Positions 1 through 64,000 of a DNA stretch of 64,000 nucleotides are shown here, one piece after another (within the stretch, counting starts at the first letter, position 1; each line of letters starts with the position of its first letter). The DNA is from Saitoella complicata NRRL Y-17804 (taxonomy: Eukaryota > Ascomycota > Saitoellomycetes > Saitoellales > Saitoellaceae). The notes beneath the pieces are model-generated. The model searched no databases. It saw nothing but the letters and a program-made list of their open reading frames with translations, and was not told the DNA's origin. Location: positions 62,001-126,000 of the forward strand of contig NW_017567022.1 in NCBI RefSeq assembly GCF_001661265.1, written 5' to 3'. The position numbers and the translations under genes were made by a program.

Positions 1-1632
1 GGAGGTGCCGCCAATTGTGCGGGACGTGATCAAGAACCATTGCCGGTGGATATCCGTATAGTTATCAAGAGCGTGTTCAGCCGGCGGCAGAAACGATATG
101 AATCCCGTCAGAAGAGTCAGCGAATGCACCGGAGGTCTTAAAGTCCTGTGGATGACGCTCATCTCGTGTCCACGGTTTGTACGGGCGTGGGGCAACGAGG
201 AAAATACGAGACGCAGTACAGCTACATTATGATGATAGGTAAACATGCGACGGCTACGATTGCCTACACTTAACTCAAATCAGAGAGGGTTCGATGATGA
301 CGAACTATATGTTCGCCTCAGTCGCTCAACAGGGGTCGACCCCCACCATGAGACAGCAGAACGATACATACGGGTCTGAAACGTCGGTTCTACTGCTAGC
401 GACGAACCTGGGCGCGCAGCAACGATCGTCTCGGGAAAAAGCTTAAGCGTTTCAGCACATCAAGAGCTTTCATCGAAATTTCAGATGTGACCTCGAGATG
501 GCAGATAGCCGTGTCGTTATGTACTTTAAAGATTTATGAGACATTGAGTATGGATGGAGGATCTGTGCGAGTGGTTCTCCACGGGTGACATCCATTTTCG
601 CGGGTGGCTTTGCTACAAACATCAGGTCACAATAGCAATCGTCTGGTATACAGAATTGTATACCTAGGTACTGAGGCACATTTCTATGAGCGACTGCCCT
701 GGTGACTCCTGAGTTTTACGGTTTCCCACCCAACTGCGAAGCGCGGGTACATGCAGCCGGCTCATCCCAGGGCATCTGAGCTCGGTTGACGTGCGTCAGC
801 TGAGCGGATATCTGCATTAAGAGGCAAATCCCCGAACCTTAATTTGGCGATACTTGTGATCTTCGACTTACGTAAGCGAAGGGCATCTCATGTTGAGTAA
901 GCGGCGCTTACCTTTTAACTTCGTGTTGCACGGAGAACTTGGGTTCGCAATTTTTGGGCTGGCCGAGAATGACGTTCGGTGAGGAGACTACGGCGGAACT
1001 ATGCCACGTCTATGGAATGATATGGCGAAAGAGCTGCGTCTACCACGCTTTCACGGGTCTTATATTCTTCGATCTCATCGAGACATGTGTTTATCTCTTA
1101 TCATTGCGGGATGGATGGGATGAGGAGCATGCATTGTCACGTCAAGGGTCCTTTATTCTTGACCTCCCAAGATTATCCGAGTTTAAGTTAATCGGCTTCA
1201 TGGTGTACGTACGGGGGCGGTCAAGCACGCGTGGTCTTCAGCTGGAGGATTGCTAAGCCTGAGTCACAAGAACGCGATACGAGGGATGTCGAGCCCTTCC
1301 CGCGGTCATCAGAATTCGAGAAATTAAGGTGCACCTTAAAGGTTCCCGGGTCATGACAAAGAGCTGTTGTCCAAGGGTGGCATGTTTACTGCCTGTATAT
1401 GGGTACAATCCGATCCTTACGGAGACCAGTACGAAAGGAATTCGCGACCACGGGGAGAATGTGGAAATGAGGAGATGAGGGGAATGTGAAGAAGGATAAG
1501 GAGCTGCCCTAAGCTTATGTGCATTTTAAGGGGAACAACCATATGGTACGCCCCTACAACATCGCACGAAACGACCGGCAATGACTGTCTCCTCCATTCC
1601 ACTCTCGCTTCCCGCTGGTCACCGTGGAAGCC
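1..1632. other. Gene-poor window start
   Basis: I see no convincing gene here. The only stretch that could be coding is an open frame on the plus strand from the ATG at 969 to 1256. It has a few hydrophobic runs, but there is no recognisable domain, no intron evidence and no clear promoter. Treat it as unsupported. No tRNA-like or repeat structure was seen. Confidence 0.4.
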
Positions 1633-1638
1633 TATAAA
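1633..1638 (+). promoter_or_regulatory. TATA box of the secreted Gly-rich protein gene
   Basis: TATAAA lies 89 bases before the ATG at 1727. It is followed by a C/T-rich leader with CATCAACA-type repeats, the layout often seen in strongly expressed fungal genes. This is read from sequence; expression level is inference. Confidence 0.6.
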
Positions 1639-1726
1639 CAGTCTCCGTCACCCCGCCCAAGCTGTTCCTCATCAACACACTCTCATCTCTCAATCACTTG
1701 ATACTTCGTTCAATCAACATCTCAAC

Positions 1727-2387
1727 ATGAAGGTTTCCATCATTGTCGCTGCTCTTTTCCTGGGAGCGTCCAGTTTTGTCGCTGCGTCTCCGGTCCCTAC
1801 CGTTGGGACCACCCCTGGCGTTATTCCCGCCCCTCCCCCGAGCTCTTCACCGCAGTCGGGGGGTTCCACGACCGCTATGGGTGGATCTGGTGGATCTGGT
1901 GGATCTGGTGGTGCCGGTGGCAAGGCCAACGGAGGTGACGGCGGTGACAAGAATGAAGGTGGCAAGAGCGGTTCTGCGAAGGCGTTTACATCTCTCGTCA
2001 CACCATCAGTCGGGAAAACTGCTTATGATTTGTAGCAGTAATGACAGGGGAAGTAGCGCTATCGCCGGTAATGTTGTCGGTAACGGTGGAGACGGCGGTT
2101 CCGCCTATGGTGGTGATGGTGGTGCCGGAGGCAATGCCCGTAAGTCTTGACCTTCCATTTGCCGTTGTGCGAGTTCCCAATGACTAACTCACTAGGCGCC
2201 TCGGCCGGGAATTCGAACTCCGGATCCCGTCCTGGTGGCCGCCCCCGTAATTAGTCGCCGTTGGTACCTACCCGAGCAACAATGTCAATGCTGTCAATGG
2301 TAACTCAGTCAATGTTCGTGGTGGAAGATCTTTAAAGTAAGTTGTACCTAGGACTGGACGTGTCTGGACAGCTTATTAATTAGGTGA
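1727..2387 (+). CDS. Small secreted Gly/Asn-rich protein, multi-exon
   Basis: The ATG at 1727 opens a clear signal peptide of about 20 residues (MKVSIIVAALFLG, then an Ala-Ser-Pro cleavage region). A Pro/Ser stretch and Gly-Gly-Ser and Gly-Gly-Asp repeats follow. Exon 1 runs to 1983. An intron 1984-2035 (weak GTTTAC donor) leads to exon 2, 2036-2139, which is also Gly/Asn-rich. The donor GTAAGT at 2140 can pair with the acceptor at 2195, giving a tail that stops at 2254. It can also pair with the acceptor at 2254, giving a tail in another frame rich in Asn-Val-Asn and ending RSLK. The second route is supported by a further GTAAGT..TTAG intron at 2337-2383, which leaves the same final Lys-stop. 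I know no family. It may be a wall or surface protein. Confidence 0.6.
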
Positions 2388-3013
2388 CTACCTCAGGCAA
2401 AAACAACAAAAAAATGGTGGAGTGATGGTATTGTAGGATTATTGTCTTTACTTCTTGTTGAATTGATTTTTCTGGGGCAGGTTTGCTGCTTCCTTTGCTG
2501 CTTCCTCTTTCTCTGTACGCGAGGTTATGTTGACGTTGAGTTTCAATATATCATCTATTCAGACACATTGAGCGTGAGAGCTTAAGAATCCTGAGGATTG
2601 GAAGTTCTTCATCATGAGCTGTGCACGAATACCTGTAAGCGATTCAACATGATAGCCAAAGCTCGGAGATGGTCAGTTCACAGGGGAGCGAGTTGTTTAT
2701 CAGCGCTGGTAGCATCGTGTAGCTTGAGTGGCTGGCAGTGCGTTCCGCCCAGGGAATCGTGAACATCTCGTCCCATGGGCAGGGAGAAAGGTAATGTCCG
2801 TACATGTTCCGCAACTGTCCACCTATAGCCAATCAAGATACATTCAGAGAGAACCTGCTCATCTGTATTTGATCTTTCTAGCAATCATAAACGATACCAA
2901 TGGCAATATATCGGCAATCGAACGAGCGGTCTACCTCAAAAATGCTCCTGCTCTGCTTTGCTCTCCTCCCCACCTCACCTCTTCTCCACATATGCCCCGA
3001 TAGCCCCTTCTTC
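2388..3013. other. Intergenic, convergent 3' regions
   Basis: This separates the 3' ends of the Gly-rich protein gene (+) and the NADPH oxidase gene (-). It holds A/T-rich 3'-UTR-like sequence near 2400-2470. I see no gene. Confidence 0.5.
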
Positions 3014-5061
3014 CTAGAAATTCTCCTTCCCATACACAAACCTCGTCCCATCCTTCCCCGGCTCACTCCACTCATTACACTTATTATGCAACGTCTTACT
3101 CAACACCTCCGGCCCACAAAAAAACACACCCACATCCGTCGCCGGATGCAAACTCCTCACACTCTCAAACACCCTATCCCAATCCGGTCTCCCAAAATTC
3201 GTAGGGGAGCGAAGACCAGTGATAGCGTCGACCGTAGCTCCAGCATCTTGGATCATGATGTTTTGTGCGTCGTCAGGTTTGATTTTGAGGGTGAGGTAGG
3301 TGTGTATTTCGATGAGGTGGCCGATATCTGTTACAAATCTGTTAGCGAGGCTCCAATATGGATCCTGGGCGAGACAACTAACCTTGTGCTTCAATCGCCA
3401 ATAACAACGACCGGAACCACTCCAGACTTCCAAAATCCCTAATCACCCAAAAGAAATACACCTTCGCCAACCTTCCCCGTCCCTTCTTTCCCAACCCACC
3501 AACACGATACCAAATACTCTTCAGAATACTGGCAAAGGGCGTGACACCAATTCCTGCACCGACGAGCATGGCGACTTCATACTTGAACACATCCTCACTG
3601 GCGGAGCCAAAGGGTCCATCAATCATCACGCGGGGAAGAACACGGTGGAGGGCGGGGTCGTCCATTGATTGCGATGGCTGCGAGGTATCGAGACCAACCA
3701 GACGAGACGCACGAGGATCACCCCGAATATCGCCCCTCGCTCCACCCTCCTCCTTCTTCGTCTTGTTGTCAAAATCACACCCCAACCTCCTCGCGAGCAT
3801 CGTCGTAAAATCACCTGTTCGTCGAAATCAGCCTAAAATCCACAGGCATGATGAGCTTCCACATACCAACACAACGGATATGCACACTGATGAACTCCTC
3901 CTCCGGCGCACTCGTGAGCGTAAACGGATGATACTGCACCAAACTGATTTCGGGACAACAGAGGAAGATGTACTGTCCAGCCCGCGAATTCACATTTTCT
4001 TTCTTGATTTGGATTTCGCAGACGCGGCTGGGGTGTTGAATGACTTTCCTATTTCCAATCACCGTCAGTAACAGGAGAGGGGTGGGGAGGTCGACGTACG
4101 AGATGTAAGTGCGATGCGTCCCACGCCATTCCCTAGCCGCACGCTCGAGTCCGTAGATAACCCCACCAACGAGCCAATACTTCCAAAACACCCCAATCTG
4201 CGCACAAAACGGTGGACGATCAGGTTTGATCATGCAAAACGCTCCCTGTGAGCAGTATGTTAGCCTTGTCAGCCTAAAAAGACGTTCAGATCATTTCACT
4301 CACATGAATCGACCACGCTCCAAAGAAGACGATGAAGAGATGATGCGTGCTCCAAAACCGGTCATAGCCGCCGTTGGGTTTTCGACGCTGTTTTTCGACT
4401 GCGTACCACACCATAATGCCCAGTGAGATGAGCATGACCCACCCCGACGCCCCCGGTCCCGTCCGGAAGTTCGCCAACAACCATCCCTTAACCCCAAGAT
4501 TGGCACTGGCCGCTAACCTCCCAAAATTGACAAAGTGTGCAAAGGTATGAACCAAAGAGAAAAACACAATACTCCACGCCACAGCCTTATGAAACTCGAT
4601 ATTCGCATCGAAGGGAATAACACCATTCAAAGGTGTCCTCCTCGCCAACGAGATCAAATTCCTACACACAGGCAACAAGATAAGGGCTACGTCGACGTGG
4701 AGCACGAGGGCGGCGGAACGGGCGATGGCATAGGTTGGGCCGAAGGTTGCGCGGGCGGTGGTGAGGTTGTCTTTCACGGAGTAGTTCATCATGCCGAAGG
4801 AGAAGACCAAAGCATGAAGGAGAATGAATACGCCGTAGGTAAGGCGGCTGGCACCTACTCCACGACATTTAGCACTCGTTCAGTGATGGATGAGAATAAG
4901 ATGGGGTAAGAAGGGGAAAGCGTACCTTCGTTAACCATCCACTTATCCAGCCTCTGCCCCAAACTCAACTCCGCAACCGGCGTCAGCTTTAAACTACTCC
5001 CATCACTGCTCATTGTGACACTCCTCTGCATGACAGTCGTTAAATTCCTCTTGCTTGACAT
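3014..5061 (-). CDS. nox: NADPH oxidase catalytic subunit (NoxA/NoxB type)
   Basis: The enzyme passes electrons from cytosolic NADPH through FAD and two hemes to O2, making superoxide at a membrane. In fungi it serves development and polarity. Six exons fit without any frame break: 5061-4926, 4854-4304, 4245-4100, 4048-3867, 3814-3383 and 3327-3014, giving 586 residues. Visible marks are the N-terminal KWMVNEG signature, the NYSVKDN loop, and heme-binding His pairs in the FHKAVAW..VHTFAHF and STHHLF helices. There is an FAD motif HPFTLTSAP, an NADPH glycine motif [14 protein letters not shown], and the typical C-terminus GKENF. A hydrophilic insert of about 40 residues precedes the NADPH site. 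Length fits fungal NoxA. Which subtype (A or B) is not settled. Introns are 51-71 bases. Confidence 0.93.
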
Positions 5062-5659
5062 CTTTCCCAAAATTGCGTAAATACGAAAATCACGAAATCC
5101 CACGGGGCTACACGAATCCTGTTCGTTGAGTTTGGCGGTGAACAGACCAGCTGTTCAATGGATGGGTATGAGGAAGGAGGAGAGGAGGAAGTGAAGAAGA
5201 AATAAAGCTCAACGGGTTAAATTGATGGCAGGCAGGGGGGGGTTTCGGGACTCGGGGAGGAAGGGGAGGAGTGCGTCAGTGTGTTTCACGTAACCTGGAC
5301 GAGGAATGATCAAGGAAAGACAAGGGCATAGAAAACATAGATGCTTCCCAGAAAACGAAGGTAAGAACTCGGCAAAATGATGACGTTTTTCAGGGATGTT
5401 ACTATTAATAGCATCACACCCCACATTTGACCATAGCGTTCATCAACAGCAATCGTCAGCGATACGTCCCGTGTCAACTGTGCAAGTATTTGGTAGGTTG
5501 CCTTCCTCTTTGCAGGACAGTCTACGTTCGGTACCGACAAACCGCCCACAGATTCCAGTTACACCCGACCCCCGTCCTCCGCAAAGCAACTCGTTACGTT
5601 ACCTTCATCTCCTAAGTTTACGGAGGTTCAGAGCAATTGGATATCATTCAAGCACAAGC
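5062..5659. other. Divergent promoter region
   Basis: This lies between the nox start (-) and the coiled-coil protein start at 5660 (+), so it must carry both promoters. There is a G-run at about 5235. I see no gene and no clear TATA box. Confidence 0.5.
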
Positions 5660-6325
5660 ATGGCTTTCCTAATCGCAAGCCTAACAACCTTCGACTCCCG
5701 TCTCCGGCGCATCGAACACCTCCTCTCCCCACCTTTAGCATCCGCAGACGACAACGACGCACCCGCGACCACCTCAGAAACCGAACCACAAACCCTCCAA
5801 TCCCTCGTCGCCCGTTTAGCGGCCTTAGACAAGAGCGTCAACACCCTCCTTGCCGGCATCGACGTCAACGCAATACAAAATGGTGCCAATCCTAAGAAGA
5901 TGGGCCATTGGAACATCTAGCTAACGACATGCACAGTCATCCCACCATCGTCCCTGACAAGCGAGGAAGAAGACCTCAGTATCGAGCAGAAGAGGGCAAT
6001 CATCACATCCCCAAACACCCCCGATATCCGCCAAATCACCTCAAACCTCCATACCCTCCAATCGCTCCTCCCGATCCCCACCGTCCTACCACTGACTTCA
6101 TCGGCATCACCGTCAAATACCGCAACAGCCCAGCGCTTGACCGACCTCCGTCGAAAATTAGAGGAGGATGCAGCCATGAGTAACCAATTGCGAAGACGAA
6201 CAGTGGAGGTACTCGAGGTTTATGCACAAGGCGTTCAAGAAGTTAATGAGTGGTGGGTTGGGGTTGAGCAGAGGGGGAAGATAATTGAGAGGGGCTTGAG
6301 GGCTAAGGAGGATGTTGAGTATTGA
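5660..6325 (+). CDS. Coiled-coil protein, possible dynactin p24 subunit
   Basis: Exons 5660-5882 and 5937-6325 join across a 54-base intron (GTGCCA..GCACAG with a CTAAC branch site) to give 203 residues. The N-terminus has the pattern FDSRLRRIEHLL followed by a helical SLVARLAALDKSVNTLL segment. The C-terminus is a long amphipathic helix with QLRRRTVEVLEVYA..VNEWWV. Small size, helical repeats and an Asn-x-Trp-Trp-Val stretch near the end resemble the dynactin p22/p24 (DCTN3) family, which sits in the dynactin shoulder. The family is weakly conserved, so this is a tentative call. It could be another short coiled-coil protein. The splice model is well supported by frame continuity. Confidence 0.5.
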
Positions 6326-7020
6326 GGTTATCGAGGCAGCGGAGAAGGATGGACGAGGCCGTTGAAGAGACTGACGATTACCTGTTTGTGGCTCACGAGG
6401 AAATCATGATACGAAAGATTGCATCTTTCTTGAGCGATTTGGGAAGCGAGATGGAAACCTCAACGGGGTATTGAGGACAGGCAAACTCCGAGCACAGATA
6501 GTGGCCTATCATATATACCAAACGTACTGCGCAACAACAGAGCATTGACCCACTCATACTCATGGGCTTTAGAGTGGACAAGAAGTTATGACATGTTTTT
6601 CGTGTTTTCGTCTAATATTACGTTCCTTATCCATCCCCTCATGAATCCAATCGAAACGCCATAAAGCAAATCAGGTCACTCACTAATCACAATAAAACGA
6701 GCTCGTACTGTTGCAGATAAAAAAACAAAAAACGAAAAAAAAAGATAATGGAACCGAAACCGACGCCCAGCTGACCATGATCTTTTGCTGTTGTGACGCT
6801 ATGATTGTTGTGTGCAGTAAAATGATGCCGTCGTTGTTATGGTCTGCGAAAACAAGAGACAATGAAAACAAAGTACGTATGCCGACCGACCATGGCCGGG
6901 GTCGGGTAGGCAATGATAAAGTACAGTAAAAGACATAAACGCCGGTGGAATCCAAGCGAACCGAAGCGATGTAGCCAAAAGCATGTGCATCCCAGCAAAC
7001 CTTAATCGCAACGCTGCAGC
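6326..7020. other. Intergenic, convergent 3' regions
   Basis: This separates the dynactin-like gene (+) from the 3' end of the Cid-like gene (-). A-rich runs at about 6719-6745 look like 3'-UTR or poly(A)-signal sequence. No gene seen. Confidence 0.5.
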
Positions 7021-10000
7021 TTATTGAGCAGCAGTAGCGGTGGGTGCAGCAGTTTGCTTTTCATCAGCAACAGCCGCTGGCTTCACATCGGGCTTCGTCG
7101 CGCTCGCGCTCTTCTCCGTCGGTCCCGCAACGGCAGCACTGCTATTAGCGGCCTGGCTCTGGCTCTGGCTCTGTTCAGCCGCCTTCTTCCGGGCCTGGGC
7201 ATTGTTCTTCTTCCGGTTCGAACCGGACTTGTTCTTCCGAGATCCTGGCTCCGAGAACCCATCGCCATTCTTGCTAGCAATCGAAGCTTCACTGCCGGCC
7301 TTGGAGGTAGGGCGGGTAGCGGCTTTGTCGGGAGCAGCGGCTTGTTTGCCATTGCTGCTCGCAGGGCGAGAAGCGTTCTTGTTCTTCTTGCCCTGTCCGC
7401 CACCAGAGGAGTTCGGACGGGAGGTGTTCGCGGAGTTATTGGCAGAGGAGTCCTTCGACTTCTGGTTCTGGCTATTGCCATCACCCTTCTTGCCCTTACC
7501 CTTCTTCTGAGACTCCTCAGCCTGATTCTGCTTTTTCAGCTGGTTCTCATGAGCACTCATCCGCCATGCAGGGACGTTCGTCCAGATGACCTTCGAGCTA
7601 CCTCTGCGACTGCGGGTAGGCGAGGTGTCAGAAGACGCCTGGATAAGAGCATCCAGGTCTTGCTCAGGCGAGAAAGGAGCAGGCGACACTGTAGTCGCGG
7701 GCTCAGGAGGAGGCGTCGAGAGAAGGTTCGTAGTAGAAGACGCAGCAGACTGCGAATGAGCCTTGAGCAAAGCACCAGCATAGGTTCTCGGCGCAGACGG
7801 CAAGTTCGCAAGAGCATTATCCGTCTCCGGGCCCGGAGCAAGGACGATCGCATTGGCAGGCAAAAGCCCATTCCCAACAACGATATCCGCAAACGTCGAG
7901 TTCCCGCGTCTCAAAGTAGGCGGCTGGCTCGAGCTCCGAGCCTTCCCCTCAGAAACAACAGTCAACCCCTTATGACGCTCGCCCGTAACAGCCGCAGCAG
8001 CCATTTCCTGCCTAAGCCTCTCGACTTCCTCCTCGACCTCGGTAGCTTTAGCCCACTCCTCGCATTCCCTCTCAAGATCACGCTCTTCCCACCCACCAAA
8101 GACGGACTTGCCGTTATCACGCTTATTGTTATCGTGTTTTGGCGGCGTCGTCTGCGGTCGTTGAGGAGGAGCCTGCTGAACAGGAGCAACCGTCGTCGTG
8201 GCCAAACTACTCCCAGAACTCGTCCCAAGGCTCAAGTCAGAATCAGAATCACTCGCCTGCGTCGTAGAGCTCGTTGAGATCTTGTTGCTCATAGCCGCAC
8301 TCGCTCTCCTTCCGCCACCGGGGCCGTTCTGCATGTTCGGAGCACCATTAGGTCTATACTCCCGCGCACTCGAGGTACTCGAGTAACTCTGTCGTCGCTG
8401 ACCCTGACTCTGAGATCCAGAATCATGGTGCTTCGTAACCTGCTCAATATGTCTAACGATATTGCTCCTCGGGCTCGCGGTGGCTTCGAGAGCAGCGGGA
8501 GCACTCTCCGTCACATTGGGTGGGGGCTGCGCACTCTGCACGGCATAGTAGACTGGAACACCATCGGGTCCGTAGACGGGGATATAATATGTGAAGGTCT
8601 GTCCCGCAGCAGCTGCCTGATAGATCGGATGTTGCCCATGAACTGCAGAAATATCCCCAGTAACCATAGTATTCGGCACCATATACACCGGTAACGCCGC
8701 TTGCGCCGCAGGTCCAGCCGTCTGCCGCCAATTGTTCATATTGGCACGATTCGGGTTCGGATGCGAATTCGTAAACCCATGACCTTTCTTGGGGATAATA
8801 TTGTTTGCTGCCCTCGGGTTCGGGTTCTGCCTCCATCCGCCCCTCCCGGTCCACTTCTGCTGGTTCGCGTATCGCAACTGCGGTTTCGAGCGTTCCTCAA
8901 CAGGAAAAACATACGGCGCACAACAATCCTCCACACTCGGTCCAGGCTGCACCTCACTCAAACACCCAAACGCCCGGCGAAACTCGAGACACAAGCCCTT
9001 CACACTCGTATCATCCGCCGTGTTGCCCAAGTTCCTGATAGTATTGAACGGCTCCTCAACGCACAACCGATTATTCTGCATCAAATGCCATGCCTTCTCT
9101 TCTTTATCCAGCAAACACCCATGCCGGACCGAGATAACGTGTCGATCATAATCGAACTCATACGCGAACCGTCTGAAGAAGGCATACAATAACCCACCAA
9201 GCGACTCATCATTCTTATCCCCAAACCCTCTGAGAGATTCCAAATCATCAAAGAACCCAACATCGACACCATCGACAATCTTTTTCTCATACGGTATCCG
9301 ATGTAAACACGGCAACACAGGTGGATCCCGCATCTGCAGAAAGTTGATGATCATACAGATCCAGGTATACGAAGTCAACGTCCCCCCACCCGCCGCATCA
9401 TTCAGAATCCGACGTTTGGCCCAATACTTGATAATCATCGCCAACGGCCTCACCCTCGAATCCAGTTCCACATAGGCCTTGACCAATTTCGTATTATGCA
9501 ACGCCAACGTATTGTTGACATTCATATCACACGCAACCATCAACTCCGCATCCCAGACCTTCACAATCGGGACCTTCGCCCCCGGCACACACACGACCCT
9601 CTCCATCCCCTTCGCACTCAACACGCGTGCAATCGCACAAACCTTCAACCCCAAATCCTCCCACCCAGGCCAGATGATACACACGTCGACGTCACTCGTA
9701 GTCGTACACAATAAATTCTCCGTACTCCCAAACGTATGTACCTGGATATCCTGCCCAGGCCACGCTTCATTCAGGATACTCTCCAGGCGTTGGACAAACA
9801 TCGCTCTTCGCTCATTACTGTCTGGACTGGGTAATAACCGCTCATACAACCTTTCCACATCCACACTCAACCGATCCTCCTCCTCCCGCGTCGGACGCTT
9901 CTTTAACCCATCTTTCGGTGCGGGGAGTTTCCCCGTTCCCAAAGAATACGGGATACGTCTCCGGGCATTCACGAGTGCCGTCTCGTACATACACTCCACC

Positions 10001-10563
10001 ATCTCCGCACACTCCTTATGCACCTGCGGCTCACTCCGTGCACTCCGCGGGCTCGCACCGCCAGCCCCCACAGGCGACGGCGACCGCGATAATGGGTTAT
10101 GCAACGTGACGGGATGAATGCTCGGTGTGTTTGGGAGGGACTGGGAGTTTGTGGATATGAATGACATATCCCTGTTAAACGATGGTCGGCGGGGTAAGGC
10201 GTTCGGTCCTTGCGCTGGCTGTGTGGTGACCTCCGCCACCAACGTCCCACTTCCTAAATCAACTCCTCCGTGGGTTTGAGTTGTTGTTACGGGAGGTATA
10301 GGCGGTAAATGCGCATATGTCGGCCGCTGATGCGGTAGCATACCCGTCGTTGCTACTGCTGTTTGCTGAGGTTGCTGTTCCGGCAAATTCTGCGAGTGGC
10401 TTATTGCGTCACTAACAAAATCTCTAGGCATACCAATCTTTTCAGGACCAATGTCTCCTGCTGGAGGGGCATGTGCTTCAATCATTGGTGGTGGAGACGC
10501 TATTGCCGTTGGTACTGGTGCCGGTGTTGGTGCATGCGATGATGAAAATATCGACGACGGCAT
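7021..10563 (-). CDS. Cid1/Cid13-family poly(A)/poly(U) RNA nucleotidyltransferase
   Basis: Intron-less, 1180 residues. A Pro/Gln-rich N-terminus of about 190 residues precedes the nucleotidyltransferase core. The core shows the GS motif (HTFGSTENLL, about 280) with DVDV metal-binding acids soon after, and a third acid in VACDMNVNN. The central helix region follows (LVKAYVELDSRVRPL..IKYWAKRR..LTSYTW). The PAP-associated domain (GGLLYAFFRRFAYEFD, then EEPFNTIRNLGN) lies at about 455-550. The C-terminal half is low complexity, rich in Ser, Gln, Asn and Lys, and ends in Lys-rich runs. Family members add A or U tails to cytoplasmic RNAs, but nucleotide preference cannot be read here. The long disordered arms are typical of fungal cytoplasmic homologues. 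Long open frames on the opposite strand are codon-bias shadows. Confidence 0.88.
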   Translation of the reverse strand: MPSSIFSSSHAPTPAPVPTAIASPPPMIEAHAPPAGDIGPEKIGMPRDFVSDAISHSQNLPEQQPQQTAVATTGMLPHQRPTYAHLPPIPPVTTTQTHGGVDLGSGTLVAEVTTQPAQGPNALPRRPSFNRDMSFISTNSQSLPNTPSIHPVTLHNPLSRSPSPVGAGGASPRSARSEPQVHKECAEMVECMYETALVNARRRIPYSLGTGKLPAPKDGLKKRPTREEEDRLSVDVERLYERLLPSPDSNERRAMFVQRLESILNEAWPGQDIQVHTFGSTENLLCTTTSDVDVCIIWPGWEDLGLKVCAIARVLSAKGMERVVCVPGAKVPIVKVWDAELMVACDMNVNNTLALHNTKLVKAYVELDSRVRPLAMIIKYWAKRRILNDAAGGGTLTSYTWICMIINFLQMRDPPVLPCLHRIPYEKKIVDGVDVGFFDDLESLRGFGDKNDESLGGLLYAFFRRFAYEFDYDRHVISVRHGCLLDKEEKAWHLMQNNRLCVEEPFNTIRNLGNTADDTSVKGLCLEFRRAFGCLSEVQPGPSVEDCCAPYVFPVEERSKPQLRYANQQKWTGRGGWRQNPNPRAANNIIPKKGHGFTNSHPNPNRANMNNWRQTAGPAAQAALPVYMVPNTMVTGDISAVHGQHPIYQAAAAGQTFTYYIPVYGPDGVPVYYAVQSAQPPPNVTESAPAALEATASPRSNIVRHIEQVTKHHDSGSQSQGQRRQSYSSTSSAREYRPNGAPNMQNGPGGGRRASAAMSNKISTSSTTQASDSDSDLSLGTSSGSSLATTTVAPVQQAPPQRPQTTPPKHDNNKRDNGKSVFGGWEERDLERECEEWAKATEVEEEVERLRQEMAAAAVTGERHKGLTVVSEGKARSSSQPPTLRRGNSTFADIVVGNGLLPANAIVLAPGPETDNALANLPSAPRTYAGALLKAHSQSAASSTTNLLSTPPPEPATTVSPAPFSPEQDLDALIQASSDTSPTRSRRGSSKVIWTNVPAWRMSAHENQLKKQNQAEESQKKGKGKKGDGNSQNQKSKDSSANNSANTSRPNSSGGGQGKKNKNASRPASSNGKQAAAPDKAATRPTSKAGSEASIASKNGDGFSEPGSRKNKSGSNRKKNNAQARKKAAEQSQSQSQAANSSAAVAGPTEKSASATKPDVKPAAVADEKQTAAPTATAAQ

Positions 10564-11633
10564 GCTTGAGCTTCACTACACGTTGGCTCTGCTCGTGATG
10601 TGTAGACACTCAGGAGAGAAATGCGTAGAATGGAAACTGTCGTGAGCTTTCAACGCTGGACTGAAGCTTGGGAGTAAATGCTGTCCGTTCGCCGTCTCGT
10701 CTCGCCTCGCTATGATTGTAGCCGTAGCAATGGGTATCCTTCGATGCACAACTTCGTACTCTGCGTTGATATATGCGTTGCTGTTTGTCCTTGTCGTAAC
10801 GTCTTCACGGCTTAACCTCCGTCGTATTGGTTACTTGACTTTTCCGAACTACCAGATGCGCCTGACTGCACGCGCTGCTCAAGTGAGGCACCGTGGACGA
10901 CTGAGGCCACACACAAAACTGCTGAGGGAAACGAGCAGGGGGTGTTCTTTCTGTAGGATAGGATAGAGACGGGCCGTTTCCACTTCAACACGCGTGCTCG
11001 TTTTCTGGATTCTACACTGGAGGCGGCCGGCGGTGGAGCTCAGATGAAATGTAATGCACGCAGGGCCGAGGCGCCGGGAGGGACAAAGAAGGAAGAGAAG
11101 GGAGAGGGCCGTTGGAAGTAGCCTCATCGTAATCGTACGAGGGGTCTGGGACTTTTGTTTGGTACGGGAACGGTACATGGAGAAAGAACTTGATCAAAGG
11201 TCCCTCGCGAGCCATCTCGGTCTTCCCATAGGTGCATTCACCCCATGGGATAGGCAAAGTGACATATGATCAACCATGTAACCCCGTCACTCTCTTACCT
11301 CGCACAAAAGCCTCTGACGCTCGCGATCGACACACGCCTTTTTACCCGTCTTTCACCTGGTCAGCAGCCGCAAACGTTCCCGCCTTGTCCGCGGAGTTCG
11401 AACCGATACCATTCAACTGTTCGTGAGATTCGACCTTGCGGGCCCTTCGCTCCAAATGCCCACCTCACATTGACGTAGACTCAGACCTCCCCGGCTTCCA
11501 AACCGGTATGGGACGAAAGCACGTATCCACTCCTCGTGCCCCCCACATTCATCCACGCCCAGAGACGCAGACAGCGACGAGGACGGCAAGGAAGAAGACC
11601 GGGATGAGGATTCATGGCTTGCAAGTCAAGGAT
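10564..11633. other. Divergent promoter region
   Basis: Lies between the Cid-like gene (-) and the CysA-type gene (+). Short open frames occur on both strands but none has a domain or a good splice context. I see no gene. Confidence 0.45.
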
Positions 11634-11641
11634 ATATATAG
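11634..11641 (+). promoter_or_regulatory. TATA-like element upstream of the CysA-type gene
   Basis: TATATATA about 230 bases before the chosen ATG at 11873. The spacing implies a leader of about 200 bases. Confidence 0.35.
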
Positions 11642-11706
11642 CATTCAGTGGGACAAATGATCTCGGCTGATATGATCCGCGCGCTGATCACGCAATTCCC
11701 AAAATT

Positions 11707-11712
11707 CACGTG
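11707..11712 (+). promoter_or_regulatory. CACGTG E-box
   Basis: The palindrome CACGTG lies 161 bases before the start codon of a sulphur-assimilation gene. In yeast the bHLH factor Cbf1 binds this site in MET promoters. Its use here is inference. Confidence 0.35.
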
Positions 11713-11872
11713 CACACGCATCACAGTGCACCAGACCGTCAGCCGGGCTCCGTGGGTACGTGTCGACATTACAGGGGGCGAGATCTCTTGCTGGACTGAT
11801 CGCTGCTCCTCCTACACTCTCTCCCTTCATCTGTATACCCCCTCCGTCCACCCAGTGCAAGAGATCAATCAG

Positions 11873-13507
11873 ATGAGGCCAAGTCGCCAATTACGAACAT
11901 TATTGCGAGGATTGGAGAGGAACGGCGGTGCGGTGCGACGTCTCCACGCCTCCGAAGTACGACGAGGCCCTACGAATCAACCAATGTCTTTTCCCTGTCT
12001 GGACGCTCTCGAGTCCCGAACAGCAACCCTCTCCAACAAACTCGCATTCACCCCGCCCGAGCTCACCTCCCCGGATCCCACCTCCTCCACATCCTCCACC
12101 GGCACCGAAGGCGCAAACGAGCCCTCCTACGGCCGAATTCAAGGCGGGTACAAAACCTACGAACACAAAGAGCCATACCTCCTCGATCACGGCGGGATCC
12201 TACCGGGGTTCAAGATCGCGTATGAGACGTGGGGTGAACTCAACGCCGACCGATCCAATGCAATCTTGTTACATACCGGTCTCTCCGCCTCCTCCCACGC
12301 AAAATCACACCCAGAAAACCCGAAAGCCGGATGGTGGGAGCGATTCATCGGGCCCGGGAAAGCGCTGGACACGAATAAATTCTTCGTGATCTGTACTAAC
12401 GTCCTCGGAGGTTGTTACGGCTCCACCGGTCCTTCCTCACACGATCCAAGCACGGACAAGCCGTACGGAACTACCTTCCCGATCTTAACGGTATGGGATA
12501 TGGTCCGCGCGCAATACCACCTCCTCGACCACCTCGGTATCGACACCCTCTGGGCATCCGTCGGATCCTCCATGGGCGGAATGCAAGTCCTCGCAGCCGG
12601 AATCCTCGGTCGACGACCCGACGGCACCAACCGCGTCTCCCGCATCGTCTCAATCTCCGGCTGTGCCCGCTCCCACCCCTACTCCATCGCCCTCCGCTTC
12701 ACCCAACGCCAAGTCCTCATGTCCGATCCAAACTGGTCCCGCGGTTTCTACTACGACAAAATCCCCCCACACATCGGTATGAAACTCGCCCGAGAAATCG
12801 CCACAATCACATACCGCTCCGGTCCAGAATGGGAACTCCGCTTTGGGCGCCAAAGAGCGGACGAGAGCAAGAGTCCGGCGTTGTGCCCAGATTTCAGGGT
12901 GGAGACCTATTTGGATCACCAGGGTGAGAAGTTTTGTTTGGAGTATGATGCGAATTCGTTGTTGTATGTTAGTAAGGCGATGGATTTGTTTGATGTTGCG
13001 CAGAAGCAGCAGGAGGAGCTCCGTGCGCTTCGGGCGAAAAACGCGGATCGTTTGGCGTTTTTTGAGGAGCATGGGAGATTACCGGATACCGACGAGGTTG
13101 TTGAGGCGTGTACGTTGACACCACCAGCAAAACCCTACCAAGACCAACCAATCCCAACTCCACAACAGTCCGCAACCACACAATCAACATCATCTCTCCC
13201 CCTCCTCTCCCCCGACCTCGTCGCAGGCCTCGCCCCCCTCCGCCAAATCCCAACCCTCGTCCTCGGCGTTCAATCCGACATCCTCTTCCCCGCCTGGCAA
13301 CAACGCGAAATCGCCGATGCACTCAAATCAGCGGGGAACAGAAGCGTAACACACGTGGAGTTGAGTGAGCGGGAGAGTATGTATGGGCATGATTCGTTTT
13401 TGTTGTTGGTTGAGGAGGTGGGGGGTGGGGTTAAGAGGTTTTTGGAGAGTAGTGGGGGAGGGGTTGTTGAGGAGGGGGTTGATGTTGATGCTAATGTTGG
13501 GTGCTGA
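11873..13507 (+). CDS. cysA: Serine O-acetyl/succinyltransferase, CysA/Cys2 type, mitochondrial
   Basis: An alpha/beta-hydrolase-fold acyltransferase that activates L-serine for cysteine synthesis. It belongs to the homoserine acetyltransferase superfamily. The start at 11873 gives 544 residues with an Arg-rich, acid-poor N-terminus ([19 protein letters not shown]), a good mitochondrial presequence. The frame is open upstream of it, but that part does not look like protein. [10 protein letters not shown] just after the presequence is the mark that separates CysA/Cys2 from true MET2. Further marks are [25 protein letters not shown], the nucleophile elbow [22 protein letters not shown], and the catalytic Asp and His in GVQSDILFP and YGHDSFLL near the end. 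No intron. The acyl donor (acetyl- or succinyl-CoA) cannot be told from sequence. Confidence 0.88.
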
Positions 13508-14393
13508 GCGATCGTTGACCCCACGATACTTTGGAGGACGCCGAGGAATGAGAGGGGGGTTGTGGAGTACTTAAGATGATTATGGACGCGTTGAGGATGA
13601 TATACCATGTACTTCTACTTCGATTTGGGACATCTTGAGCATTTTGTACGGGTTTTCTGATCATGAATCGAGGCCCCAAGTTCCCCATCTCTCTCTTCCT
13701 CGCGCTCCACTAGCTCGTACCGGATCCGTCTTGACTGCATTCCGCGGGAGTCGACAGAGCACAGCCAATGAATTTTTCCTTCCAGCAGACGTTCTTTCTC
13801 TCGGAAGATGATGGGTACTGGCTGTGAGCCGAGCTTAAAGCGTTGGACGATCCATTAGAACGTCCTGGAGACTCTCAACAGTCTTTCATTTCTAGTTTAA
13901 GGCAGTCGAGCGATATTTAGCCACAATGTTGTCACCCTGAAATAAGACATCCCGGTTGGAATTGGGAATGGAGATTCACTCTTGCACTGGATGGGAACAA
14001 GGACCTCTTGCCGATTGATCACAGGAAGCCCCTCTTGAGAAAATGTCATATCTCGTTGAAGACGGATACTGACTGTGAGAAGGGCCCTGTCTTTTCTTTC
14101 TCAAGTCGCACAGCTATGTTTCACCGTGGTAGCCGGGTTAAAGAGACATTCAGTGGAATTGAGAATGGAGATTCAGTCTTGCAACGGGACTCTCGTAAGT
14201 CGATTTCAAACAAAGCCCGTTGACTCGAATGCCATATTCTGTTCAACACCACAGTTCTTCACCGGCTGTCCGCGACGAATGCTTCACTCAACACCGGTAT
14301 CCCCATGCTTGTGCAATGCCACACCTCTTCCCTCGTCTGCCGTACCTCTAGCTAAAATCACACCTTGCGTCTCGAAGTCCTCGAATTCTCGCG
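13508..14393. other. Intergenic with a diverged duplication
   Basis: No gene seen. Two related blocks, about 13,800-13,990 and 14,055-14,187, share the phrases TACTG(G/A)CTGTGAG and GAATGGAGATTCA(C/G)TCTTGCA in the same order, so one arose by duplication and has since diverged. Confidence 0.5.
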
Positions 14394-15350
14394 TCACAAC
14401 CCCCCCAACCCGGCCAAAGCCCCCCTAATCTCCCTCCCCAATCCCCTCCTTGCGATCCCCTCCAACTCCTTGACCTCCCTCCCCACTACACCCCTCTTAA
14501 TCTTCCCATCGATCTTCACGAACATGTCCAACAAAAGCGTCTGTTCTGCCCTGGTCATCGCACTTGCTGCTCCGGCCGTGAGGGTCGATGCAGAGGATGA
14601 TGATGCGGACGCGAAGGACGATTCGCGCGAGATACCCGCCGACGATGGTGGACGACCTTGTTGGGTGGAAGATGTGCTGGGGTCAGAGGGGACGAGCGAT
14701 AGAAACGCGGTATACATCTCCACCAACACATCCAGCAACGCGACAACCACAACCCCATGCTCCGCCCCAAAAGCCGGGACTTGGACACCACCCACACCCC
14801 CTTTCCCCTCCCCCGCCTTCCCTGCTTCCGCTGCCATCGTCGTGGTGGGCGAAGTTAGTGACGCAGTAGAGCCTTTTCGGAAGAACGATTTCATCTTCGC
14901 TTTCGTGTCCTGTTCCCCACCGGGGGTAGAAGACTCTTCATTCAACCCACCCGTGAGCGTCTCCCACTCCCTCACAACCCCCATCCACGCCCTCGCCATC
15001 TCCTTCGCCCCCTGTCCCGTGCTCCCCTGCGACTGGTACGGAAAGTCGAGAACACACCCACATGCCATCCCCAACACGAAATACCCCAACGTCCGTCCCG
15101 GCGGAACTTGAGACGTGGCATCATCGAGCTCCGACGATATGATATGGTACGTATTGAGCCAATTCCCACCTCGGCGTTCCCAGAATGATCGGATGTACCC
15201 TAATGTCTGGATTCGTTTTTGGGCGACGGCTTGTATGGTCTCCAGCGGATTCTTCTCGTTGAGGGGGGTATAGGCGTAGGGTGAGGTGAGGGAGGCGGAG
15301 GCGTTTAGTGAGAGCGTGCTGGATTGGGTATTGTGGGTATATACAGACAT
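14394..15350 (-). CDS. Conserved-looking protein of unknown function
   Basis: 318 residues with no intron, starting at MSVYTHN (15350); the frame is open a little further upstream but has no ATG there. The first half is well ordered: a helical segment (ETIQAVAQKRIQTLGYIRSF), then ERRGGNWLNTYH, then a hydrophobic stretch LGYFVLGMACGCVLDFPYQ. A Ser/Thr- and Gly-rich linker of about 120 residues follows, with another hydrophobic helix (HGVVVVALLDVLVEMYTAFL). A final helical part is rich in Lys/Arg and Gly. I do not recognise the family. No catalytic motif is visible. Upstream it faces the ATP-grasp gene, so the two share a 245-base promoter region. Confidence 0.65.
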   Translation of the reverse strand: MSVYTHNTQSSTLSLNASASLTSPYAYTPLNEKNPLETIQAVAQKRIQTLGYIRSFWERRGGNWLNTYHIISSELDDATSQVPPGRTLGYFVLGMACGCVLDFPYQSQGSTGQGAKEMARAWMGVVREWETLTGGLNEESSTPGGEQDTKAKMKSFFRKGSTASLTSPTTTMAAEAGKAGEGKGGVGGVQVPAFGAEHGVVVVALLDVLVEMYTAFLSLVPSDPSTSSTQQGRPPSSAGISRESSFASASSSSASTLTAGAASAMTRAEQTLLLDMFVKIDGKIKRGVVGREVKELEGIARRGLGREIRGALAGLGGL

Positions 15351-15595
15351 TGCGATGATTGTTGGTGAGTTGTCAGCCAAGTGCTCTCATTGCAACGACC
15401 TCGTATGCTACGATCCCTATTATCCCGACAGCTGGCCTTCGAGCAAGAGAGCATTGCACCATGACAGATGGCAGATAATACAGTTCAAGCGATCTCCATG
15501 TATAAGACGACTCGCTTCCGCTGGGATGGTGCAGCCATTGTGCGCGCTGCCGTCATGAGCAATCCAACCAACCATCCAACCGTAAACCTCTCGCA

Positions 15596-17278
15596 ATGGC
15601 AAAGAAAGCTCACAAAGTCAAGAAACTCCCAAAGGACCAAAGGCTGCACATCTTGCTCTCCAATGGCCGCTTTCCCGTCAGTTTGGATCTGGCGAGACAG
15701 TTGCATAGAATGGGACATACAGTTTTTGTTGCGGATCCGATGGTGGGCTCCCTCCCTCCCTCCCTCCATGCATGCGCAGAGTGATGGATCAGTGCTCACT
15801 CACTACGTTCGCAGGAATACCACGTCTGCAAATTCTCCCGCTGCGTCCGAAAATCATTCTACGTCCCTGCCCCCCACTACGACGCCGCCGGTTACATCTC
15901 CGGTATCCGCGACGCCATCTCCTCCGCCTCCATCGACCTCCTCATCCCCATGCACGAAGAAATCTTTTTCCTGACCCAACACCCCGATCTGCAGAAAATC
16001 TGTTTCGCGCCATCTTATGCCTCTATCGTCAGTATGCACAACAAATGGGAGTTTTCGAGGGTGATGAGGGCTTTGGGCATCGATACGCCAGAGACGAGAA
16101 GGGTTACGAGTATGGAGGATGTAAGGAGGGAGTTGGGGGATGATTTTGCCGGTGGGAGGGAGTGGGCGCTCAAGCCTGTGTTTGGGCGAGCCAGCTCGAA
16201 AGTCTATCACCTGAAGCCTGGAAAACCCCTTCCGGACGACTGTGACGTCGCCGAAGACAACGTCTACATCCTCCAAGAATGGACACCCGGCCGCCAACTG
16301 TGCTCCTACGCCGTCGCGCGCCGCGGTCATGTCATGACCTCAACAGTCTACCCCGTCCTCGACACAATCGACGGCGCCTCCTCCGTCTACTTCAAGGCGA
16401 TCGAGCATCCACCCATTATGGACATCATTGAGAAGATCGTTAAGGGGACCGCGTGGACAGGACAGATTGCGTTTGATTTTGTGGAGGGCGAGGATGGGAG
16501 GGTTTGTGTTATTGAGTGTAATCCGAGGAGTACGAGTGGGATTCATTTGTATAAGGGGACGCCGTATTTGAGTTCGGCGTTTACGCTGGGTCCGGCGCCC
16601 TCATCCCTCTCCTCCCCCTCTTCTACCAACAAACCCGCCACCACCACCACCCAGCCCCCACCCTCCGCCCGCCGCCAAGTCATGCCCGGCATGCTAATGT
16701 GGTCCCACTCCTCCGCCTCCCTCCACGATTGGCTCACCCACCTCGTCAAACTAATGGGAACCCGCGACGTGACGTTCAGTAGACGAGACGTCCTACCAGC
16801 ACTCATGCAGCCATTTTTGTTGACGAGTTATTATGAGATTTGTCGGGAGAGGAAGTTGGAGCTCAAGACGATGTTTCAGGATGATGTTGTTTGGGTGCCG
16901 GGGAGGGAGGAGTTGGAGGAGGCGGAGCGGTTGAGGGAGGGGGAGAGGCGGGGTGGGAATGAGAAGAGGGAAGGGCTAGGGCATAGGGTGGGTGAGGCCG
17001 TTCCGACGTTGAATGTGCCGATTAATGATGCGACGGGGCCGCTTGGTGCTAGTATGACGGCGTTGACCGTTGAAGCTGGTGTTGGTCTTCGTCGCCAGTC
17101 ATCCTCGGACGAGAGGTTGCGGAACGTCAATCCGACTTCCCCCGCCCCCAAGGGCGAGAAATTCGAGGGACCCGGGGACGAGGAGGATGAGAGTGTAAGT
17201 GTGCTTGTTAGGAGGGCGAATGAGAGGTTGGATAAGGAGCGGGAGGGGTTGGGGTTGAAGATTTGGGGGTCGGCTTAA
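15596..17278 (+). CDS. Orphan ATP-grasp ligase
   Basis: Exons 15596-15742 and 15815-17278 join in phase across a 72-base intron (GTGGGC..TTCGCAG), giving 536 residues. The N-terminus is basic (MAKKAHKVKKLPK), followed by a pre-ATP-grasp fold (ILLSNGRFPVSLDLARQLHRMGHTVFVAD). The ATP-grasp core shows KPVFGRASSKVYHL and ILQEWTPGRQLCSYA. The metal-binding strand VIECNPRSTSGIHL resembles carbamoyl-phosphate synthase and D-Ala ligase relatives. The C-terminal 130 residues are charged and repeat Glu/Arg, possibly coiled. ATP-grasp enzymes join an acyl phosphate to an amine or thiol. The substrate here is unknown, and the flanking genes give no pathway clue. Confidence 0.75.
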
Positions 17279-17786
17279 ATTTTGGACTAGACAGTGACAA
17301 TGACAATGACAGAAGAGGAAGAGGAAGAGAGGGAGAAGTAGATGATGCGATGATTATTGTTACCCCATTGGAGCTGGATGATCGTCTCTTGAGGAGTTTT
17401 GCTGGTGCTGTTTTGCTGCCTCCGTTTTCTTATGATTAATGATGATGAACTTCTGATAATCCTACGCTGTCTACAAATTTATATGGCCCAATTTCGGGAC
17501 GGAAAGGGCGGATGCTTGGGGGTGGGGCACGTGCACGTGGGAAGGAACCCCATGTACGTACGAGCACGACATCGACGTCTTCGCAGTTCAACGACCGTAC
17601 AAAGGATTAGGAAGCAGGATTAAGCGAAGCAAGAATGACAGCAATGATGACAAGATTGGACTTGAGCATGATCAATGATCTGAGGAGTGCGGAGGTGCCG
17701 TTTTACAGTGTGTCGTCTCTCCTCTCCTCCTGCTTCTCTCAGGTGGCATTTGCTGATAGTAGGACGGCGTAGTGATCTCGAATCTG
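17279..17786. other. Intergenic with tandem E-boxes
   Basis: Contains the 12-base palindrome at 17528-17539. A further short exon of the downstream small gene could lie at about 17,635-17,710, where a frame opens with ATG, but no splice pair is convincing. Confidence 0.4.
17528..17539. promoter_or_regulatory. Tandem CACGTG pair
   Basis: Two CACGTG sites abut, forming CACGTGCACGTG, about 250 bases before the small gene at 17787. Abutting bHLH sites are rare by chance. Binding is inference. Confidence 0.4.
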
Positions 17787-18107
17787 ATGCACGAACCCGA
17801 CATCTCAAAAATAAACTGGACTTTGATGCACGCACGACGAGTCCAGCGAGAGAGTCGACGGTTGGCCGAGAAATTACGTCTTGAAGAGGAAGCATCGAAA
17901 GCCCCGCCCGAAATCGCTGTAACTGAAGTCGAGGATGATCAAGTGGTGGTGGAAGAGACAGAGAGGAGCCGAAGGGTGTTAAGGGCCTACGAAACGCACA
18001 AGATGACACTCTGGGGCCGTGTAGGCGAGGAACTTGGGGTTGGTCCATCACAGGCCGAGACGAGTGTTTTGGATGCGTTACGGAGGCGGGATGTGGTTGT
18101 TGCATAG
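17787..18107 (+). CDS. Small unknown protein, copy A of a mini-family
   Basis: The open frame from the ATG at 17787 codes for 106 residues. A basic Arg-rich helix (ARRVQRESRRLAEKLRLEEE) comes first. The last 50 residues carry the pattern AYETHKMTLWGRVGEELGV, then P-x2-AE-x3-V-x3-L. The same pattern appears in the 84-residue protein at 22596-22850, so the two look like paralogues. The spacing of Trp and Leu recalls the last helices of a Myb/SANT-type DNA-binding fold, but this is a guess. The true start could lie further upstream in another exon. Confidence 0.5.
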   Translation: MHEPDISKINWTLMHARRVQRESRRLAEKLRLEEEASKAPPEIAVTEVEDDQVVVEETERSRRVLRAYETHKMTLWGRVGEELGVGPSQAETSVLDALRRRDVVVA

Positions 18108-18215
18108 CCTCTCTATTTGTGCTTGGGGTATCATATATCTTATTCATCATCATCACTATCGTAGCCCATAATCATATCATAACACCTTCCAAAGGGAAAG
18201 TAGAAGGGGAGGGGG

Positions 18216-18801
18216 TTAATGTAGCCCAGCAATCTCCTCAACACTCTTCAACCCAACCCCCCTCCGTCCCTCTTCCTCTCCACTCCCACTGAGTGTCCGT
18301 CTCCTACCCACATGGGGTGGCGTTGCGCGGAATCTTGGTGTCTCCAGTACCTTCCTTTGCGGGGACCACTGTGCTTCGGCGGCTGCTGTGAAGCTGGAGC
18401 TGGTAGTGGCGGGGGATGAGGAGGCAGAGGCGGAGAAGTAAGATGACGATGACGGTGGTGAGGGATGGGAGGGAGATGAGATGAAGTGCTGCGTCAATAG
18501 CGGACTCCCGGACCCCGGCACAGGAGAGTAAGGCCCAGAGTGTGATCTTGGTGGTGTAGATGGAGCTATCATACCCCAAACCACTCGTCAGCTTCACCGA
18601 AAAGTCTCTATGACATCATGAATACGAAGTACCTGACATTCGGTCTCGCTCTCGGTCTTCACGAGCTTCCATCGCGGTGACGACAGGGTAGCATCCCTTG
18701 AGCCCCACCTCCTCACCGTTGATCTGTCCTTGCTCACTGTTTGTGGACATGGCTATGTTTCCCGTTCTTACACCGACGTATTCCTGAAGGGTAATGGCCA
18801 T
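18216..18801 (-). CDS. Small Ser/Pro-rich protein, unknown
   Basis: Exon 1, 18801-18633, and exon 2, 18565-18216, join in phase across a 67-base intron (GTACTT..GATAG, with a GCTGAC branch site), giving 172 residues from MAITLQEYVG. The second exon is rich in Ser and Pro and includes PSTPPRSHSGPYSP and a poly-Ser/Ala run. It ends with a basic patch (PHVGRRRTLSGSGEEEGRR) and a short helix. RRRTLS is a likely basophilic kinase site. I know no family. An upstream exon cannot be excluded. It diverges from the membrane protein gene at 18916. Confidence 0.5.
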
Positions 18802-18915
18802 CTCACCGCAGTCAGGGTGTTTGCTTGGTGTGGGGATGGCCACGGGGGCAAGGACATGTGCTCACGCTGCGCATGCGGCCAGCCGAAACGCCGGTAACCC
18901 AAACTTGATTTCTTT

Positions 18916-19257
18916 ATGACTTTGAGCAAGAACGAGAAGATTGACACCAAGGAGCGTAAGTTCATAATAGCGCTTTCGCGCTTGCAATTCGTGCTTTCCG
19001 CGATGGTGGGCAGCCTCTTGGGTTGCACTGCCATCCTCAATGCTCCACTAGGTCAGCTTGATCATCCGCTCTCATGGTTTGCGTGCTCGGTTTCTACCTT
19101 TTTGGGTGGAAGTTTCTTGTTCGACTTGATCTTGGCGACACAAATCACGAAGCTACAGAAAGATGCGGATATGTTCTTGATCGCTGCGATGGCGAGCTGG
19201 CTTGGAATGGCAGTTGCTGGTCCTCTTTGGCTTTCACTCCAGTTTGAAAGTAGATGA
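18916..19257 (+). CDS. Small membrane protein, unknown
   Basis: 113 residues, no intron. A charged N-terminus (MTLSKNEKIDTKERKF) leads into three hydrophobic segments: ALSRLQFVLSAMVGSLLG, WFACSVSTFLGGSFLFDLI, and MFLIAAMASWLGMAVAGPL. The short charged loop ITKLQKDAD separates the last two. The layout suggests a small integral membrane protein with cytosolic N-terminus. I do not recognise it. It shares a 114-base promoter gap with the Ser/Pro-rich gene on the other strand. Confidence 0.5.
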   Translation: MTLSKNEKIDTKERKFIIALSRLQFVLSAMVGSLLGCTAILNAPLGQLDHPLSWFACSVSTFLGGSFLFDLILATQITKLQKDADMFLIAAMASWLGMAVAGPLWLSLQFESR

Positions 19258-19542
19258 AAAGTGTTATACGCATGCAGTCGAATGAAGTAAAATTGCGACA
19301 GTATTGATGTTAGCAGAGGAAGGAAAAGAAGGAGCTGTATTGACGATTAAAGCTGACGTTGTGTTCTCCTCTTGCTGCATTCATTATCAAGAGCTGCGGA
19401 AGCCGACCGGCCTGTATGCGCATCCCACGGCAGCCACTCTTGATCTCCACAACCAACCGCGCATACATCCCCTCCAGCACAACAGCACCACCTCCCTCCA
19501 CTTTTCTGCTTATTTTTGTGCTCGAAATCTGTATCGCTAACC

Positions 19543-20643
19543 ATGAGGTGCACAACCCTTCTCCTGGTATTGTTCGCTTTCTCCTGGCTCCTCGGAACCC
19601 TCTTCCTCCTCCTCCCAATCTCATTTCACCACCTCTCTTCCTCAACCACCTACCCCTCCTCTTCAACCAACATAGCTCGCGTGGGTATGTGGACACTCGT
19701 CATCTCATCCCTTCTTTTCACGCTCTACAACATCTTCTTCGTCTCCCTTCGCTTTTCCCTCTTGATCTTTTTGGTGTTGGTTGGGTGGTGGGTCGATTTC
19801 GGCCTCGTTGTCGGGGCGGAGGTCGCGAGTCGGGGGGTGGTGCCGTTGGGGAGTGGGGAGGGTGGTGTGAAGGGGTTGGTTTGGGGGTGGGGGGTTTGGG
19901 GTGTGTTTACGGGGTTGGTTGGGGGGTCTGCGGTTTGGAGGGGGTGTATGCGGGGTGTATGCTGTGGTATGTACTGCATTTTCGATGGTGATCGGGCTGG
20001 GAGTGCTGACTAGGGGTGGTGTAGGTGGGAGGAAGAGGGATGATGTGGAGCATGTCGTCCGTCTCCAGGTTTCGATGAGTGAAATTGGACGTGCGTCGCC
20101 TACGACGGATGATTTTGATTTGCGGTGTGATGGTATGTTCATAGATCGTTCAAACTTCAGAATATGTGTTGATTGAGTGCTCTCGATGATTTCACGATCG
20201 GGAATGCGGAGTACGTTTACCGGTACTCGATCGAAGATCCTCCTGTGCCGGTTGTTGCCTCTGCCTTGCCGTCTCCACAGAGGAATGGGCAGGGAAAGAA
20301 GGATGTGATGGTCGTTGCTGGTGAGAGCTTGAATCCCGAGCCTGTAAGAACAGGGTTGACTCTACTCTTACAGAATTCGGCCGATGACGGTATATATTAC
20401 GGACGATACATTATGCGATTGTGGAGGTATGAGCTCTCCAACGACCGTATCCGATCCATGGGATGGAAGCTGATGGATACTCATGCAGTTGTCCATCGTT
20501 ACTCCGGAGAGTGCGTTCGAGACCCCTGTGACTCGCTCGATCGTAGCTACAAGCAAGGAGAGACATGCGTCGGTTGCGGCGAGGAGGTCAAGCATTGGGT
20601 GAATGGAGAGTGGAAGTGTCCGCCTCTCCTGGATGTGTATTGA
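19543..20643 (+). CDS. Membrane protein with Cys-rich C-terminal part, unknown
   Basis: The ATG at 19543 opens a signal-anchor (MRCTTLLLVLFAFSWLLG) followed by at least three more hydrophobic segments (TLVISSLLFTLYNIFF, SLLIFLVLVGWWVDF, and a Gly/Trp-rich one). Exon 1 ends at 19966. The intron 19967-20024 (GTATGT..GTGTAG, CTGACTAG branch) is good. A second intron, probably 20125-20177 with a weak GTGTGA donor, would join to a C-terminal part ending at 20643. That part has Cys pairs (CVRDPC, CVGCGEEVKHW..KC), giving 329 residues in all. If the second junction is wrong, the protein stops at about 20176 and the downstream part is a separate gene. No family recognised. Confidence 0.4.
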
Positions 20644-20958
20644 GATCGGGGATGTCGCGGAACTGGTACGTAATCGACATGGCTGAGTTTGACTCAAACA
20701 TGACTAGTAGCTTAAAGAGCAACGTGAATGTCCTGCGCGAGATGAGGGTGCCTGTTTTCATGTGAGTGCGAGGTTATGAGAATGGAAAAGTAGCGATACG
20801 TACAAGGGACGGTTTCCCTTTCGTCTCATCAAGATTCCTTCCCGTTGCATCCGACTGCGCCAATCATGCATGACATTGAAATACCGCGTCCGCTGTGAAC
20901 AACAAAACACAAAGTAGAACATCAACATCTTCACCAGCAATCACATACAACGACTACG
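20644..20958. other. Intergenic/promoter of the esterase gene
   Basis: No gene. The last 60 bases before 20959 are A/C-rich with CAACAACA-like runs, a typical fungal leader. Confidence 0.5.
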
Positions 20959-22200
20959 ATGAATCCACCAACAGCAACAACAACAGCCTACTCCTCCCTC
21001 CCCACAGATCTCCCCCGCCATCCGACTCCCACCCTGATCACACCCGACATGACAGCCGGCCTGCAGCACCCCCGCCCCGAGAAGCTCCCTCCAAAACCCC
21101 TCAAGCCGAACCACCATGTCCTCGTCGCAAAGGCCCGGTTCTGGCGGTTTCTGATGCAAATCGGTATGGCGATCCATAAGGTCGCTCCACCACTTCCACT
21201 AAGTCCCGCCTGGGAGACCACGATACACGTCCCCAAAGACCCAGCAAACGGCGAGAAAGGTGGAAAGATCCCTCTAGCCTTCTACGCGCCCCGCACCCAC
21301 CGCATCTCCCTCTCCCTCTCCCACCCCGTGTCAACAGTGAAGAGACCCCTCGTGGTCAACTTCCACGGCGGCGGCTTCACGATCGGTAACCACCACGACG
21401 ATTGTCGGTGGTCTACAGCCCTCGTACAAAACTGCGGTACAATCGTCTGTAGCGTCGGATACCGTCTGGCGCCCGAGTATGCGTTCCCAACGGCTGTGGA
21501 AGATGGCGTTCGGGCTATCATGTGGTGTTATGAACGGAGGGAGCAGCTAGGTATCGACATCAGTAAAATCGCCATATCAGGCTTCTCAGCAGGCGGAAAC
21601 CTCTCCATCACAGTCCCCTTACTCTTAGCCCAAAAGCTAAAAGACATGGAAAACCCATGCCCCGGCCTCAAGATCCGAGCAGTCGTCGCACACTACCCAT
21701 CCACAGACTTCACCCGTACCCGCGCCGAACGCCGAGCGTCGAATCTCAGGCCCGATCTTGGGCTTCCGCAGTTTTATACTGATTTGTTCGATTGGAGTTA
21801 TATTGGGACGGATTTTGGGCATGTTTCGCCGTATGCGGCGGATCCGCTGCTTTCTCCGTTGAGGGCGCCGGAGGAGGTGTTGCTTGAGGGGTTACCTTCC
21901 TCGATTCAGATTATTGGGGCGGAGTTTGATGAGTTGCGGCTCGAGGAAGAGAAGTTTGCCGAGAGGCTCCGGAGTATTAACACCGCCTCGAGTGGGACGG
22001 GCATGAAAGGCAAGAGGTTCCGCGTCGACTACGTCCAAGTCAAAGGCGAAGGCCACGCATGGGATCGTGGTGTCGTTGTCGCGTGGGGACGGAGAGGGGG
22101 GTTGATGAAGGAGGTCTATGGGCGGGCTTGTGAGGAGGTTAATAGGGCTTTTGATGAGGACGAGGAGGCGTTGGAGGGGAATGTTGAGGTTGATGTTTGA
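20959..22200 (+). CDS. HSL-type alpha/beta-hydrolase (esterase/lipase)
   Basis: 413 residues, no intron. The oxyanion-hole motif HGGGF sits in VVNFHGGGFTIGNHHDD (about residue 136). YRLAPEYAFPTAVED and the nucleophile elbow GFSAGGN (about 210) follow. The acid AEFDELRLE and His in GEGHAWDRG complete the triad. These are the marks of the hormone-sensitive-lipase family, which hydrolyses carboxyl esters. Substrate is unknown. There is no signal peptide, so it is probably cytosolic, or bound to membranes through the hydrophobic N-terminal helix. It contains a stretch RTRAERRASNLRPDLGLP typical of fungal relatives. Confidence 0.85.
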   Translation: MNPPTATTTAYSSLPTDLPRHPTPTLITPDMTAGLQHPRPEKLPPKPLKPNHHVLVAKARFWRFLMQIGMAIHKVAPPLPLSPAWETTIHVPKDPANGEKGGKIPLAFYAPRTHRISLSLSHPVSTVKRPLVVNFHGGGFTIGNHHDDCRWSTALVQNCGTIVCSVGYRLAPEYAFPTAVEDGVRAIMWCYERREQLGIDISKIAISGFSAGGNLSITVPLLLAQKLKDMENPCPGLKIRAVVAHYPSTDFTRTRAERRASNLRPDLGLPQFYTDLFDWSYIGTDFGHVSPYAADPLLSPLRAPEEVLLEGLPSSIQIIGAEFDELRLEEEKFAERLRSINTASSGTGMKGKRFRVDYVQVKGEGHAWDRGVVVAWGRRGGLMKEVYGRACEEVNRAFDEDEEALEGNVEVDV

Positions 22201-22595
22201 GAATGGAAGTGCAAGGAGAAAGGAAGTATGGGGTAAGAAGGAGGAAGGGAGAGAGGAGGGTAGGGACTTTTGGGGGGATTGCGGGGATAGACATGCCTGT
22301 ACGGCTATAATGGTTATGCTACACTAGTGATGCCCTTTGATATGATATTTCTTTTCGTGCCTTCGGTGCGACGCTCACTTACACTCCTGATCTGTATCCA
22401 TGAGGGGAAGGATAGGCATGAGGAGGATCACGATTCACGGAACGCAAAAGAAGGATGTTATGTGGCTACGGGGATGAACCATGTATCCACCAACATTCTG
22501 ATTGATCCTTCTTGCGAGCGTGGGACAAGGATCACCGGTACCCTTGCTATCGGTTGCATCGTCGGGTGAGAGCTCGAGGTCCGGTTTGAGTTTAG
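22201..22595. other. Intergenic
   Basis: 3' region of the esterase gene and upstream region of the small gene at 22596. No gene or repeat seen. Confidence 0.45.
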
Positions 22596-22850
22596 ATGCG
22601 AGGAGGGATGAGTGGGTATCAAGTCCCACCACTGTCTTCCGTTCCCAGTGCTACGCCTTTGACAGAGGAGCGAGACGCGCACATCCATGAAGACCTGAAA
22701 GCGCAACAACTTATGGAGGCTTATGAAAGACATAAGCAGGGGTTTTGGACAAGATTGGCAAGAGAGGTTGGTTACAATGGTCCCGAGAGAGCCGAGAATG
22801 TTGTTTATGAAAAATTGTTGGAACGAAGGGAGGGCTTGAGACGGCAATGA
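22596..22850 (+). CDS. Small unknown protein, copy B of a mini-family
   Basis: 84 residues. The C-terminal 50 match the protein at 17787-18107: AYERHKQGFWTRLAREVGY, then P-x2-AE-x2-V-x4-L, the same order and spacing. The N-terminal parts differ. Shared features are a Tyr-Glu-x-His-Lys start, a Trp-x-Arg core and a closing helix with Leu and Arg. With no database search I cannot say whether this is a known domain. The two copies lie 5 kb apart in the same orientation with other genes between. Confidence 0.5.
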   Translation: MRGGMSGYQVPPLSSVPSATPLTEERDAHIHEDLKAQQLMEAYERHKQGFWTRLAREVGYNGPERAENVVYEKLLERREGLRRQ

Positions 22851-25800
22851 AGGTTGCCGCATGGACCGGGGGTGGGTGAGGGGGCGGGTGACCAGGAGAG
22901 GCTCGAGAAGCCGTGGAGGACTGGAACTACGGGAAAGTTGTAACGCCAACTGTTAAGGCCTAGCAGGTAAAACAAATCATTCCTGTGAAATATATTGGAA
23001 CCCTCTTGGGTTGATAACATTCAGGTTACGATCCCTCGGCTCCATGGTGAATGATAACGGATCAGTGTTGACGGATAAATGGTGTTTTCCTAGAGAGGCC
23101 AAGGTTCATTTTCCCACGCATACAGTCATGCTGCTTGGAAAGTTATTAATTGGAAAGTCATTAAACTGGGAACGGAAGACGGCAGTAACGTTCTATCATC
23201 TTCTAATCACCCTGGCACCTCCACCAGTGTTACGAATCACTCAATCCCCCAAACCCTAAAAACTCATAACCAAAGAGCTTTTAGAAATGTTAGTCAGTTA
23301 CGGCAGTGACATGTCAGGTCGGCATACAGCCGCATACCGCTGCTTCGGGTTGTGAAGTGGTGGGAGGGGAGGGGTGAGTGAGTTCGAGCCTCCTAGGAAA
23401 GTCATTTGTGGGCTGAGGAGTCGGTAATGAATGGGCTGGTAGGCTTAGCGTAAGAAAAGGTAATTGCTTTGTCTGCGAACGGGAAGGGAATTCGGTGGGT
23501 GTCGGAGTGGTGGAGTTGGTGGTTATGGGTGAAGTGGTGGGAGGGGAAGGGTGAGTGGTGGTGACGTAGACGCTGGGTCGCGGGAAGGGACGAAGTGAAG
23601 CGATACTGGCAGAAGATCCGGAAATTCGATGTTGGCAAACTCGCAACCTGCGGAGCCTACCTGAGGATCCGCAGAGAGCACGTTTACCGACACGGAATTT
23701 GCCGTAGCATTTAGCCGGCGCAAAACCTTAATTGCGTTTCGAACGATCGAACAAGATCGCGGAAGACGGTGAAGGATGGACGAGTGTAGCAAAGTAGCTT
23801 TTCAACGGGAGAAACGAGGCAGAGTGAGGGAATGGATGCGCTGGCGGTGGGGAGACGGGTATCGACGGAGGAGGGAGGCGAACGGTAGAGCTGTGAATCA
23901 AAGGTTAAATCTGTAATAGGTAGTAAAGACAACGCTTTGAACCCCATCGTACAAGGGAGATCTTGCAAACCAGGGGCTCGTGCTGCATAAATTCATCCCG
24001 GTGTTTTGGTGGGAATTTTGATCCCTAGCGAGGAGGAGGCGAGATCAGCTCCAGGACATCGCATTCATCTCCAAACCTTCTCAATAATCCCATTCGAAAG
24101 GGATCAGTGCCCTGAAGATGAGACGAGGAGGTATAGGCGAGATGTAGGTGAGGTGTACGCGTCCAAGTCCACCAAGTCCGCCTTGGGAGGGGAGGTGTGC
24201 TTGCATCTGCATCCGAAGAAGAAAACCTGTCTCGGAGCACCCGTTCCAACCCATCCAGAAAATACATGCACACGCCAAAAATCAATCCCAGTTCCCATCC
24301 ATCTTGTCCCCTCGCGCCTCTCTCCCACAGCTTCCAACAGAAAAGCTGCACCGTATGTACGCTCATGTCAGCAGCCCACCGGCGGCCCAAGCGCAAAAAT
24401 AAATGTGAGGAATCGCACGAGGAAGTACTCGCGCCCGAAGATGCAAACGCAAAGACACTAAAAGGTGGAGCGTAGGTAAAGTTGGGCAGCTAGCGGGTGT
24501 TGCGAAAATGTCTAAGAAGTTCGGTGATTGGTGCTTTGGCCTTCTCTCCGGGATTCGAAGAAAATGTCAAGGGCTCAGATCTGCTGTGCAAAGGATCAGG
24601 GAGAGCTGTTGGAGATCAAAAGTAAGAGCTCCTTGAGGGTGCTTTGATGACTCGATCTCCCACATCCCCACCCGCTCCTTTGTCCGGCTGATCTGCACCC
24701 GCTGTGGTGTGCCGGATTCGGATGTGGCCATGGTCTCGGAGTCATCCCTCGAGGAGGGAGGCACACCCTAACCGATCCCGCCCCGCACACACGAACAAAT
24801 GGAGCGATTAGGAGATGTCATCTTGCCGGAAAGGCGTGAGATTGTGCAGGACACCGCAAGGGACGTTCAAACCTTATTGTCGACGACCATCGACGAGGAT
24901 GGAGGGATGTTATGGAGGATCAAAGGGAAGACGACGAGTATGGGGATGAGGGAAGGGTACCAAGAGGGTCTTGGTGGGTGGGAGAAGGTTTGTGCGTGGC
25001 TTGTTGGCTGCTTTGTCTGTGCTAGTAGGTGGGGCATCGTCTTTCTTCGCTAAACAGCGGAATGACTGCTCCTGCCGGATCAGCGGCATCATGCTTGCTC
25101 GACATGCCCCGCAAAGGCTTCAGAATCCTTCCTGGACACCTTCAGAATGTTCTTATCGCTGTCGTTGCTGTCGACCGCGCTCCTCCTTTTCAGGCTCTCC
25201 CCTCCTCGCCCACTTCTTCCCCTCGACTCTCAACTCAAGGTAACACTCCCTTCTCCGCCCTCAGTTACCTGGAAAGGCTCCCGAATCCTTCTTACGAGTA
25301 CCAAGAACGTCGTCACCGCTGTTGCGGCTCATGGTCGCCCTTCACGAGCCAGAATCACCTCGCCTCCGTCAACTCCTCCCAGCATCCTCAACTCACCCCA
25401 CGGCTCCCTAACCTCGCCCTTGTTCGCCGGACAAATCCAAGCACTATTCATACAATCAGAAGAAGCCCAACGAATGCGTCCACCACCGCTTAGAGCTCGG
25501 ATTGCTTCTCGACTTCTTTCGCGAGGTGGACATGTGTCCGTCGGAAACGACAATGTATTCCCGACAATCAGTGGCTTTGGAGATGATTGTGGTGGCTGAC
25601 GAGCGATGTTGTGCAGTTTAACAAAGATGGTAAACAACCTCTCAAGTGTGCCTCTGGCGAATTGGTCATGGATGTTGTCTTACGGTGCCGTTGTCGGTGC
25701 TGCTGGCGCGGTCGTCGTGGGTGCGTTGCTGGATACGTACCCACCCTCTCTTTCGCCCAGTGAGGCCTTCCAATGTCGTTTTCGAGATGAGGAAAGGTGA

Positions 25801-26807
25801 TGGAGAGTCGCTGAGGTCGTGGATTGTCGTCCGTCGCCGTCTTCCACCTCCGTGTTTTAACATGCCCGGCTCGTCTTCTATCTTCGCCCCGTCCCACGGC
25901 GGAATTGTTTCTCGATAAATGACGCCGAACATCATCATCGGCCATTTCATCCAACACAGAAACCACTCTCGAGATATGACTCGTCATTATCAACCATCAC
26001 GATCATATCATTGCTGCAGCGAGCGGGGTAAGCAAGATCTCGAGAGCTCCGAGCGCAATCAAAACAAGTGAAGGTCGGGAAAATGGTGATGTTTTGATTT
26101 GAGAGTGTTCTTTGGAGATATAGAGGAGCGGGTGGGATGCGAGATAGGGCGGGATGTGTGGATATGAATATCGGGAGTGGGGCGTACGCCTGGTAAGAAA
26201 AATGTCGGTGTGGCCGGCTGGGGACGACAACTGACTGAAATACGCCAAGAGGAGCGTCGAGAAGATGTGAGAGGTAGTGTTGAGTGTTATAAGGCAGTAC
26301 GGTGAGTGTTGCTGCGGTGAATTGACCTTTTTGCAGGGGTGTGGGTGTCGATGATCACGGGCCGTCCAGGTGGGATCGACGGATGTCGACAACCAGCCTG
26401 TCAAACTTTTCGACAAGAGTCAGCAGTATCTTGCGACCTTGCTGCCATCTCTTCTCGACCCTCTACAGTCCTCTCAGCCTCTTCCTCGCTTTCGGTCTCA
26501 TGGGGGAGTATTATGGTCTTCGAGGAGGCGTGATATTCCGGATATCTGTCAGATCGCCAGAAAACCCAGGGCAACGAGAGATACTCTTCGAATTGTTTGG
26601 CAAATGGTTTTTATGCATCGTTTCAGCTATCCCGGAGCCTTCAGACTGCCTTTCTCGATTACTAATTCCGCGGAATGGCTCAGCCTTGCATGAAATTTGG
26701 GACGGTCTGTGCTACAAAAGCTGAAAATCTTTTCTCGAGCGACTTCTCCCCCCACCCATCTCGATCTACTCGAAGAAGAGAAAACATTTACCAAGAAACC
26801 ATACATC
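22851..26807. other. Four kb without a confident gene
   Basis: Several short frames look partly coding, but I cannot join them. They are 24,799-25,053 (starts MERLGDVILPERREIVQD), 25,068-25,493 and 25,147-25,599 in competing frames, 25,627-25,800 (a membrane-like segment WMLSYGAVVGAAGAVVVGAL), and 26,373-26,693. They could be exons of one or two unknown multi-exon genes or remnants. A 27-base direct repeat (one mismatch) lies at 23,354-23,380 and 23,531-23,557. No tRNA was seen. Confidence 0.4.
23354..23557. repeat. Short direct repeat pair
   Basis: GAAGTGGTGGGAGGGG(A/G)... occurs at 23,354-23,380 and 23,531-23,557, 27 bases with one mismatch and a period of 177. Both copies are purine-rich on the plus strand. 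Confidence 0.55.
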
Positions 26808-28915
26808 ATGATGAATTTCAACGCGTTGCTTTCCACCGCTGTCGACTGGTACAACAACTTGTCCAACAAGTCCGCTCAAAAGACAAGTGCTTCTTTTACT
26901 ACTGAGGATCCTGCTGGCCAGGAGAATCAGCATTTGTATGAGCAGGTGATCTCCGACTTTACGGAGGTATGTTTGCCTGCGCGCCTTAACTTTCGTTCAC
27001 GACTAACGGTGTGACCTTTTAGACTCTGTTTGATTTCGAGGGAGCGTCGTCGTTCACCCCCAGCACGTTTTCTAATATCGATGACATTCTTGAAGCTTAC
27101 CGTCCCGGTGCCTCCGCCGCCAACTCTCTCGACTATGGAAGTGTTACCGTTAATAGCTCGGTTCTGTCGACCATGCCGGTTGTTGCCCCCATCGTCCCTT
27201 CGCACGCATCTGGTCTCCCGACTCCTGCTAGCAACACCGCTGCTGAGGCTCACGTCCGTCGTGAGTCGACGTCCTCTTTGACCTCTACAACCACCCAGTC
27301 CCAGACGTCGATTGGATCGACGCTTCCGTCTTCGTCCCGGGCTCCTGAGGCGGTCACTCCCGTTTTTCCCTCCGGTAAGCCTGTGGCCGCGAGGTCTCCC
27401 TCTGTCAAGTACTGCCCCGCCCCCAACCTGAGGGAGAATCTGCGCAAGGCCATGGCTGTTGGTAAAGAAGATCAAGCCGCGCCCGCTCCGGTTCAAGAGT
27501 CTGTCCGGCCTGCCGTTACACCTGCGGAGGTACGCCCGACCCCAACTCCGCAGGTTTCTTCGCCTGTTGTCCCGCAACATCTGGTCAACAAACACCTCGC
27601 TGTTGGAAGCGAGGTCAACACCTTGACGCCGCCTGCGTCCAAGTCTGAGGCGAGGAACGTCTTCGACCATGCTGCCCGCTACGAGAGCCGTTCCTTCGGT
27701 GCGGGTGTTCCTCAGGGACAACGCCCTCGCAACAATTGGACTCCTGCACTGAAGGCTCCTGCAGAGGGCCTTAAAAGCACGCATCAGCCCGTCACTCTCC
27801 TCTCTGCGGGCATCCAGGAGATCCTTAAAAAAGAAACGGACAAGGAAATCACAATGATCCCTCCCAATGCAAAGGCGCGCCTTGTCAGGAAGCCGATAAC
27901 GGAGCTGACCACCAACGACATGAGAAGCGGAAGCTTTTGTGTCCCGATGCTTCGCCTATTCGTGAGGCTACTCACAGGGCAGGAACTTTTCGACGTCAGC
28001 GAGAGGAAGAGGGATCGGGCGAAGCTCTTGCCACTGGCATGTCAAATGTACTGCGACCACTATCGCCATGATCCTGGTCGTGCCGATGAGATCGAAAAAT
28101 GTCGGCATCGCGATTATCAAGTCGCCCCTCAGAAGAAGAAGAAGGCTGAGGAGCCAACACCTGCTCCCTGCCCTCCTCGTCCTCCCTCTGCCAGTCCCGT
28201 TCATCGAGTGATGGTCGGCACAGGTGCAAATGCCGTCAGTGCGTCTGTGCCGGTCGCCTTGAAGCGCAAGGCGGAGCAAATGGAACCACTTGGTTCCCCT
28301 CACCCTTCCAAGCGCCCTATGAGCGAGGCGGTTGTCGTGGACATGGAGGTGGGGATGTCTGATGCCCCGGAGCACCTTCCCGCCGCCCCGAACTCCCCGT
28401 TCCTCAAACCGCATGACGGCTACCCTCTTCCCTCCGCTCCGCACCGGTCTCAAACTCACGAGGCGGGTCGTGTTAATCAAACCCTACAGAAACGGCCTTT
28501 CGATAAGGTTGGCGAAGCGTTTGCGTCCTACTTGCCCTCCAAGCGACAGAGGCTTGAGGAAACCGGAAGGTTGCCTCCCGCTCCGGAGCCCCAGCACCAA
28601 CTCCTTTCCCAGACGATGGCTCGCTCGTACCCTACAGGGCAGTCATATTACGAGCAGCAATCAATTAATTGTAATCAATTCGCCGGAGGGCATCTTGTCA
28701 GTGGTCAGTCGATGGGTGGGAATCACTATCTTGGTTATCCCTATCGCGCGCTGGGAAACGTATCCTCTGCGGGTCACTTTTGGAGAGAGCTACAACAAGC
28801 CTCCCCTTCTCCTCCACACCCCCACGGTGCTGGCCCACGTGTAATTTGGCAGGGGTCGGAGGAGAACATGAGACAAGATGTACGAAATGCTTGGTCTCGG
28901 GAGCAAGGAGGTTAA
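26808..28915 (+). CDS. Low-complexity nuclear-looking protein, unknown
   Basis: Exons 26808-26966 and 27023-28915 join in phase across a 56-base intron (GTATGT..CTAAC..TTTTAG), giving 683 residues. The N-terminus is ordered (NALLSTAVDWYNNLSNK; TLFDFEGASSFTPS). Residues 100-300 are rich in Pro, Ser, Thr and Ala. A more ordered block (QEILKKETDKEITMIPPNAKARLVRKPITELTTND, then LLPLACQMYCDHYRHDP) lies at about 315-410. Basic patches QKKKKAE, LKRKAEQ and PSKRQRLEE look like nuclear localisation signals. The C-terminus is rich in Gln, Tyr and Gly. No catalytic or zinc motif is apparent. It may be a transcription-linked or RNA-binding protein, but that is inference. Confidence 0.65.
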
Positions 28916-29817
28916 CACTTCAAGAGGGCAACAATGAGGTGGAGGATCAGTTTTAGGCGAGGTTGTCGGAGTTTGGGGTTATCTGAGGAGGTTGAGGGAG
29001 GAGGTTGAGGAGGTTGTTGGGTTGAAGTTCCCTTGCATGGAACCAGTTTCCAAATATTCCGAAAAATACGTTCTCGGGGGCGAAGGGCACCTACGCAAGT
29101 CGGAATGGCCCTTGTCTAGCAAGCCTTTGCAAGGACTCGAGTTTTACTGGTACAGTCAAACACCTCCTGCCGGACGGCGGCAGTGGTCGTGACTTCCAAG
29201 GGGGAAGCGAAGAAGAAAAGAATTCGAGGTCGTGGTTAAGAAGTTGTGGGGGTTGTCGTTGTCAAGGATGAGACACCCACCACTCAGCTCCTCCGATATC
29301 TCTATTCACGGGATCGCGCACAAGGAAGCTCCTTGGAGTTCGTCAGCGAAAGCGTCTGCCTGGTGGCCACCCAGACGTGTGTAGCAGCTCCATGTGAGAA
29401 TTGATCTGTGTTGCGTGAACGTGGATGGAGTATCGAGGGTTGGGGGGTGTGGTGTCAGGGTATGGGTGTGGGACGAGTATGCACAAGGCCTTGCGCCTTT
29501 TACATACTTGTCACGAGGCGAACGTGTCTCATCGTTGGTCAATGCAGAAGAATCCCCCAGGCGGCTGATCACCGCATTGGGTTGGCGATGGCAAGACGTT
29601 GCTTGTTCGCTTTAAGTCTTCGATATGCGCATTGATCTATTGATGAGATGTGGACGCTTCACCGCCCTATGCCCTTTGAATCCTGCGAGCAGTCGCCTTT
29701 TTACCATTGACTGTTCGTTATCTTTTTGATTTGCATTCTGGAGTTTTGGGTTGGCGTTCTGGTTGCTTTCGTTGTTTCGGAGTTTATTATCACAATTACA
29801 TTTGCGGAAGAACGTAT

Positions 29818-30191
29818 ATGATGACGGCCAGAAGGCTTACCTGATACGTCCGCTTTCCTTCTTCAAGGGTTCCGCATATTGGAGGTGTTTTTGGTTTTTG
29901 GTTTTTGGGTTGGGAGTTTGGGGTTATTGTGGGGCTTCGTATCCGATGACAGCCGATTGCAACGGCTCTTGGGTACTTAGCTTTCCTTGTGAAGCACAAC
30001 CTGGTATAGCTGGATTGGCCAAAGGTTTGCCGCATGGGTTTGGGTTTGGTTTGTTTTTGGGAGTGTGATGGCATTGCGGGGCTGCGTATTTGAAGATTGC
30101 CAATCGCGACAGCACTTCATTACGTTCGCTTTCCTTCTTTCCGAAGGACATTCTGGCGCAGCTGGTCTGGCCATGGTATGCCGCATGTGTT
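29818..30191. repeat. Three diverged tandem units of about 140 bases
   Basis: Blocks at about 29,818-29,880, 29,913-30,041 and 30,059-30,191 share ordered phrases. GATGAC(G/A)GCC is common to the first two, CGCTTTCCTTCTT to the first and third, and GGGGCT(T/G)CGTAT and TTTGCCGCATG/TATGCCGCATG to the last two. Identity is modest, so the copies are old. Confidence 0.5.
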
Positions 30192-31165
30192 CATGTTGTG
30201 GTGATGTTTTCAACACTTCTCTCTACGTGCCCGTCTTCGGTCTGACACCCTAAGCCATGGTTTAGGTTTCTTAGCCCGTCATGGTTCACATCCATGGTGT
30301 CTGAGATATTTCAGACCTAGGGATTTGCAATTGGGGACGTATGCACCATGGAATTGTGCCGGTATCTGTCCAGGTTCGCGTCCTTTGTCATGATGGGCTA
30401 CATTGTCTTCATGATGGACATCCATGATTCTCATCATGATGTCCCGAACCTGGAGTTGCAACTGGAGGAAGTGAGCGCATCATAACATCGTCTACCTTAC
30501 GACTGCTTTCATGCATATGTTGGACACCCCTGATCTTCATCATATGTTGAATCCTACGGATTCTGGAAGTTTGAGAAACTGTTTCGACCCCAGTCCAGTT
30601 ACTCATCGACACGGGACTCGACACCGGAGCCCGTGGCCCTCGTTCTATGAGCTGCAAACTTGCCAATTTTGCACTTCGGAAGCGGGAAACAAAAGACTTT
30701 ACGCTCTAGTATTCTTTTTTCTTGGGAGGGCGACCTATGTTTTATGCGCTCCTCCTGAGGGATCGGTTCTGCACACCGGATTTATGCCAGAAGGTCTACC
30801 AGCTGGCTCTGGTACCGGTAATTTGGTCTCCTAATACACATTGCTGCTTCGCAAACACCGTTCGGATCTTCTCTTGGGCTAAGTTATAGTCATTTTGCAC
30901 CAACGCCTGAATGACGTCAATATTGCGGGAACCTGAGGCCTGGTGGTGTTCGAATTCACATCATACTGCGGTTGATAGTGTTGAGTGCCCTTCTGCGACG
31001 GGTTGTTCCCTATGCAACCCTTGGCGCGTTTCTCACTCTGCACAACATCGACCGCAATCGAACACCTTCGCACATGCTGCCTCAGGCACTGCAAACGCGA
31101 GTTTCTTCATGACTAGCTGCACTCTACTTTGATGTCGCTCCTATAACGAGAACCTGGGTATGTCG

Positions 31166-31631
31166 AATCGGTGAAAGCAATTGTGTTGGACTCTACGGAC
31201 TTGGCCAGTTGGAGGAAGTGCAGGAATTTACAGACTGGCGAGGTACCAAGTCAGTTCGACTATGGGAATTCATCGGTGCTGGCTTTCTGTCTCGAAATTC
31301 ACCCGTCCAGCGGTTACTTTGGTAGGTTGATTTGATGCTTCCAATGTCCCTTTATGGTTGCAACTATTCAGAATTTCTTGGGCCGAGTGATCATGTCATG
31401 AGTGCACCTCGCACGAGAACAACTTCGCAGAAATCGTCTCGCATACCGCAAAAGTTCCCAGCCGCAGCTCCTATTCTTCGGATGTCGATCGTTAGCTGCA
31501 ACGTAGTTATGCCCAATTATTGAAGATGCTGATAGTCGAATCTACGGACTTTACGATTGCAATTGGTGGAAGTGGACTGAGTTATTAAAGTTCAGCCGAT
31601 GTTAAGTCACTTCGACATTGGGGAATAAATC
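31166..31631. repeat. Diverged direct repeat, period about 360
   Basis: Blocks 31,166-31,268 and 31,525-31,628 share CTACGGACTT, TGG(A/T)GGAAGTG and AAGTCA(G/C)TTCGAC(T/A)ATGGG(G/A)AAT-like phrases in the same order and at similar spacing, with similar sequence upstream of each (TAGCTGCA). Confidence 0.5.
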
Positions 31632-31863
31632 AGGCGGAGCAGCATGCGCTCCTGCCCGACTGCTGCGGCGTATGACGCCAACGCGCACGTAGTCCATACG
31701 ATACGGGACGGCGAGATAGACAGTATCCGGACCTTCTATCCTTCGTCTCATCCAGTCAAGAAGACGCCTAACTCACCGTATTCAGTCTCGAAGGACCTTG
31801 TGCCTTTCTTCCGGTTGCATAAGTCCTCTTGCACGACCCTGTACTCCTGCTGAACACGACGCG

Positions 31864-34800
31864 ATGTCCCAGCGACCACTGCCTCCTCCTCCCGTAAGTC
31901 CTTCCTCATTTTATTTACTTTTTCTCTTTCAATTAGCTAGGTATTAATATCGAGATCAGATCCCTCCAAAAATCCCCCTCCATCAGCGCTATCCGTCAGA
32001 GTATCAATACCACGAGCAGTACCCACATACAATCCCGGAGCACGAACAACATCCGAGTTTTCAGGAGGAGAGGCCGTTCGAGGATGCGCATCATTACTAT
32101 GAGGTTCCGTTTGATGAGCATGGGTCGTATGGCGAGGCATCAGCACCTGCGCATCCTATGCAGAAGCCACTTCCTCCACCACCGCGCCAAGGCTATGGGC
32201 GGAGTTCAGTACACGATACTAGGGCGGGCTTTCCTGAAGAACGTCTGGAAAGAGAAAGATCTGTTCATTTGCATCCATTACCCCCAGCCCCAGGCCATGG
32301 ACAACACGAAGCATACGATAACGACAGCTACAGCTCCGGCCAAACCCCTCAATTTGAATATCCCGCCTACCAATCTCAACCTCACTCGCCCCAATACTCC
32401 TCCCCGTTATCTCCATCATATTCATTCCGTCTATCACCTGGGTTACCGATGCCCAGTTCTCTGAACAATCCGACATACCAATACCCCTCACCAGAGCCAC
32501 CGAGTCCGGCCGAGAGTACCTACTCATGGGGATCTACACCTTCCAATTCCACCGCTCAAGAATATTTGGCGTATGCGAGAGCGGGGTACACGGGGCATGA
32601 GCACGGGAGGACGCAGCATAGCTCGTCCTTCTCGTATGCGGTAGATGGGAGGACGCATATCGGGGCTATTGGGGCCGTGGGTGCCCCTGGACCAGCACCG
32701 CTGAGGGCACACTCGGATGCCAGTTGGAGACGGCCGCCGCCGCCTCCGCCGCATAGGATTGCGCCTGAGACGCCAGGGGAGGTAACACAAGGTGCGAGGA
32801 TTGATCGATGGGCGACGACAGGGGGGTCCTCCTCGACGGCGGGGGGAACGTTGGGGCCGCGGCCGTCGTTGCCAATGTCGACTTCTATGGCCAAACTGGA
32901 TTTACCCGAGATCCCGGGTACCCAAAAACCTCTCTCGTCCGCAGAGTATAAGTTGTGTACCGAACCCTGGGCCCTCTCCGCCCTCTCCCTCTGGGCGTCC
33001 CTGATCCTCCCGGGCGCCCTCACGCGCAAAGACGTAGAGGCCGCCCTGACGGGGTTGTTTACGCATACAGTGCCAACGCTGAGTGAGAGAGAGGCGGGGA
33101 GAATGGCGGCCATGGTGGCGGGAGAGTTTGTCAAGGGGGGTGGGTTGGAGTGCGTAGATGTTGGGAGTGGGGTTTATCGGTTTAATACAAAGGGGGAGGG
33201 GGTGGAACAAGGCGTAGTGGCGGGGATTACGGGGGGTGGGTGTTATTCGCCAGGTTGTGGGAAGATGGTCGATGGAAACTATCAAAGCCCGGGCAGGTGT
33301 TACTCGCCGAGGTGTTCGAGGACGCTGAACAAACTACGGGCGGCTCCTGTGGCGGAGGTGGGTTTGGAGACCGAGAAAGATTGGGCGACATTTTATGGGG
33401 TCGATGTTGAGGAATTGAAAAAGACGGGGATCAGTGAGAAGGAAATCAAGCGGCAAAATCTGATCCATGAGTTGATTTCGTTTCAGGTCGATTACGTCGC
33501 CAATCTGAAAAATATCCTGATGGATCTGTTTCAGACGGAGTTGATGAGGAGTGTCGGGGTTATTCCTGGGAATGAATTGGATGGGTTCGTCAGGGCTGTT
33601 TTTGGGAATGTGAGGGCTGTGTATGAGATACATGTCCGGGTTCTTCTTCCACGATTACAGGCGAGACAAAAGGAGCAGGGTCCTGTGATTGCAATGATTG
33701 GGGATATCGTACATGACTTCATCAACGGTGCTCGTGTGCCGTATCTGACATATGTTCCTGGTCAGCGTACGGCGGATTATAAAGTCCGGAGGGAACTGGT
33801 GAGGAATGCCAGGTTCAAGGAGTGGTTGAAAAGATTTGAGGACGTTAATAAGGGCAAGATGAAAAGGTTGGATTTTTTGGGATGGCTTCTCAACCCTGTG
33901 CAGCACATTATGAGGTTTGGTCTCCTTCTTCAGGATATCTTGAAAAAGACTGATGTGTCGAATCCGGATTGGGATCTTTTAGGGAGTGCGGTCGAAGAGG
34001 TTGGGGCCCTGACGAGGTTGGCGGATGCGAAGGTTGATGTCGTTAGTAAGAAGTTGGATTTGTACCGGTTGAGTGATGAGTTGCTCCACCTGTACAAGAA
34101 CGGGGAAAAGTCGGATCTGAAATTGGGGGAGAGCGAGAGACGTATCCTGCATCGGGGTGAATTGCAGAGGCTTAGCCGAAGTGAGCTTGCGTGGCTTCCC
34201 ATCCATGCCATCTTGTTGGATAACTATCTGATTATGGCGAAGGCGCAGAAAAATAACCTAGGAACGGCGTTGGAGATGCACAAGAAGCCCATCCCGATTG
34301 ATTTATTGTCAATTGAATACTCCTCTCAGGAAACAGTGAGGAAGTCGAAGCTGGGGATGATGGGGTCGACTACGGTGAAGGACTCGGGCCTCCAGAGTCC
34401 AACGACGACGACGGGGTTTAGAAGGCCAAGCTTGAAAGGGAAACATACGCATTCTGCGAGTACGGTTAGTGATGAGAGTGAGCACACCTTGCACCGGCCG
34501 CAGATGGTGCACTCCGCTACAGTCATCCCTGAGAAACCGTTACGCAAGACGGATATGGCGCCCTTGGTCACTACGATCTCCAATAAGGAAGGTGACCGAA
34601 CGATTTATCCATTTGCTCTGAAGCATGCAGGATGTAATGGCGGTGAATTCCAACTATTCGCGGAGTCGGCTCAGGCAAGGGCGATCTGGATTGAGAAGAT
34701 TCGGCTAGCAAAGGAGGCGAGGGCAGAGATGTTGCACAAACATGCTACTGAGCCGTTTGATTTGCATATTCTCGCGTATAGACTGTTCCGCCCGCTTCCA

Positions 34801-35961
34801 ACGTTCAACGGAGGAGAAGGAGGCGGACGTGAGAGTATCTTGGTGAAGGGGAGTAGGGTTGATCAAGCGGTGAATGAGGCAAAGGCCAATGGGACGTATT
34901 CGTCGTCGCAGAACCCACCCAGGGGCCAGCAGAGTATCACGTGCGCAACTACCTTTATTGCTCCGGGTGGTGTGAAGCTGTTGGCGTTGGGTACCACGAG
35001 TGGGGTTTGGCTCGGTGACCTAGCCAAGTCCGGGAAGACAGTGAGTAATTGGCGGCAATGTCTGTCAGTCCCTGCTTCGGTGTGTCAAATGGCTGCACTT
35101 GAGGAGTTTGAGTCCTTTATTGTATTGCATAAGAATACTGGGGCGGCAAGTTCGCTGCTTGCGTACAAAATCGAGGAATTTATCGCACCGCTGTCGGGTA
35201 TCTCGAAGGTGGGACAGAAGTTGAGTACGTCGTCGAATGACATTGGGTTCTTTCACGTTACGTTAATGAAGGATCGTACCCTGGTCATTTACAAGAAACG
35301 CAAGGGTATCGAGTCGACTTTCAAGATGATGGAGCCCGTTGTGAGTCGGGCGGAGACGAAGAAGAAGCACTGGTATGGCAAGAACAAGAATATGCCAGAG
35401 ACTTTTCGAGTGTTCGATGAATTTTACGTGCCGTCGGATTGTTTCGGCATTCATTGTTTCCAGAAGGTGATCAGCATTCGGTGTCCCAAAGGTTTCGAAT
35501 TGCTGGGTTTAGAGACAATGCATTCGGTTCAGTCTCTTCCAACCAAGGAGACTCTTAAAGATGAACAGAAGTCCATCATCGACGGCAAGCCCCTTGGAAT
35601 GTTCAAGCAGGACGACGGCTTTGTTCTGACGTACGAGAAAGGAGCCGTTTACATTGACAAGTACGGGGGCATCGCCCAAGGGCGGCCGTACTTCAGATGG
35701 GCCGGTCGCCCCAACAGTGTCACCATGCACGGCACCTACATCATCGCCTTCGCCAGCGACTTCGTGGAGATCAGAAATGCGGAGGATGGACTCCTCCGTC
35801 AAATCATTCAAGGCCGGAACATCAAATGGCTACAAGAAGAGACTGGGAACGAAAAGGAAAATGTGATGTTTGTTATGGAAGATCCTGAGTTGCGGGGGTA
35901 CCAGGTTGTGGTGCAGTTGGATCTGGTGAGGGGAAACAAGTCTTGCGATACGGAAATCTAA
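31864..35961 (+). CDS. Rho1 guanine nucleotide exchange factor (Rom2/Rgf type), copy 1
   Basis: Exon 1, 31864-31893 (only MSQRPLPPPP), joins in phase to exon 2, 31960-35961, giving 1343 residues. A Pro/Tyr/Gln-rich N-terminus of about 320 residues leads to a DEP-like segment (330-415) and a Cys-motif block, CYSPGC..CYSPRC (about 434-460). The DH exchange domain (about 497-690) starts at KRQNLIHELISFQVDYVANLKNI and includes WLLNPVQHIMRFGLLLQDIL. A PH domain (about 739-933) and a CNH/citron domain (about 1000-1320) complete it. Rom2 and Rgf proteins load Rho1 with GTP to drive glucan synthesis and the cell-integrity pathway at the plasma membrane. The DEP region is less typical than in copy 2. 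Confidence 0.9.
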
Positions 35962-36551
35962 ATATTGGGGGAACGGGTTGGTATCTTTTAGGATTCGAAG
36001 CATAGGGTAATGGTTTGGGTTTGGTACGAGTATTTCTAGCATTTTTCCAGGTAGCAGAAGGAAAACATTACACTGCCCAGCGTCGCCGCCAATGATGAGG
36101 ATCGTGAAGGCCGCCGCACCGAGCATCGGAGCACCTCTCCCTTGAATAGAGACCTCAGAGAACGCTTTCGAATCAAAGTAGATCGCTCTCAACATTACTA
36201 CACATCGACCTTTCTCCCAACATTGCTGACTTAAGGTTTGTACGCCATAATGCAAGTGCCAGCGACCTGCAGCTGCCCAAAATCAGAGGCTTACACCAAC
36301 GACCAGCCAGGATTCACGAGAAGGTGAAGCTCTGTTGTTTATTCTCCATTCATTATCGGCCGTCAACAAGGGCTTGAATATTCCGTACTGCCCTTCTGCT
36401 GCCTGCAACCCGTCTTTTGAGCGGTGGTGTGGTCGCGGCCGTCAACAAGACATCAACAGACGCTCAACACGACCGCGTCGGCGACATCAGCGTCGTGCTT
36501 CCTGTACGGATTGTGGTCTATTAAAGTGCTAGGAGCTAAGAGGAAGTGTTC
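35962..36551. other. Intergenic between the two Rho1 GEF genes
   Basis: 590 bases between tandem genes of the same orientation. It holds the 3'-UTR of copy 1 and the promoter of copy 2. A CATCAACA-rich leader precedes 36552. No gene. Confidence 0.5.
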
Positions 36552-39500
36552 ATGACGGACCCTTACGCGGCACGGCGAGTCGATGCGCCAAGCTCGCAAC
36601 GAGAAGCAGCATTCTCAGATATCTTCGGCGCTCGACGAGCCGCTGCGCCCGCTCTGTCAGTACAAACTCAACATCAACAGTCGCAGTCGGCATACCAACC
36701 CGCATACAACGGGGGTCATGACTACGTGCAATCACCTCAAACGCACTCCCTACCACCAACACCTACGTACCCCGCTTACAACCCTGCCCCACAACCGTAT
36801 GTGCAAGAACGACCTCATACGGGCTTACCTGCCAATCCGCGGTTGCCAAGGCCTGATCCATATTCCGCGGTTTCGTATGAGCAGCATTTTCATGAGGAGC
36901 AGCAGCACGGATTACAACCACAAATGCCGAGACGAGAGGTCCCTGTGCCGAAGCCGTCACCGCAGATGCGAGGGGGTGAGTATGGCCATGGGAGATCGCC
37001 AGTACCCACTATTCCATATCGACGGCCTGTACCGACCCATGCGCAGACGTCCCCAGCACTAAACTCTGATCCATATCGGACGCGGTCACTGCAGAGCGGG
37101 ATGAACTACCAGCATCCCCAGCAAATGCCTCAACACCAACACCAGCATGTTTCTCAGCATCCATTCCGCCCCGTCGTTCAGGTCCCACCGAAAGGGCAGG
37201 GCGCTCAGGGTGATTACTTTGATCAGCGACCACAGGGGCGGGGAGGTCTTGCTGCGACCGCACAGGGTAGGATAGTGCCGGGTCGTGCACCTGCGCTTGG
37301 ATATCCACAGGAATCTGGTCGTGCTGCGACGATGACTGCGCGGGTACCTGTACCACCCTCGATGCAGGGATTGACGTTGACGGATAGTCCACCGATTGTG
37401 GAGAGTCCCGAAGAAGTCGCGCCTCGATATCCGTCGACGAAACAGAAAGAGGGCAAGATCAAGGACGATGTGACGCAACGGAAGGTTTCTGTACAAAGTT
37501 TACCACCACAGTTGGGATCACCGAATATGCCTGGATCGAATGCTGATCGAAGTTTGTCTTTTTCGGGAACGACTCAGAGTACTTTGCTTGGGTCTGAGCG
37601 CCGGTCTTCGGTGTCAGGCAGTACGAATACGGTGAAAGGCTCGTATAACGCCTCGAACGCTATTCTTACTACGTCGCGAAGAACACCGTTGGTGTATCCT
37701 GCTCTTCTAAGTCGTGTGGCTGAGGTCTTCCGGACGCGTACGCCGCTTGCACCGAAGACGAAGGATGGGCTTACCTACCAGGACGCGTTTCTGGGATGTG
37801 AGGCCGTCGACGTGATCGCGTACATTATCCGTACAACGGATCGTAACTTGGCACTTTTGTTGGGCAGGGCACTGGATGCGCAGAGATTCTTGCATGACGT
37901 TACCTACACGCACAGGTTGAGGGATTCCCCGAACGAGGTTTACCGATTCCGTGATCGGTTAGCGAAGATGGTGCCTGAGGCTGATGGGAGGGGACATCCG
38001 AAGCGAGGAGACACGATGGATTCGTTGGAGGGGGTCATGGTTCCTCCAAGTCCGGCGATTGGGGCGCCCGTTGAAAAGGACGAGGGCGCAGATTTGCCGA
38101 ATGGTGTGTTTACTTTGTTGACGGAGTGTTATTCGCCGACTTGTACGCGTGATCGGTTATGTTACTCCATTGCCTGTCCACGCCGTTTAGAGCAACAGGC
38201 ACGACTCAATATGAAGCCACAGCCTGTGCTGAGGAGGACTGAGAGTCAGGGAAGTTTGGGCGGTGATAAAGATGACCAGGAACAGAAATTGTGGATTCAT
38301 AGTGTGAGCAAAGAGGTTGCGGATAGTGTTGATGATCGGGAGAAGAAGAGGCAGGAGGTTATCTGTGAGTGTATTTACACCGAGAGGGATTTTGTTAAGG
38401 ACCTGGAGTATTTGAGAGATGTAAGTACCAAACCTTGTGGACGACATGCTGTTGTGGGGGTGATGCTGACTTTGATGAACAGTTCTGGATGAAGCCATTG
38501 AGGACGATGAACGTTATACCCGAACATCGACGCGACAAGATTATTCGAACTGTATTCTCCAATGCGCTGGAGATCCATGCCGTGAATTCGCGACTCGCGG
38601 ATGCACTTACGCGGAGACAGAATCAGAAACCTGTCGTACACAGTATCGGAGATATCTTCCTCGAATGGATCCCGCATTTCGATCCGTTTATCCGGTATGG
38701 AGCGAACCAGTTGTACGGAAAATACGAATTTGAGAAAGAGAAGAGTTCGAATCCGTATTTTATGAAGTTTGTGGATGATACGGAACGACTGAAGGAATCG
38801 AGGAAGTTGGAGTTGAATGGGTACTTGACGAAACCTACAACGAGGTTGGCGAGGTATCCGCTGTTGCTCGAGGCTGTGTTGAAGTATACTGCGGATGATA
38901 ACCCGGATAAGAAGGATCTGCCAAAGGCGATCGAGATGGTGAGGACGTTCTTGTCTAGGGTTAACCAGGAGAGTGGAAAGAGTGAGAACAGGTTCAACTT
39001 GATGCAACTGAACACACAGCTGGTCTTCAAGCCCGGTGAGCAGTTCGATCTCAAGTTGACGGATGAGCATCGGCAGATGATCTTCAAGGGTGCACTCAAG
39101 AAGAGGAATGTTGGTGCTACGAATACGGATTCGAGCAGTGATATTCAGCTTTTCTTGTTTGATCATTCGTTGTTGATGGTTAAGTTTAAGGTTGTGTCCA
39201 AGCGGGAGCATTACAAGGTTCATCGGAAGCCTATTCCGTTGGAGTTGTTGGTGTTGACGCAGTACGAGGATCCCACTTCGAATTCGCGGACGCTGTCGAA
39301 GAGACCGTCGTCATCGCTTCTGCCGGGTGCTTCGGTTAAGACGTCATCTTCGTCCCTTAACCTCCTTCCTGGAGCAAGCAAGGACTCGAGCAATAAGGGC
39401 TACCCGCTTACGTTTACTCATCTTGGTCGCCGCGGATACAACATCACCTTGTACGCCACGACATTTGTGAGTCGAAGGAAGTGGATTGAGCATATTGAGG

Positions 39501-40591
39501 CCCAGCAGAAGGTGATCAAGGAGAAGAGTCACGTGTTCATCAAGGGTGTCGTTTCCGAAGGTTACTTCATGGGCAGCAACAGAGTCAACTGTGCGGTTCC
39601 CTACGAGGGCGGCAACAAGCTTGTCTATGGTACGGACAATGGTATCTATATCTCTGACCGGATCGCTGGTGTTGCTGGTGAAGAACCTATGTCTGCTCCA
39701 CCTGTGCGTGTCTTGCCTGCCAGCAATGTGCAACAGATTGAAGTACTGGAAGATTACGGTCTTCTACTTGTGTTGGCGGATAAGGTGCTGTACTCTTACG
39801 CTTTGGAGTCTTTGGATCCTAACGATACGACTCTGGCGAACAAGAGGCCGAAGAAGGTTGCTGGACATACCCAGTTCTTCCGTGCAGGTGTTTGCTTGGG
39901 CCGAGTTTTGGTTTGCGTCGTCAAGTCGAACTCCCTTTCGTCGACGATTAAGGTGTTCGAACCTGTTGCACAAGCGCCGGCAGGGAAGAAGACTCCTGCG
40001 TTCAAGAAGTTGTTGCAGAACAACACTGAAACGCTGAAGATGTTCAAGGAACTTGCTATCCCCAGTGAATCCAGTTCCGTCAGCTTCTTGAAGAGCAAGC
40101 TCTGTGTTGGCTGCGCGAAAGGTTTCGAAGTCGTCTCCCTCGAGAACCTCGAAACGCAATCTCTCCTCGATCCCGCCGATACCAGTCTCGACTTCGTCAA
40201 TAAGAGGGAAAACATCAAGCCCATCGCAATCTACCGCATGAACGGAGAGTTCTTGTTGTGTTACGACGAGTTTGCGTTCTTCGTTAACCGCAACGGATGG
40301 CGTGCTCGTCCTGAATGGATCATCAACTGGGAAGGCATGCCGCGGTCAACGTCATTCTACTATCCCTACATCCTCGGCTTCGACCCTAACCTTATTGAAA
40401 TCTATAACATCGAGACCGGTGCGTTGGTACAGGTCGTTCCCGGTGTGAACATCCGGAAGTTGAGGGATAACGAGGGATTGAGTGGTGAGATCCTCTTTGC
40501 GTGCGATGGACGGAATGGTGGTGATCGCGTCGTCGGCCTCAGGCTCGACAAAGAAAAAGTGCAGATGAGGGAGCATGTGAGGACCAACTAA
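36552..40591 (+). CDS. rom2: Rho1 guanine nucleotide exchange factor (Rom2/Rgf type), copy 2
   Basis: Exons 36552-38420 and 38483-40591 join in phase across a 62-base intron (GTAAGT..TGCTGAC..AACAG) that falls inside the DH domain, giving 1325 residues. An N-terminal Gln/Pro-rich region leads to a canonical DEP domain (about 379-470; ALLSRVAEVFRTRTPL..YQDAFLGCEAVDVI). Cys motifs CYSPTC and CYSIACPRRLEQQ follow (about 523-545). The DH domain is about 600-782 (RQEVICECIYTERDFVKDLEYL; LNGYLTKPTTRLARYPLLLEAVLKYT in two parts). PH is about 822-965 and CNH about 985-1315. This is the full Rom2/Rgf architecture. It sits directly downstream of copy 1. Confidence 0.93.
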
Positions 40592-41318
40592 GTTGCTGGT
40601 TGTTGAGCTTTGCTTGTGAAGGGTTGTTCTTGTCATTTTTGGTGTCTCGGCTGTGGGTATGTGTTCTTGTTTCGAATATCGCACGGTTAACTTTAATCTG
40701 GGTTGCGTGGTCTTTGCTATTTACATTAGAAGGAAGCATTTGGCGAATGGGAGAGGCTTAGTTATACGTAGTACTAGTTGGGTTGCCTTTACTGGGTCAT
40801 CAACTGAAAGAAATACTTTGTTATGATTGATCTGAGCCATCCGTTACATCTCGGTCGAGTCTGTCCCATATCTGCTTGGTAAGGAGGGCAATTCGTCGTT
40901 GTTGGAGTGTGAGAATGAAGCGCTCGATCTGCTACTAGTGTGCGAGGTCTGGTGCGTCGGATCAGATGAACTCCTGTGGCTCCGGTCCGGAGCGGAAAAG
41001 CCCCCGCGAACTGATGATTGAACCGAATAGGTGAATGAGTGTTGTCTTTGTATTACGTTTGAAGTGAAACTCAGATCTGGGGATGATTCATTGATGTTGT
41101 ATTCAGTGTAATTTGTATCTAAGTAGTAAGCGTGAGCTATGTTCCTCAGCGAACATAGAATCGAGAGCCGTGATATCGATTCGCAAGCGTGCTGTCCCAT
41201 ATCATACAGTCGAAGTCAACTCTTCCCTGTGTTTCCAATTTCACAAGGCAGTTTATTACCCAACCCCCCCCCTTATGCACACTCTCTTGCCTTCTCATGC
41301 TGCATGTCCAAGCCCAGT
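40592..41318. other. Intergenic, convergent
   Basis: Between the second Rho1 GEF gene (+) and the t6A dehydratase gene (-). A Ser-rich open frame of 118 codons on the minus strand (40,844-41,200, MGQHACESIS..) could be a small protein or an unrelated open stretch. Support is weak. Confidence 0.35.
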
Positions 41319-42761
41319 TTATCTCCATTGGCTGTAGTACTTCTCCTCCCCAAAACACTTCTCAACCCTCTCGACCACCTCCCTCCCCCAAACCTCCTCC
41401 ACACTCTTTCCACCCTTAAGAACCTCCTTCTCATGCTTCTCCGCCTCACTCTTCACCATACAAACCGTGTTCTGTAACCCAACTTCATTCTCCATCGACC
41501 ATCTGCAGAGGACGATGCGGGTCGAGTGGTGTGGCGGAATAATCGATTTCCCACGGAAGATCTCCTCAATGAGGTATCCCGCGTCCGCGTTCGAGACGGG
41601 GATATGCGGCGTTGTGGTTTTTGTGATACGCGCATGTTGTTCCGCTAGCCAGTTCTTTGCGGTGTCGTAGGTTCGGAGACGGTCCCGACCGATGATGGGG
41701 TCGGTAGGGTATCCGGCAATAGAGGTCATAACGCATGTCGCCATAGCCAACCCGAACATTCCTGGCATGGTACCAAGTACTGGAAGGATACGCACGCGGA
41801 AATTCTCCATGGCACTCAACTCTCCGACCTTGCCCTTCTCGTACTCCTCGCGAGGAAGGTCGAGGAGCTTGGCTTTTCTGGGATCGGGTTTCTCGGTGGA
41901 GAAAACCACGGTAACCCCCGTCGTAATGCCGAGTTGTCGAAGACGGCGGCGCGTGGTGCGGGAGAGTGGGTCTTCCAATGTCTGAGAAATATCCGCGACG
42001 GAGAGTCTTGAGGGATCGGATTTGAGTGCGGAACCCATAGAGGAGATCAGGGGGATGGAATTGGAGTGGCAGTGGTGGATGAGTGCGATCTTGGTGTCGA
42101 TGTTGTCGATGCAGTCCAAGACGTAGGTGGGCTTGTCGTCGGAGGAGGAAGGGAAGGAGAGGAGGGAGGACTGGGATTCGGCGGTGAACATCTCAACAAG
42201 GGCTTCAATCTCCGCCCACGGCGCGATCTTCTTGAGATAATTCTTGACCGCTAGGACCTTCGGAGTCCCTACATCCTCCAGAGTTGCAGTCGCGTGTCGG
42301 TTGAGGGAGGAGAGCGTGACTTGGTCGAAATCGATCAGACGGACATGCGAGGCACCGGAGCGGACGAGCATCGTTGCGGCCCATGATCCGACACCGCCGA
42401 GGCCGACGATGATGATCCGTGCATCGCGAAGTTTGGAGAGACCTTCTTTGCCGAGGAAGGCGAGGTTACGGGATAATTGCTCTTCGATGAGGGATTCTGG
42501 GTATGCCCTGTGCAATTGATTAGCCAAATGTCACCAAAAACACGGGATGAATGCATACTCTGGCACAGACTTGTGACGGATTGGAGCAGCCTCAGGAATC
42601 GACTCCTTCAGCTTCCGTGTTCTGACCCGTCGGCGTGTCTCCTGGTAACCCAAGATGGTACCGGCGGTGACTGCGGACGCCGCGACGGCTGTCAACGCTG
42701 CCCGGCCATTTGGCGAGGACACGAACGCCGTAAAGGAGTCAATGGAGTCTTGTAAAATCAT
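41319..42761 (-). CDS. tcd1: tRNA threonylcarbamoyladenosine dehydratase (TcdA/Tcd1-like E1 protein)
   Basis: Exons 42761-42559 and 42507-41319 join in phase across a 51-base intron (GTATGC..GCTAATC..GCACAG), giving 463 residues. An N-terminal hydrophobic helix (GRAALTAVAASAVTAGTILGYQ) fits the mitochondrial outer-membrane anchor of yeast Tcd1/Tcd2. The E1-like fold shows the nucleotide-binding loop GLGGVGSW, RLIDFDQVTLSSLNRHA, and the acid in YVLDCIDNIDTK. The protein adenylates t6A37 on ANN-reading tRNAs to form cyclic t6A. Length and order fit the yeast proteins (about 430-450 residues). It diverges from the AVT gene with a 273-base gap. Confidence 0.9.
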
Positions 42762-43034
42762 TTTCAAGGTTCGAAGTTTTTTGAGAAAATCGAAGCTCAG
42801 GAGTACCGAGATGACCGAAGATGCCGGCCACAGCAGGGGTTGCAGACGGCAGCCCCAGAGATAACCGCCAAACCTTAAATTCCCCCATTCATCAACAACC
42901 CAAACGAAGGGTTCTCTTGCTCCCTTGGCAGCTGCAACGCGATTCTGGCTCCTACACCCCTCCCTCGCCTCGCCGTAGTCGATACCGACTCCTCCGACAT
43001 CGCTCTCCAAGTCCTGCCAAGCACCCGACCATCC

Positions 43035-44594
43035 ATGCCTTCCACGGCAGCCTCGTACCAATCTATCCCGACTGCGCGACCGACGACGCCGAGATTAGAT
43101 GGAGAAGCACAGTTTCTGAGTGATGCTTTCGCCTCTGTCCCACCATCGCGGACACCCTCCCGCGCATCATCGTTTACGTCGGCAACACGACTCCGCACAT
43201 CGGCTTCGCGGAGGAAGGTGGGACACAAGGAGGGTACGGCGTCGATATGGTCCTCTTTTATCAACCTAGCAAACACGATCTTGGGAGCGGGGATCTTGGC
43301 CATGCCTCACGCACTCTCATCAACTGGACTCGCACTCGGATGTTGCGCAATTGTCTTCGCGGGTTGCACCAGCTCACTCGGGCTCTACCTCCTCTCACGC
43401 TGCGCAACGCGTCTGGAACCCGGTCACGCATCGTTCTTCGCCCTCGCGAAGCGCACATACCCTAGTGCGGCACCAATCTTCGACACAGCCATTGCGATCA
43501 AATGTTTTGGCGTGGCGGTGAGTTATATGATCATCATAGGTGACCTAATGCCACAAGTCATCGCATCAATTATCTTCACGCCCTCTCCCTTTCTGCTGGA
43601 ACGCGGATTCTGGATCAGTGCGTCGCTGCTGGTGATTATCCCCGTCTCCTTTTTGCGACGTCTGGATTCACTAAAATACACCTCCATCATCGCACTCTTC
43701 GCCGTGGCGTACCTCGTCCTCACCGTCGTATACCACTACATCCGCGGGGACACTCTAGAGCAGCGTGGTCCCATCAAATACTGGGAATGGTCTGGACCCC
43801 GCGCATTGTTGTCCGCCCTTCCGGTGTTCGTGTTCGCAAACACCTGCCACCAAAACATCTTCTCCATTATCAATGAACTCGCCCTTCCCACCCAACGGCG
43901 AGTTAACACCACCATCGCTCTATCAATCGGCACCTCAACCTCGCTGTACCTCCTTGTTGGCATCACCGGTTATCTTAGCTACGGCGATAACGTCGCAGGC
44001 AATATCATCTCCATGTATTCCGGCGGCCTCGGACTAACCCTCGGCCGTTTGGCTATCGTCATGTTGTTTCTCTTCTCCTACGCACTACAAGCACATCCAT
44101 GCCGTGCTTCACTGGATAAAGTCATCACGTCCCTCCGCTCTCCTCCGTCTTCTGTCATGGAATCACCACGCTCGGTACGGAGCATGACGGTTACTACACA
44201 GATGTCAGACGCGAGGTTCAGTGGGTTAACGGCTGGTATCGTCATCTGCTCTTACGTCGTCGCGATGCTCGTGACGAGCTTGGAAAGGGTGCTGGCCTAT
44301 GTCGGAGCAACCGGCTCCACCACCATCTCCTTTATCTTGCCCGGGTTGTTCTACTGGGCCATATCCCGCAAATCCGGCCACGCTCTCGTCAAACAAGACG
44401 ACCCCCAATCCTCCTCTGACTCGGATTTGGATAGTGGGGAAGATGAGGACGAAGACGATGTCGTGAAGAAGAGAAAGACCAAGAAAGGTGTCTGGATGAG
44501 ACGCATTGCGTTAAGTTTGGCCAGTTATGGGGTTGTTGTTATGGGCGTTTGTTTGTGTACACTTTGGGCTGGGGTTGGGAGTGGTAGTCATTAA
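43035..44594 (+). CDS. Vacuolar amino-acid transporter, AVT family
   Basis: 519 residues, no intron. A Ser/Thr-rich cytosolic N-terminus of about 68 residues precedes a multi-span core. The first span shows WSSFINLANTILGAGILAMPHAL, the signature of the amino acid/auxin permease (AAAP) family. It fits the Avt5/6/7 branch with about 10-11 spans. Other marks are VFVFANTCHQNIFSIINEL and a loop TQRRVNTTIALSIGTS. A charged acidic-basic segment (SSSDSDLDSGEDEDEDD) lies between the last two spans. Such proteins move neutral or acidic amino acids across the vacuole membrane. Direction and substrate are not readable. The first 120 bases of its leader overlap the common promoter with the dehydratase gene. 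Confidence 0.88.
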   Translation: MPSTAASYQSIPTARPTTPRLDGEAQFLSDAFASVPPSRTPSRASSFTSATRLRTSASRRKVGHKEGTASIWSSFINLANTILGAGILAMPHALSSTGLALGCCAIVFAGCTSSLGLYLLSRCATRLEPGHASFFALAKRTYPSAAPIFDTAIAIKCFGVAVSYMIIIGDLMPQVIASIIFTPSPFLLERGFWISASLLVIIPVSFLRRLDSLKYTSIIALFAVAYLVLTVVYHYIRGDTLEQRGPIKYWEWSGPRALLSALPVFVFANTCHQNIFSIINELALPTQRRVNTTIALSIGTSTSLYLLVGITGYLSYGDNVAGNIISMYSGGLGLTLGRLAIVMLFLFSYALQAHPCRASLDKVITSLRSPPSSVMESPRSVRSMTVTTQMSDARFSGLTAGIVICSYVVAMLVTSLERVLAYVGATGSTTISFILPGLFYWAISRKSGHALVKQDDPQSSSDSDLDSGEDEDEDDVVKKRKTKKGVWMRRIALSLASYGVVVMGVCLCTLWAGVGSGSH

Positions 44595-45146
44595 GGCGTT
44601 GCATGGTTCCCTTCGCTGTTCCCCTCCTTCACAATGGCAATTACAACTACATGGCGACAGTTATACACGTCAATTGATTGAAGCGGTGTCCAATCTTCCC
44701 ACGGTCACCGACATCGTCTTACTATACTTATACAGCCTACTCACTCGCAACATGAAAACAATTCGCGTTCAATTATCCTCTCTCAGACGGCTGTACTCCA
44801 GAGCATGGGTGCCCTCGATCGACCCCTACATCCCCCCACCTCACCTCGCATCGGCTCCCCTGACCATATCGAGGTCTGAGCGCTGCGTAAGAGTACAGCC
44901 AACTAAGAAGCTCGCCAAGACTCCTCGACGTCGAGCATCAACGAACCCAATTTAACATCTAATTAGCTCTTATAAACAGGAGGGATTGCCATTGTTTGAG
45001 TGAGAACGTTGGTTCTTTTTTCATTGGATACTGCTCGCTGGATCGAGTGATATCAACTACGCCGACACCGACATTTGACGCATTTAGTTCGTTTCCTCGG
45101 GCCGATTTGACGTTGAAGTGCATTCATTGAGAAAAGTCTGAAGAAG
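44595..45146. other. Intergenic
   Basis: No gene. The tail of the AVT gene and the leader of the mannosyltransferase gene lie here. I see no TATA box of note. Confidence 0.45.
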
Positions 45147-46259
45147 ATGCCACCACAACGCCGAATCATTGTGTTCATCGCCGCCCTTCTGACCCTCGTC
45201 TTCTTCTTCTGGCCTACCCACGGGCCACGACCAACAATCCACAATCCCCCTCAATCCTCGCAGGCGAAAGGCGACGTACAACAACAGGATGAATCATATC
45301 TCGGCTCCACGAAGGCTGGGATTGCGGCGAATCCCGATTCTGCATCTTCTGCGGATACGCGGACATTTACCTATCCATCATATTTGAGAAGTGGGGAGCC
45401 ACTGAGAACAGCAATCGCAGCTGAATTCAAATACGACCCAAACGCGAAATGGCCAAGATATATATGGCAGACGTGGAAAGTTTCACCCTCCTCCGGCGAG
45501 TTCCCGGAGCGGTTCAGATACCCAGAAGCAACCTGGACCGAAAAACACCGGTATTGGGTGCATGAGGTCATCACAGATGCTGAAGCCCCACTGTTGTTGG
45601 AACATCTTTATAAGGGGTTACCAATGGTGTTGGAGGCGTATTGGGCTATGCCGCATCCAATCCTAAAGGCGGACTTCTTTAGGTATCTAATTTTGTTGGC
45701 ACGCGGCGGTGTATACAGCGACATCGACACCGAAGCCCTCCAACCCGCCGAATCCTGGCTCACAGAAGAGTTGGATAAGGGCGTAGGACTCGTAGTTGGA
45801 ATCGAGGCGGATCCGGATCGGGAGGATTGGGCGGAGTGGTATTCGCGCCGCATCCAGTTTTGTCAGTGGACGATTATGGGGAAACGTGGACATCCCGTCT
45901 TAGGAGAGATCGTGGCGCGGATTACGGAGAAGACACTCAAGCTGAAAGCACAGGGTCAGGATGCGCTGGTCAAAGAGTGGAAAAACAGTGTCGTGGAGTG
46001 GACCGGCCCAGCAGCCTGGACTGACGCAGTCTTCGACCACCTCGACCCAGCCCTCCCTCCCTCCGAAGCGTGGAAACCCTTCGCGGCCCTGCCCGATAGG
46101 AAAAAGGTTGGAGACGTGGTTGTGTTGCCGATTACTGCGTTTTCGCCGGGAATGGGACATATGGGGAGTAAGGATGTGGGGGATGCGATGGCGATGGTCA
46201 AGCATGAATTTGAGGGGAGTTGGAAGCCGGAGGAGGAGAGGATGAAGGAGGGGGAATGA
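45147..46259 (+). CDS. och1: Och1-like alpha-1,6-mannosyltransferase (GT32)
   Basis: 370 residues, no intron. A type II signal-anchor (IIVFIAALLTLVFFFWP, residues 7-23) is followed by a stem. The GT32 catalytic domain opens with IPRYIWQTWK-like sequence (KWPRYIWQTWKVSP). It contains PILKADFFRYLILLARGGVYSDIDTEALQP in consecutive segments; the DxD motif (SDIDTE) binds metal and GDP-mannose. FCQWTIMGKRGHPVL and the C-terminal MGSKDVGDAMAMVKHEF are also typical of the family. Och1 adds the first outer-chain mannose to N-glycans in the cis-Golgi. Paralogues of the Hoc1 type cannot be told apart here. Confidence 0.88.
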   Translation: MPPQRRIIVFIAALLTLVFFFWPTHGPRPTIHNPPQSSQAKGDVQQQDESYLGSTKAGIAANPDSASSADTRTFTYPSYLRSGEPLRTAIAAEFKYDPNAKWPRYIWQTWKVSPSSGEFPERFRYPEATWTEKHRYWVHEVITDAEAPLLLEHLYKGLPMVLEAYWAMPHPILKADFFRYLILLARGGVYSDIDTEALQPAESWLTEELDKGVGLVVGIEADPDREDWAEWYSRRIQFCQWTIMGKRGHPVLGEIVARITEKTLKLKAQGQDALVKEWKNSVVEWTGPAAWTDAVFDHLDPALPPSEAWKPFAALPDRKKVGDVVVLPITAFSPGMGHMGSKDVGDAMAMVKHEFEGSWKPEEERMKEGE

Positions 46260-46738
46260 TGGCCCGAAACCTATAGGTTGTGGTCCATCTGCGAGCGACC
46301 AGTACGCTGGACGCGGCAAGTGCGTATGTGTGGAGGGGAGAGGGAGAGGGAATAGCAAGGGCTACACGCAAGAGATTAAGCGGAACAATGATTCAGTCAA
46401 GAGTGACGAAAAGGAGTATCTATCCAGTCAACGGAGAGCTTGAGCGGCGGGAAGGGCATGAAAGGGCAGCGAGTGTCGTATACGATAGACTTGACATCGA
46501 GCAGAAAGCTTGGCAGACACACAAATGCAAAATGCCAACACCTTTGACTTCAAATTCTGGAAAACGTCCTTGTTAATTGCCCAATACATTCCTGCACAAT
46601 CCCGTTCTCACCGCGGCTGTCATAGGCGCACAACCTAAACACGTAGCGTAGTGCGACTCGACACCTGAAATCGCGAAAGTCAGACCAACAGAACAACACT
46701 CCATTGCAATTGCAACCGTCAGACCCAGAGTCAGATAG
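46260..46738. other. Intergenic
   Basis: No gene. Carries the promoter of the ceramide synthase gene. Confidence 0.45.
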
Positions 46739-48069
46739 ATGGCAATGGGCGATGCCGCGACAAGAACGAAGAGTAAATCCTCACCGGAACGACGACCGTG
46801 CGGAGGTCGCGAGGACAGCTCAAGCTACGCAGAGGAAGATGAAGCGCCAAGAGGAGTGGTGGGACGTGTCATGCATTTCCTCGTCAACAACCAAATCACA
46901 GTCCCAGCCAATATTCTCTGGTTCCTTATAACCCTCCACCTTGCCCTGCCAGCACTCCGCGAATACACAACGTCATTCATCTTCATCTCATACCCGCCCG
47001 GCACTCGAGAAGGGGATGAGAGTGGGAGCTATGGAAAGGGAAGGTTGGATCTGTGTTACGTGTTTACGTGGGTGATGGTGTTTACGGGGTTGAGAGGGGT
47101 GTTGATGAAGTATGTATTTGTGCCCGGGGCGAGGGTGGGTGGGGTTAGGGGGGTTAAGGCGCAGACGAGGTTTGGAGAGCAGGCGTGGACATTCATGTAT
47201 TATGCTGTTGCGTGGAGTGTTGGATTCGTATGTCTCTCTTCCCTCTCACTCAACTGCTTTTTTGGAGCGTGATAGAGGGTTGTTGGTGTGAACAATTGCT
47301 AATTGGGGAAACACAGCGACTTGTTTACGACTCCGACTACCTAACCTCCCTCCACGCCATGTGGGCACCCTACCCGAACCCACTGCCAGCAGAGCTCAAG
47401 CGCTACTACCTCCTCCAACTCGCATTCTGGATCCACCAACTCATCGTCCTCCACCTCGAACGCGCCCGTCGCGACCACTACGCCATGCTCCTCCACCACC
47501 TCATCACCCTCGCCCTCATGTCCTGCTCTTACACAGTCGACGTCACCCGCGTTGGAAACATGATCCTCGTCACCATGGATTTCGCCGACATCCTCCTCCC
47601 CGCCGCCAAAATGATGAAATACCTCAACTGGTCCAAATCCTGCGACCTTTTGTTCGTGTGTTTCCTGTTGGCGTGGTTCGTGACTCGGCATATCTTGTTT
47701 CCGACGATTGTTTGGTCGGCGGCGGTGCAGGCGCCGCAGATTATGGATCCGGTGTGGGATACGGAGAAGGGTGTCTATTGGATGCATGAGTGGTTTGTTG
47801 GGTTTGTCGGGTTGCTGGGGGTGTTGCAGGTGATTATTTGTTGGTGGTTTTGGTTGATTTTGAAGGTTGCCTACAAGGTGGTCAGGGGCGAGGGTGCGGA
47901 GGATAACAGATCTGATTCTGAAGATGAAGGGCAAGACAACGACGAGGAGGAGGATGAAAAGATCAATGGCAAGGCGAACGGAAGCGCCAAGTCAAACGGG
48001 GTGGAGAAAGATGTTCAGCCAGCACGGAAAAGATCAAAGAGGCGGAAAGGTGGAGATACCCAGGAGTGA
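46739..48069 (+). CDS. lag1: Ceramide synthase (Lag1/Lac1 family)
   Basis: Exons 46739-47227 and 47317-48069 join in phase across an 89-base intron (GTATGT..ACACAG), giving 413 residues. A hydrophilic N-terminus is followed by a multi-span TLC domain. The Lag1 motif is clear: HYAMLLHHLITLALMSCSYT, then VGNMILVTMDFADILLPAAKM, with the essential His pair and the Asp residues in place. The enzyme joins a fatty acyl-CoA to a sphingoid base in the ER. The C-terminus is acidic (SDSEDEGQDNDEEEDE) and then Lys/Arg-rich (RKRSKRRKGG), as in many fungal homologues. Lag1 and Lac1 types (chain-length preference) cannot be told apart. Confidence 0.92.
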
Positions 48070-49123
48070 TGATTGAGAGCAAGGCTTTTAAGAGTACACT
48101 GTGTGTACACGTGTTGATCTTTCCTGGGTTAGGTACTTTCTGCATAGAGTTTTGAGGTTGTGAGGGCGTCGAGCGCTCTGTTTTGGGGGTTGATAAAATG
48201 GGATAGGAGGAATGGCATGAGTATACCCTGCACTACAAGTCGTGCTCTTGATTTTCTTACTGCTTTCTCGTGCGCTCCATCCATACCGTCGGCGTCGCTT
48301 TGAGTGGGCGTTATTCGCTTGATAGTCACTCTGCTGCTGTACGGACGGACCAGAAAGATCCTACGACCCCCTGAGGATCCTCTCAACGTGGATTTTGGTC
48401 AACCACGGTCCGCCCAGGGTTACACATCGAACCCTATCTGCTGTCTGTTTCATTTTGTGATCCTACCCATGAGCAGAGACGCGACATACCCAGCTTGCAA
48501 GCTTGAACTTTCCTCACTCATCTGTCCTCTAAATCTCACGGGCCCTAGGGTTGGGGACATGGAGACAACGCCTAAGACTTGCAATGGCAACAGTATCTTG
48601 GACGACGAGGTATAGATAATAATTGCAATCATATCATTCAGAACAAAAGTATCGAGCATCGCATATCAAAGGTATAAAAGGTATATCCCCCATCCCCTCC
48701 CCTCCTCATTCCTCCTCATCGATATCCCATCGTCCACACCGCAAAGTTCAGAAAACAAACAGACCAGCTAATAACAAAGAACAATATAGAGACGCTCGTA
48801 TAGTACGACGGCCAATGAAGTAGACCGCAGACCCATGCCATGCAAATTAGGAATCTCCACCGAAAAAGATCCCGAGAATAAATAACGCCGTAAACACCAA
48901 TTTCTCATTCCCTTAATCGCAGATCGCCAAGAAGCATCGACAGCACATCACAAACATCGTTTGCATGCTGAAGAAGTCCCAGCATAGATACGCTCATACC
49001 GACCCTCCGGAATAGATAAAACATCGCTCGGTATGACTTGTGTGGGCATTCATCCCCTTTTCCCGCTCACTCAATAAAAACATCCCCACAAGCAGTAACA
49101 AAAAAAATGGCCGAGAAGTGAAA
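48070..49123. other. Intergenic, convergent 3' regions
   Basis: No gene seen. A-rich 3' sequence (AACAAAAAAAATGG) near 49,100 belongs to the Ser-rich gene on the minus strand. Confidence 0.45.
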
Positions 49124-49708
49124 TCAGTAGATGATCTTTTCGTAGGTGTTGAAGCGGACCATAGACGGTCTTGACAACTTCCCGTTCACCGCGGCCATGT
49201 TTACACCCTTTCTCGCATCAACAGAGGAGGTAGATGGGGTACGACGCACAGTCGTAGCCACAGGCATGACGGATGAAGGCGCAAGAGGAAGAGCCCGAAG
49301 AGTGGGGGTATGTGTCGGCGACGCAACCCTCTTAACGGCAATCCCCTCCAACTCGAGATCAAGGAAATCGAACTCCTCACACTCCTCGGCGATCGGCATC
49401 GAGCAGGCGAAGGTAGTCGGGGCGAGGTTGTTCTCGGCAAAGTAGAAGGAGGAGAAGTAATCGCTCATTGGTGAGGTCGCGGGACATTGTCGCTCCATGG
49501 GTGTGCACATCCCTGCGCCTGCTCCCACAGTCGCCAAGTTGTTTCCAGCCTCGAGGGAGAATGAGGAGGAGCGCGAAGACGCCAGAGAAAGGGATGGAGT
49601 CGAGGGGTAGGAGTCGATGCCGTTGTTGATTTGAGATGTTTCGCGGGCCATTGGTGAAGACATGGATGGTGCGGCGAGGTATGCGGAAAGGTTCATTGGG
49701 TGTGACAT
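49124..49708 (-). CDS. Small Ser/Met/Pro-rich protein, unknown
   Basis: 194 residues from MSHPMNLSAY; the frame is open further upstream but has no ATG. The sequence is mostly disordered: repeated Ser-Met and Ser-Pro pairs, TPSLSLASSRSSSFSLEAG, TPMERQCP, and YFSSFYFAENN. One acidic-hydrophobic segment (EECEEFDFLDLELEGI) looks like an activation or docking motif. The C-terminus is basic and hydrophobic. A 2.9-kb gene-free upstream region suggests complex regulation, as is common for transcription factors or stress genes, but no DNA-binding domain is seen. Confidence 0.55.
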   Translation of the reverse strand: MSHPMNLSAYLAAPSMSSPMARETSQINNGIDSYPSTPSLSLASSRSSSFSLEAGNNLATVGAGAGMCTPMERQCPATSPMSDYFSSFYFAENNLAPTTFACSMPIAEECEEFDFLDLELEGIAVKRVASPTHTPTLRALPLAPSSVMPVATTVRRTPSTSSVDARKGVNMAAVNGKLSRPSMVRFNTYEKIIY

Positions 49709-50341
49709 CGTTGTTGAGTCGATGTTTACTAAAGGCGACAGATAGATACCGTCCAAAGGTTGGCGAAGAAGAGTTGATGAGAGATGATATCAACGCCGTT
49801 CAATATCAATCACAGTAATCGTTGTACACAGGGTCCACAAGTCCACGAGTCGTAAGCCGGGTCGTATGCGTAAGACGTAGGGCGTATATGCGTACGGTAT
49901 CGGGTCGCAAGTAAATTCTCGATGCTCAATGTGGTGATAATTTACCGACAGAACTTGACAGCCTTGACAGCTGCAGGGAAGGCCGTTGCGAACAATAATG
50001 AAGTGTCGAAACAAGTTACCCCTTTTGCGATGGGTAATGTGTTTGCAAAGTCGTTGAGTAGGCCCGACAAACGTGAAGTACACCTGTTGCAGTGATTTGA
50101 ATAGTTTATCGTCCCTTTGTGCGCGAGCGTCGTCGACAACCTCGATCGATGGGGAGCAGGGCGGCGGTGGTACTTATACTTGACCTCCACCTCACAGTTC
50201 CGGGGCCGCCACGACTGTTTCAACCTTCAGCTAAATGGATAACCCGGGGGCGCCAATTGGGCTTCAATTTCCAGAACGTCACTCTGTGCGTTGTTTTGGA
50301 TATATGGCGGCGTCGACGCTTTCCATTTACATTTGGTGGTG

Positions 50342-50356
50342 GTGTGTGTGTGTGTG
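50342..50356. repeat. (GT)n microsatellite
   Basis: About seven GT units, next to a TGGTGGTGG run. Confidence 0.7.
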
Positions 50357-51717
50357 GAGTAAGTAACAGTGGGAGATTGAATCAGGGAGCCGGATGGCCA
50401 TGGCCCGCCCACGCACGGGTGTGGGTATTTCCGTTGGCTCTCGTGTTCTGAGATGGAATGAAAAACTGTCCATGGAATGTCTTTGTCTCGTTCGATATAC
50501 CTCGCCAGAACCCACCCTCACCACACCCCGTATCGAACGCATCCACGGCCAACCGGAACTTTCTCCCTCGAACAACTCACACATACATGAATTCTCAAAT
50601 AGAACCCCCAAAATGAACCCGCACACCACGTCTCATGCTCATCATACTCAGGGTACGCTCTCGAACCTCTCAGGAGGCAATCAACCGGCATAATCCGCAA
50701 AAGACGATCCCATACGAGTTCTCGATAAGGGTGATCAAGGTTTCGGGGCATACCACGAATGGGTAGGGGTCCTGAGTGAGTGGGAGTGGGGAGCGAGGGA
50801 GAGGCATGTGCGTAGGCTTGGCCCGTGGCCAGATCGGCGAGTAATCGGGGGAGCCGCGGGTTGGTTTGCCTCGGCTGTTCTGTGTGTTATATACGGTGGA
50901 GATGTTGAGAGTGAGCCTTTACGACAGCGATTGCTACCTGAGTATGTCTGCACGGTCCATCCCGCCACGCCGGACCCACCTCCCATCTACGGCCATCTGC
51001 TTCACCTCCACCATATACCTCTCACCACTTCTAATAACATACCTAGTACTTCCGCATCCTGTCTCGAGCTCACCAAGGTTATCGTCGCGGCCGCAGCCTC
51101 GTCGTGGCATAAATTAAGGTTTGAACACGGACCATGGCGAAAGGATCGACATCCGCCTCAGCAGGGAACGGGCCGTTTTGGGTTGCTCCGCAGTGCAGGG
51201 TCCTATGACGGGTGCGGGGTAGATTACGACGACGCTGGAGCGGCTTGGCAGCTCGAGCTGTCAGAGTAGTTTGTGTGGGGAAGAGTGCTGGCTGGTGTAA
51301 AAGAAGGTGAAGAACAATGGGGTTGGACTTGCCTTGCATTTCCCGGGGGATGGAAGACGGGAGTGTTGAGTCTGAATATCGCGGATGTTTGCGGAGGAGC
51401 TGTCAGCTGGCCATAGCCCGAGGAGTACGTAATCCGATCCTGACGGCTGTGATCAACCTTGTATCTAGATATCGAGACTCCCCCCCTCCCATGCGAGGCC
51501 ACGCAATCCCGATTACTCATCGTACCACTTGCCACGCCCTACAATCACTCCAGTCCTCACTCTTTCAATCGTTGAACCACGCGAGCCTACCCGTAAGTTT
51601 TTGGTTTTGGGTGGTGAGTGCGGAGTTACAGTAGGCGACGGCTGTTTCCCGCGGTCCCAGCGCGCGCGCGTTCTATCACGCTCCTCTCCCCCATCAGAAG
51701 CTTAGCCCACCCTCGAG

Positions 51718-51730
51718 CCCCCCCCCCCCC
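51718..51730. repeat. Poly-C run
   Basis: Thirteen C in a row, then ACACACC. A length error in assembly is possible here. Confidence 0.7.
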
Positions 51731-52039
51731 ACACACCTGGCCCAGGGACCCCTCCCCGTCCGCGTCATCCGCAGGTATCGGATAGGGCTGTTTCTTCTGT
51801 TGACTGATGCACGATATCGATATCCATATCGATTCGTGAGCTCGAGTGTGCTGTGTCTATCAAACACCGTTTGACACCGTCATGAGACCAGTACCAATAT
51901 CACGCTCGACAAACAAAGAGGGCTATGGATAGGAAGTCACGGACTACTGTCGCAGATTACTACACGTACTTGACCCTCGTTCTCGAGTTAATGATATCAA
52001 CCGCAAACGCCGGATATCACGGAGCTTCCCACACTCCCA

Positions 52040-52480
52040 ATTCCCAAATTCCGCATTTGTGTAACGTACCTCCCGGCCCGCTCCGTCTCTTCCGCTCTCT
52101 TTGCTTCTGGATATAGCGGAACGTCATCCCCTCGAGCCTCTCCACAGGAAGAACTAAGGTCCGTCCTGTGTATTCTCTTCTTGGCGTTTCCTACCAAGCT
52201 TTTGTCTCGAACTGGAATTGGAGACGCGGAAGCATGATCTCGGCGCAGACCTTCCCAAAATTCCGCATTTTTGTAACCTCCATATGCATTCTCAAACACC
52301 CGCAGCCGCGGCACGCCCCATCTCTTTCTCTCAGCGCTGTCGAGCTTCTTGAGCGTTGACGTTGATCCCGCTTACACTCTGGACATAGCGGACCGCGGGA
52401 AGAACCCAAGTCCGCACGGCTGCAGCTGACTGGTTCTTGGCACGAGATCGAAGCTTCGGAAGCACCATGTTCATGTTCCG
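52040..52480. repeat. Diverged tandem duplication, period about 210-270
   Basis: Two blocks share, in order, AAATTCCGCATTT(G/T)TGTAAC (52,046 and 52,257), CTGGA(T/C)ATAGCGGA (about 52,107 and 52,378), GGAAGAAC..AGTCCG-like sequence (about 52,147 and 52,397), and CGGAAGCA (about 52,225 and 52,456). Indels separate the copies. Confidence 0.5.
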
Positions 52481-52672
52481 GCTTTCGAGACGCCAACATG
52501 CACGCGGTGAGGGCTGCGGCCATTTTCCCACGACCCCAGGGCCTATCTGTGACGATACCCAATAGATGGAGTGGAAAAGGTAGTATTACCTAGATGAGGG
52601 GGTAGTTCCCTTATATGCTAGCTAGTCAGGGATAGGGGTAAGCTCTGCATGTGGCTATGTCTTCCCTAACAC

Positions 52673-52702
52673 TACTGCTGTGTGCAAAATCCTTGACGCG
52701 CA
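52673..52702 (+). repeat. Left terminal inverted repeat
   Basis: TA then CTGCTGTGTGCAAAATCC and TTGACGCGCAT; pairs with 55,208-55,239. Confidence 0.8.
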
Positions 52703-52793
52703 TTTTCGTACATGCGCGAGACCCCTGTAACGGTAACATAAAACACCTCCAAACAGCTCGAAAAAGGGTCTAGGAAACTCAGTAAGGGTCGAA

Positions 52794-53292
52794 ATGCTTG
52801 GGAAGATATGTGCCGATGTCGACCGCGACAAGGTAATCAACCAATATGCTTCTGCGAAGGATGTCTACGAAATAGCGACCGACATTGAGAGGTCTCCTCG
52901 CACGGTTTACCGAATTGTGATTCGAGGAGACAGGGCTTACTGAGCGTAAGGGCAACTCAACCTGCGGGCGCAAATCGGCTGTTGACGAGTTTCTGGGCTC
53001 GGTAAGTAGACTATTACTGCTCATGGGTACCACCAAGGGCATGACTAAATGACCGCAGCAAATCAAGTACTTGTACGACAAAAACCCTACCCTGTATCAA
53101 GACGACTGTGCTGAGTTCCTCAATGATCAATTCGCTACATCTCTATCGCGCTACCATGTCACCCGCTACCTGCAAAAGATTGGATATACCCGTAAGGTTT
53201 TGACCTTACGGGCAGCCCAGCGCAACCCTATCTTACGCGCAAACCATGCCATTGAAATGGCTGACTATATATATACTGTGGTTATGCGCTGA
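52794..53292 (+). pseudogene. Tc1/mariner-like transposase remnant
   Basis: The N-terminal DNA-binding half is readable. An HTH block (DRDKVINQYASAKDVYEIATDIERSPRTVYRIV in two parts) is followed after a frame change at about 52,917-52,921 by FEETGLTERKGNSTCGRKSA. A 57-base intron (53,002-53,058, GTAAGT..ATGACTAAATGACCGCAG) leads on to YDKNPTLYQDDCAEFL and SRYHVTRYLQKIGYTRK. These patterns are typical of Tc1-family transposases in fungi. The frame stops at 53,292, and I cannot find the catalytic DDE core, so the gene is dead. Presence of an intron in the transposase is unusual but known for fungal DNA transposons. Confidence 0.7.
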
Positions 53293-53527
53293 CCGGCATG
53301 GATTTGCGCCAATATGTTGATAACAACCGTGAAATGGCCGCTCGAGCGGCTGAGCGGGTGTAGCTATCATTCATTAGTCCTTCTCAGTATTTTCATGAAT
53401 CAAAGGAACATTTCGTTCATTATTTACGTACTTGCCGTTCTCACGGGTCCTTTCCCTAACAAAATGGCCGGGAACTGCCCCACCTACGTAGCATGCGAGT
53501 GTAGCTCACTAGATTACGCTCCTCTGA

Positions 53528-53617
53528 GACAAGAATTATGCATGCTAAGGCAGGGCATGATGTTTTGTCAAGGATTGTGCACGCTCAATACCTGCCTTAG
53601 CGTGCATAATTCTTGAC
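53528..53617. repeat. Internal inverted-repeat knot
   Basis: The 27 bases at 53,528-53,554 and 53,591-53,617 are inverted copies (25 of 27 match; CCTGCCTTAGC then (A/G)TGCATAATTCTTG). Between them, 53,567-53,590 is a third end-like sequence (GTCAAGGATTGTGCACGCTCAATA). All three resemble the outer ends (..GTGCAAAATTCTTGAC..), so at least two element ends meet here. Confidence 0.7.
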
Positions 53618-53699
53618 AACGTCGTTTCGTGCGCGAGTACAGGTTTGCAAAAGAATCAAGCATTGTGGATTGAAAAGCAGTACAGTACCACAGAGATAA

Positions 53700-55145
53700 C
53701 TATAAATCAAAGCTTTCGTCAAACTCCTGGCTTTCGTAAACCTCGAAGGGTGTCTCCTTGAGGCCTAGGGGACCCCTAGGCTTCGATTGCTGCTCCCGCT
53801 GGATACCTTTCCAAACCGGCCACCATTTGCGCATAATCCTCACCCATCCATGCTTCACAGGCGGTAGGCCATTCGGATCGATGTTCTTGAGATCGTCTAG
53901 CACTACTCCATTGTCGATAATTGCATCTCGAACCGTCTGGCAATCAAAGTCGATGTATTCCGGAACTTTGGTCTTGACATAGGCTAGAAACCCGTCCAAA
54001 TCATCAGCAGCCGGCCCTTGAAGAGGGCTCGAACCCCTGAGTATTTGCGGGTCAATGGTCGTGGTTGTTGGGGTTGGGGTCGGAGTAGGCTGACTCGAGG
54101 GAGGTAGCAGCAGTAGATCGAATCGAGGCGCAGTCACTGGTGTAAGTAGTTGAGGCATACCGAACGAAGAGTGCCTGCTTTCAGGTGTTTCCGATTGATC
54201 TGTCTCCTTGAATGGTATGAGCAACCCAGCGAAAAGGGGATCATGGATGGGTGGTTCCTCAACGGTAACCCCATGTTCTTTCGCGACCAAGTACTTAGAC
54301 CATAGATTGAGGAGATCATTGGTAATGTATCGATGTTGGTGAGAAAAAGGATGAACATAGCAGTACTGCTGGTGGTGCTTGGCGCATTTGTGCTTAGCCT
54401 GTAGGGTCTGAACAGCAAGGATCCTTTTGTAGTGTTGAGGATCATTCGCAAGTTCATTCGAAATGCCCTGGAGAGCAGTGTTGGTAGCACTGTGCCTAGG
54501 TCGAGGGATGAGAGGCTTTCGGGCCCTGGACTGAGTCTGAGAGGGGTGCAACGGGGTTTGCTGGTCGAACTCGAATTTAGAAGCAGCCCTTGTAGGGTCG
54601 TAGTGTGTTTCGATTAGGATAAAAGCTGGCCATTCGACCTTGGGTGTGTTGCGCTCAGTGTGGACGGCATCAATGAAGCCTTCCCAGTCGTCCTCCGTTC
54701 GTAGTCTACACCATGCTGCATCCCGGCTCCTTCCACGGCAGACTTTCCAGCTGATATTGGGCTTCAGGGAGTATTTGTTGACGCCTTCGACGACCATATG
54801 ATCATGACGGAGCTCCTCGAGGGCGACATCGATCAAAAGCTGCTCTTGGTCGGCCCAAGACTTGACTGGATTGACCGTCCAGGGTGCTTGAGGATACCTG
54901 TGGTTCTTTTGCCTAGTGACGAGAACGAAGACCTGGAAGTCGTCGAATCTGCTGATAGTATCAACCGGTGCGTCTTCGTCTTCGAGTTCCTTGACTGTCT
55001 TAGGCCGTTTTTCCCTCCGGACTGTATTTGTAGGTGGTGGTGAGTCTGCATCTTCGAGGGGTCGGGAGGGCAGTTTGGGGGTACGAGTCGATGCCCTGCG
55101 CTTATACGAAGCCTTAGCAGCTCCTTTCAGCTTCCTAGGAGGCAT
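53700..55145 (-). CDS. Transposon-borne cargo protein, unknown
   Basis: 481 residues from MPPRKLKG (55145). The frame is also open upstream, but that part reads through the terminal repeat. A basic N-terminus (KLKGAAKASYKRRASTRTPK) is followed by an ordered block (FDDFQVFVLVTRQKNHRYP; WADQEQLLIDVALEELRHD). A Cys/His cluster, C-x2-HH-x3-C and then His residues (about 254-271), suggests metal binding. A Pro/Thr linker (TPTPTPTTTT) leads to a helical C-terminal domain at about 383-452 (LDGFLAYVKTKVPEYIDFD; W-x-R-x2-RKWWPVWKG). From memory, basidiomycete genomes hold many repeat-linked proteins with a similar Cys/His then Leu/Trp pattern; I could not check this. The frame is intact, which argues for recent use. 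Confidence 0.65.
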   Translation of the reverse strand: MPPRKLKGAAKASYKRRASTRTPKLPSRPLEDADSPPPTNTVRREKRPKTVKELEDEDAPVDTISRFDDFQVFVLVTRQKNHRYPQAPWTVNPVKSWADQEQLLIDVALEELRHDHMVVEGVNKYSLKPNISWKVCRGRSRDAAWCRLRTEDDWEGFIDAVHTERNTPKVEWPAFILIETHYDPTRAASKFEFDQQTPLHPSQTQSRARKPLIPRPRHSATNTALQGISNELANDPQHYKRILAVQTLQAKHKCAKHHQQYCYVHPFSHQHRYITNDLLNLWSKYLVAKEHGVTVEEPPIHDPLFAGLLIPFKETDQSETPESRHSSFGMPQLLTPVTAPRFDLLLLPPSSQPTPTPTPTTTTIDPQILRGSSPLQGPAADDLDGFLAYVKTKVPEYIDFDCQTVRDAIIDNGVVLDDLKNIDPNGLPPVKHGWVRIMRKWWPVWKGIQREQQSKPRGPLGLKETPFEVYESQEFDESFDL

Positions 55146-55207
55146 TTTCAAGGTTTGGCGGCGTGTTTGGTGGATTGGTCGCGTCCTGCACGAACATGCG
55201 GTAAAAT

Positions 55208-55239
55208 GATGCGCGTCAAGAATTTTGCACACAGCAGTA
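55208..55239 (-). repeat. Right terminal inverted repeat
   Basis: ATGCGCGTCAAGAATT then TTGCACACAGCAG and the TA target site. It is nearly perfectly paired with the left end. Confidence 0.8.
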
Positions 55240-55284
55240 TCTGCACCCCGCACTCATCTCCTGCCACGTATAACCAACCACACA

Positions 55285-57888
55285 ATGACAACCCTCACCG
55301 CAAAAATAAAACAGATCCTCCCAGACCCAACACTCCTCCTCCTCCAGAACCCCTCCTCCCCCTCTCAAACCCGTCAAATCGCAATCCACGGCATCACCAT
55401 CCCCAGACTCCGCCGCGAAGGGGATGAAGATGGTGCATGGGACGCGAGGGAGTATTTGAGGAAGATGGTGGTGGGGAAGGTCGTGAGGTTTAGGGTTGTG
55501 TATACCGCTGCAGGCAGGGAGTATGCGAGGGTTTGGGTTGATGGGGGGGAGGATCTCGCTCTTCACCTTCTGCGAGCTGGATGGGCTAAACTCCGCTCCA
55601 CTCCTTCCTGCGACGAAGACGACACAGCAGCCTACACCGAAGCCGAGTCATCCGCCCGCTCCGCCTCCCTCGGCCTCTGGGCCCCCACCTCCAACATCTA
55701 CGCCTCCTACGACACACCCCCCAACCCCGCCTCCTTCCTCGCACAATGGCAAAACAAACAAATCGACGCCGTAATCGAACAAGTCCGTGCCGGAGATCTC
55801 GTCCGCGCCCGTCTGATACTGTCACCCGCCCAGCACCAATACCTCCCCCTCATCCTCGGCGGGGTGCGGTGTCCCACTTCCCCACGGACCGAGCCCACCA
55901 CTGGTGCCGTCCTCGATGCGGGCGAGGAATTTGGGGATGCGGCACGAGCGTTCACCGAAGCGCGACTCCTCCAGCGCTCGGTCAAAGTACAGCTTTTGGG
56001 GACTACGTCGAGTGGGGGACAGTTCGTCGCGAACATCATCCATCCCGCGGGTGATATCGGCGCTCTCATCCTCGCGTCCGGCTTGGGACGGGTGGTGGAT
56101 TGGATGAGTGGTATGGTCGGTGTGGAGAGGATGGGTATGCTTCGTGCTACGGAGGCGAGGGGGAGGGGTGCGGGGGTTGGGGTGTGGAAGAACACCACCA
56201 ACACACTGGGGAAGGAAAAGGGGTTCGAGGCGGTTGTTGTGAGGATTGTGTCAGCCGATACGATCCTCGTCGAAGCCCAGAACATGGAACGCAGAATCCG
56301 GCTCTCGTCGCTGCGTGCGCCCCGTGCCACCGACAGCGCACAAGCACCCTTCGTCACTCTCGCGCGGGAGTGGCTCCGTCGTCGACTGATCGGGAAAACC
56401 GTACGCGTCCAGATCGACTCCACCACCAAACCCTCTGCCGCTTCCAATGCCGACTCGATCGATGTCGCGACCGTCACCGTCGGCAACACGAATACGAATG
56501 TAGGGCTGGAGGGCGTCCAAAAAGGTTGGTTGTCCGTCCTGAGGCATAGAGCGGACGACACCCATCGTGCGCCTGGCTCCATCTACGACGCACTCATCGC
56601 GGCCGAAGCTGCGGCGCAGGATTCACATGTTGGCATGTGGTCACCCAAACCACCGGGAGCAGTGGGGGCTGGGAGGGTGGTGGATGCGAGTGAGAGCGTG
56701 ACAAGGGCGAAGGGGCATATCAATGCGCTCACCCGGGCGGGGCGGGTTGGGGGTGTGGTTGAGCATGTGTTTTCTGGCAGCAGGTTTAAAATCCTCCTCA
56801 AACATCAAGGAGAAACCAAGATTACGTTCGTCCTCCGTGACGTACGCTCCCCACGCTCGGACGAATCACACGGAAAGGAGGCATTGGAGTATGCGACCCG
56901 GAGGTTCCTGCAGCGCGATGTCGAGGTTGAGATCAATAACGTTGATCGTGGGGGGGCATTTATGGGAGCTATGTTCTTGGGGGGTCGGGATGTGGGAGTG
57001 GGGATGGTGGAGGGGGGGTTGGGGTGGGTTGGGGAGTATGTCGCTGGTCCTGGTGCTGGGGTGTTAAGGGAGGCGGAGGGGAGGGCGAAAGAAACCAAAA
57101 AGGGTGTGTGGAAGGACTATCAACCCGAAGCTGAGGCGGCTGTGGTAAGAGAGGGAGGGGAGAATGGGAGTGGGCGTGGGGGTGGGGAGAGGGAGTATGT
57201 GGATGTTGTCGTCACGGAGGTTGAGAGTCAGGGGAGGTTTTGGGTACAGCTCATTACGCCCAAAATCCAGGAACTCGAGATACTCATGCGGGATCTCCAA
57301 GTCGCCTCGTCCGCTGCTTCCCTGTCTGGTCCACCCCGCGTCGGGGATCAACTTCAGGCGAAATCGGCCCAGGATGGGATGTGGTACCGGGCTCGCGTCA
57401 GACGTGTCGATCGTGCTGCTGCAAAGGCGGAGGTGGTGTTTGTGGATTACGGCAACACCGAACACATACCATTCGCAAACCTCCGACTGGGCGCACCCTC
57501 CGGGTTGCCGCCACAAGCACAGGAGGCAACATTATCATTCATCCGTCCCCCACCTGCCGGAAGCGAGTACGCCCTCGACGCACGCGCCTCCCTCGCCTCC
57601 CTCATCACAAACCGCCAACTCGTCGCATGCATCGATCGTAGCCCCGGCGGCTCCCCACTCGAACTCACCCTCTACGACCCCACGAATAGCGCGAGTGTTG
57701 ATCCGAGTGAGAGTGTTAATGCGGAGATGGTGAGGGAGGGGATGTGTCGTGTCGTGCCACAGAAGGAACGGGGGTGGGAGAAGGCGTTTGCGGGGGTGTT
57801 GACGGGGTTGGAGGAGAAGGAGGGGGAGGCGAGGAGGGGGAGGAGGGGGATTTGGGAGTATGGGGATGTGTTTGGGGATGATGAGTAG
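55285..57888 (+). CDS. snd1: Tudor-SN (p100/SND1) nuclease
   Basis: 867 residues, no intron, from the ATG at 55285 (MTTLTAKIKQIL); the frame is also open upstream to 55225, but that stretch includes the end of the transposon. Four staphylococcal-nuclease-like repeats are followed by a Tudor domain fused into a fifth. The first repeat shows LTAKIKQILPDPTLLL, ITIPRLRRE and AREYLRKMVVGKVVRF. The Tudor part (about residues 685-740) shows GMWYRARVRRVD and VVFVDYGNTEHIPF, with aromatic-cage residues. Tudor-SN acts in RNA processing, decay of edited or stress RNAs and stress granules. In fungi it is usually cytoplasmic. It ends 85 bases from the FPGS stop codon on the opposite strand, so the two 3' ends probably overlap. 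Confidence 0.92.
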   Translation: MTTLTAKIKQILPDPTLLLLQNPSSPSQTRQIAIHGITIPRLRREGDEDGAWDAREYLRKMVVGKVVRFRVVYTAAGREYARVWVDGGEDLALHLLRAGWAKLRSTPSCDEDDTAAYTEAESSARSASLGLWAPTSNIYASYDTPPNPASFLAQWQNKQIDAVIEQVRAGDLVRARLILSPAQHQYLPLILGGVRCPTSPRTEPTTGAVLDAGEEFGDAARAFTEARLLQRSVKVQLLGTTSSGGQFVANIIHPAGDIGALILASGLGRVVDWMSGMVGVERMGMLRATEARGRGAGVGVWKNTTNTLGKEKGFEAVVVRIVSADTILVEAQNMERRIRLSSLRAPRATDSAQAPFVTLAREWLRRRLIGKTVRVQIDSTTKPSAASNADSIDVATVTVGNTNTNVGLEGVQKGWLSVLRHRADDTHRAPGSIYDALIAAEAAAQDSHVGMWSPKPPGAVGAGRVVDASESVTRAKGHINALTRAGRVGGVVEHVFSGSRFKILLKHQGETKITFVLRDVRSPRSDESHGKEALEYATRRFLQRDVEVEINNVDRGGAFMGAMFLGGRDVGVGMVEGGLGWVGEYVAGPGAGVLREAEGRAKETKKGVWKDYQPEAEAAVVREGGENGSGRGGGEREYVDVVVTEVESQGRFWVQLITPKIQELEILMRDLQVASSAASLSGPPRVGDQLQAKSAQDGMWYRARVRRVDRAAAKAEVVFVDYGNTEHIPFANLRLGAPSGLPPQAQEATLSFIRPPPAGSEYALDARASLASLITNRQLVACIDRSPGGSPLELTLYDPTNSASVDPSESVNAEMVREGMCRVVPQKERGWEKAFAGVLTGLEEKEGEARRGRRGIWEYGDVFGDDE

Positions 57889-57973
57889 CTATAAGATATG
57901 AGCATCGAGTCTTAGATTGAACACGCATCACATCTTTTTGATATTTGCTCCCCGTCTATGCTACCGCACGTAC

Positions 57974-59506
57974 CTATTTATCAAGCACGACCAAAACCCC
58001 CCCAATCAAATGCAAACTCCCACTAACAAACACCTGTTTCCCCCCCTCAGCCTCCACCCCCCTCACAACCCCAACAGCCTCCTCAATCGTCCCACACACA
58101 TGCACATCACCACCTGCTCCGAGCTTCTCCCAAGTATCGCGGAGTTCGTGTTGGACGGTGAGTGCTTTGACGTCGTCTGCGCTAGTGTTGATGGAGAGGA
58201 GGTCACTGTTGTAGCCGGACGCTTTGAAGGTGACGTTTGTACAGAAGATGACTGTGTCGAAGATGGGGCCTGTGGGGATAGATGTAGATAGGGTGGTGCG
58301 GATTGTGGTGTAGAGGGTCGTGAGCAACTCCGTCGCGTTTCGTGTCTGTTGGTTAAACACGAGAACCCTCTTCCCCGGACGATCTTCTTGCAAGAATCGA
58401 GTGGCGATCCATACACCAGCTGCTTCGAGGGATTCAGTCGTGTGCGCACCGTCGAGACACCATTCAGTCTCGCCCTCGACTCGGACGTCACATCTCCCGG
58501 GCCAGTTGACGCGTTCGAGACCACGAACCATTTCTTCTGGTAGGTCTTTGGCGAGGTCGGGGATTGGGAGACCGACGTGTGGGAGATGCGAGGCGACGAG
58601 GTTCATTGCTAGGGATGCATTTGACTGTTGGAACACGGCCGGTAATCCCATCTTGATCTGGGGTACTGCAGGATGTACCGGCACGACCTCGAATGGTTGT
58701 GCTTCTCTCTCCTCCGCTCTCTTCCTCAATAACTCCAGCGCGCTCCGTGAGGATTGCTCCACACTAAATGCCGGAACACCTTTTTTGTAGATCCCGCCCT
58801 TATGCCACGCAATTTCCTCAATCGTACCTCCCAGAACCGCAACATGGTCGATACCCAAACTCGTGACGCCCGTGACAGTGGGCCTTTGTACAATATTTGT
58901 CGAGTCGTATTCGCCGCCTACGCCGACTTCGTAGATCGCAGTATCGCACCCTTCGGAGAGGAAGACATGCCAGGACATGAGTGTAAGGAAGCGGAAGTAT
59001 ACCGGTTTATTGGCCGGATCGAGGTTTTCGGCCAAGGCGGAGGATTCGAGACGATCCCAGATTTCGAAAAAGTATTTTGCGAAGAGAGGTTCTGGGATGG
59101 GTTCCCCGTCCAGCTGAATGCGTTCTCGGACGGCTTTGAGGTGTGGTGAGGTGAAGAGACCGATTTTGTGGGGTTTGGAGTATTTGGCTTGGTATTGTCG
59201 CAGAATAGAGTTGACAAATGCGCATGTTGAACCCTTCCCTTTCGTACCTGTGACGTGAATGATATTGAGTTTGTCAAAGTCAGAAGCGGTATACCCCACC
59301 CGACGAATCCACTCGTGCATCTCTGGCAGTGAGGTCGCGTTCATTTTTCCTCCGGATTTTCGGAGTGCGTCGAGGACTGCTGCATTTGTTTGGAGTGTGT
59401 TTAGGGCGTTTACCGCGTCGTTGTAGGTTCGTGAAGATGTGGACATGTTTCTTGAGCGCAGAAACAGATGGATCCGACGTGTGAAGGCGGCGGTGGATCT
59501 GAGCAT
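57974..59506 (-). CDS. met7: Folylpolyglutamate synthase (Met7-like), two possible starts
   Basis: The enzyme adds glutamates to folates, holding them in the cell and mitochondrion. From ATG 59506 it has 510 residues with a mitochondrial-type N-terminus (MLRSTAAFTRRIHLFLRSRN). A second ATG at 59446 (MSTSSRTYNDAVNALN) would give a 490-residue cytosolic form. Visible marks are the P-loop VTGTKGKGSTCAFVN, FTSPHLKAVRERIQ, EVGVGGEYDSTN, GIDHVAVLGGTIEEIAWHK and the Mur-ligase C-domain DGAHTTESLE. No intron. The enzyme shares a short bidirectional promoter with the PTEN-like gene (start 59667). Its 3' end faces Tudor-SN. Confidence 0.92.
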   Translation of the reverse strand: MLRSTAAFTRRIHLFLRSRNMSTSSRTYNDAVNALNTLQTNAAVLDALRKSGGKMNATSLPEMHEWIRRVGYTASDFDKLNIIHVTGTKGKGSTCAFVNSILRQYQAKYSKPHKIGLFTSPHLKAVRERIQLDGEPIPEPLFAKYFFEIWDRLESSALAENLDPANKPVYFRFLTLMSWHVFLSEGCDTAIYEVGVGGEYDSTNIVQRPTVTGVTSLGIDHVAVLGGTIEEIAWHKGGIYKKGVPAFSVEQSSRSALELLRKRAEEREAQPFEVVPVHPAVPQIKMGLPAVFQQSNASLAMNLVASHLPHVGLPIPDLAKDLPEEMVRGLERVNWPGRCDVRVEGETEWCLDGAHTTESLEAAGVWIATRFLQEDRPGKRVLVFNQQTRNATELLTTLYTTIRTTLSTSIPTGPIFDTVIFCTNVTFKASGYNSDLLSINTSADDVKALTVQHELRDTWEKLGAGGDVHVCGTIEEAVGVVRGVEAEGGKQVFVSGSLHLIGGVLVVLDK

Positions 59507-59666
59507 ACAGGTGCAGCGCGAAGCTGGATCGATCCTCTCGAGCGTAGTGGTGCCGTCCAAGCTGTTCGCGGTGTTGCAATTGAGGTTTTCGTGTACGTCA
59601 ACGTCAACGTCAAAAGTCAAGGTGTCGATCACGTGCAGTGACGTTGCGAATGTCTACGTTACATCC

Positions 59667-60725
59667 ATGTCCCACCCAGGCCTCCTCGGATCCATCATGT
59701 CCCCACTCCTCGGCCTCCTCCGCACCCTCATCTCCTCCCCCCGAATCCGGCACCACGACCCCCTCACCAAAACCTCCCTCGACCTCTGCCACCTCACCCC
59801 CCAAATCATCGTCATGTCCATGCCCGCTCCATCCTTCCCTCGCACCCTGTACCGAAATCCATTGAGAGAGGTGCAGCGCTATCTTGAGGGGACGTATGGT
59901 GAGAGATACGCGGTATGGGAGTTTAGAGCCGAGGGGGCAGAGTACGCGGATGAGGATTTCAGGGGGCGGGTGTGGCATCATCCGTTTGTCGATCATCACC
60001 CGCCGCCGTTCTCGCTCTTACCCGCAATCGTTGAATCACTCCACACACATCTCGATTCATCGGAGAAAAACGTCGCGGTTCTACACTGCAAAGCTGGAAA
60101 AGGCCGCTCGGGGACAGCTGCGTGTGCATACCTGATCGCATACAAATCCTACACAGCACACGATGCCATGGAACTATTCACAGCGAAACGGATGAAGCCG
60201 GGTTGGGGGAATGGTGTCAGTATCCGGAGTCAGAGACGATATTTGCAGTATGTGGAGCAATGGCAGGGGAATGGGCGGAAATATGTCGACCAGCGGATAC
60301 GGTTGAGGAAGGTCATGGTGTATGGAGGAGTGAAGGGTCTGAAGGTTTCCGTTGCGGTGTTTGCAGAGGAGGGAAGGGAGATCAACACCATACATACGTT
60401 TACACCCCAGGAGACGACAGACACAGCGCCGGCAACATACAGCTGCGTTCCTAGCACGAATCTGGTCTGCCCAACAGATATCTGCATCAAGATCGACCAC
60501 CACTCGTTCTTTGGGTTGGTGCAGACGACGATGTCGCATACATGGTTCAATACGTACTTTGAGTCTGTTGCTTTGGAAGGCCAGGATAAGGAAGGGAGGT
60601 ATGAGGTTGATTGGCTTGATGTGGATGGATGGAAGGGCACGAAGTCGAAGGGGCGAAAGGTTTTTGAGAGGGTCGTTGTTGAGTGGGAGGTTGTGGACGA
60701 TATGGTGGATGATGTACCGAGGTGA
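59667..60725 (+). CDS. tep1: PTEN/Tep1-like phosphoinositide phosphatase
   Basis: 352 residues, no intron, from ATG 59667. The frame is open upstream, but that part lies in the FPGS first exon and has no ATG. The catalytic P-loop HCKAGKGRSG differs from human PTEN (HCKAGKGRTG) only by Ser for Thr. It is preceded by the conserved IIVMSMPAPSFPRTLYRNPLREVQRYLE (in two parts) and WHHPFVDHHPPPFSLL, which carries the WPD-like Asp (FVDHHPP). A C2-like domain follows, at about 215-345 (GLKVSVAVF; YEVDWLDVDG). The protein should dephosphorylate PtdIns(3,4,5)P3 or related lipids at the plasma membrane. The C-terminal tail is short, with no PDZ motif. Confidence 0.9.
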   Translation: MSHPGLLGSIMSPLLGLLRTLISSPRIRHHDPLTKTSLDLCHLTPQIIVMSMPAPSFPRTLYRNPLREVQRYLEGTYGERYAVWEFRAEGAEYADEDFRGRVWHHPFVDHHPPPFSLLPAIVESLHTHLDSSEKNVAVLHCKAGKGRSGTAACAYLIAYKSYTAHDAMELFTAKRMKPGWGNGVSIRSQRRYLQYVEQWQGNGRKYVDQRIRLRKVMVYGGVKGLKVSVAVFAEEGREINTIHTFTPQETTDTAPATYSCVPSTNLVCPTDICIKIDHHSFFGLVQTTMSHTWFNTYFESVALEGQDKEGRYEVDWLDVDGWKGTKSKGRKVFERVVVEWEVVDDMVDDVPR

Positions 60726-61165
60726 GGGACGATACCAATGAGTGTCAGTCGTGACGGGATCAGGGACGGGTTTACCCTTTGCGGTGGTTCACGGCGGGGT
60801 TTACAATGAACACCAATTACAATTTTATCGCATAGGCAGATGGTGTCCGGCGTTAGGGTTACATCGAACACCCCAGACTTCTTCTAATATTAACCTTCTA
60901 ATATTGACGTACACGTAGGTCGAACGGGACGATGGGAACCATCACATGAGGGTCAAGACTTAAAGCCAATAATACGACCCAATATTCACTATCCAATGAT
61001 ATCAAATACCAAAAACGTCTTGTCTAAAGCAAAGTAAATAAACGCCATATGCCGGGTATACCCCATTTCCCTCATTAGGGAAAAATGTACCCAGAAATCC
61101 CAAGTTGTGGATATCCATCCGATCCATGGTCATCCATCCTCATAAGTTCATGCTCCATCCATCAA
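60726..61165. other. Intergenic, convergent 3' regions
   Basis: No gene. Lies between the PTEN-like gene (+) and the histidine kinase gene (-); holds short repeated words (AATATT, CTTCTAATATT) at about 60,880-60,905. Confidence 0.5.
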
Positions 61166-64000
61166 TTAACCGACCGCCAGCCTCGCCTTTTCAATTCCTT
61201 TCAAGATCTCACCCAACTTTTTCAAACTAACAGGTTTCGTTAAAAACTCGTCCACGCCGCACTCATACGCCCTCTTGACATCCCCGGGAGTGTCCAACCC
61301 CGTCAACGCAACAATCTTCGCTCTCCTTCCTACTCCTCCATCTTGCTCCGATTCAATTTGCCGGATATCCCTTGTGGCATCAAAGCCATCCTTGACAGGC
61401 ATCTGCACATCCATCAATACAATCGGATAAAACTTCTTCTTGACGGCATCGACGGCGATTTGTCCATTCGCCGCATGGTAGTGCGGATACCCATTCTTCT
61501 TGAGCCAGGTTTTGAGGAGCATGGCGTTAATGGGGTTATCCTCCACCACCAACACGCTCGGTAACCCCACTTCCGCGTCGTCCATCTCCGACATAACCGC
61601 GGTCGTCGCAAAACTCGTTACGGTCGTCGGCGTCTCAGGCGGATATGAGATAGAGATCTCATTCATCGCCGTAACGACCGCACTCGTCAAGGTCGGACTT
61701 CCCTCTCCTCTCCTGTGAATCCTCTCTAACCCCGCACGAACAGCCGCGCGAACTTTGCCAGGTCCATGCGGAACAGTAACCACGACAACGTTCTCGCCCA
61801 TCTTCCGTCGCATATCGGCGCTCAGATGCTTCCTCTCTGTAACAGAACAGAGCATCACGACAAGTCTGTCCTTGGGCGCCTCATCTAGAGCCATCCGAGA
61901 TCGCTCACCAACAAGCAAAATATCCGCCTCCTCAACCTCCTGCACCACATTCCCGCCCAAATACTCCGCCGCACGACTCCTCGCCCCAAACTGCTCCAAC
62001 AACACCTCCCCCGGCGTTATCCCGACCTCTTCCCTTTCTTGCTCTGGCTCAACCCAAACCCGATACGCATCCAACCCCTCATACGGCAACTCCTCTCCAC
62101 TCCACAACGCCAGCCTCAGATTAAACCGCACCAACACCTTCGTCCCCTTCCCCACACTACTCCCCACCTCGATATCACCTCCCAACGTCTCCCGCACCAA
62201 ACTCTTACAAATACTCATCCCCAAACCCGCGCCCATCGCGAGTGGATCCTCCTGCTGGAAAGCCTGGAAGAGCTTTTGTTTGATGAAATCGGGAGATATG
62301 CCACGGCCGGAGTCTTCGACGGTTAGGGTGATGGAGGTGGGAGAGGTTTTCGAGAGGGTGACGCGGACGTGGTTAGTGGGTGAATTTGGGGTGTATTTGA
62401 GGGCGTTCGTGATGAGGTTCATCAATACCCTTCGAATCGCTGCTGAGTGCGGAGTGTGGAAGCGCCATTCGCTCGGTGTTGTCGGATTCATCTCGAACAA
62501 CAACATCAATGACTCACTCCCATTCCCAACATTCACATTCCCACTCCGAAACTGGAACCCAGCAAAACAGCTCTCAACAACCTCCTCACTCAACTTGACC
62601 AAATCAACCACAGCATGCTCCTCCCCATCGACTCTCGATCCTCGCCTCCCGAGATTGTCTGTAGAGTTGCCGCAACCACCACGCGCAATCTTCCCAAAGT
62701 CCAAGACGGAATTAATGACCTCCAACAAAACCCCTCCACAACTCCTGATAACCCTCACCAACCCCCTCTGCTCAACCGACAACCCGCCTCCTCCTCCTTC
62801 ATCTTCTCCTCCTTCTCCGCCGAGTCCAGCACCACCACCAGAGCTCGCCGTCACTCGCCCAGTCTCCTCCAACATCTCCGCACTAGCAAGAACCCCATGC
62901 AACGGACTCCTCAACTCATGACTCACATTACTTATAAACAACGCCTTCGCCGCATCCGCAACAGCCAACTTATCCCTCTCCTGCTCACTCACCGCCGCAC
63001 TCGCGAACCGATACAAAAACGCTCTCTCATCCGAGGACAATCGAGGACGTGGGTGGGTGGTGTAGAGGGTTAGGACGGAGTGCGGGGTATGTGACGCGCG
63101 GTGGAGGCGGACGGGGACGAGGATGAGGGCGGTTGTGGTCGGTGGGAAGAGGAATTGGAGGGCTGGTGTACGTGCGAGTTCTTCGGCGTCAATGATTACC
63201 CCCAACTCTGCATTCTCTTTCTCGAATAACGTCGATACCGCACTCGCCGCAATCGACCGCGCCGAAGAGTGGGAGTCGACATGGAGAGGTTTGCGCGGAT
63301 CGTGCCACGATTCGAGGACGTGCCATACCTCACTCCGTTTATTCTCCCCAGGATGGATCCACGCGACGTCATCAACATCGAACGGCTCAGCAAGACACTT
63401 CCCAATCATCTTACACGCCCTCTCCCAAACCGTCTCATCCGCCTCCGCTTCTCTTTCCTTCCCAGCCAACTCCGGCGAAGGTGCAGCCTGAGCCTTCTTG
63501 TCGGACTCGCCGGACCCCGGCTCAGGCTGCGCCTTCGCCTTCGCCTTCCCCCCCCTCATCCCCCCAGCGGTAAACTCCGTCAAAACCTCCGCCATAACCC
63601 CCAACACCCCAACCATCCTCCTCCCCCTCCGACTCTCCAACCCCTCCGCGACCATATCCGCGACGTGTCGGAGGAGGGCTTGTTCCTCCTGCGTCCAGTT
63701 GCGTGGTTTGTCGTCCAAGACACAGAGTACCCCAAGGGCATGTCGTTCGGAGCCAGGGCCTAACGGTCCCGAAGCGTAGATCGGTGCACCCATGTATGCC
63801 CTCAACCGCAACCCACCCGTAACGAACGGCTTCTCCCTAAACCTCCAATCCAGGCTCATATCCGAAATAGTGTAGACAGGCGTCAAGTGTGCATGCAATA
63901 ACGCATGTGCACAGATTCCTGTTGAGCGGCGTAAAGGTGAGGAGAGGGAGAAGACGGTTTCGGAGGAGGTGTTGGTGGATAAGGGAGAGGGTTGTACGAC
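61166..64000 (-). CDS. Hybrid histidine kinase with GAF domain, partial
   Basis: The frame is open from the last base of the window, so the N-terminus is outside; 944 codons are visible. A GAF domain (residues about 30-130; GICAHALLHAHLTPVY, FVTGGLRLRAYMGAPIYASG, ALGVLCVLDDKPRNWTQEE) is followed by a less clear sensor region. The kinase core has the H-box FISNVSHELRSPLHGVL and the N-box RRVLMNLITNALKYTP, with G-boxes VEDSGRGISPDF and GAGLGMSICKSLV. A C-terminal receiver has VLVVEDNPINAMLLKTWL, the phospho-acceptor Asp in IVLMDVQMPVKDGFDA, and FLTKPVSLKKL. It should sense a signal, autophosphorylate His and pass phosphate to Asp, then to an Hpt protein and the Hog1 or Skn7 branch. Sensor ligand is unknown. 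Confidence 0.92.
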   Translation of the reverse strand, partial: VVQPSPLSTNTSSETVFSLSSPLRRSTGICAHALLHAHLTPVYTISDMSLDWRFREKPFVTGGLRLRAYMGAPIYASGPLGPGSERHALGVLCVLDDKPRNWTQEEQALLRHVADMVAEGLESRRGRRMVGVLGVMAEVLTEFTAGGMRGGKAKAKAQPEPGSGESDKKAQAAPSPELAGKEREAEADETVWERACKMIGKCLAEPFDVDDVAWIHPGENKRSEVWHVLESWHDPRKPLHVDSHSSARSIAASAVSTLFEKENAELGVIIDAEELARTPALQFLFPPTTTALILVPVRLHRASHTPHSVLTLYTTHPRPRLSSDERAFLYRFASAAVSEQERDKLAVADAAKALFISNVSHELRSPLHGVLASAEMLEETGRVTASSGGGAGLGGEGGEDEGGGGGLSVEQRGLVRVIRSCGGVLLEVINSVLDFGKIARGGCGNSTDNLGRRGSRVDGEEHAVVDLVKLSEEVVESCFAGFQFRSGNVNVGNGSESLMLLFEMNPTTPSEWRFHTPHSAAIRRVLMNLITNALKYTPNSPTNHVRVTLSKTSPTSITLTVEDSGRGISPDFIKQKLFQAFQQEDPLAMGAGLGMSICKSLVRETLGGDIEVGSSVGKGTKVLVRFNLRLALWSGEELPYEGLDAYRVWVEPEQEREEVGITPGEVLLEQFGARSRAAEYLGGNVVQEVEEADILLVGERSRMALDEAPKDRLVVMLCSVTERKHLSADMRRKMGENVVVVTVPHGPGKVRAAVRAGLERIHRRGEGSPTLTSAVVTAMNEISISYPPETPTTVTSFATTAVMSEMDDAEVGLPSVLVVEDNPINAMLLKTWLKKNGYPHYHAANGQIAVDAVKKKFYPIVLMDVQMPVKDGFDATRDIRQIESEQDGGVGRRAKIVALTGLDTPGDVKRAYECGVDEFLTKPVSLKKLGEILKGIEKARLAVG

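Follow-up and report, generated by a model that had tools for sequence, protein, structure and literature searches.

Elements of the Tc1/mariner superfamily represent the textbook case of transposition by one protein, since the standard members encode a transposase alone, and several of them have become laboratory tools. Harbinger and En/Spm elements have become two-component systems.

Some described Tc1/mariner elements carry more than a standard transposase gene. The ciliate elements TBE and Tec contain extra genes, one of which is reversed, and purifying selection was reported for the TBE genes (PMC4724952, PMC7325037). The element Tc1-OP1 of Ogataea parapolymorpha is described as containing one ORF of 1155 aa, which joins a serine-rich domain to the transposase, with ends of 169 bp and a DD40E motif (PMC9977792). 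TremE and TremF from Paracoccidioides are fungal Tc1/mariner elements with two ORFs, which the authors regard as coding for different proteins: their report gives ORFs of 335 and 217 aa at nt 78-1085 and 1113-1766 for TremE and two ORFs with CENPB and DDE parts for TremF, while TremD, which is grouped with TremE, has one ORF of 559 aa (PMC2836289). From the single ORF of TremD we infer a split transposase in TremE, and we read TremF in the same way. Besides these two, open-access literature searches aimed at extra genes in Tc1/mariner elements listed no fungal member with a separate second gene. The element described here was detected in a stretch of 64,000 nucleotides from Saitoella complicata NRRL Y-17804 (contig NW_017567022.1, positions 62,001 to 126,000), which is referred to as the window and to whose numbering all positions refer.

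Ends, target site and sister copies

The whole element extends from 52673 to 55239 (+ strand, transposase end on the left; 2567 bp with both TA dinucleotides), as judged from its paired ends, the TA on either side and the sister copies found elsewhere. Its terminal inverted repeats of 31 nt, counted with the TA, are located at 52673-52703 (+) and 55209-55239 (-) and are identical at 30 of 31 positions with TA at both outer limits, in agreement with the nearly complete ends in TA recognized by the first-pass annotation. To the left of the element, a solo-LTR-like repeat with the borders TG...CA occupies 52548-52671 (+). A second copy is present at L045:275-420 (146 bp, TCCAC duplication on both sides), and the genome contains altogether 2 clear copies and 2 short pieces of this repeat. 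As read from the flanks, the 5-bp duplication CTATC of the repeat is preserved in its left copy at 52543-52547 and split by the element in its right copy, leaving C-TA at 52672-52674 and TA-TC at 55238-55241. Removal of the element plus one TA in silico restores CTATC, which makes the empty site legible without a second strain and suggests that the element landed in the TA of the right target duplication of the solo LTR. A duplicated TA target, as known for the Tc1/mariner superfamily, is seen at this site as well as at the listed copies. A Tudor-SN-like gene (55285-57888, with SNase repeats and TUDOR) follows on the right side, its first ATG lying 45 bp beyond the end of the element, and this short gap indicates that the element and the solo LTR may have displaced the upstream region of the gene.

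With the element as query, the genome to which the window belongs (14.1 Mb in 34 contigs), from which all family data were taken, yielded 101 matching pieces, and 36 stretches were selected for analysis (17 close copies or pieces, 14 distant and 5 very distant ones). An end-pair scan that required TA detected TA-bounded pairs in 20 of these 36 stretches, resulting in 21 copies including that of the window, and the ends were searched separately with the 31-mer of the window including TA at up to 8 mismatches. Between copies, the 50 bases flanking the ends agree at 23 positions at most, except for the pair L030/L031 (47 of 50), where a small element adjoins both copies. The occurrence of TA-bounded copies at unrelated sites argues that the window element is more than a product of chance, and the terminal inverted repeats common to the sister copies confirm the earlier view of a mobile unit of the Tc1/mariner type.

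The sister copy L009 comprises 3128 bp with ends matching at 31 of 31 positions and contains both genes in open form: the left part holds a two-exon transposase gene directed to the right and the right part a second gene, named ORF2, directed to the left, with an intergenic stretch of 377 bp between them. In L009, L028 and L040, no third gene was detected inside the ends when ORFs of at least 150 or 200 aa were considered. Sequence comparison thus shows the full predicted element as a TA-flanked unit of about 3.1 kb coding for a transposase and a convergent ORF2, and the gene pair recurs in five subfamilies, which are given here the letters A-E as our own grouping. A very divergent two-gene copy of subfamily E (L040:296-3319, with 51-nt ends of 98% complementarity) is located on the same contig outside the window, about 47 kb to the right of the element. 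In subfamily B, four of six copies compared with L028 appear as mosaics, in which identity is 96-99.5% in the ORF2 half and 91-96% in the transposase half (drawn from L026, L027, L028, L031 and L032), while L030 and L038 do not show this pattern in the parts covered. This unequal divergence points to a possible exchange of halves among copies.

Transposase and lesions of the window copy

The transposase gene of L009 consists of an HTH exon of 71 codons and another exon of 275 codons, separated by an intron of 57 nt, predicting a spliced product of 346 aa. It matches DDE_3 (E 2.7e-32; 1.7e-32 in a separate search of L009) as well as HTH_29 and HTH_23 above cutoff, and the frame of exon 2 passes the NCBIfam IS630 model (2.3e-36). 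With the catalytic residues spaced by 84 (D-D) and 35 (D-E) residues, L009 combines the HTH, the DDE_3 domain and the triad of a Tc1/mariner transposase; the D-E spacing is also 35 residues in L028 and 34 in L043. No relatives of the transposase were found in IMG/VR by a single-protein scan, which reaches close relatives only. The intron was located by visual inspection and with the help of the donor hexamers GTAAGT or GTGAGT at the matching place in copies of subfamilies B (L026, L028) and C (L033, L034, L036), which are missing there in L037 and L040. A search with a strict intron pattern reported no intron, because its branch-site rule does not fit. At L026:3524-4351 (- strand), an open transposase exon has the second catalytic D replaced by H, so this probably represents a dead gene despite its intact frame.

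In the window, the transposase gene has been reduced to a remnant at 52794-53363. Its exon 1 (52794-53001, +), which corresponds to the HTH hits of L009, is frame-broken by a 5-bp deletion near 52919, followed by the intron predicted by eye at 53002-53058 (+; 57 nt, GTAAGT...CAG) and by the remnant of exon 2 (53059-53363, +) in the region of the DDE_3 match of L009, from which 523 bp have been lost at about 53268 relative to L009. As this deletion covers both catalytic D and the E of the L009 transposase, the window copy is devoid of the triad, and the first-pass annotation was correct in describing a broken transposase without its catalytic part. Compared with L009, the window copy has further lost 39 bp in the centre of an intergenic palindrome, gained an in-frame insertion of 6 bp in ORF2 and accumulated 66 substitutions in 2561 aligned bases. 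Among these, C-to-T changes are not in excess (8 C-to-T, 12 G-to-A), and decay by RIP was rejected. Neither the frameshift nor the large deletion is present in any of the 9 other aligned copies with letters at the site (the tenth, L017, has none there). As far as these comparisons go, the window element has arisen by private deletions from a member of a Tc1/mariner family with two genes (IS630-type, DD35E). Its private substitutions amount to 0.82%, with five copies below this value (L009-L013, 0.19-0.41%) and five above (L014, 0.96%; L017, 1.22%; L015, L016 and L020, 4.4-5.3%), which suggests a middling age within the sample.

It had been proposed that the element is a non-autonomous cargo-bearing unit, whose own transposase was already broken when another one moved the entire unit in trans. 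This would explain why the ends are still intact at 30 of 31 positions although the transposase is dead, and a suitable activity may well exist: a gene-less element of 0.6 kb is present in 22 near-full copies (at least 609 of 612 bases, 83-100% identity, L031 copy included) and shares the 26-nt end of the family in the one copy compared (L031), which makes movement in trans likely in this genome. Copies of this small element are found at L031:4390-5001, L030:5166-5776 and L036:694-1303; those in L030 and L031 border on a larger element at its ORF2 end, with one TA common to both, and that in L036 directly precedes a transposase. However, well-preserved ends are also found in the older copies L015, L016 and L020, which still match at 26-30 of 31 positions, and the gene taken as cargo belongs to the regular content of the family. 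Moreover, the absence of the lesions from all nine comparable copies means that breakage after landing fits equally well as movement after breakage. Movement in trans as such is therefore retained as likely for the genome, but the transfer of this copy after loss of its transposase appears rather improbable, and the lesions probably arose after landing.

The second gene and the intergenic palindrome

ORF2 of the window copy lies at 53700-55145 on the - strand, convergent with the transposase, and consists of 481 codons (open frame 53703-55145) and a stop codon at 53700-53702; in the full element, the predicted protein has about 480 aa. The first-pass annotation had recognized an open 481-codon gene without resemblance to a transposase, and indeed no Pfam match was obtained for the window protein at E<=10. 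ORF2 also matches no family in Pfam and NCBIfam and no credible sequence in the PDB, and the three hits of a PDB profile search (E 0.5-0.7) were taken as chance. A structure model of the full-length protein was too poor for use (pLDDT 34.5), and a SAM-like domain with the five-helix SAM fold is at most a tentative candidate for the C-terminus. Single-protein scans of IMG/VR and of bacterial and archaeal genomes, which reach close relatives only, did not reveal any relatives of ORF2; similar proteins may be encoded in mushroom genomes. Relative to L009, ORF2 is 49-57% identical in subfamily B and 34-42% in C; the one D copy reaches 38-44%, and the longer pieces of E still show 24-26%.

The protein searches resulted in at least 80 ORF2 pieces and at least 81 transposase pieces, corresponding to at least 45 and at least 52 clusters, respectively. 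ORF2 is located within 4.5 kb of 38 of the at least 52 transposase clusters and is convergent in all 38 cases, two of which use one common ORF2 cluster; ORF2 is missing from the vicinity of 14 of the 52 transposase clusters (two of these lie beside runs of N), and a transposase is missing from that of 8 of the 45 ORF2 clusters. In L022, part of the transposase has been kept and ORF2 is reduced to 44 residues. The genome search suggested in the first-pass annotation returned the ends in 21 copies including that of the window, and the presence of a single gene, which is usual but not obligatory in Tc1/mariner elements, does not hold for this family. The distances of ORF2 and transposase are strongly correlated (Mantel r 0.877, reached in 0 of 5000 permutations; 24 loci with enough of both proteins, 270 of 276 pairs), and subfamilies B, C and E form one clade each in both trees, while D and part of A are placed differently. 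Taken together, ORF2, which is not a transposase, is to be regarded from its distribution as regular family content. Since it recurs even in subfamilies of about 24-26% identity, neither its designation as cargo nor the recent capture of a host gene could be upheld.

The inner repeats, from which the element had been described as composite, belong to an intergenic palindrome of 90 bp (53528-53617), which is common to the window element and its sister copies. In L009, the arms of the palindrome measure 56 nt with 95% identity, and the end core GTGCAAAATTCTTGAC occurs in it four times with 1 to 3 mismatches, arranged as two pairs 39 bp apart. The window copy lacks 39 bp of the centre relative to L009 and keeps three of the four motifs (53528-53543 -, 53567-53582 - and 53602-53617 +, as located by a motif scan). 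At up to 3 mismatches, the whole window contains five end-core sites, all of them inside the element and two of them being the motif-defining ends, compared with a mean of 0.4 in 20 mononucleotide shuffles. When the best intergenic match to each element's own end core was compared with 400 shuffles, it was equalled in 0 of 400 in three A and two C copies and in 3 of 400 in a D copy; the values were 16 and 20 of 400 in two copies of B, a subfamily in which the motif is weak and its best match sits elsewhere, and 396 of 400 in the single E copy tested, in which the motif is absent. The transposase or ORF2 may bind at these motifs. The idea that the inner repeats mark a complete nested element was rejected, as the palindrome carries neither CTGCTGT tips nor TA. 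The internal inverted repeat resembles inner ends, as would be expected if unrelated elements or a host gene had come to lie between similar ends by chance, but such a nest is so improbable that it can be dismissed: the same order and orientation is found in 38 clusters, and TA-bounded copies recur at unrelated sites.

Selection on ORF2 is visible mainly between subfamilies. The dN/dS values of L009 against the B copies L028, L031 and L026 are 0.28, 0.29 and 0.38, respectively, at dS values of 1.2-1.5, which are near saturation. Within subfamily B, 20 of 41 changes between L028 and L031 are synonymous compared with 10.0 expected without selection (P 0.0009; this pair was chosen after 19 pairs had been viewed). 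ORF2 of L028 contains a stop at codon 24 and that of L031 is split over two frames, indicating that this test reads their past. Selection within subfamily A is mostly not visible, with few changes in each comparison and dN/dS values of 0.3-0.5 for L009 against L010, L016 and L023 and near or above 0.8 for L009 against the window copy, L011, L012, L014 and L017. For the window ORF2 itself, 11 of 42 changes are synonymous compared with 10.6 expected, and the frame stays open in 19% of neutral simulations, so that its openness means little. The suggestion that an intact frame indicates function is thus not supported for this copy, nor is the view that its ORF2 is under selection. ORF2 seems to have been necessary to the family in the past, and the window copy shows no sign of such a need.

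Possible role of ORF2 and comparison with known systems

As a joint explanation, which we hold with good confidence, the window element belongs to a Tc1/mariner family with two genes, of which ORF2 is presumably an accessory one; this copy is dead or dying, and its lesions were probably acquired after landing. The transposase would cut at the ends and insert the element at TA by the established cut-and-paste mechanism of Tc1/mariner elements. ORF2 would be an accessory transposition protein, most likely binding DNA or the transposase, with the intergenic end-core motifs as candidate binding sites. The long retention of ORF2 by the family is a hint that it helps transposition. More tentatively, and with somewhat less than even probability, the family may represent an undescribed fungal two-component lineage of Tc1/mariner, in which the transposase depends on ORF2 as an obligate partner that acts via the core sites at the ends and between the genes.

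ORF2 may also serve the element in another way, such as anti-silencing, target choice or regulation of the convergent genes, while the transposase jumps without it. The multiplication of the 0.6-kb elements without ORF2 would fit such a role, as would L022 with its transposase part and just 44 residues of ORF2. However, gene-less elements could obtain ORF2 in trans, and nothing decisive speaks against this role: the conservation of ORF2 and its co-inheritance with the transposase fit both readings. We regard such a role as rather unlikely. If the accessory role proves true, the Tc1/mariner superfamily can become two-component, as a lineage has retained a second gene across deep divergence, and the ORF2 protein family gains a testable role. 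The interest of the locus lies in this conserved second gene more than in the window copy.

In comparison with known systems, the family shares with standard Tc1/mariner elements the TA-flanked inverted ends, a 346-aa transposase with HTH and DDE_3 parts, the DD35E motif and the IS630 match, but differs by its size of about 3.1 kb and by the second conserved convergent gene. TremE and TremF also represent fungal Tc1/mariner elements with two ORFs, which are read here as split transposases. Tc1-OP1, likewise an unusual Tc1 element from a fungus, also codes for more than a transposase (PMC9977792), but this additional part is fused into the transposase ORF, whereas ORF2 is separate here. TBE and Tec differ in their hosts, their ends and their three ORFs, which include a zinc-finger/kinase protein in TBE and a recombinase in Tec, compared with two genes in L009, L028 and L040 and an ORF2 without Pfam match. 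Yet with their additional genes, of which one is reversed, they provide a precedent for multi-gene elements in the Tc1/mariner superfamily.
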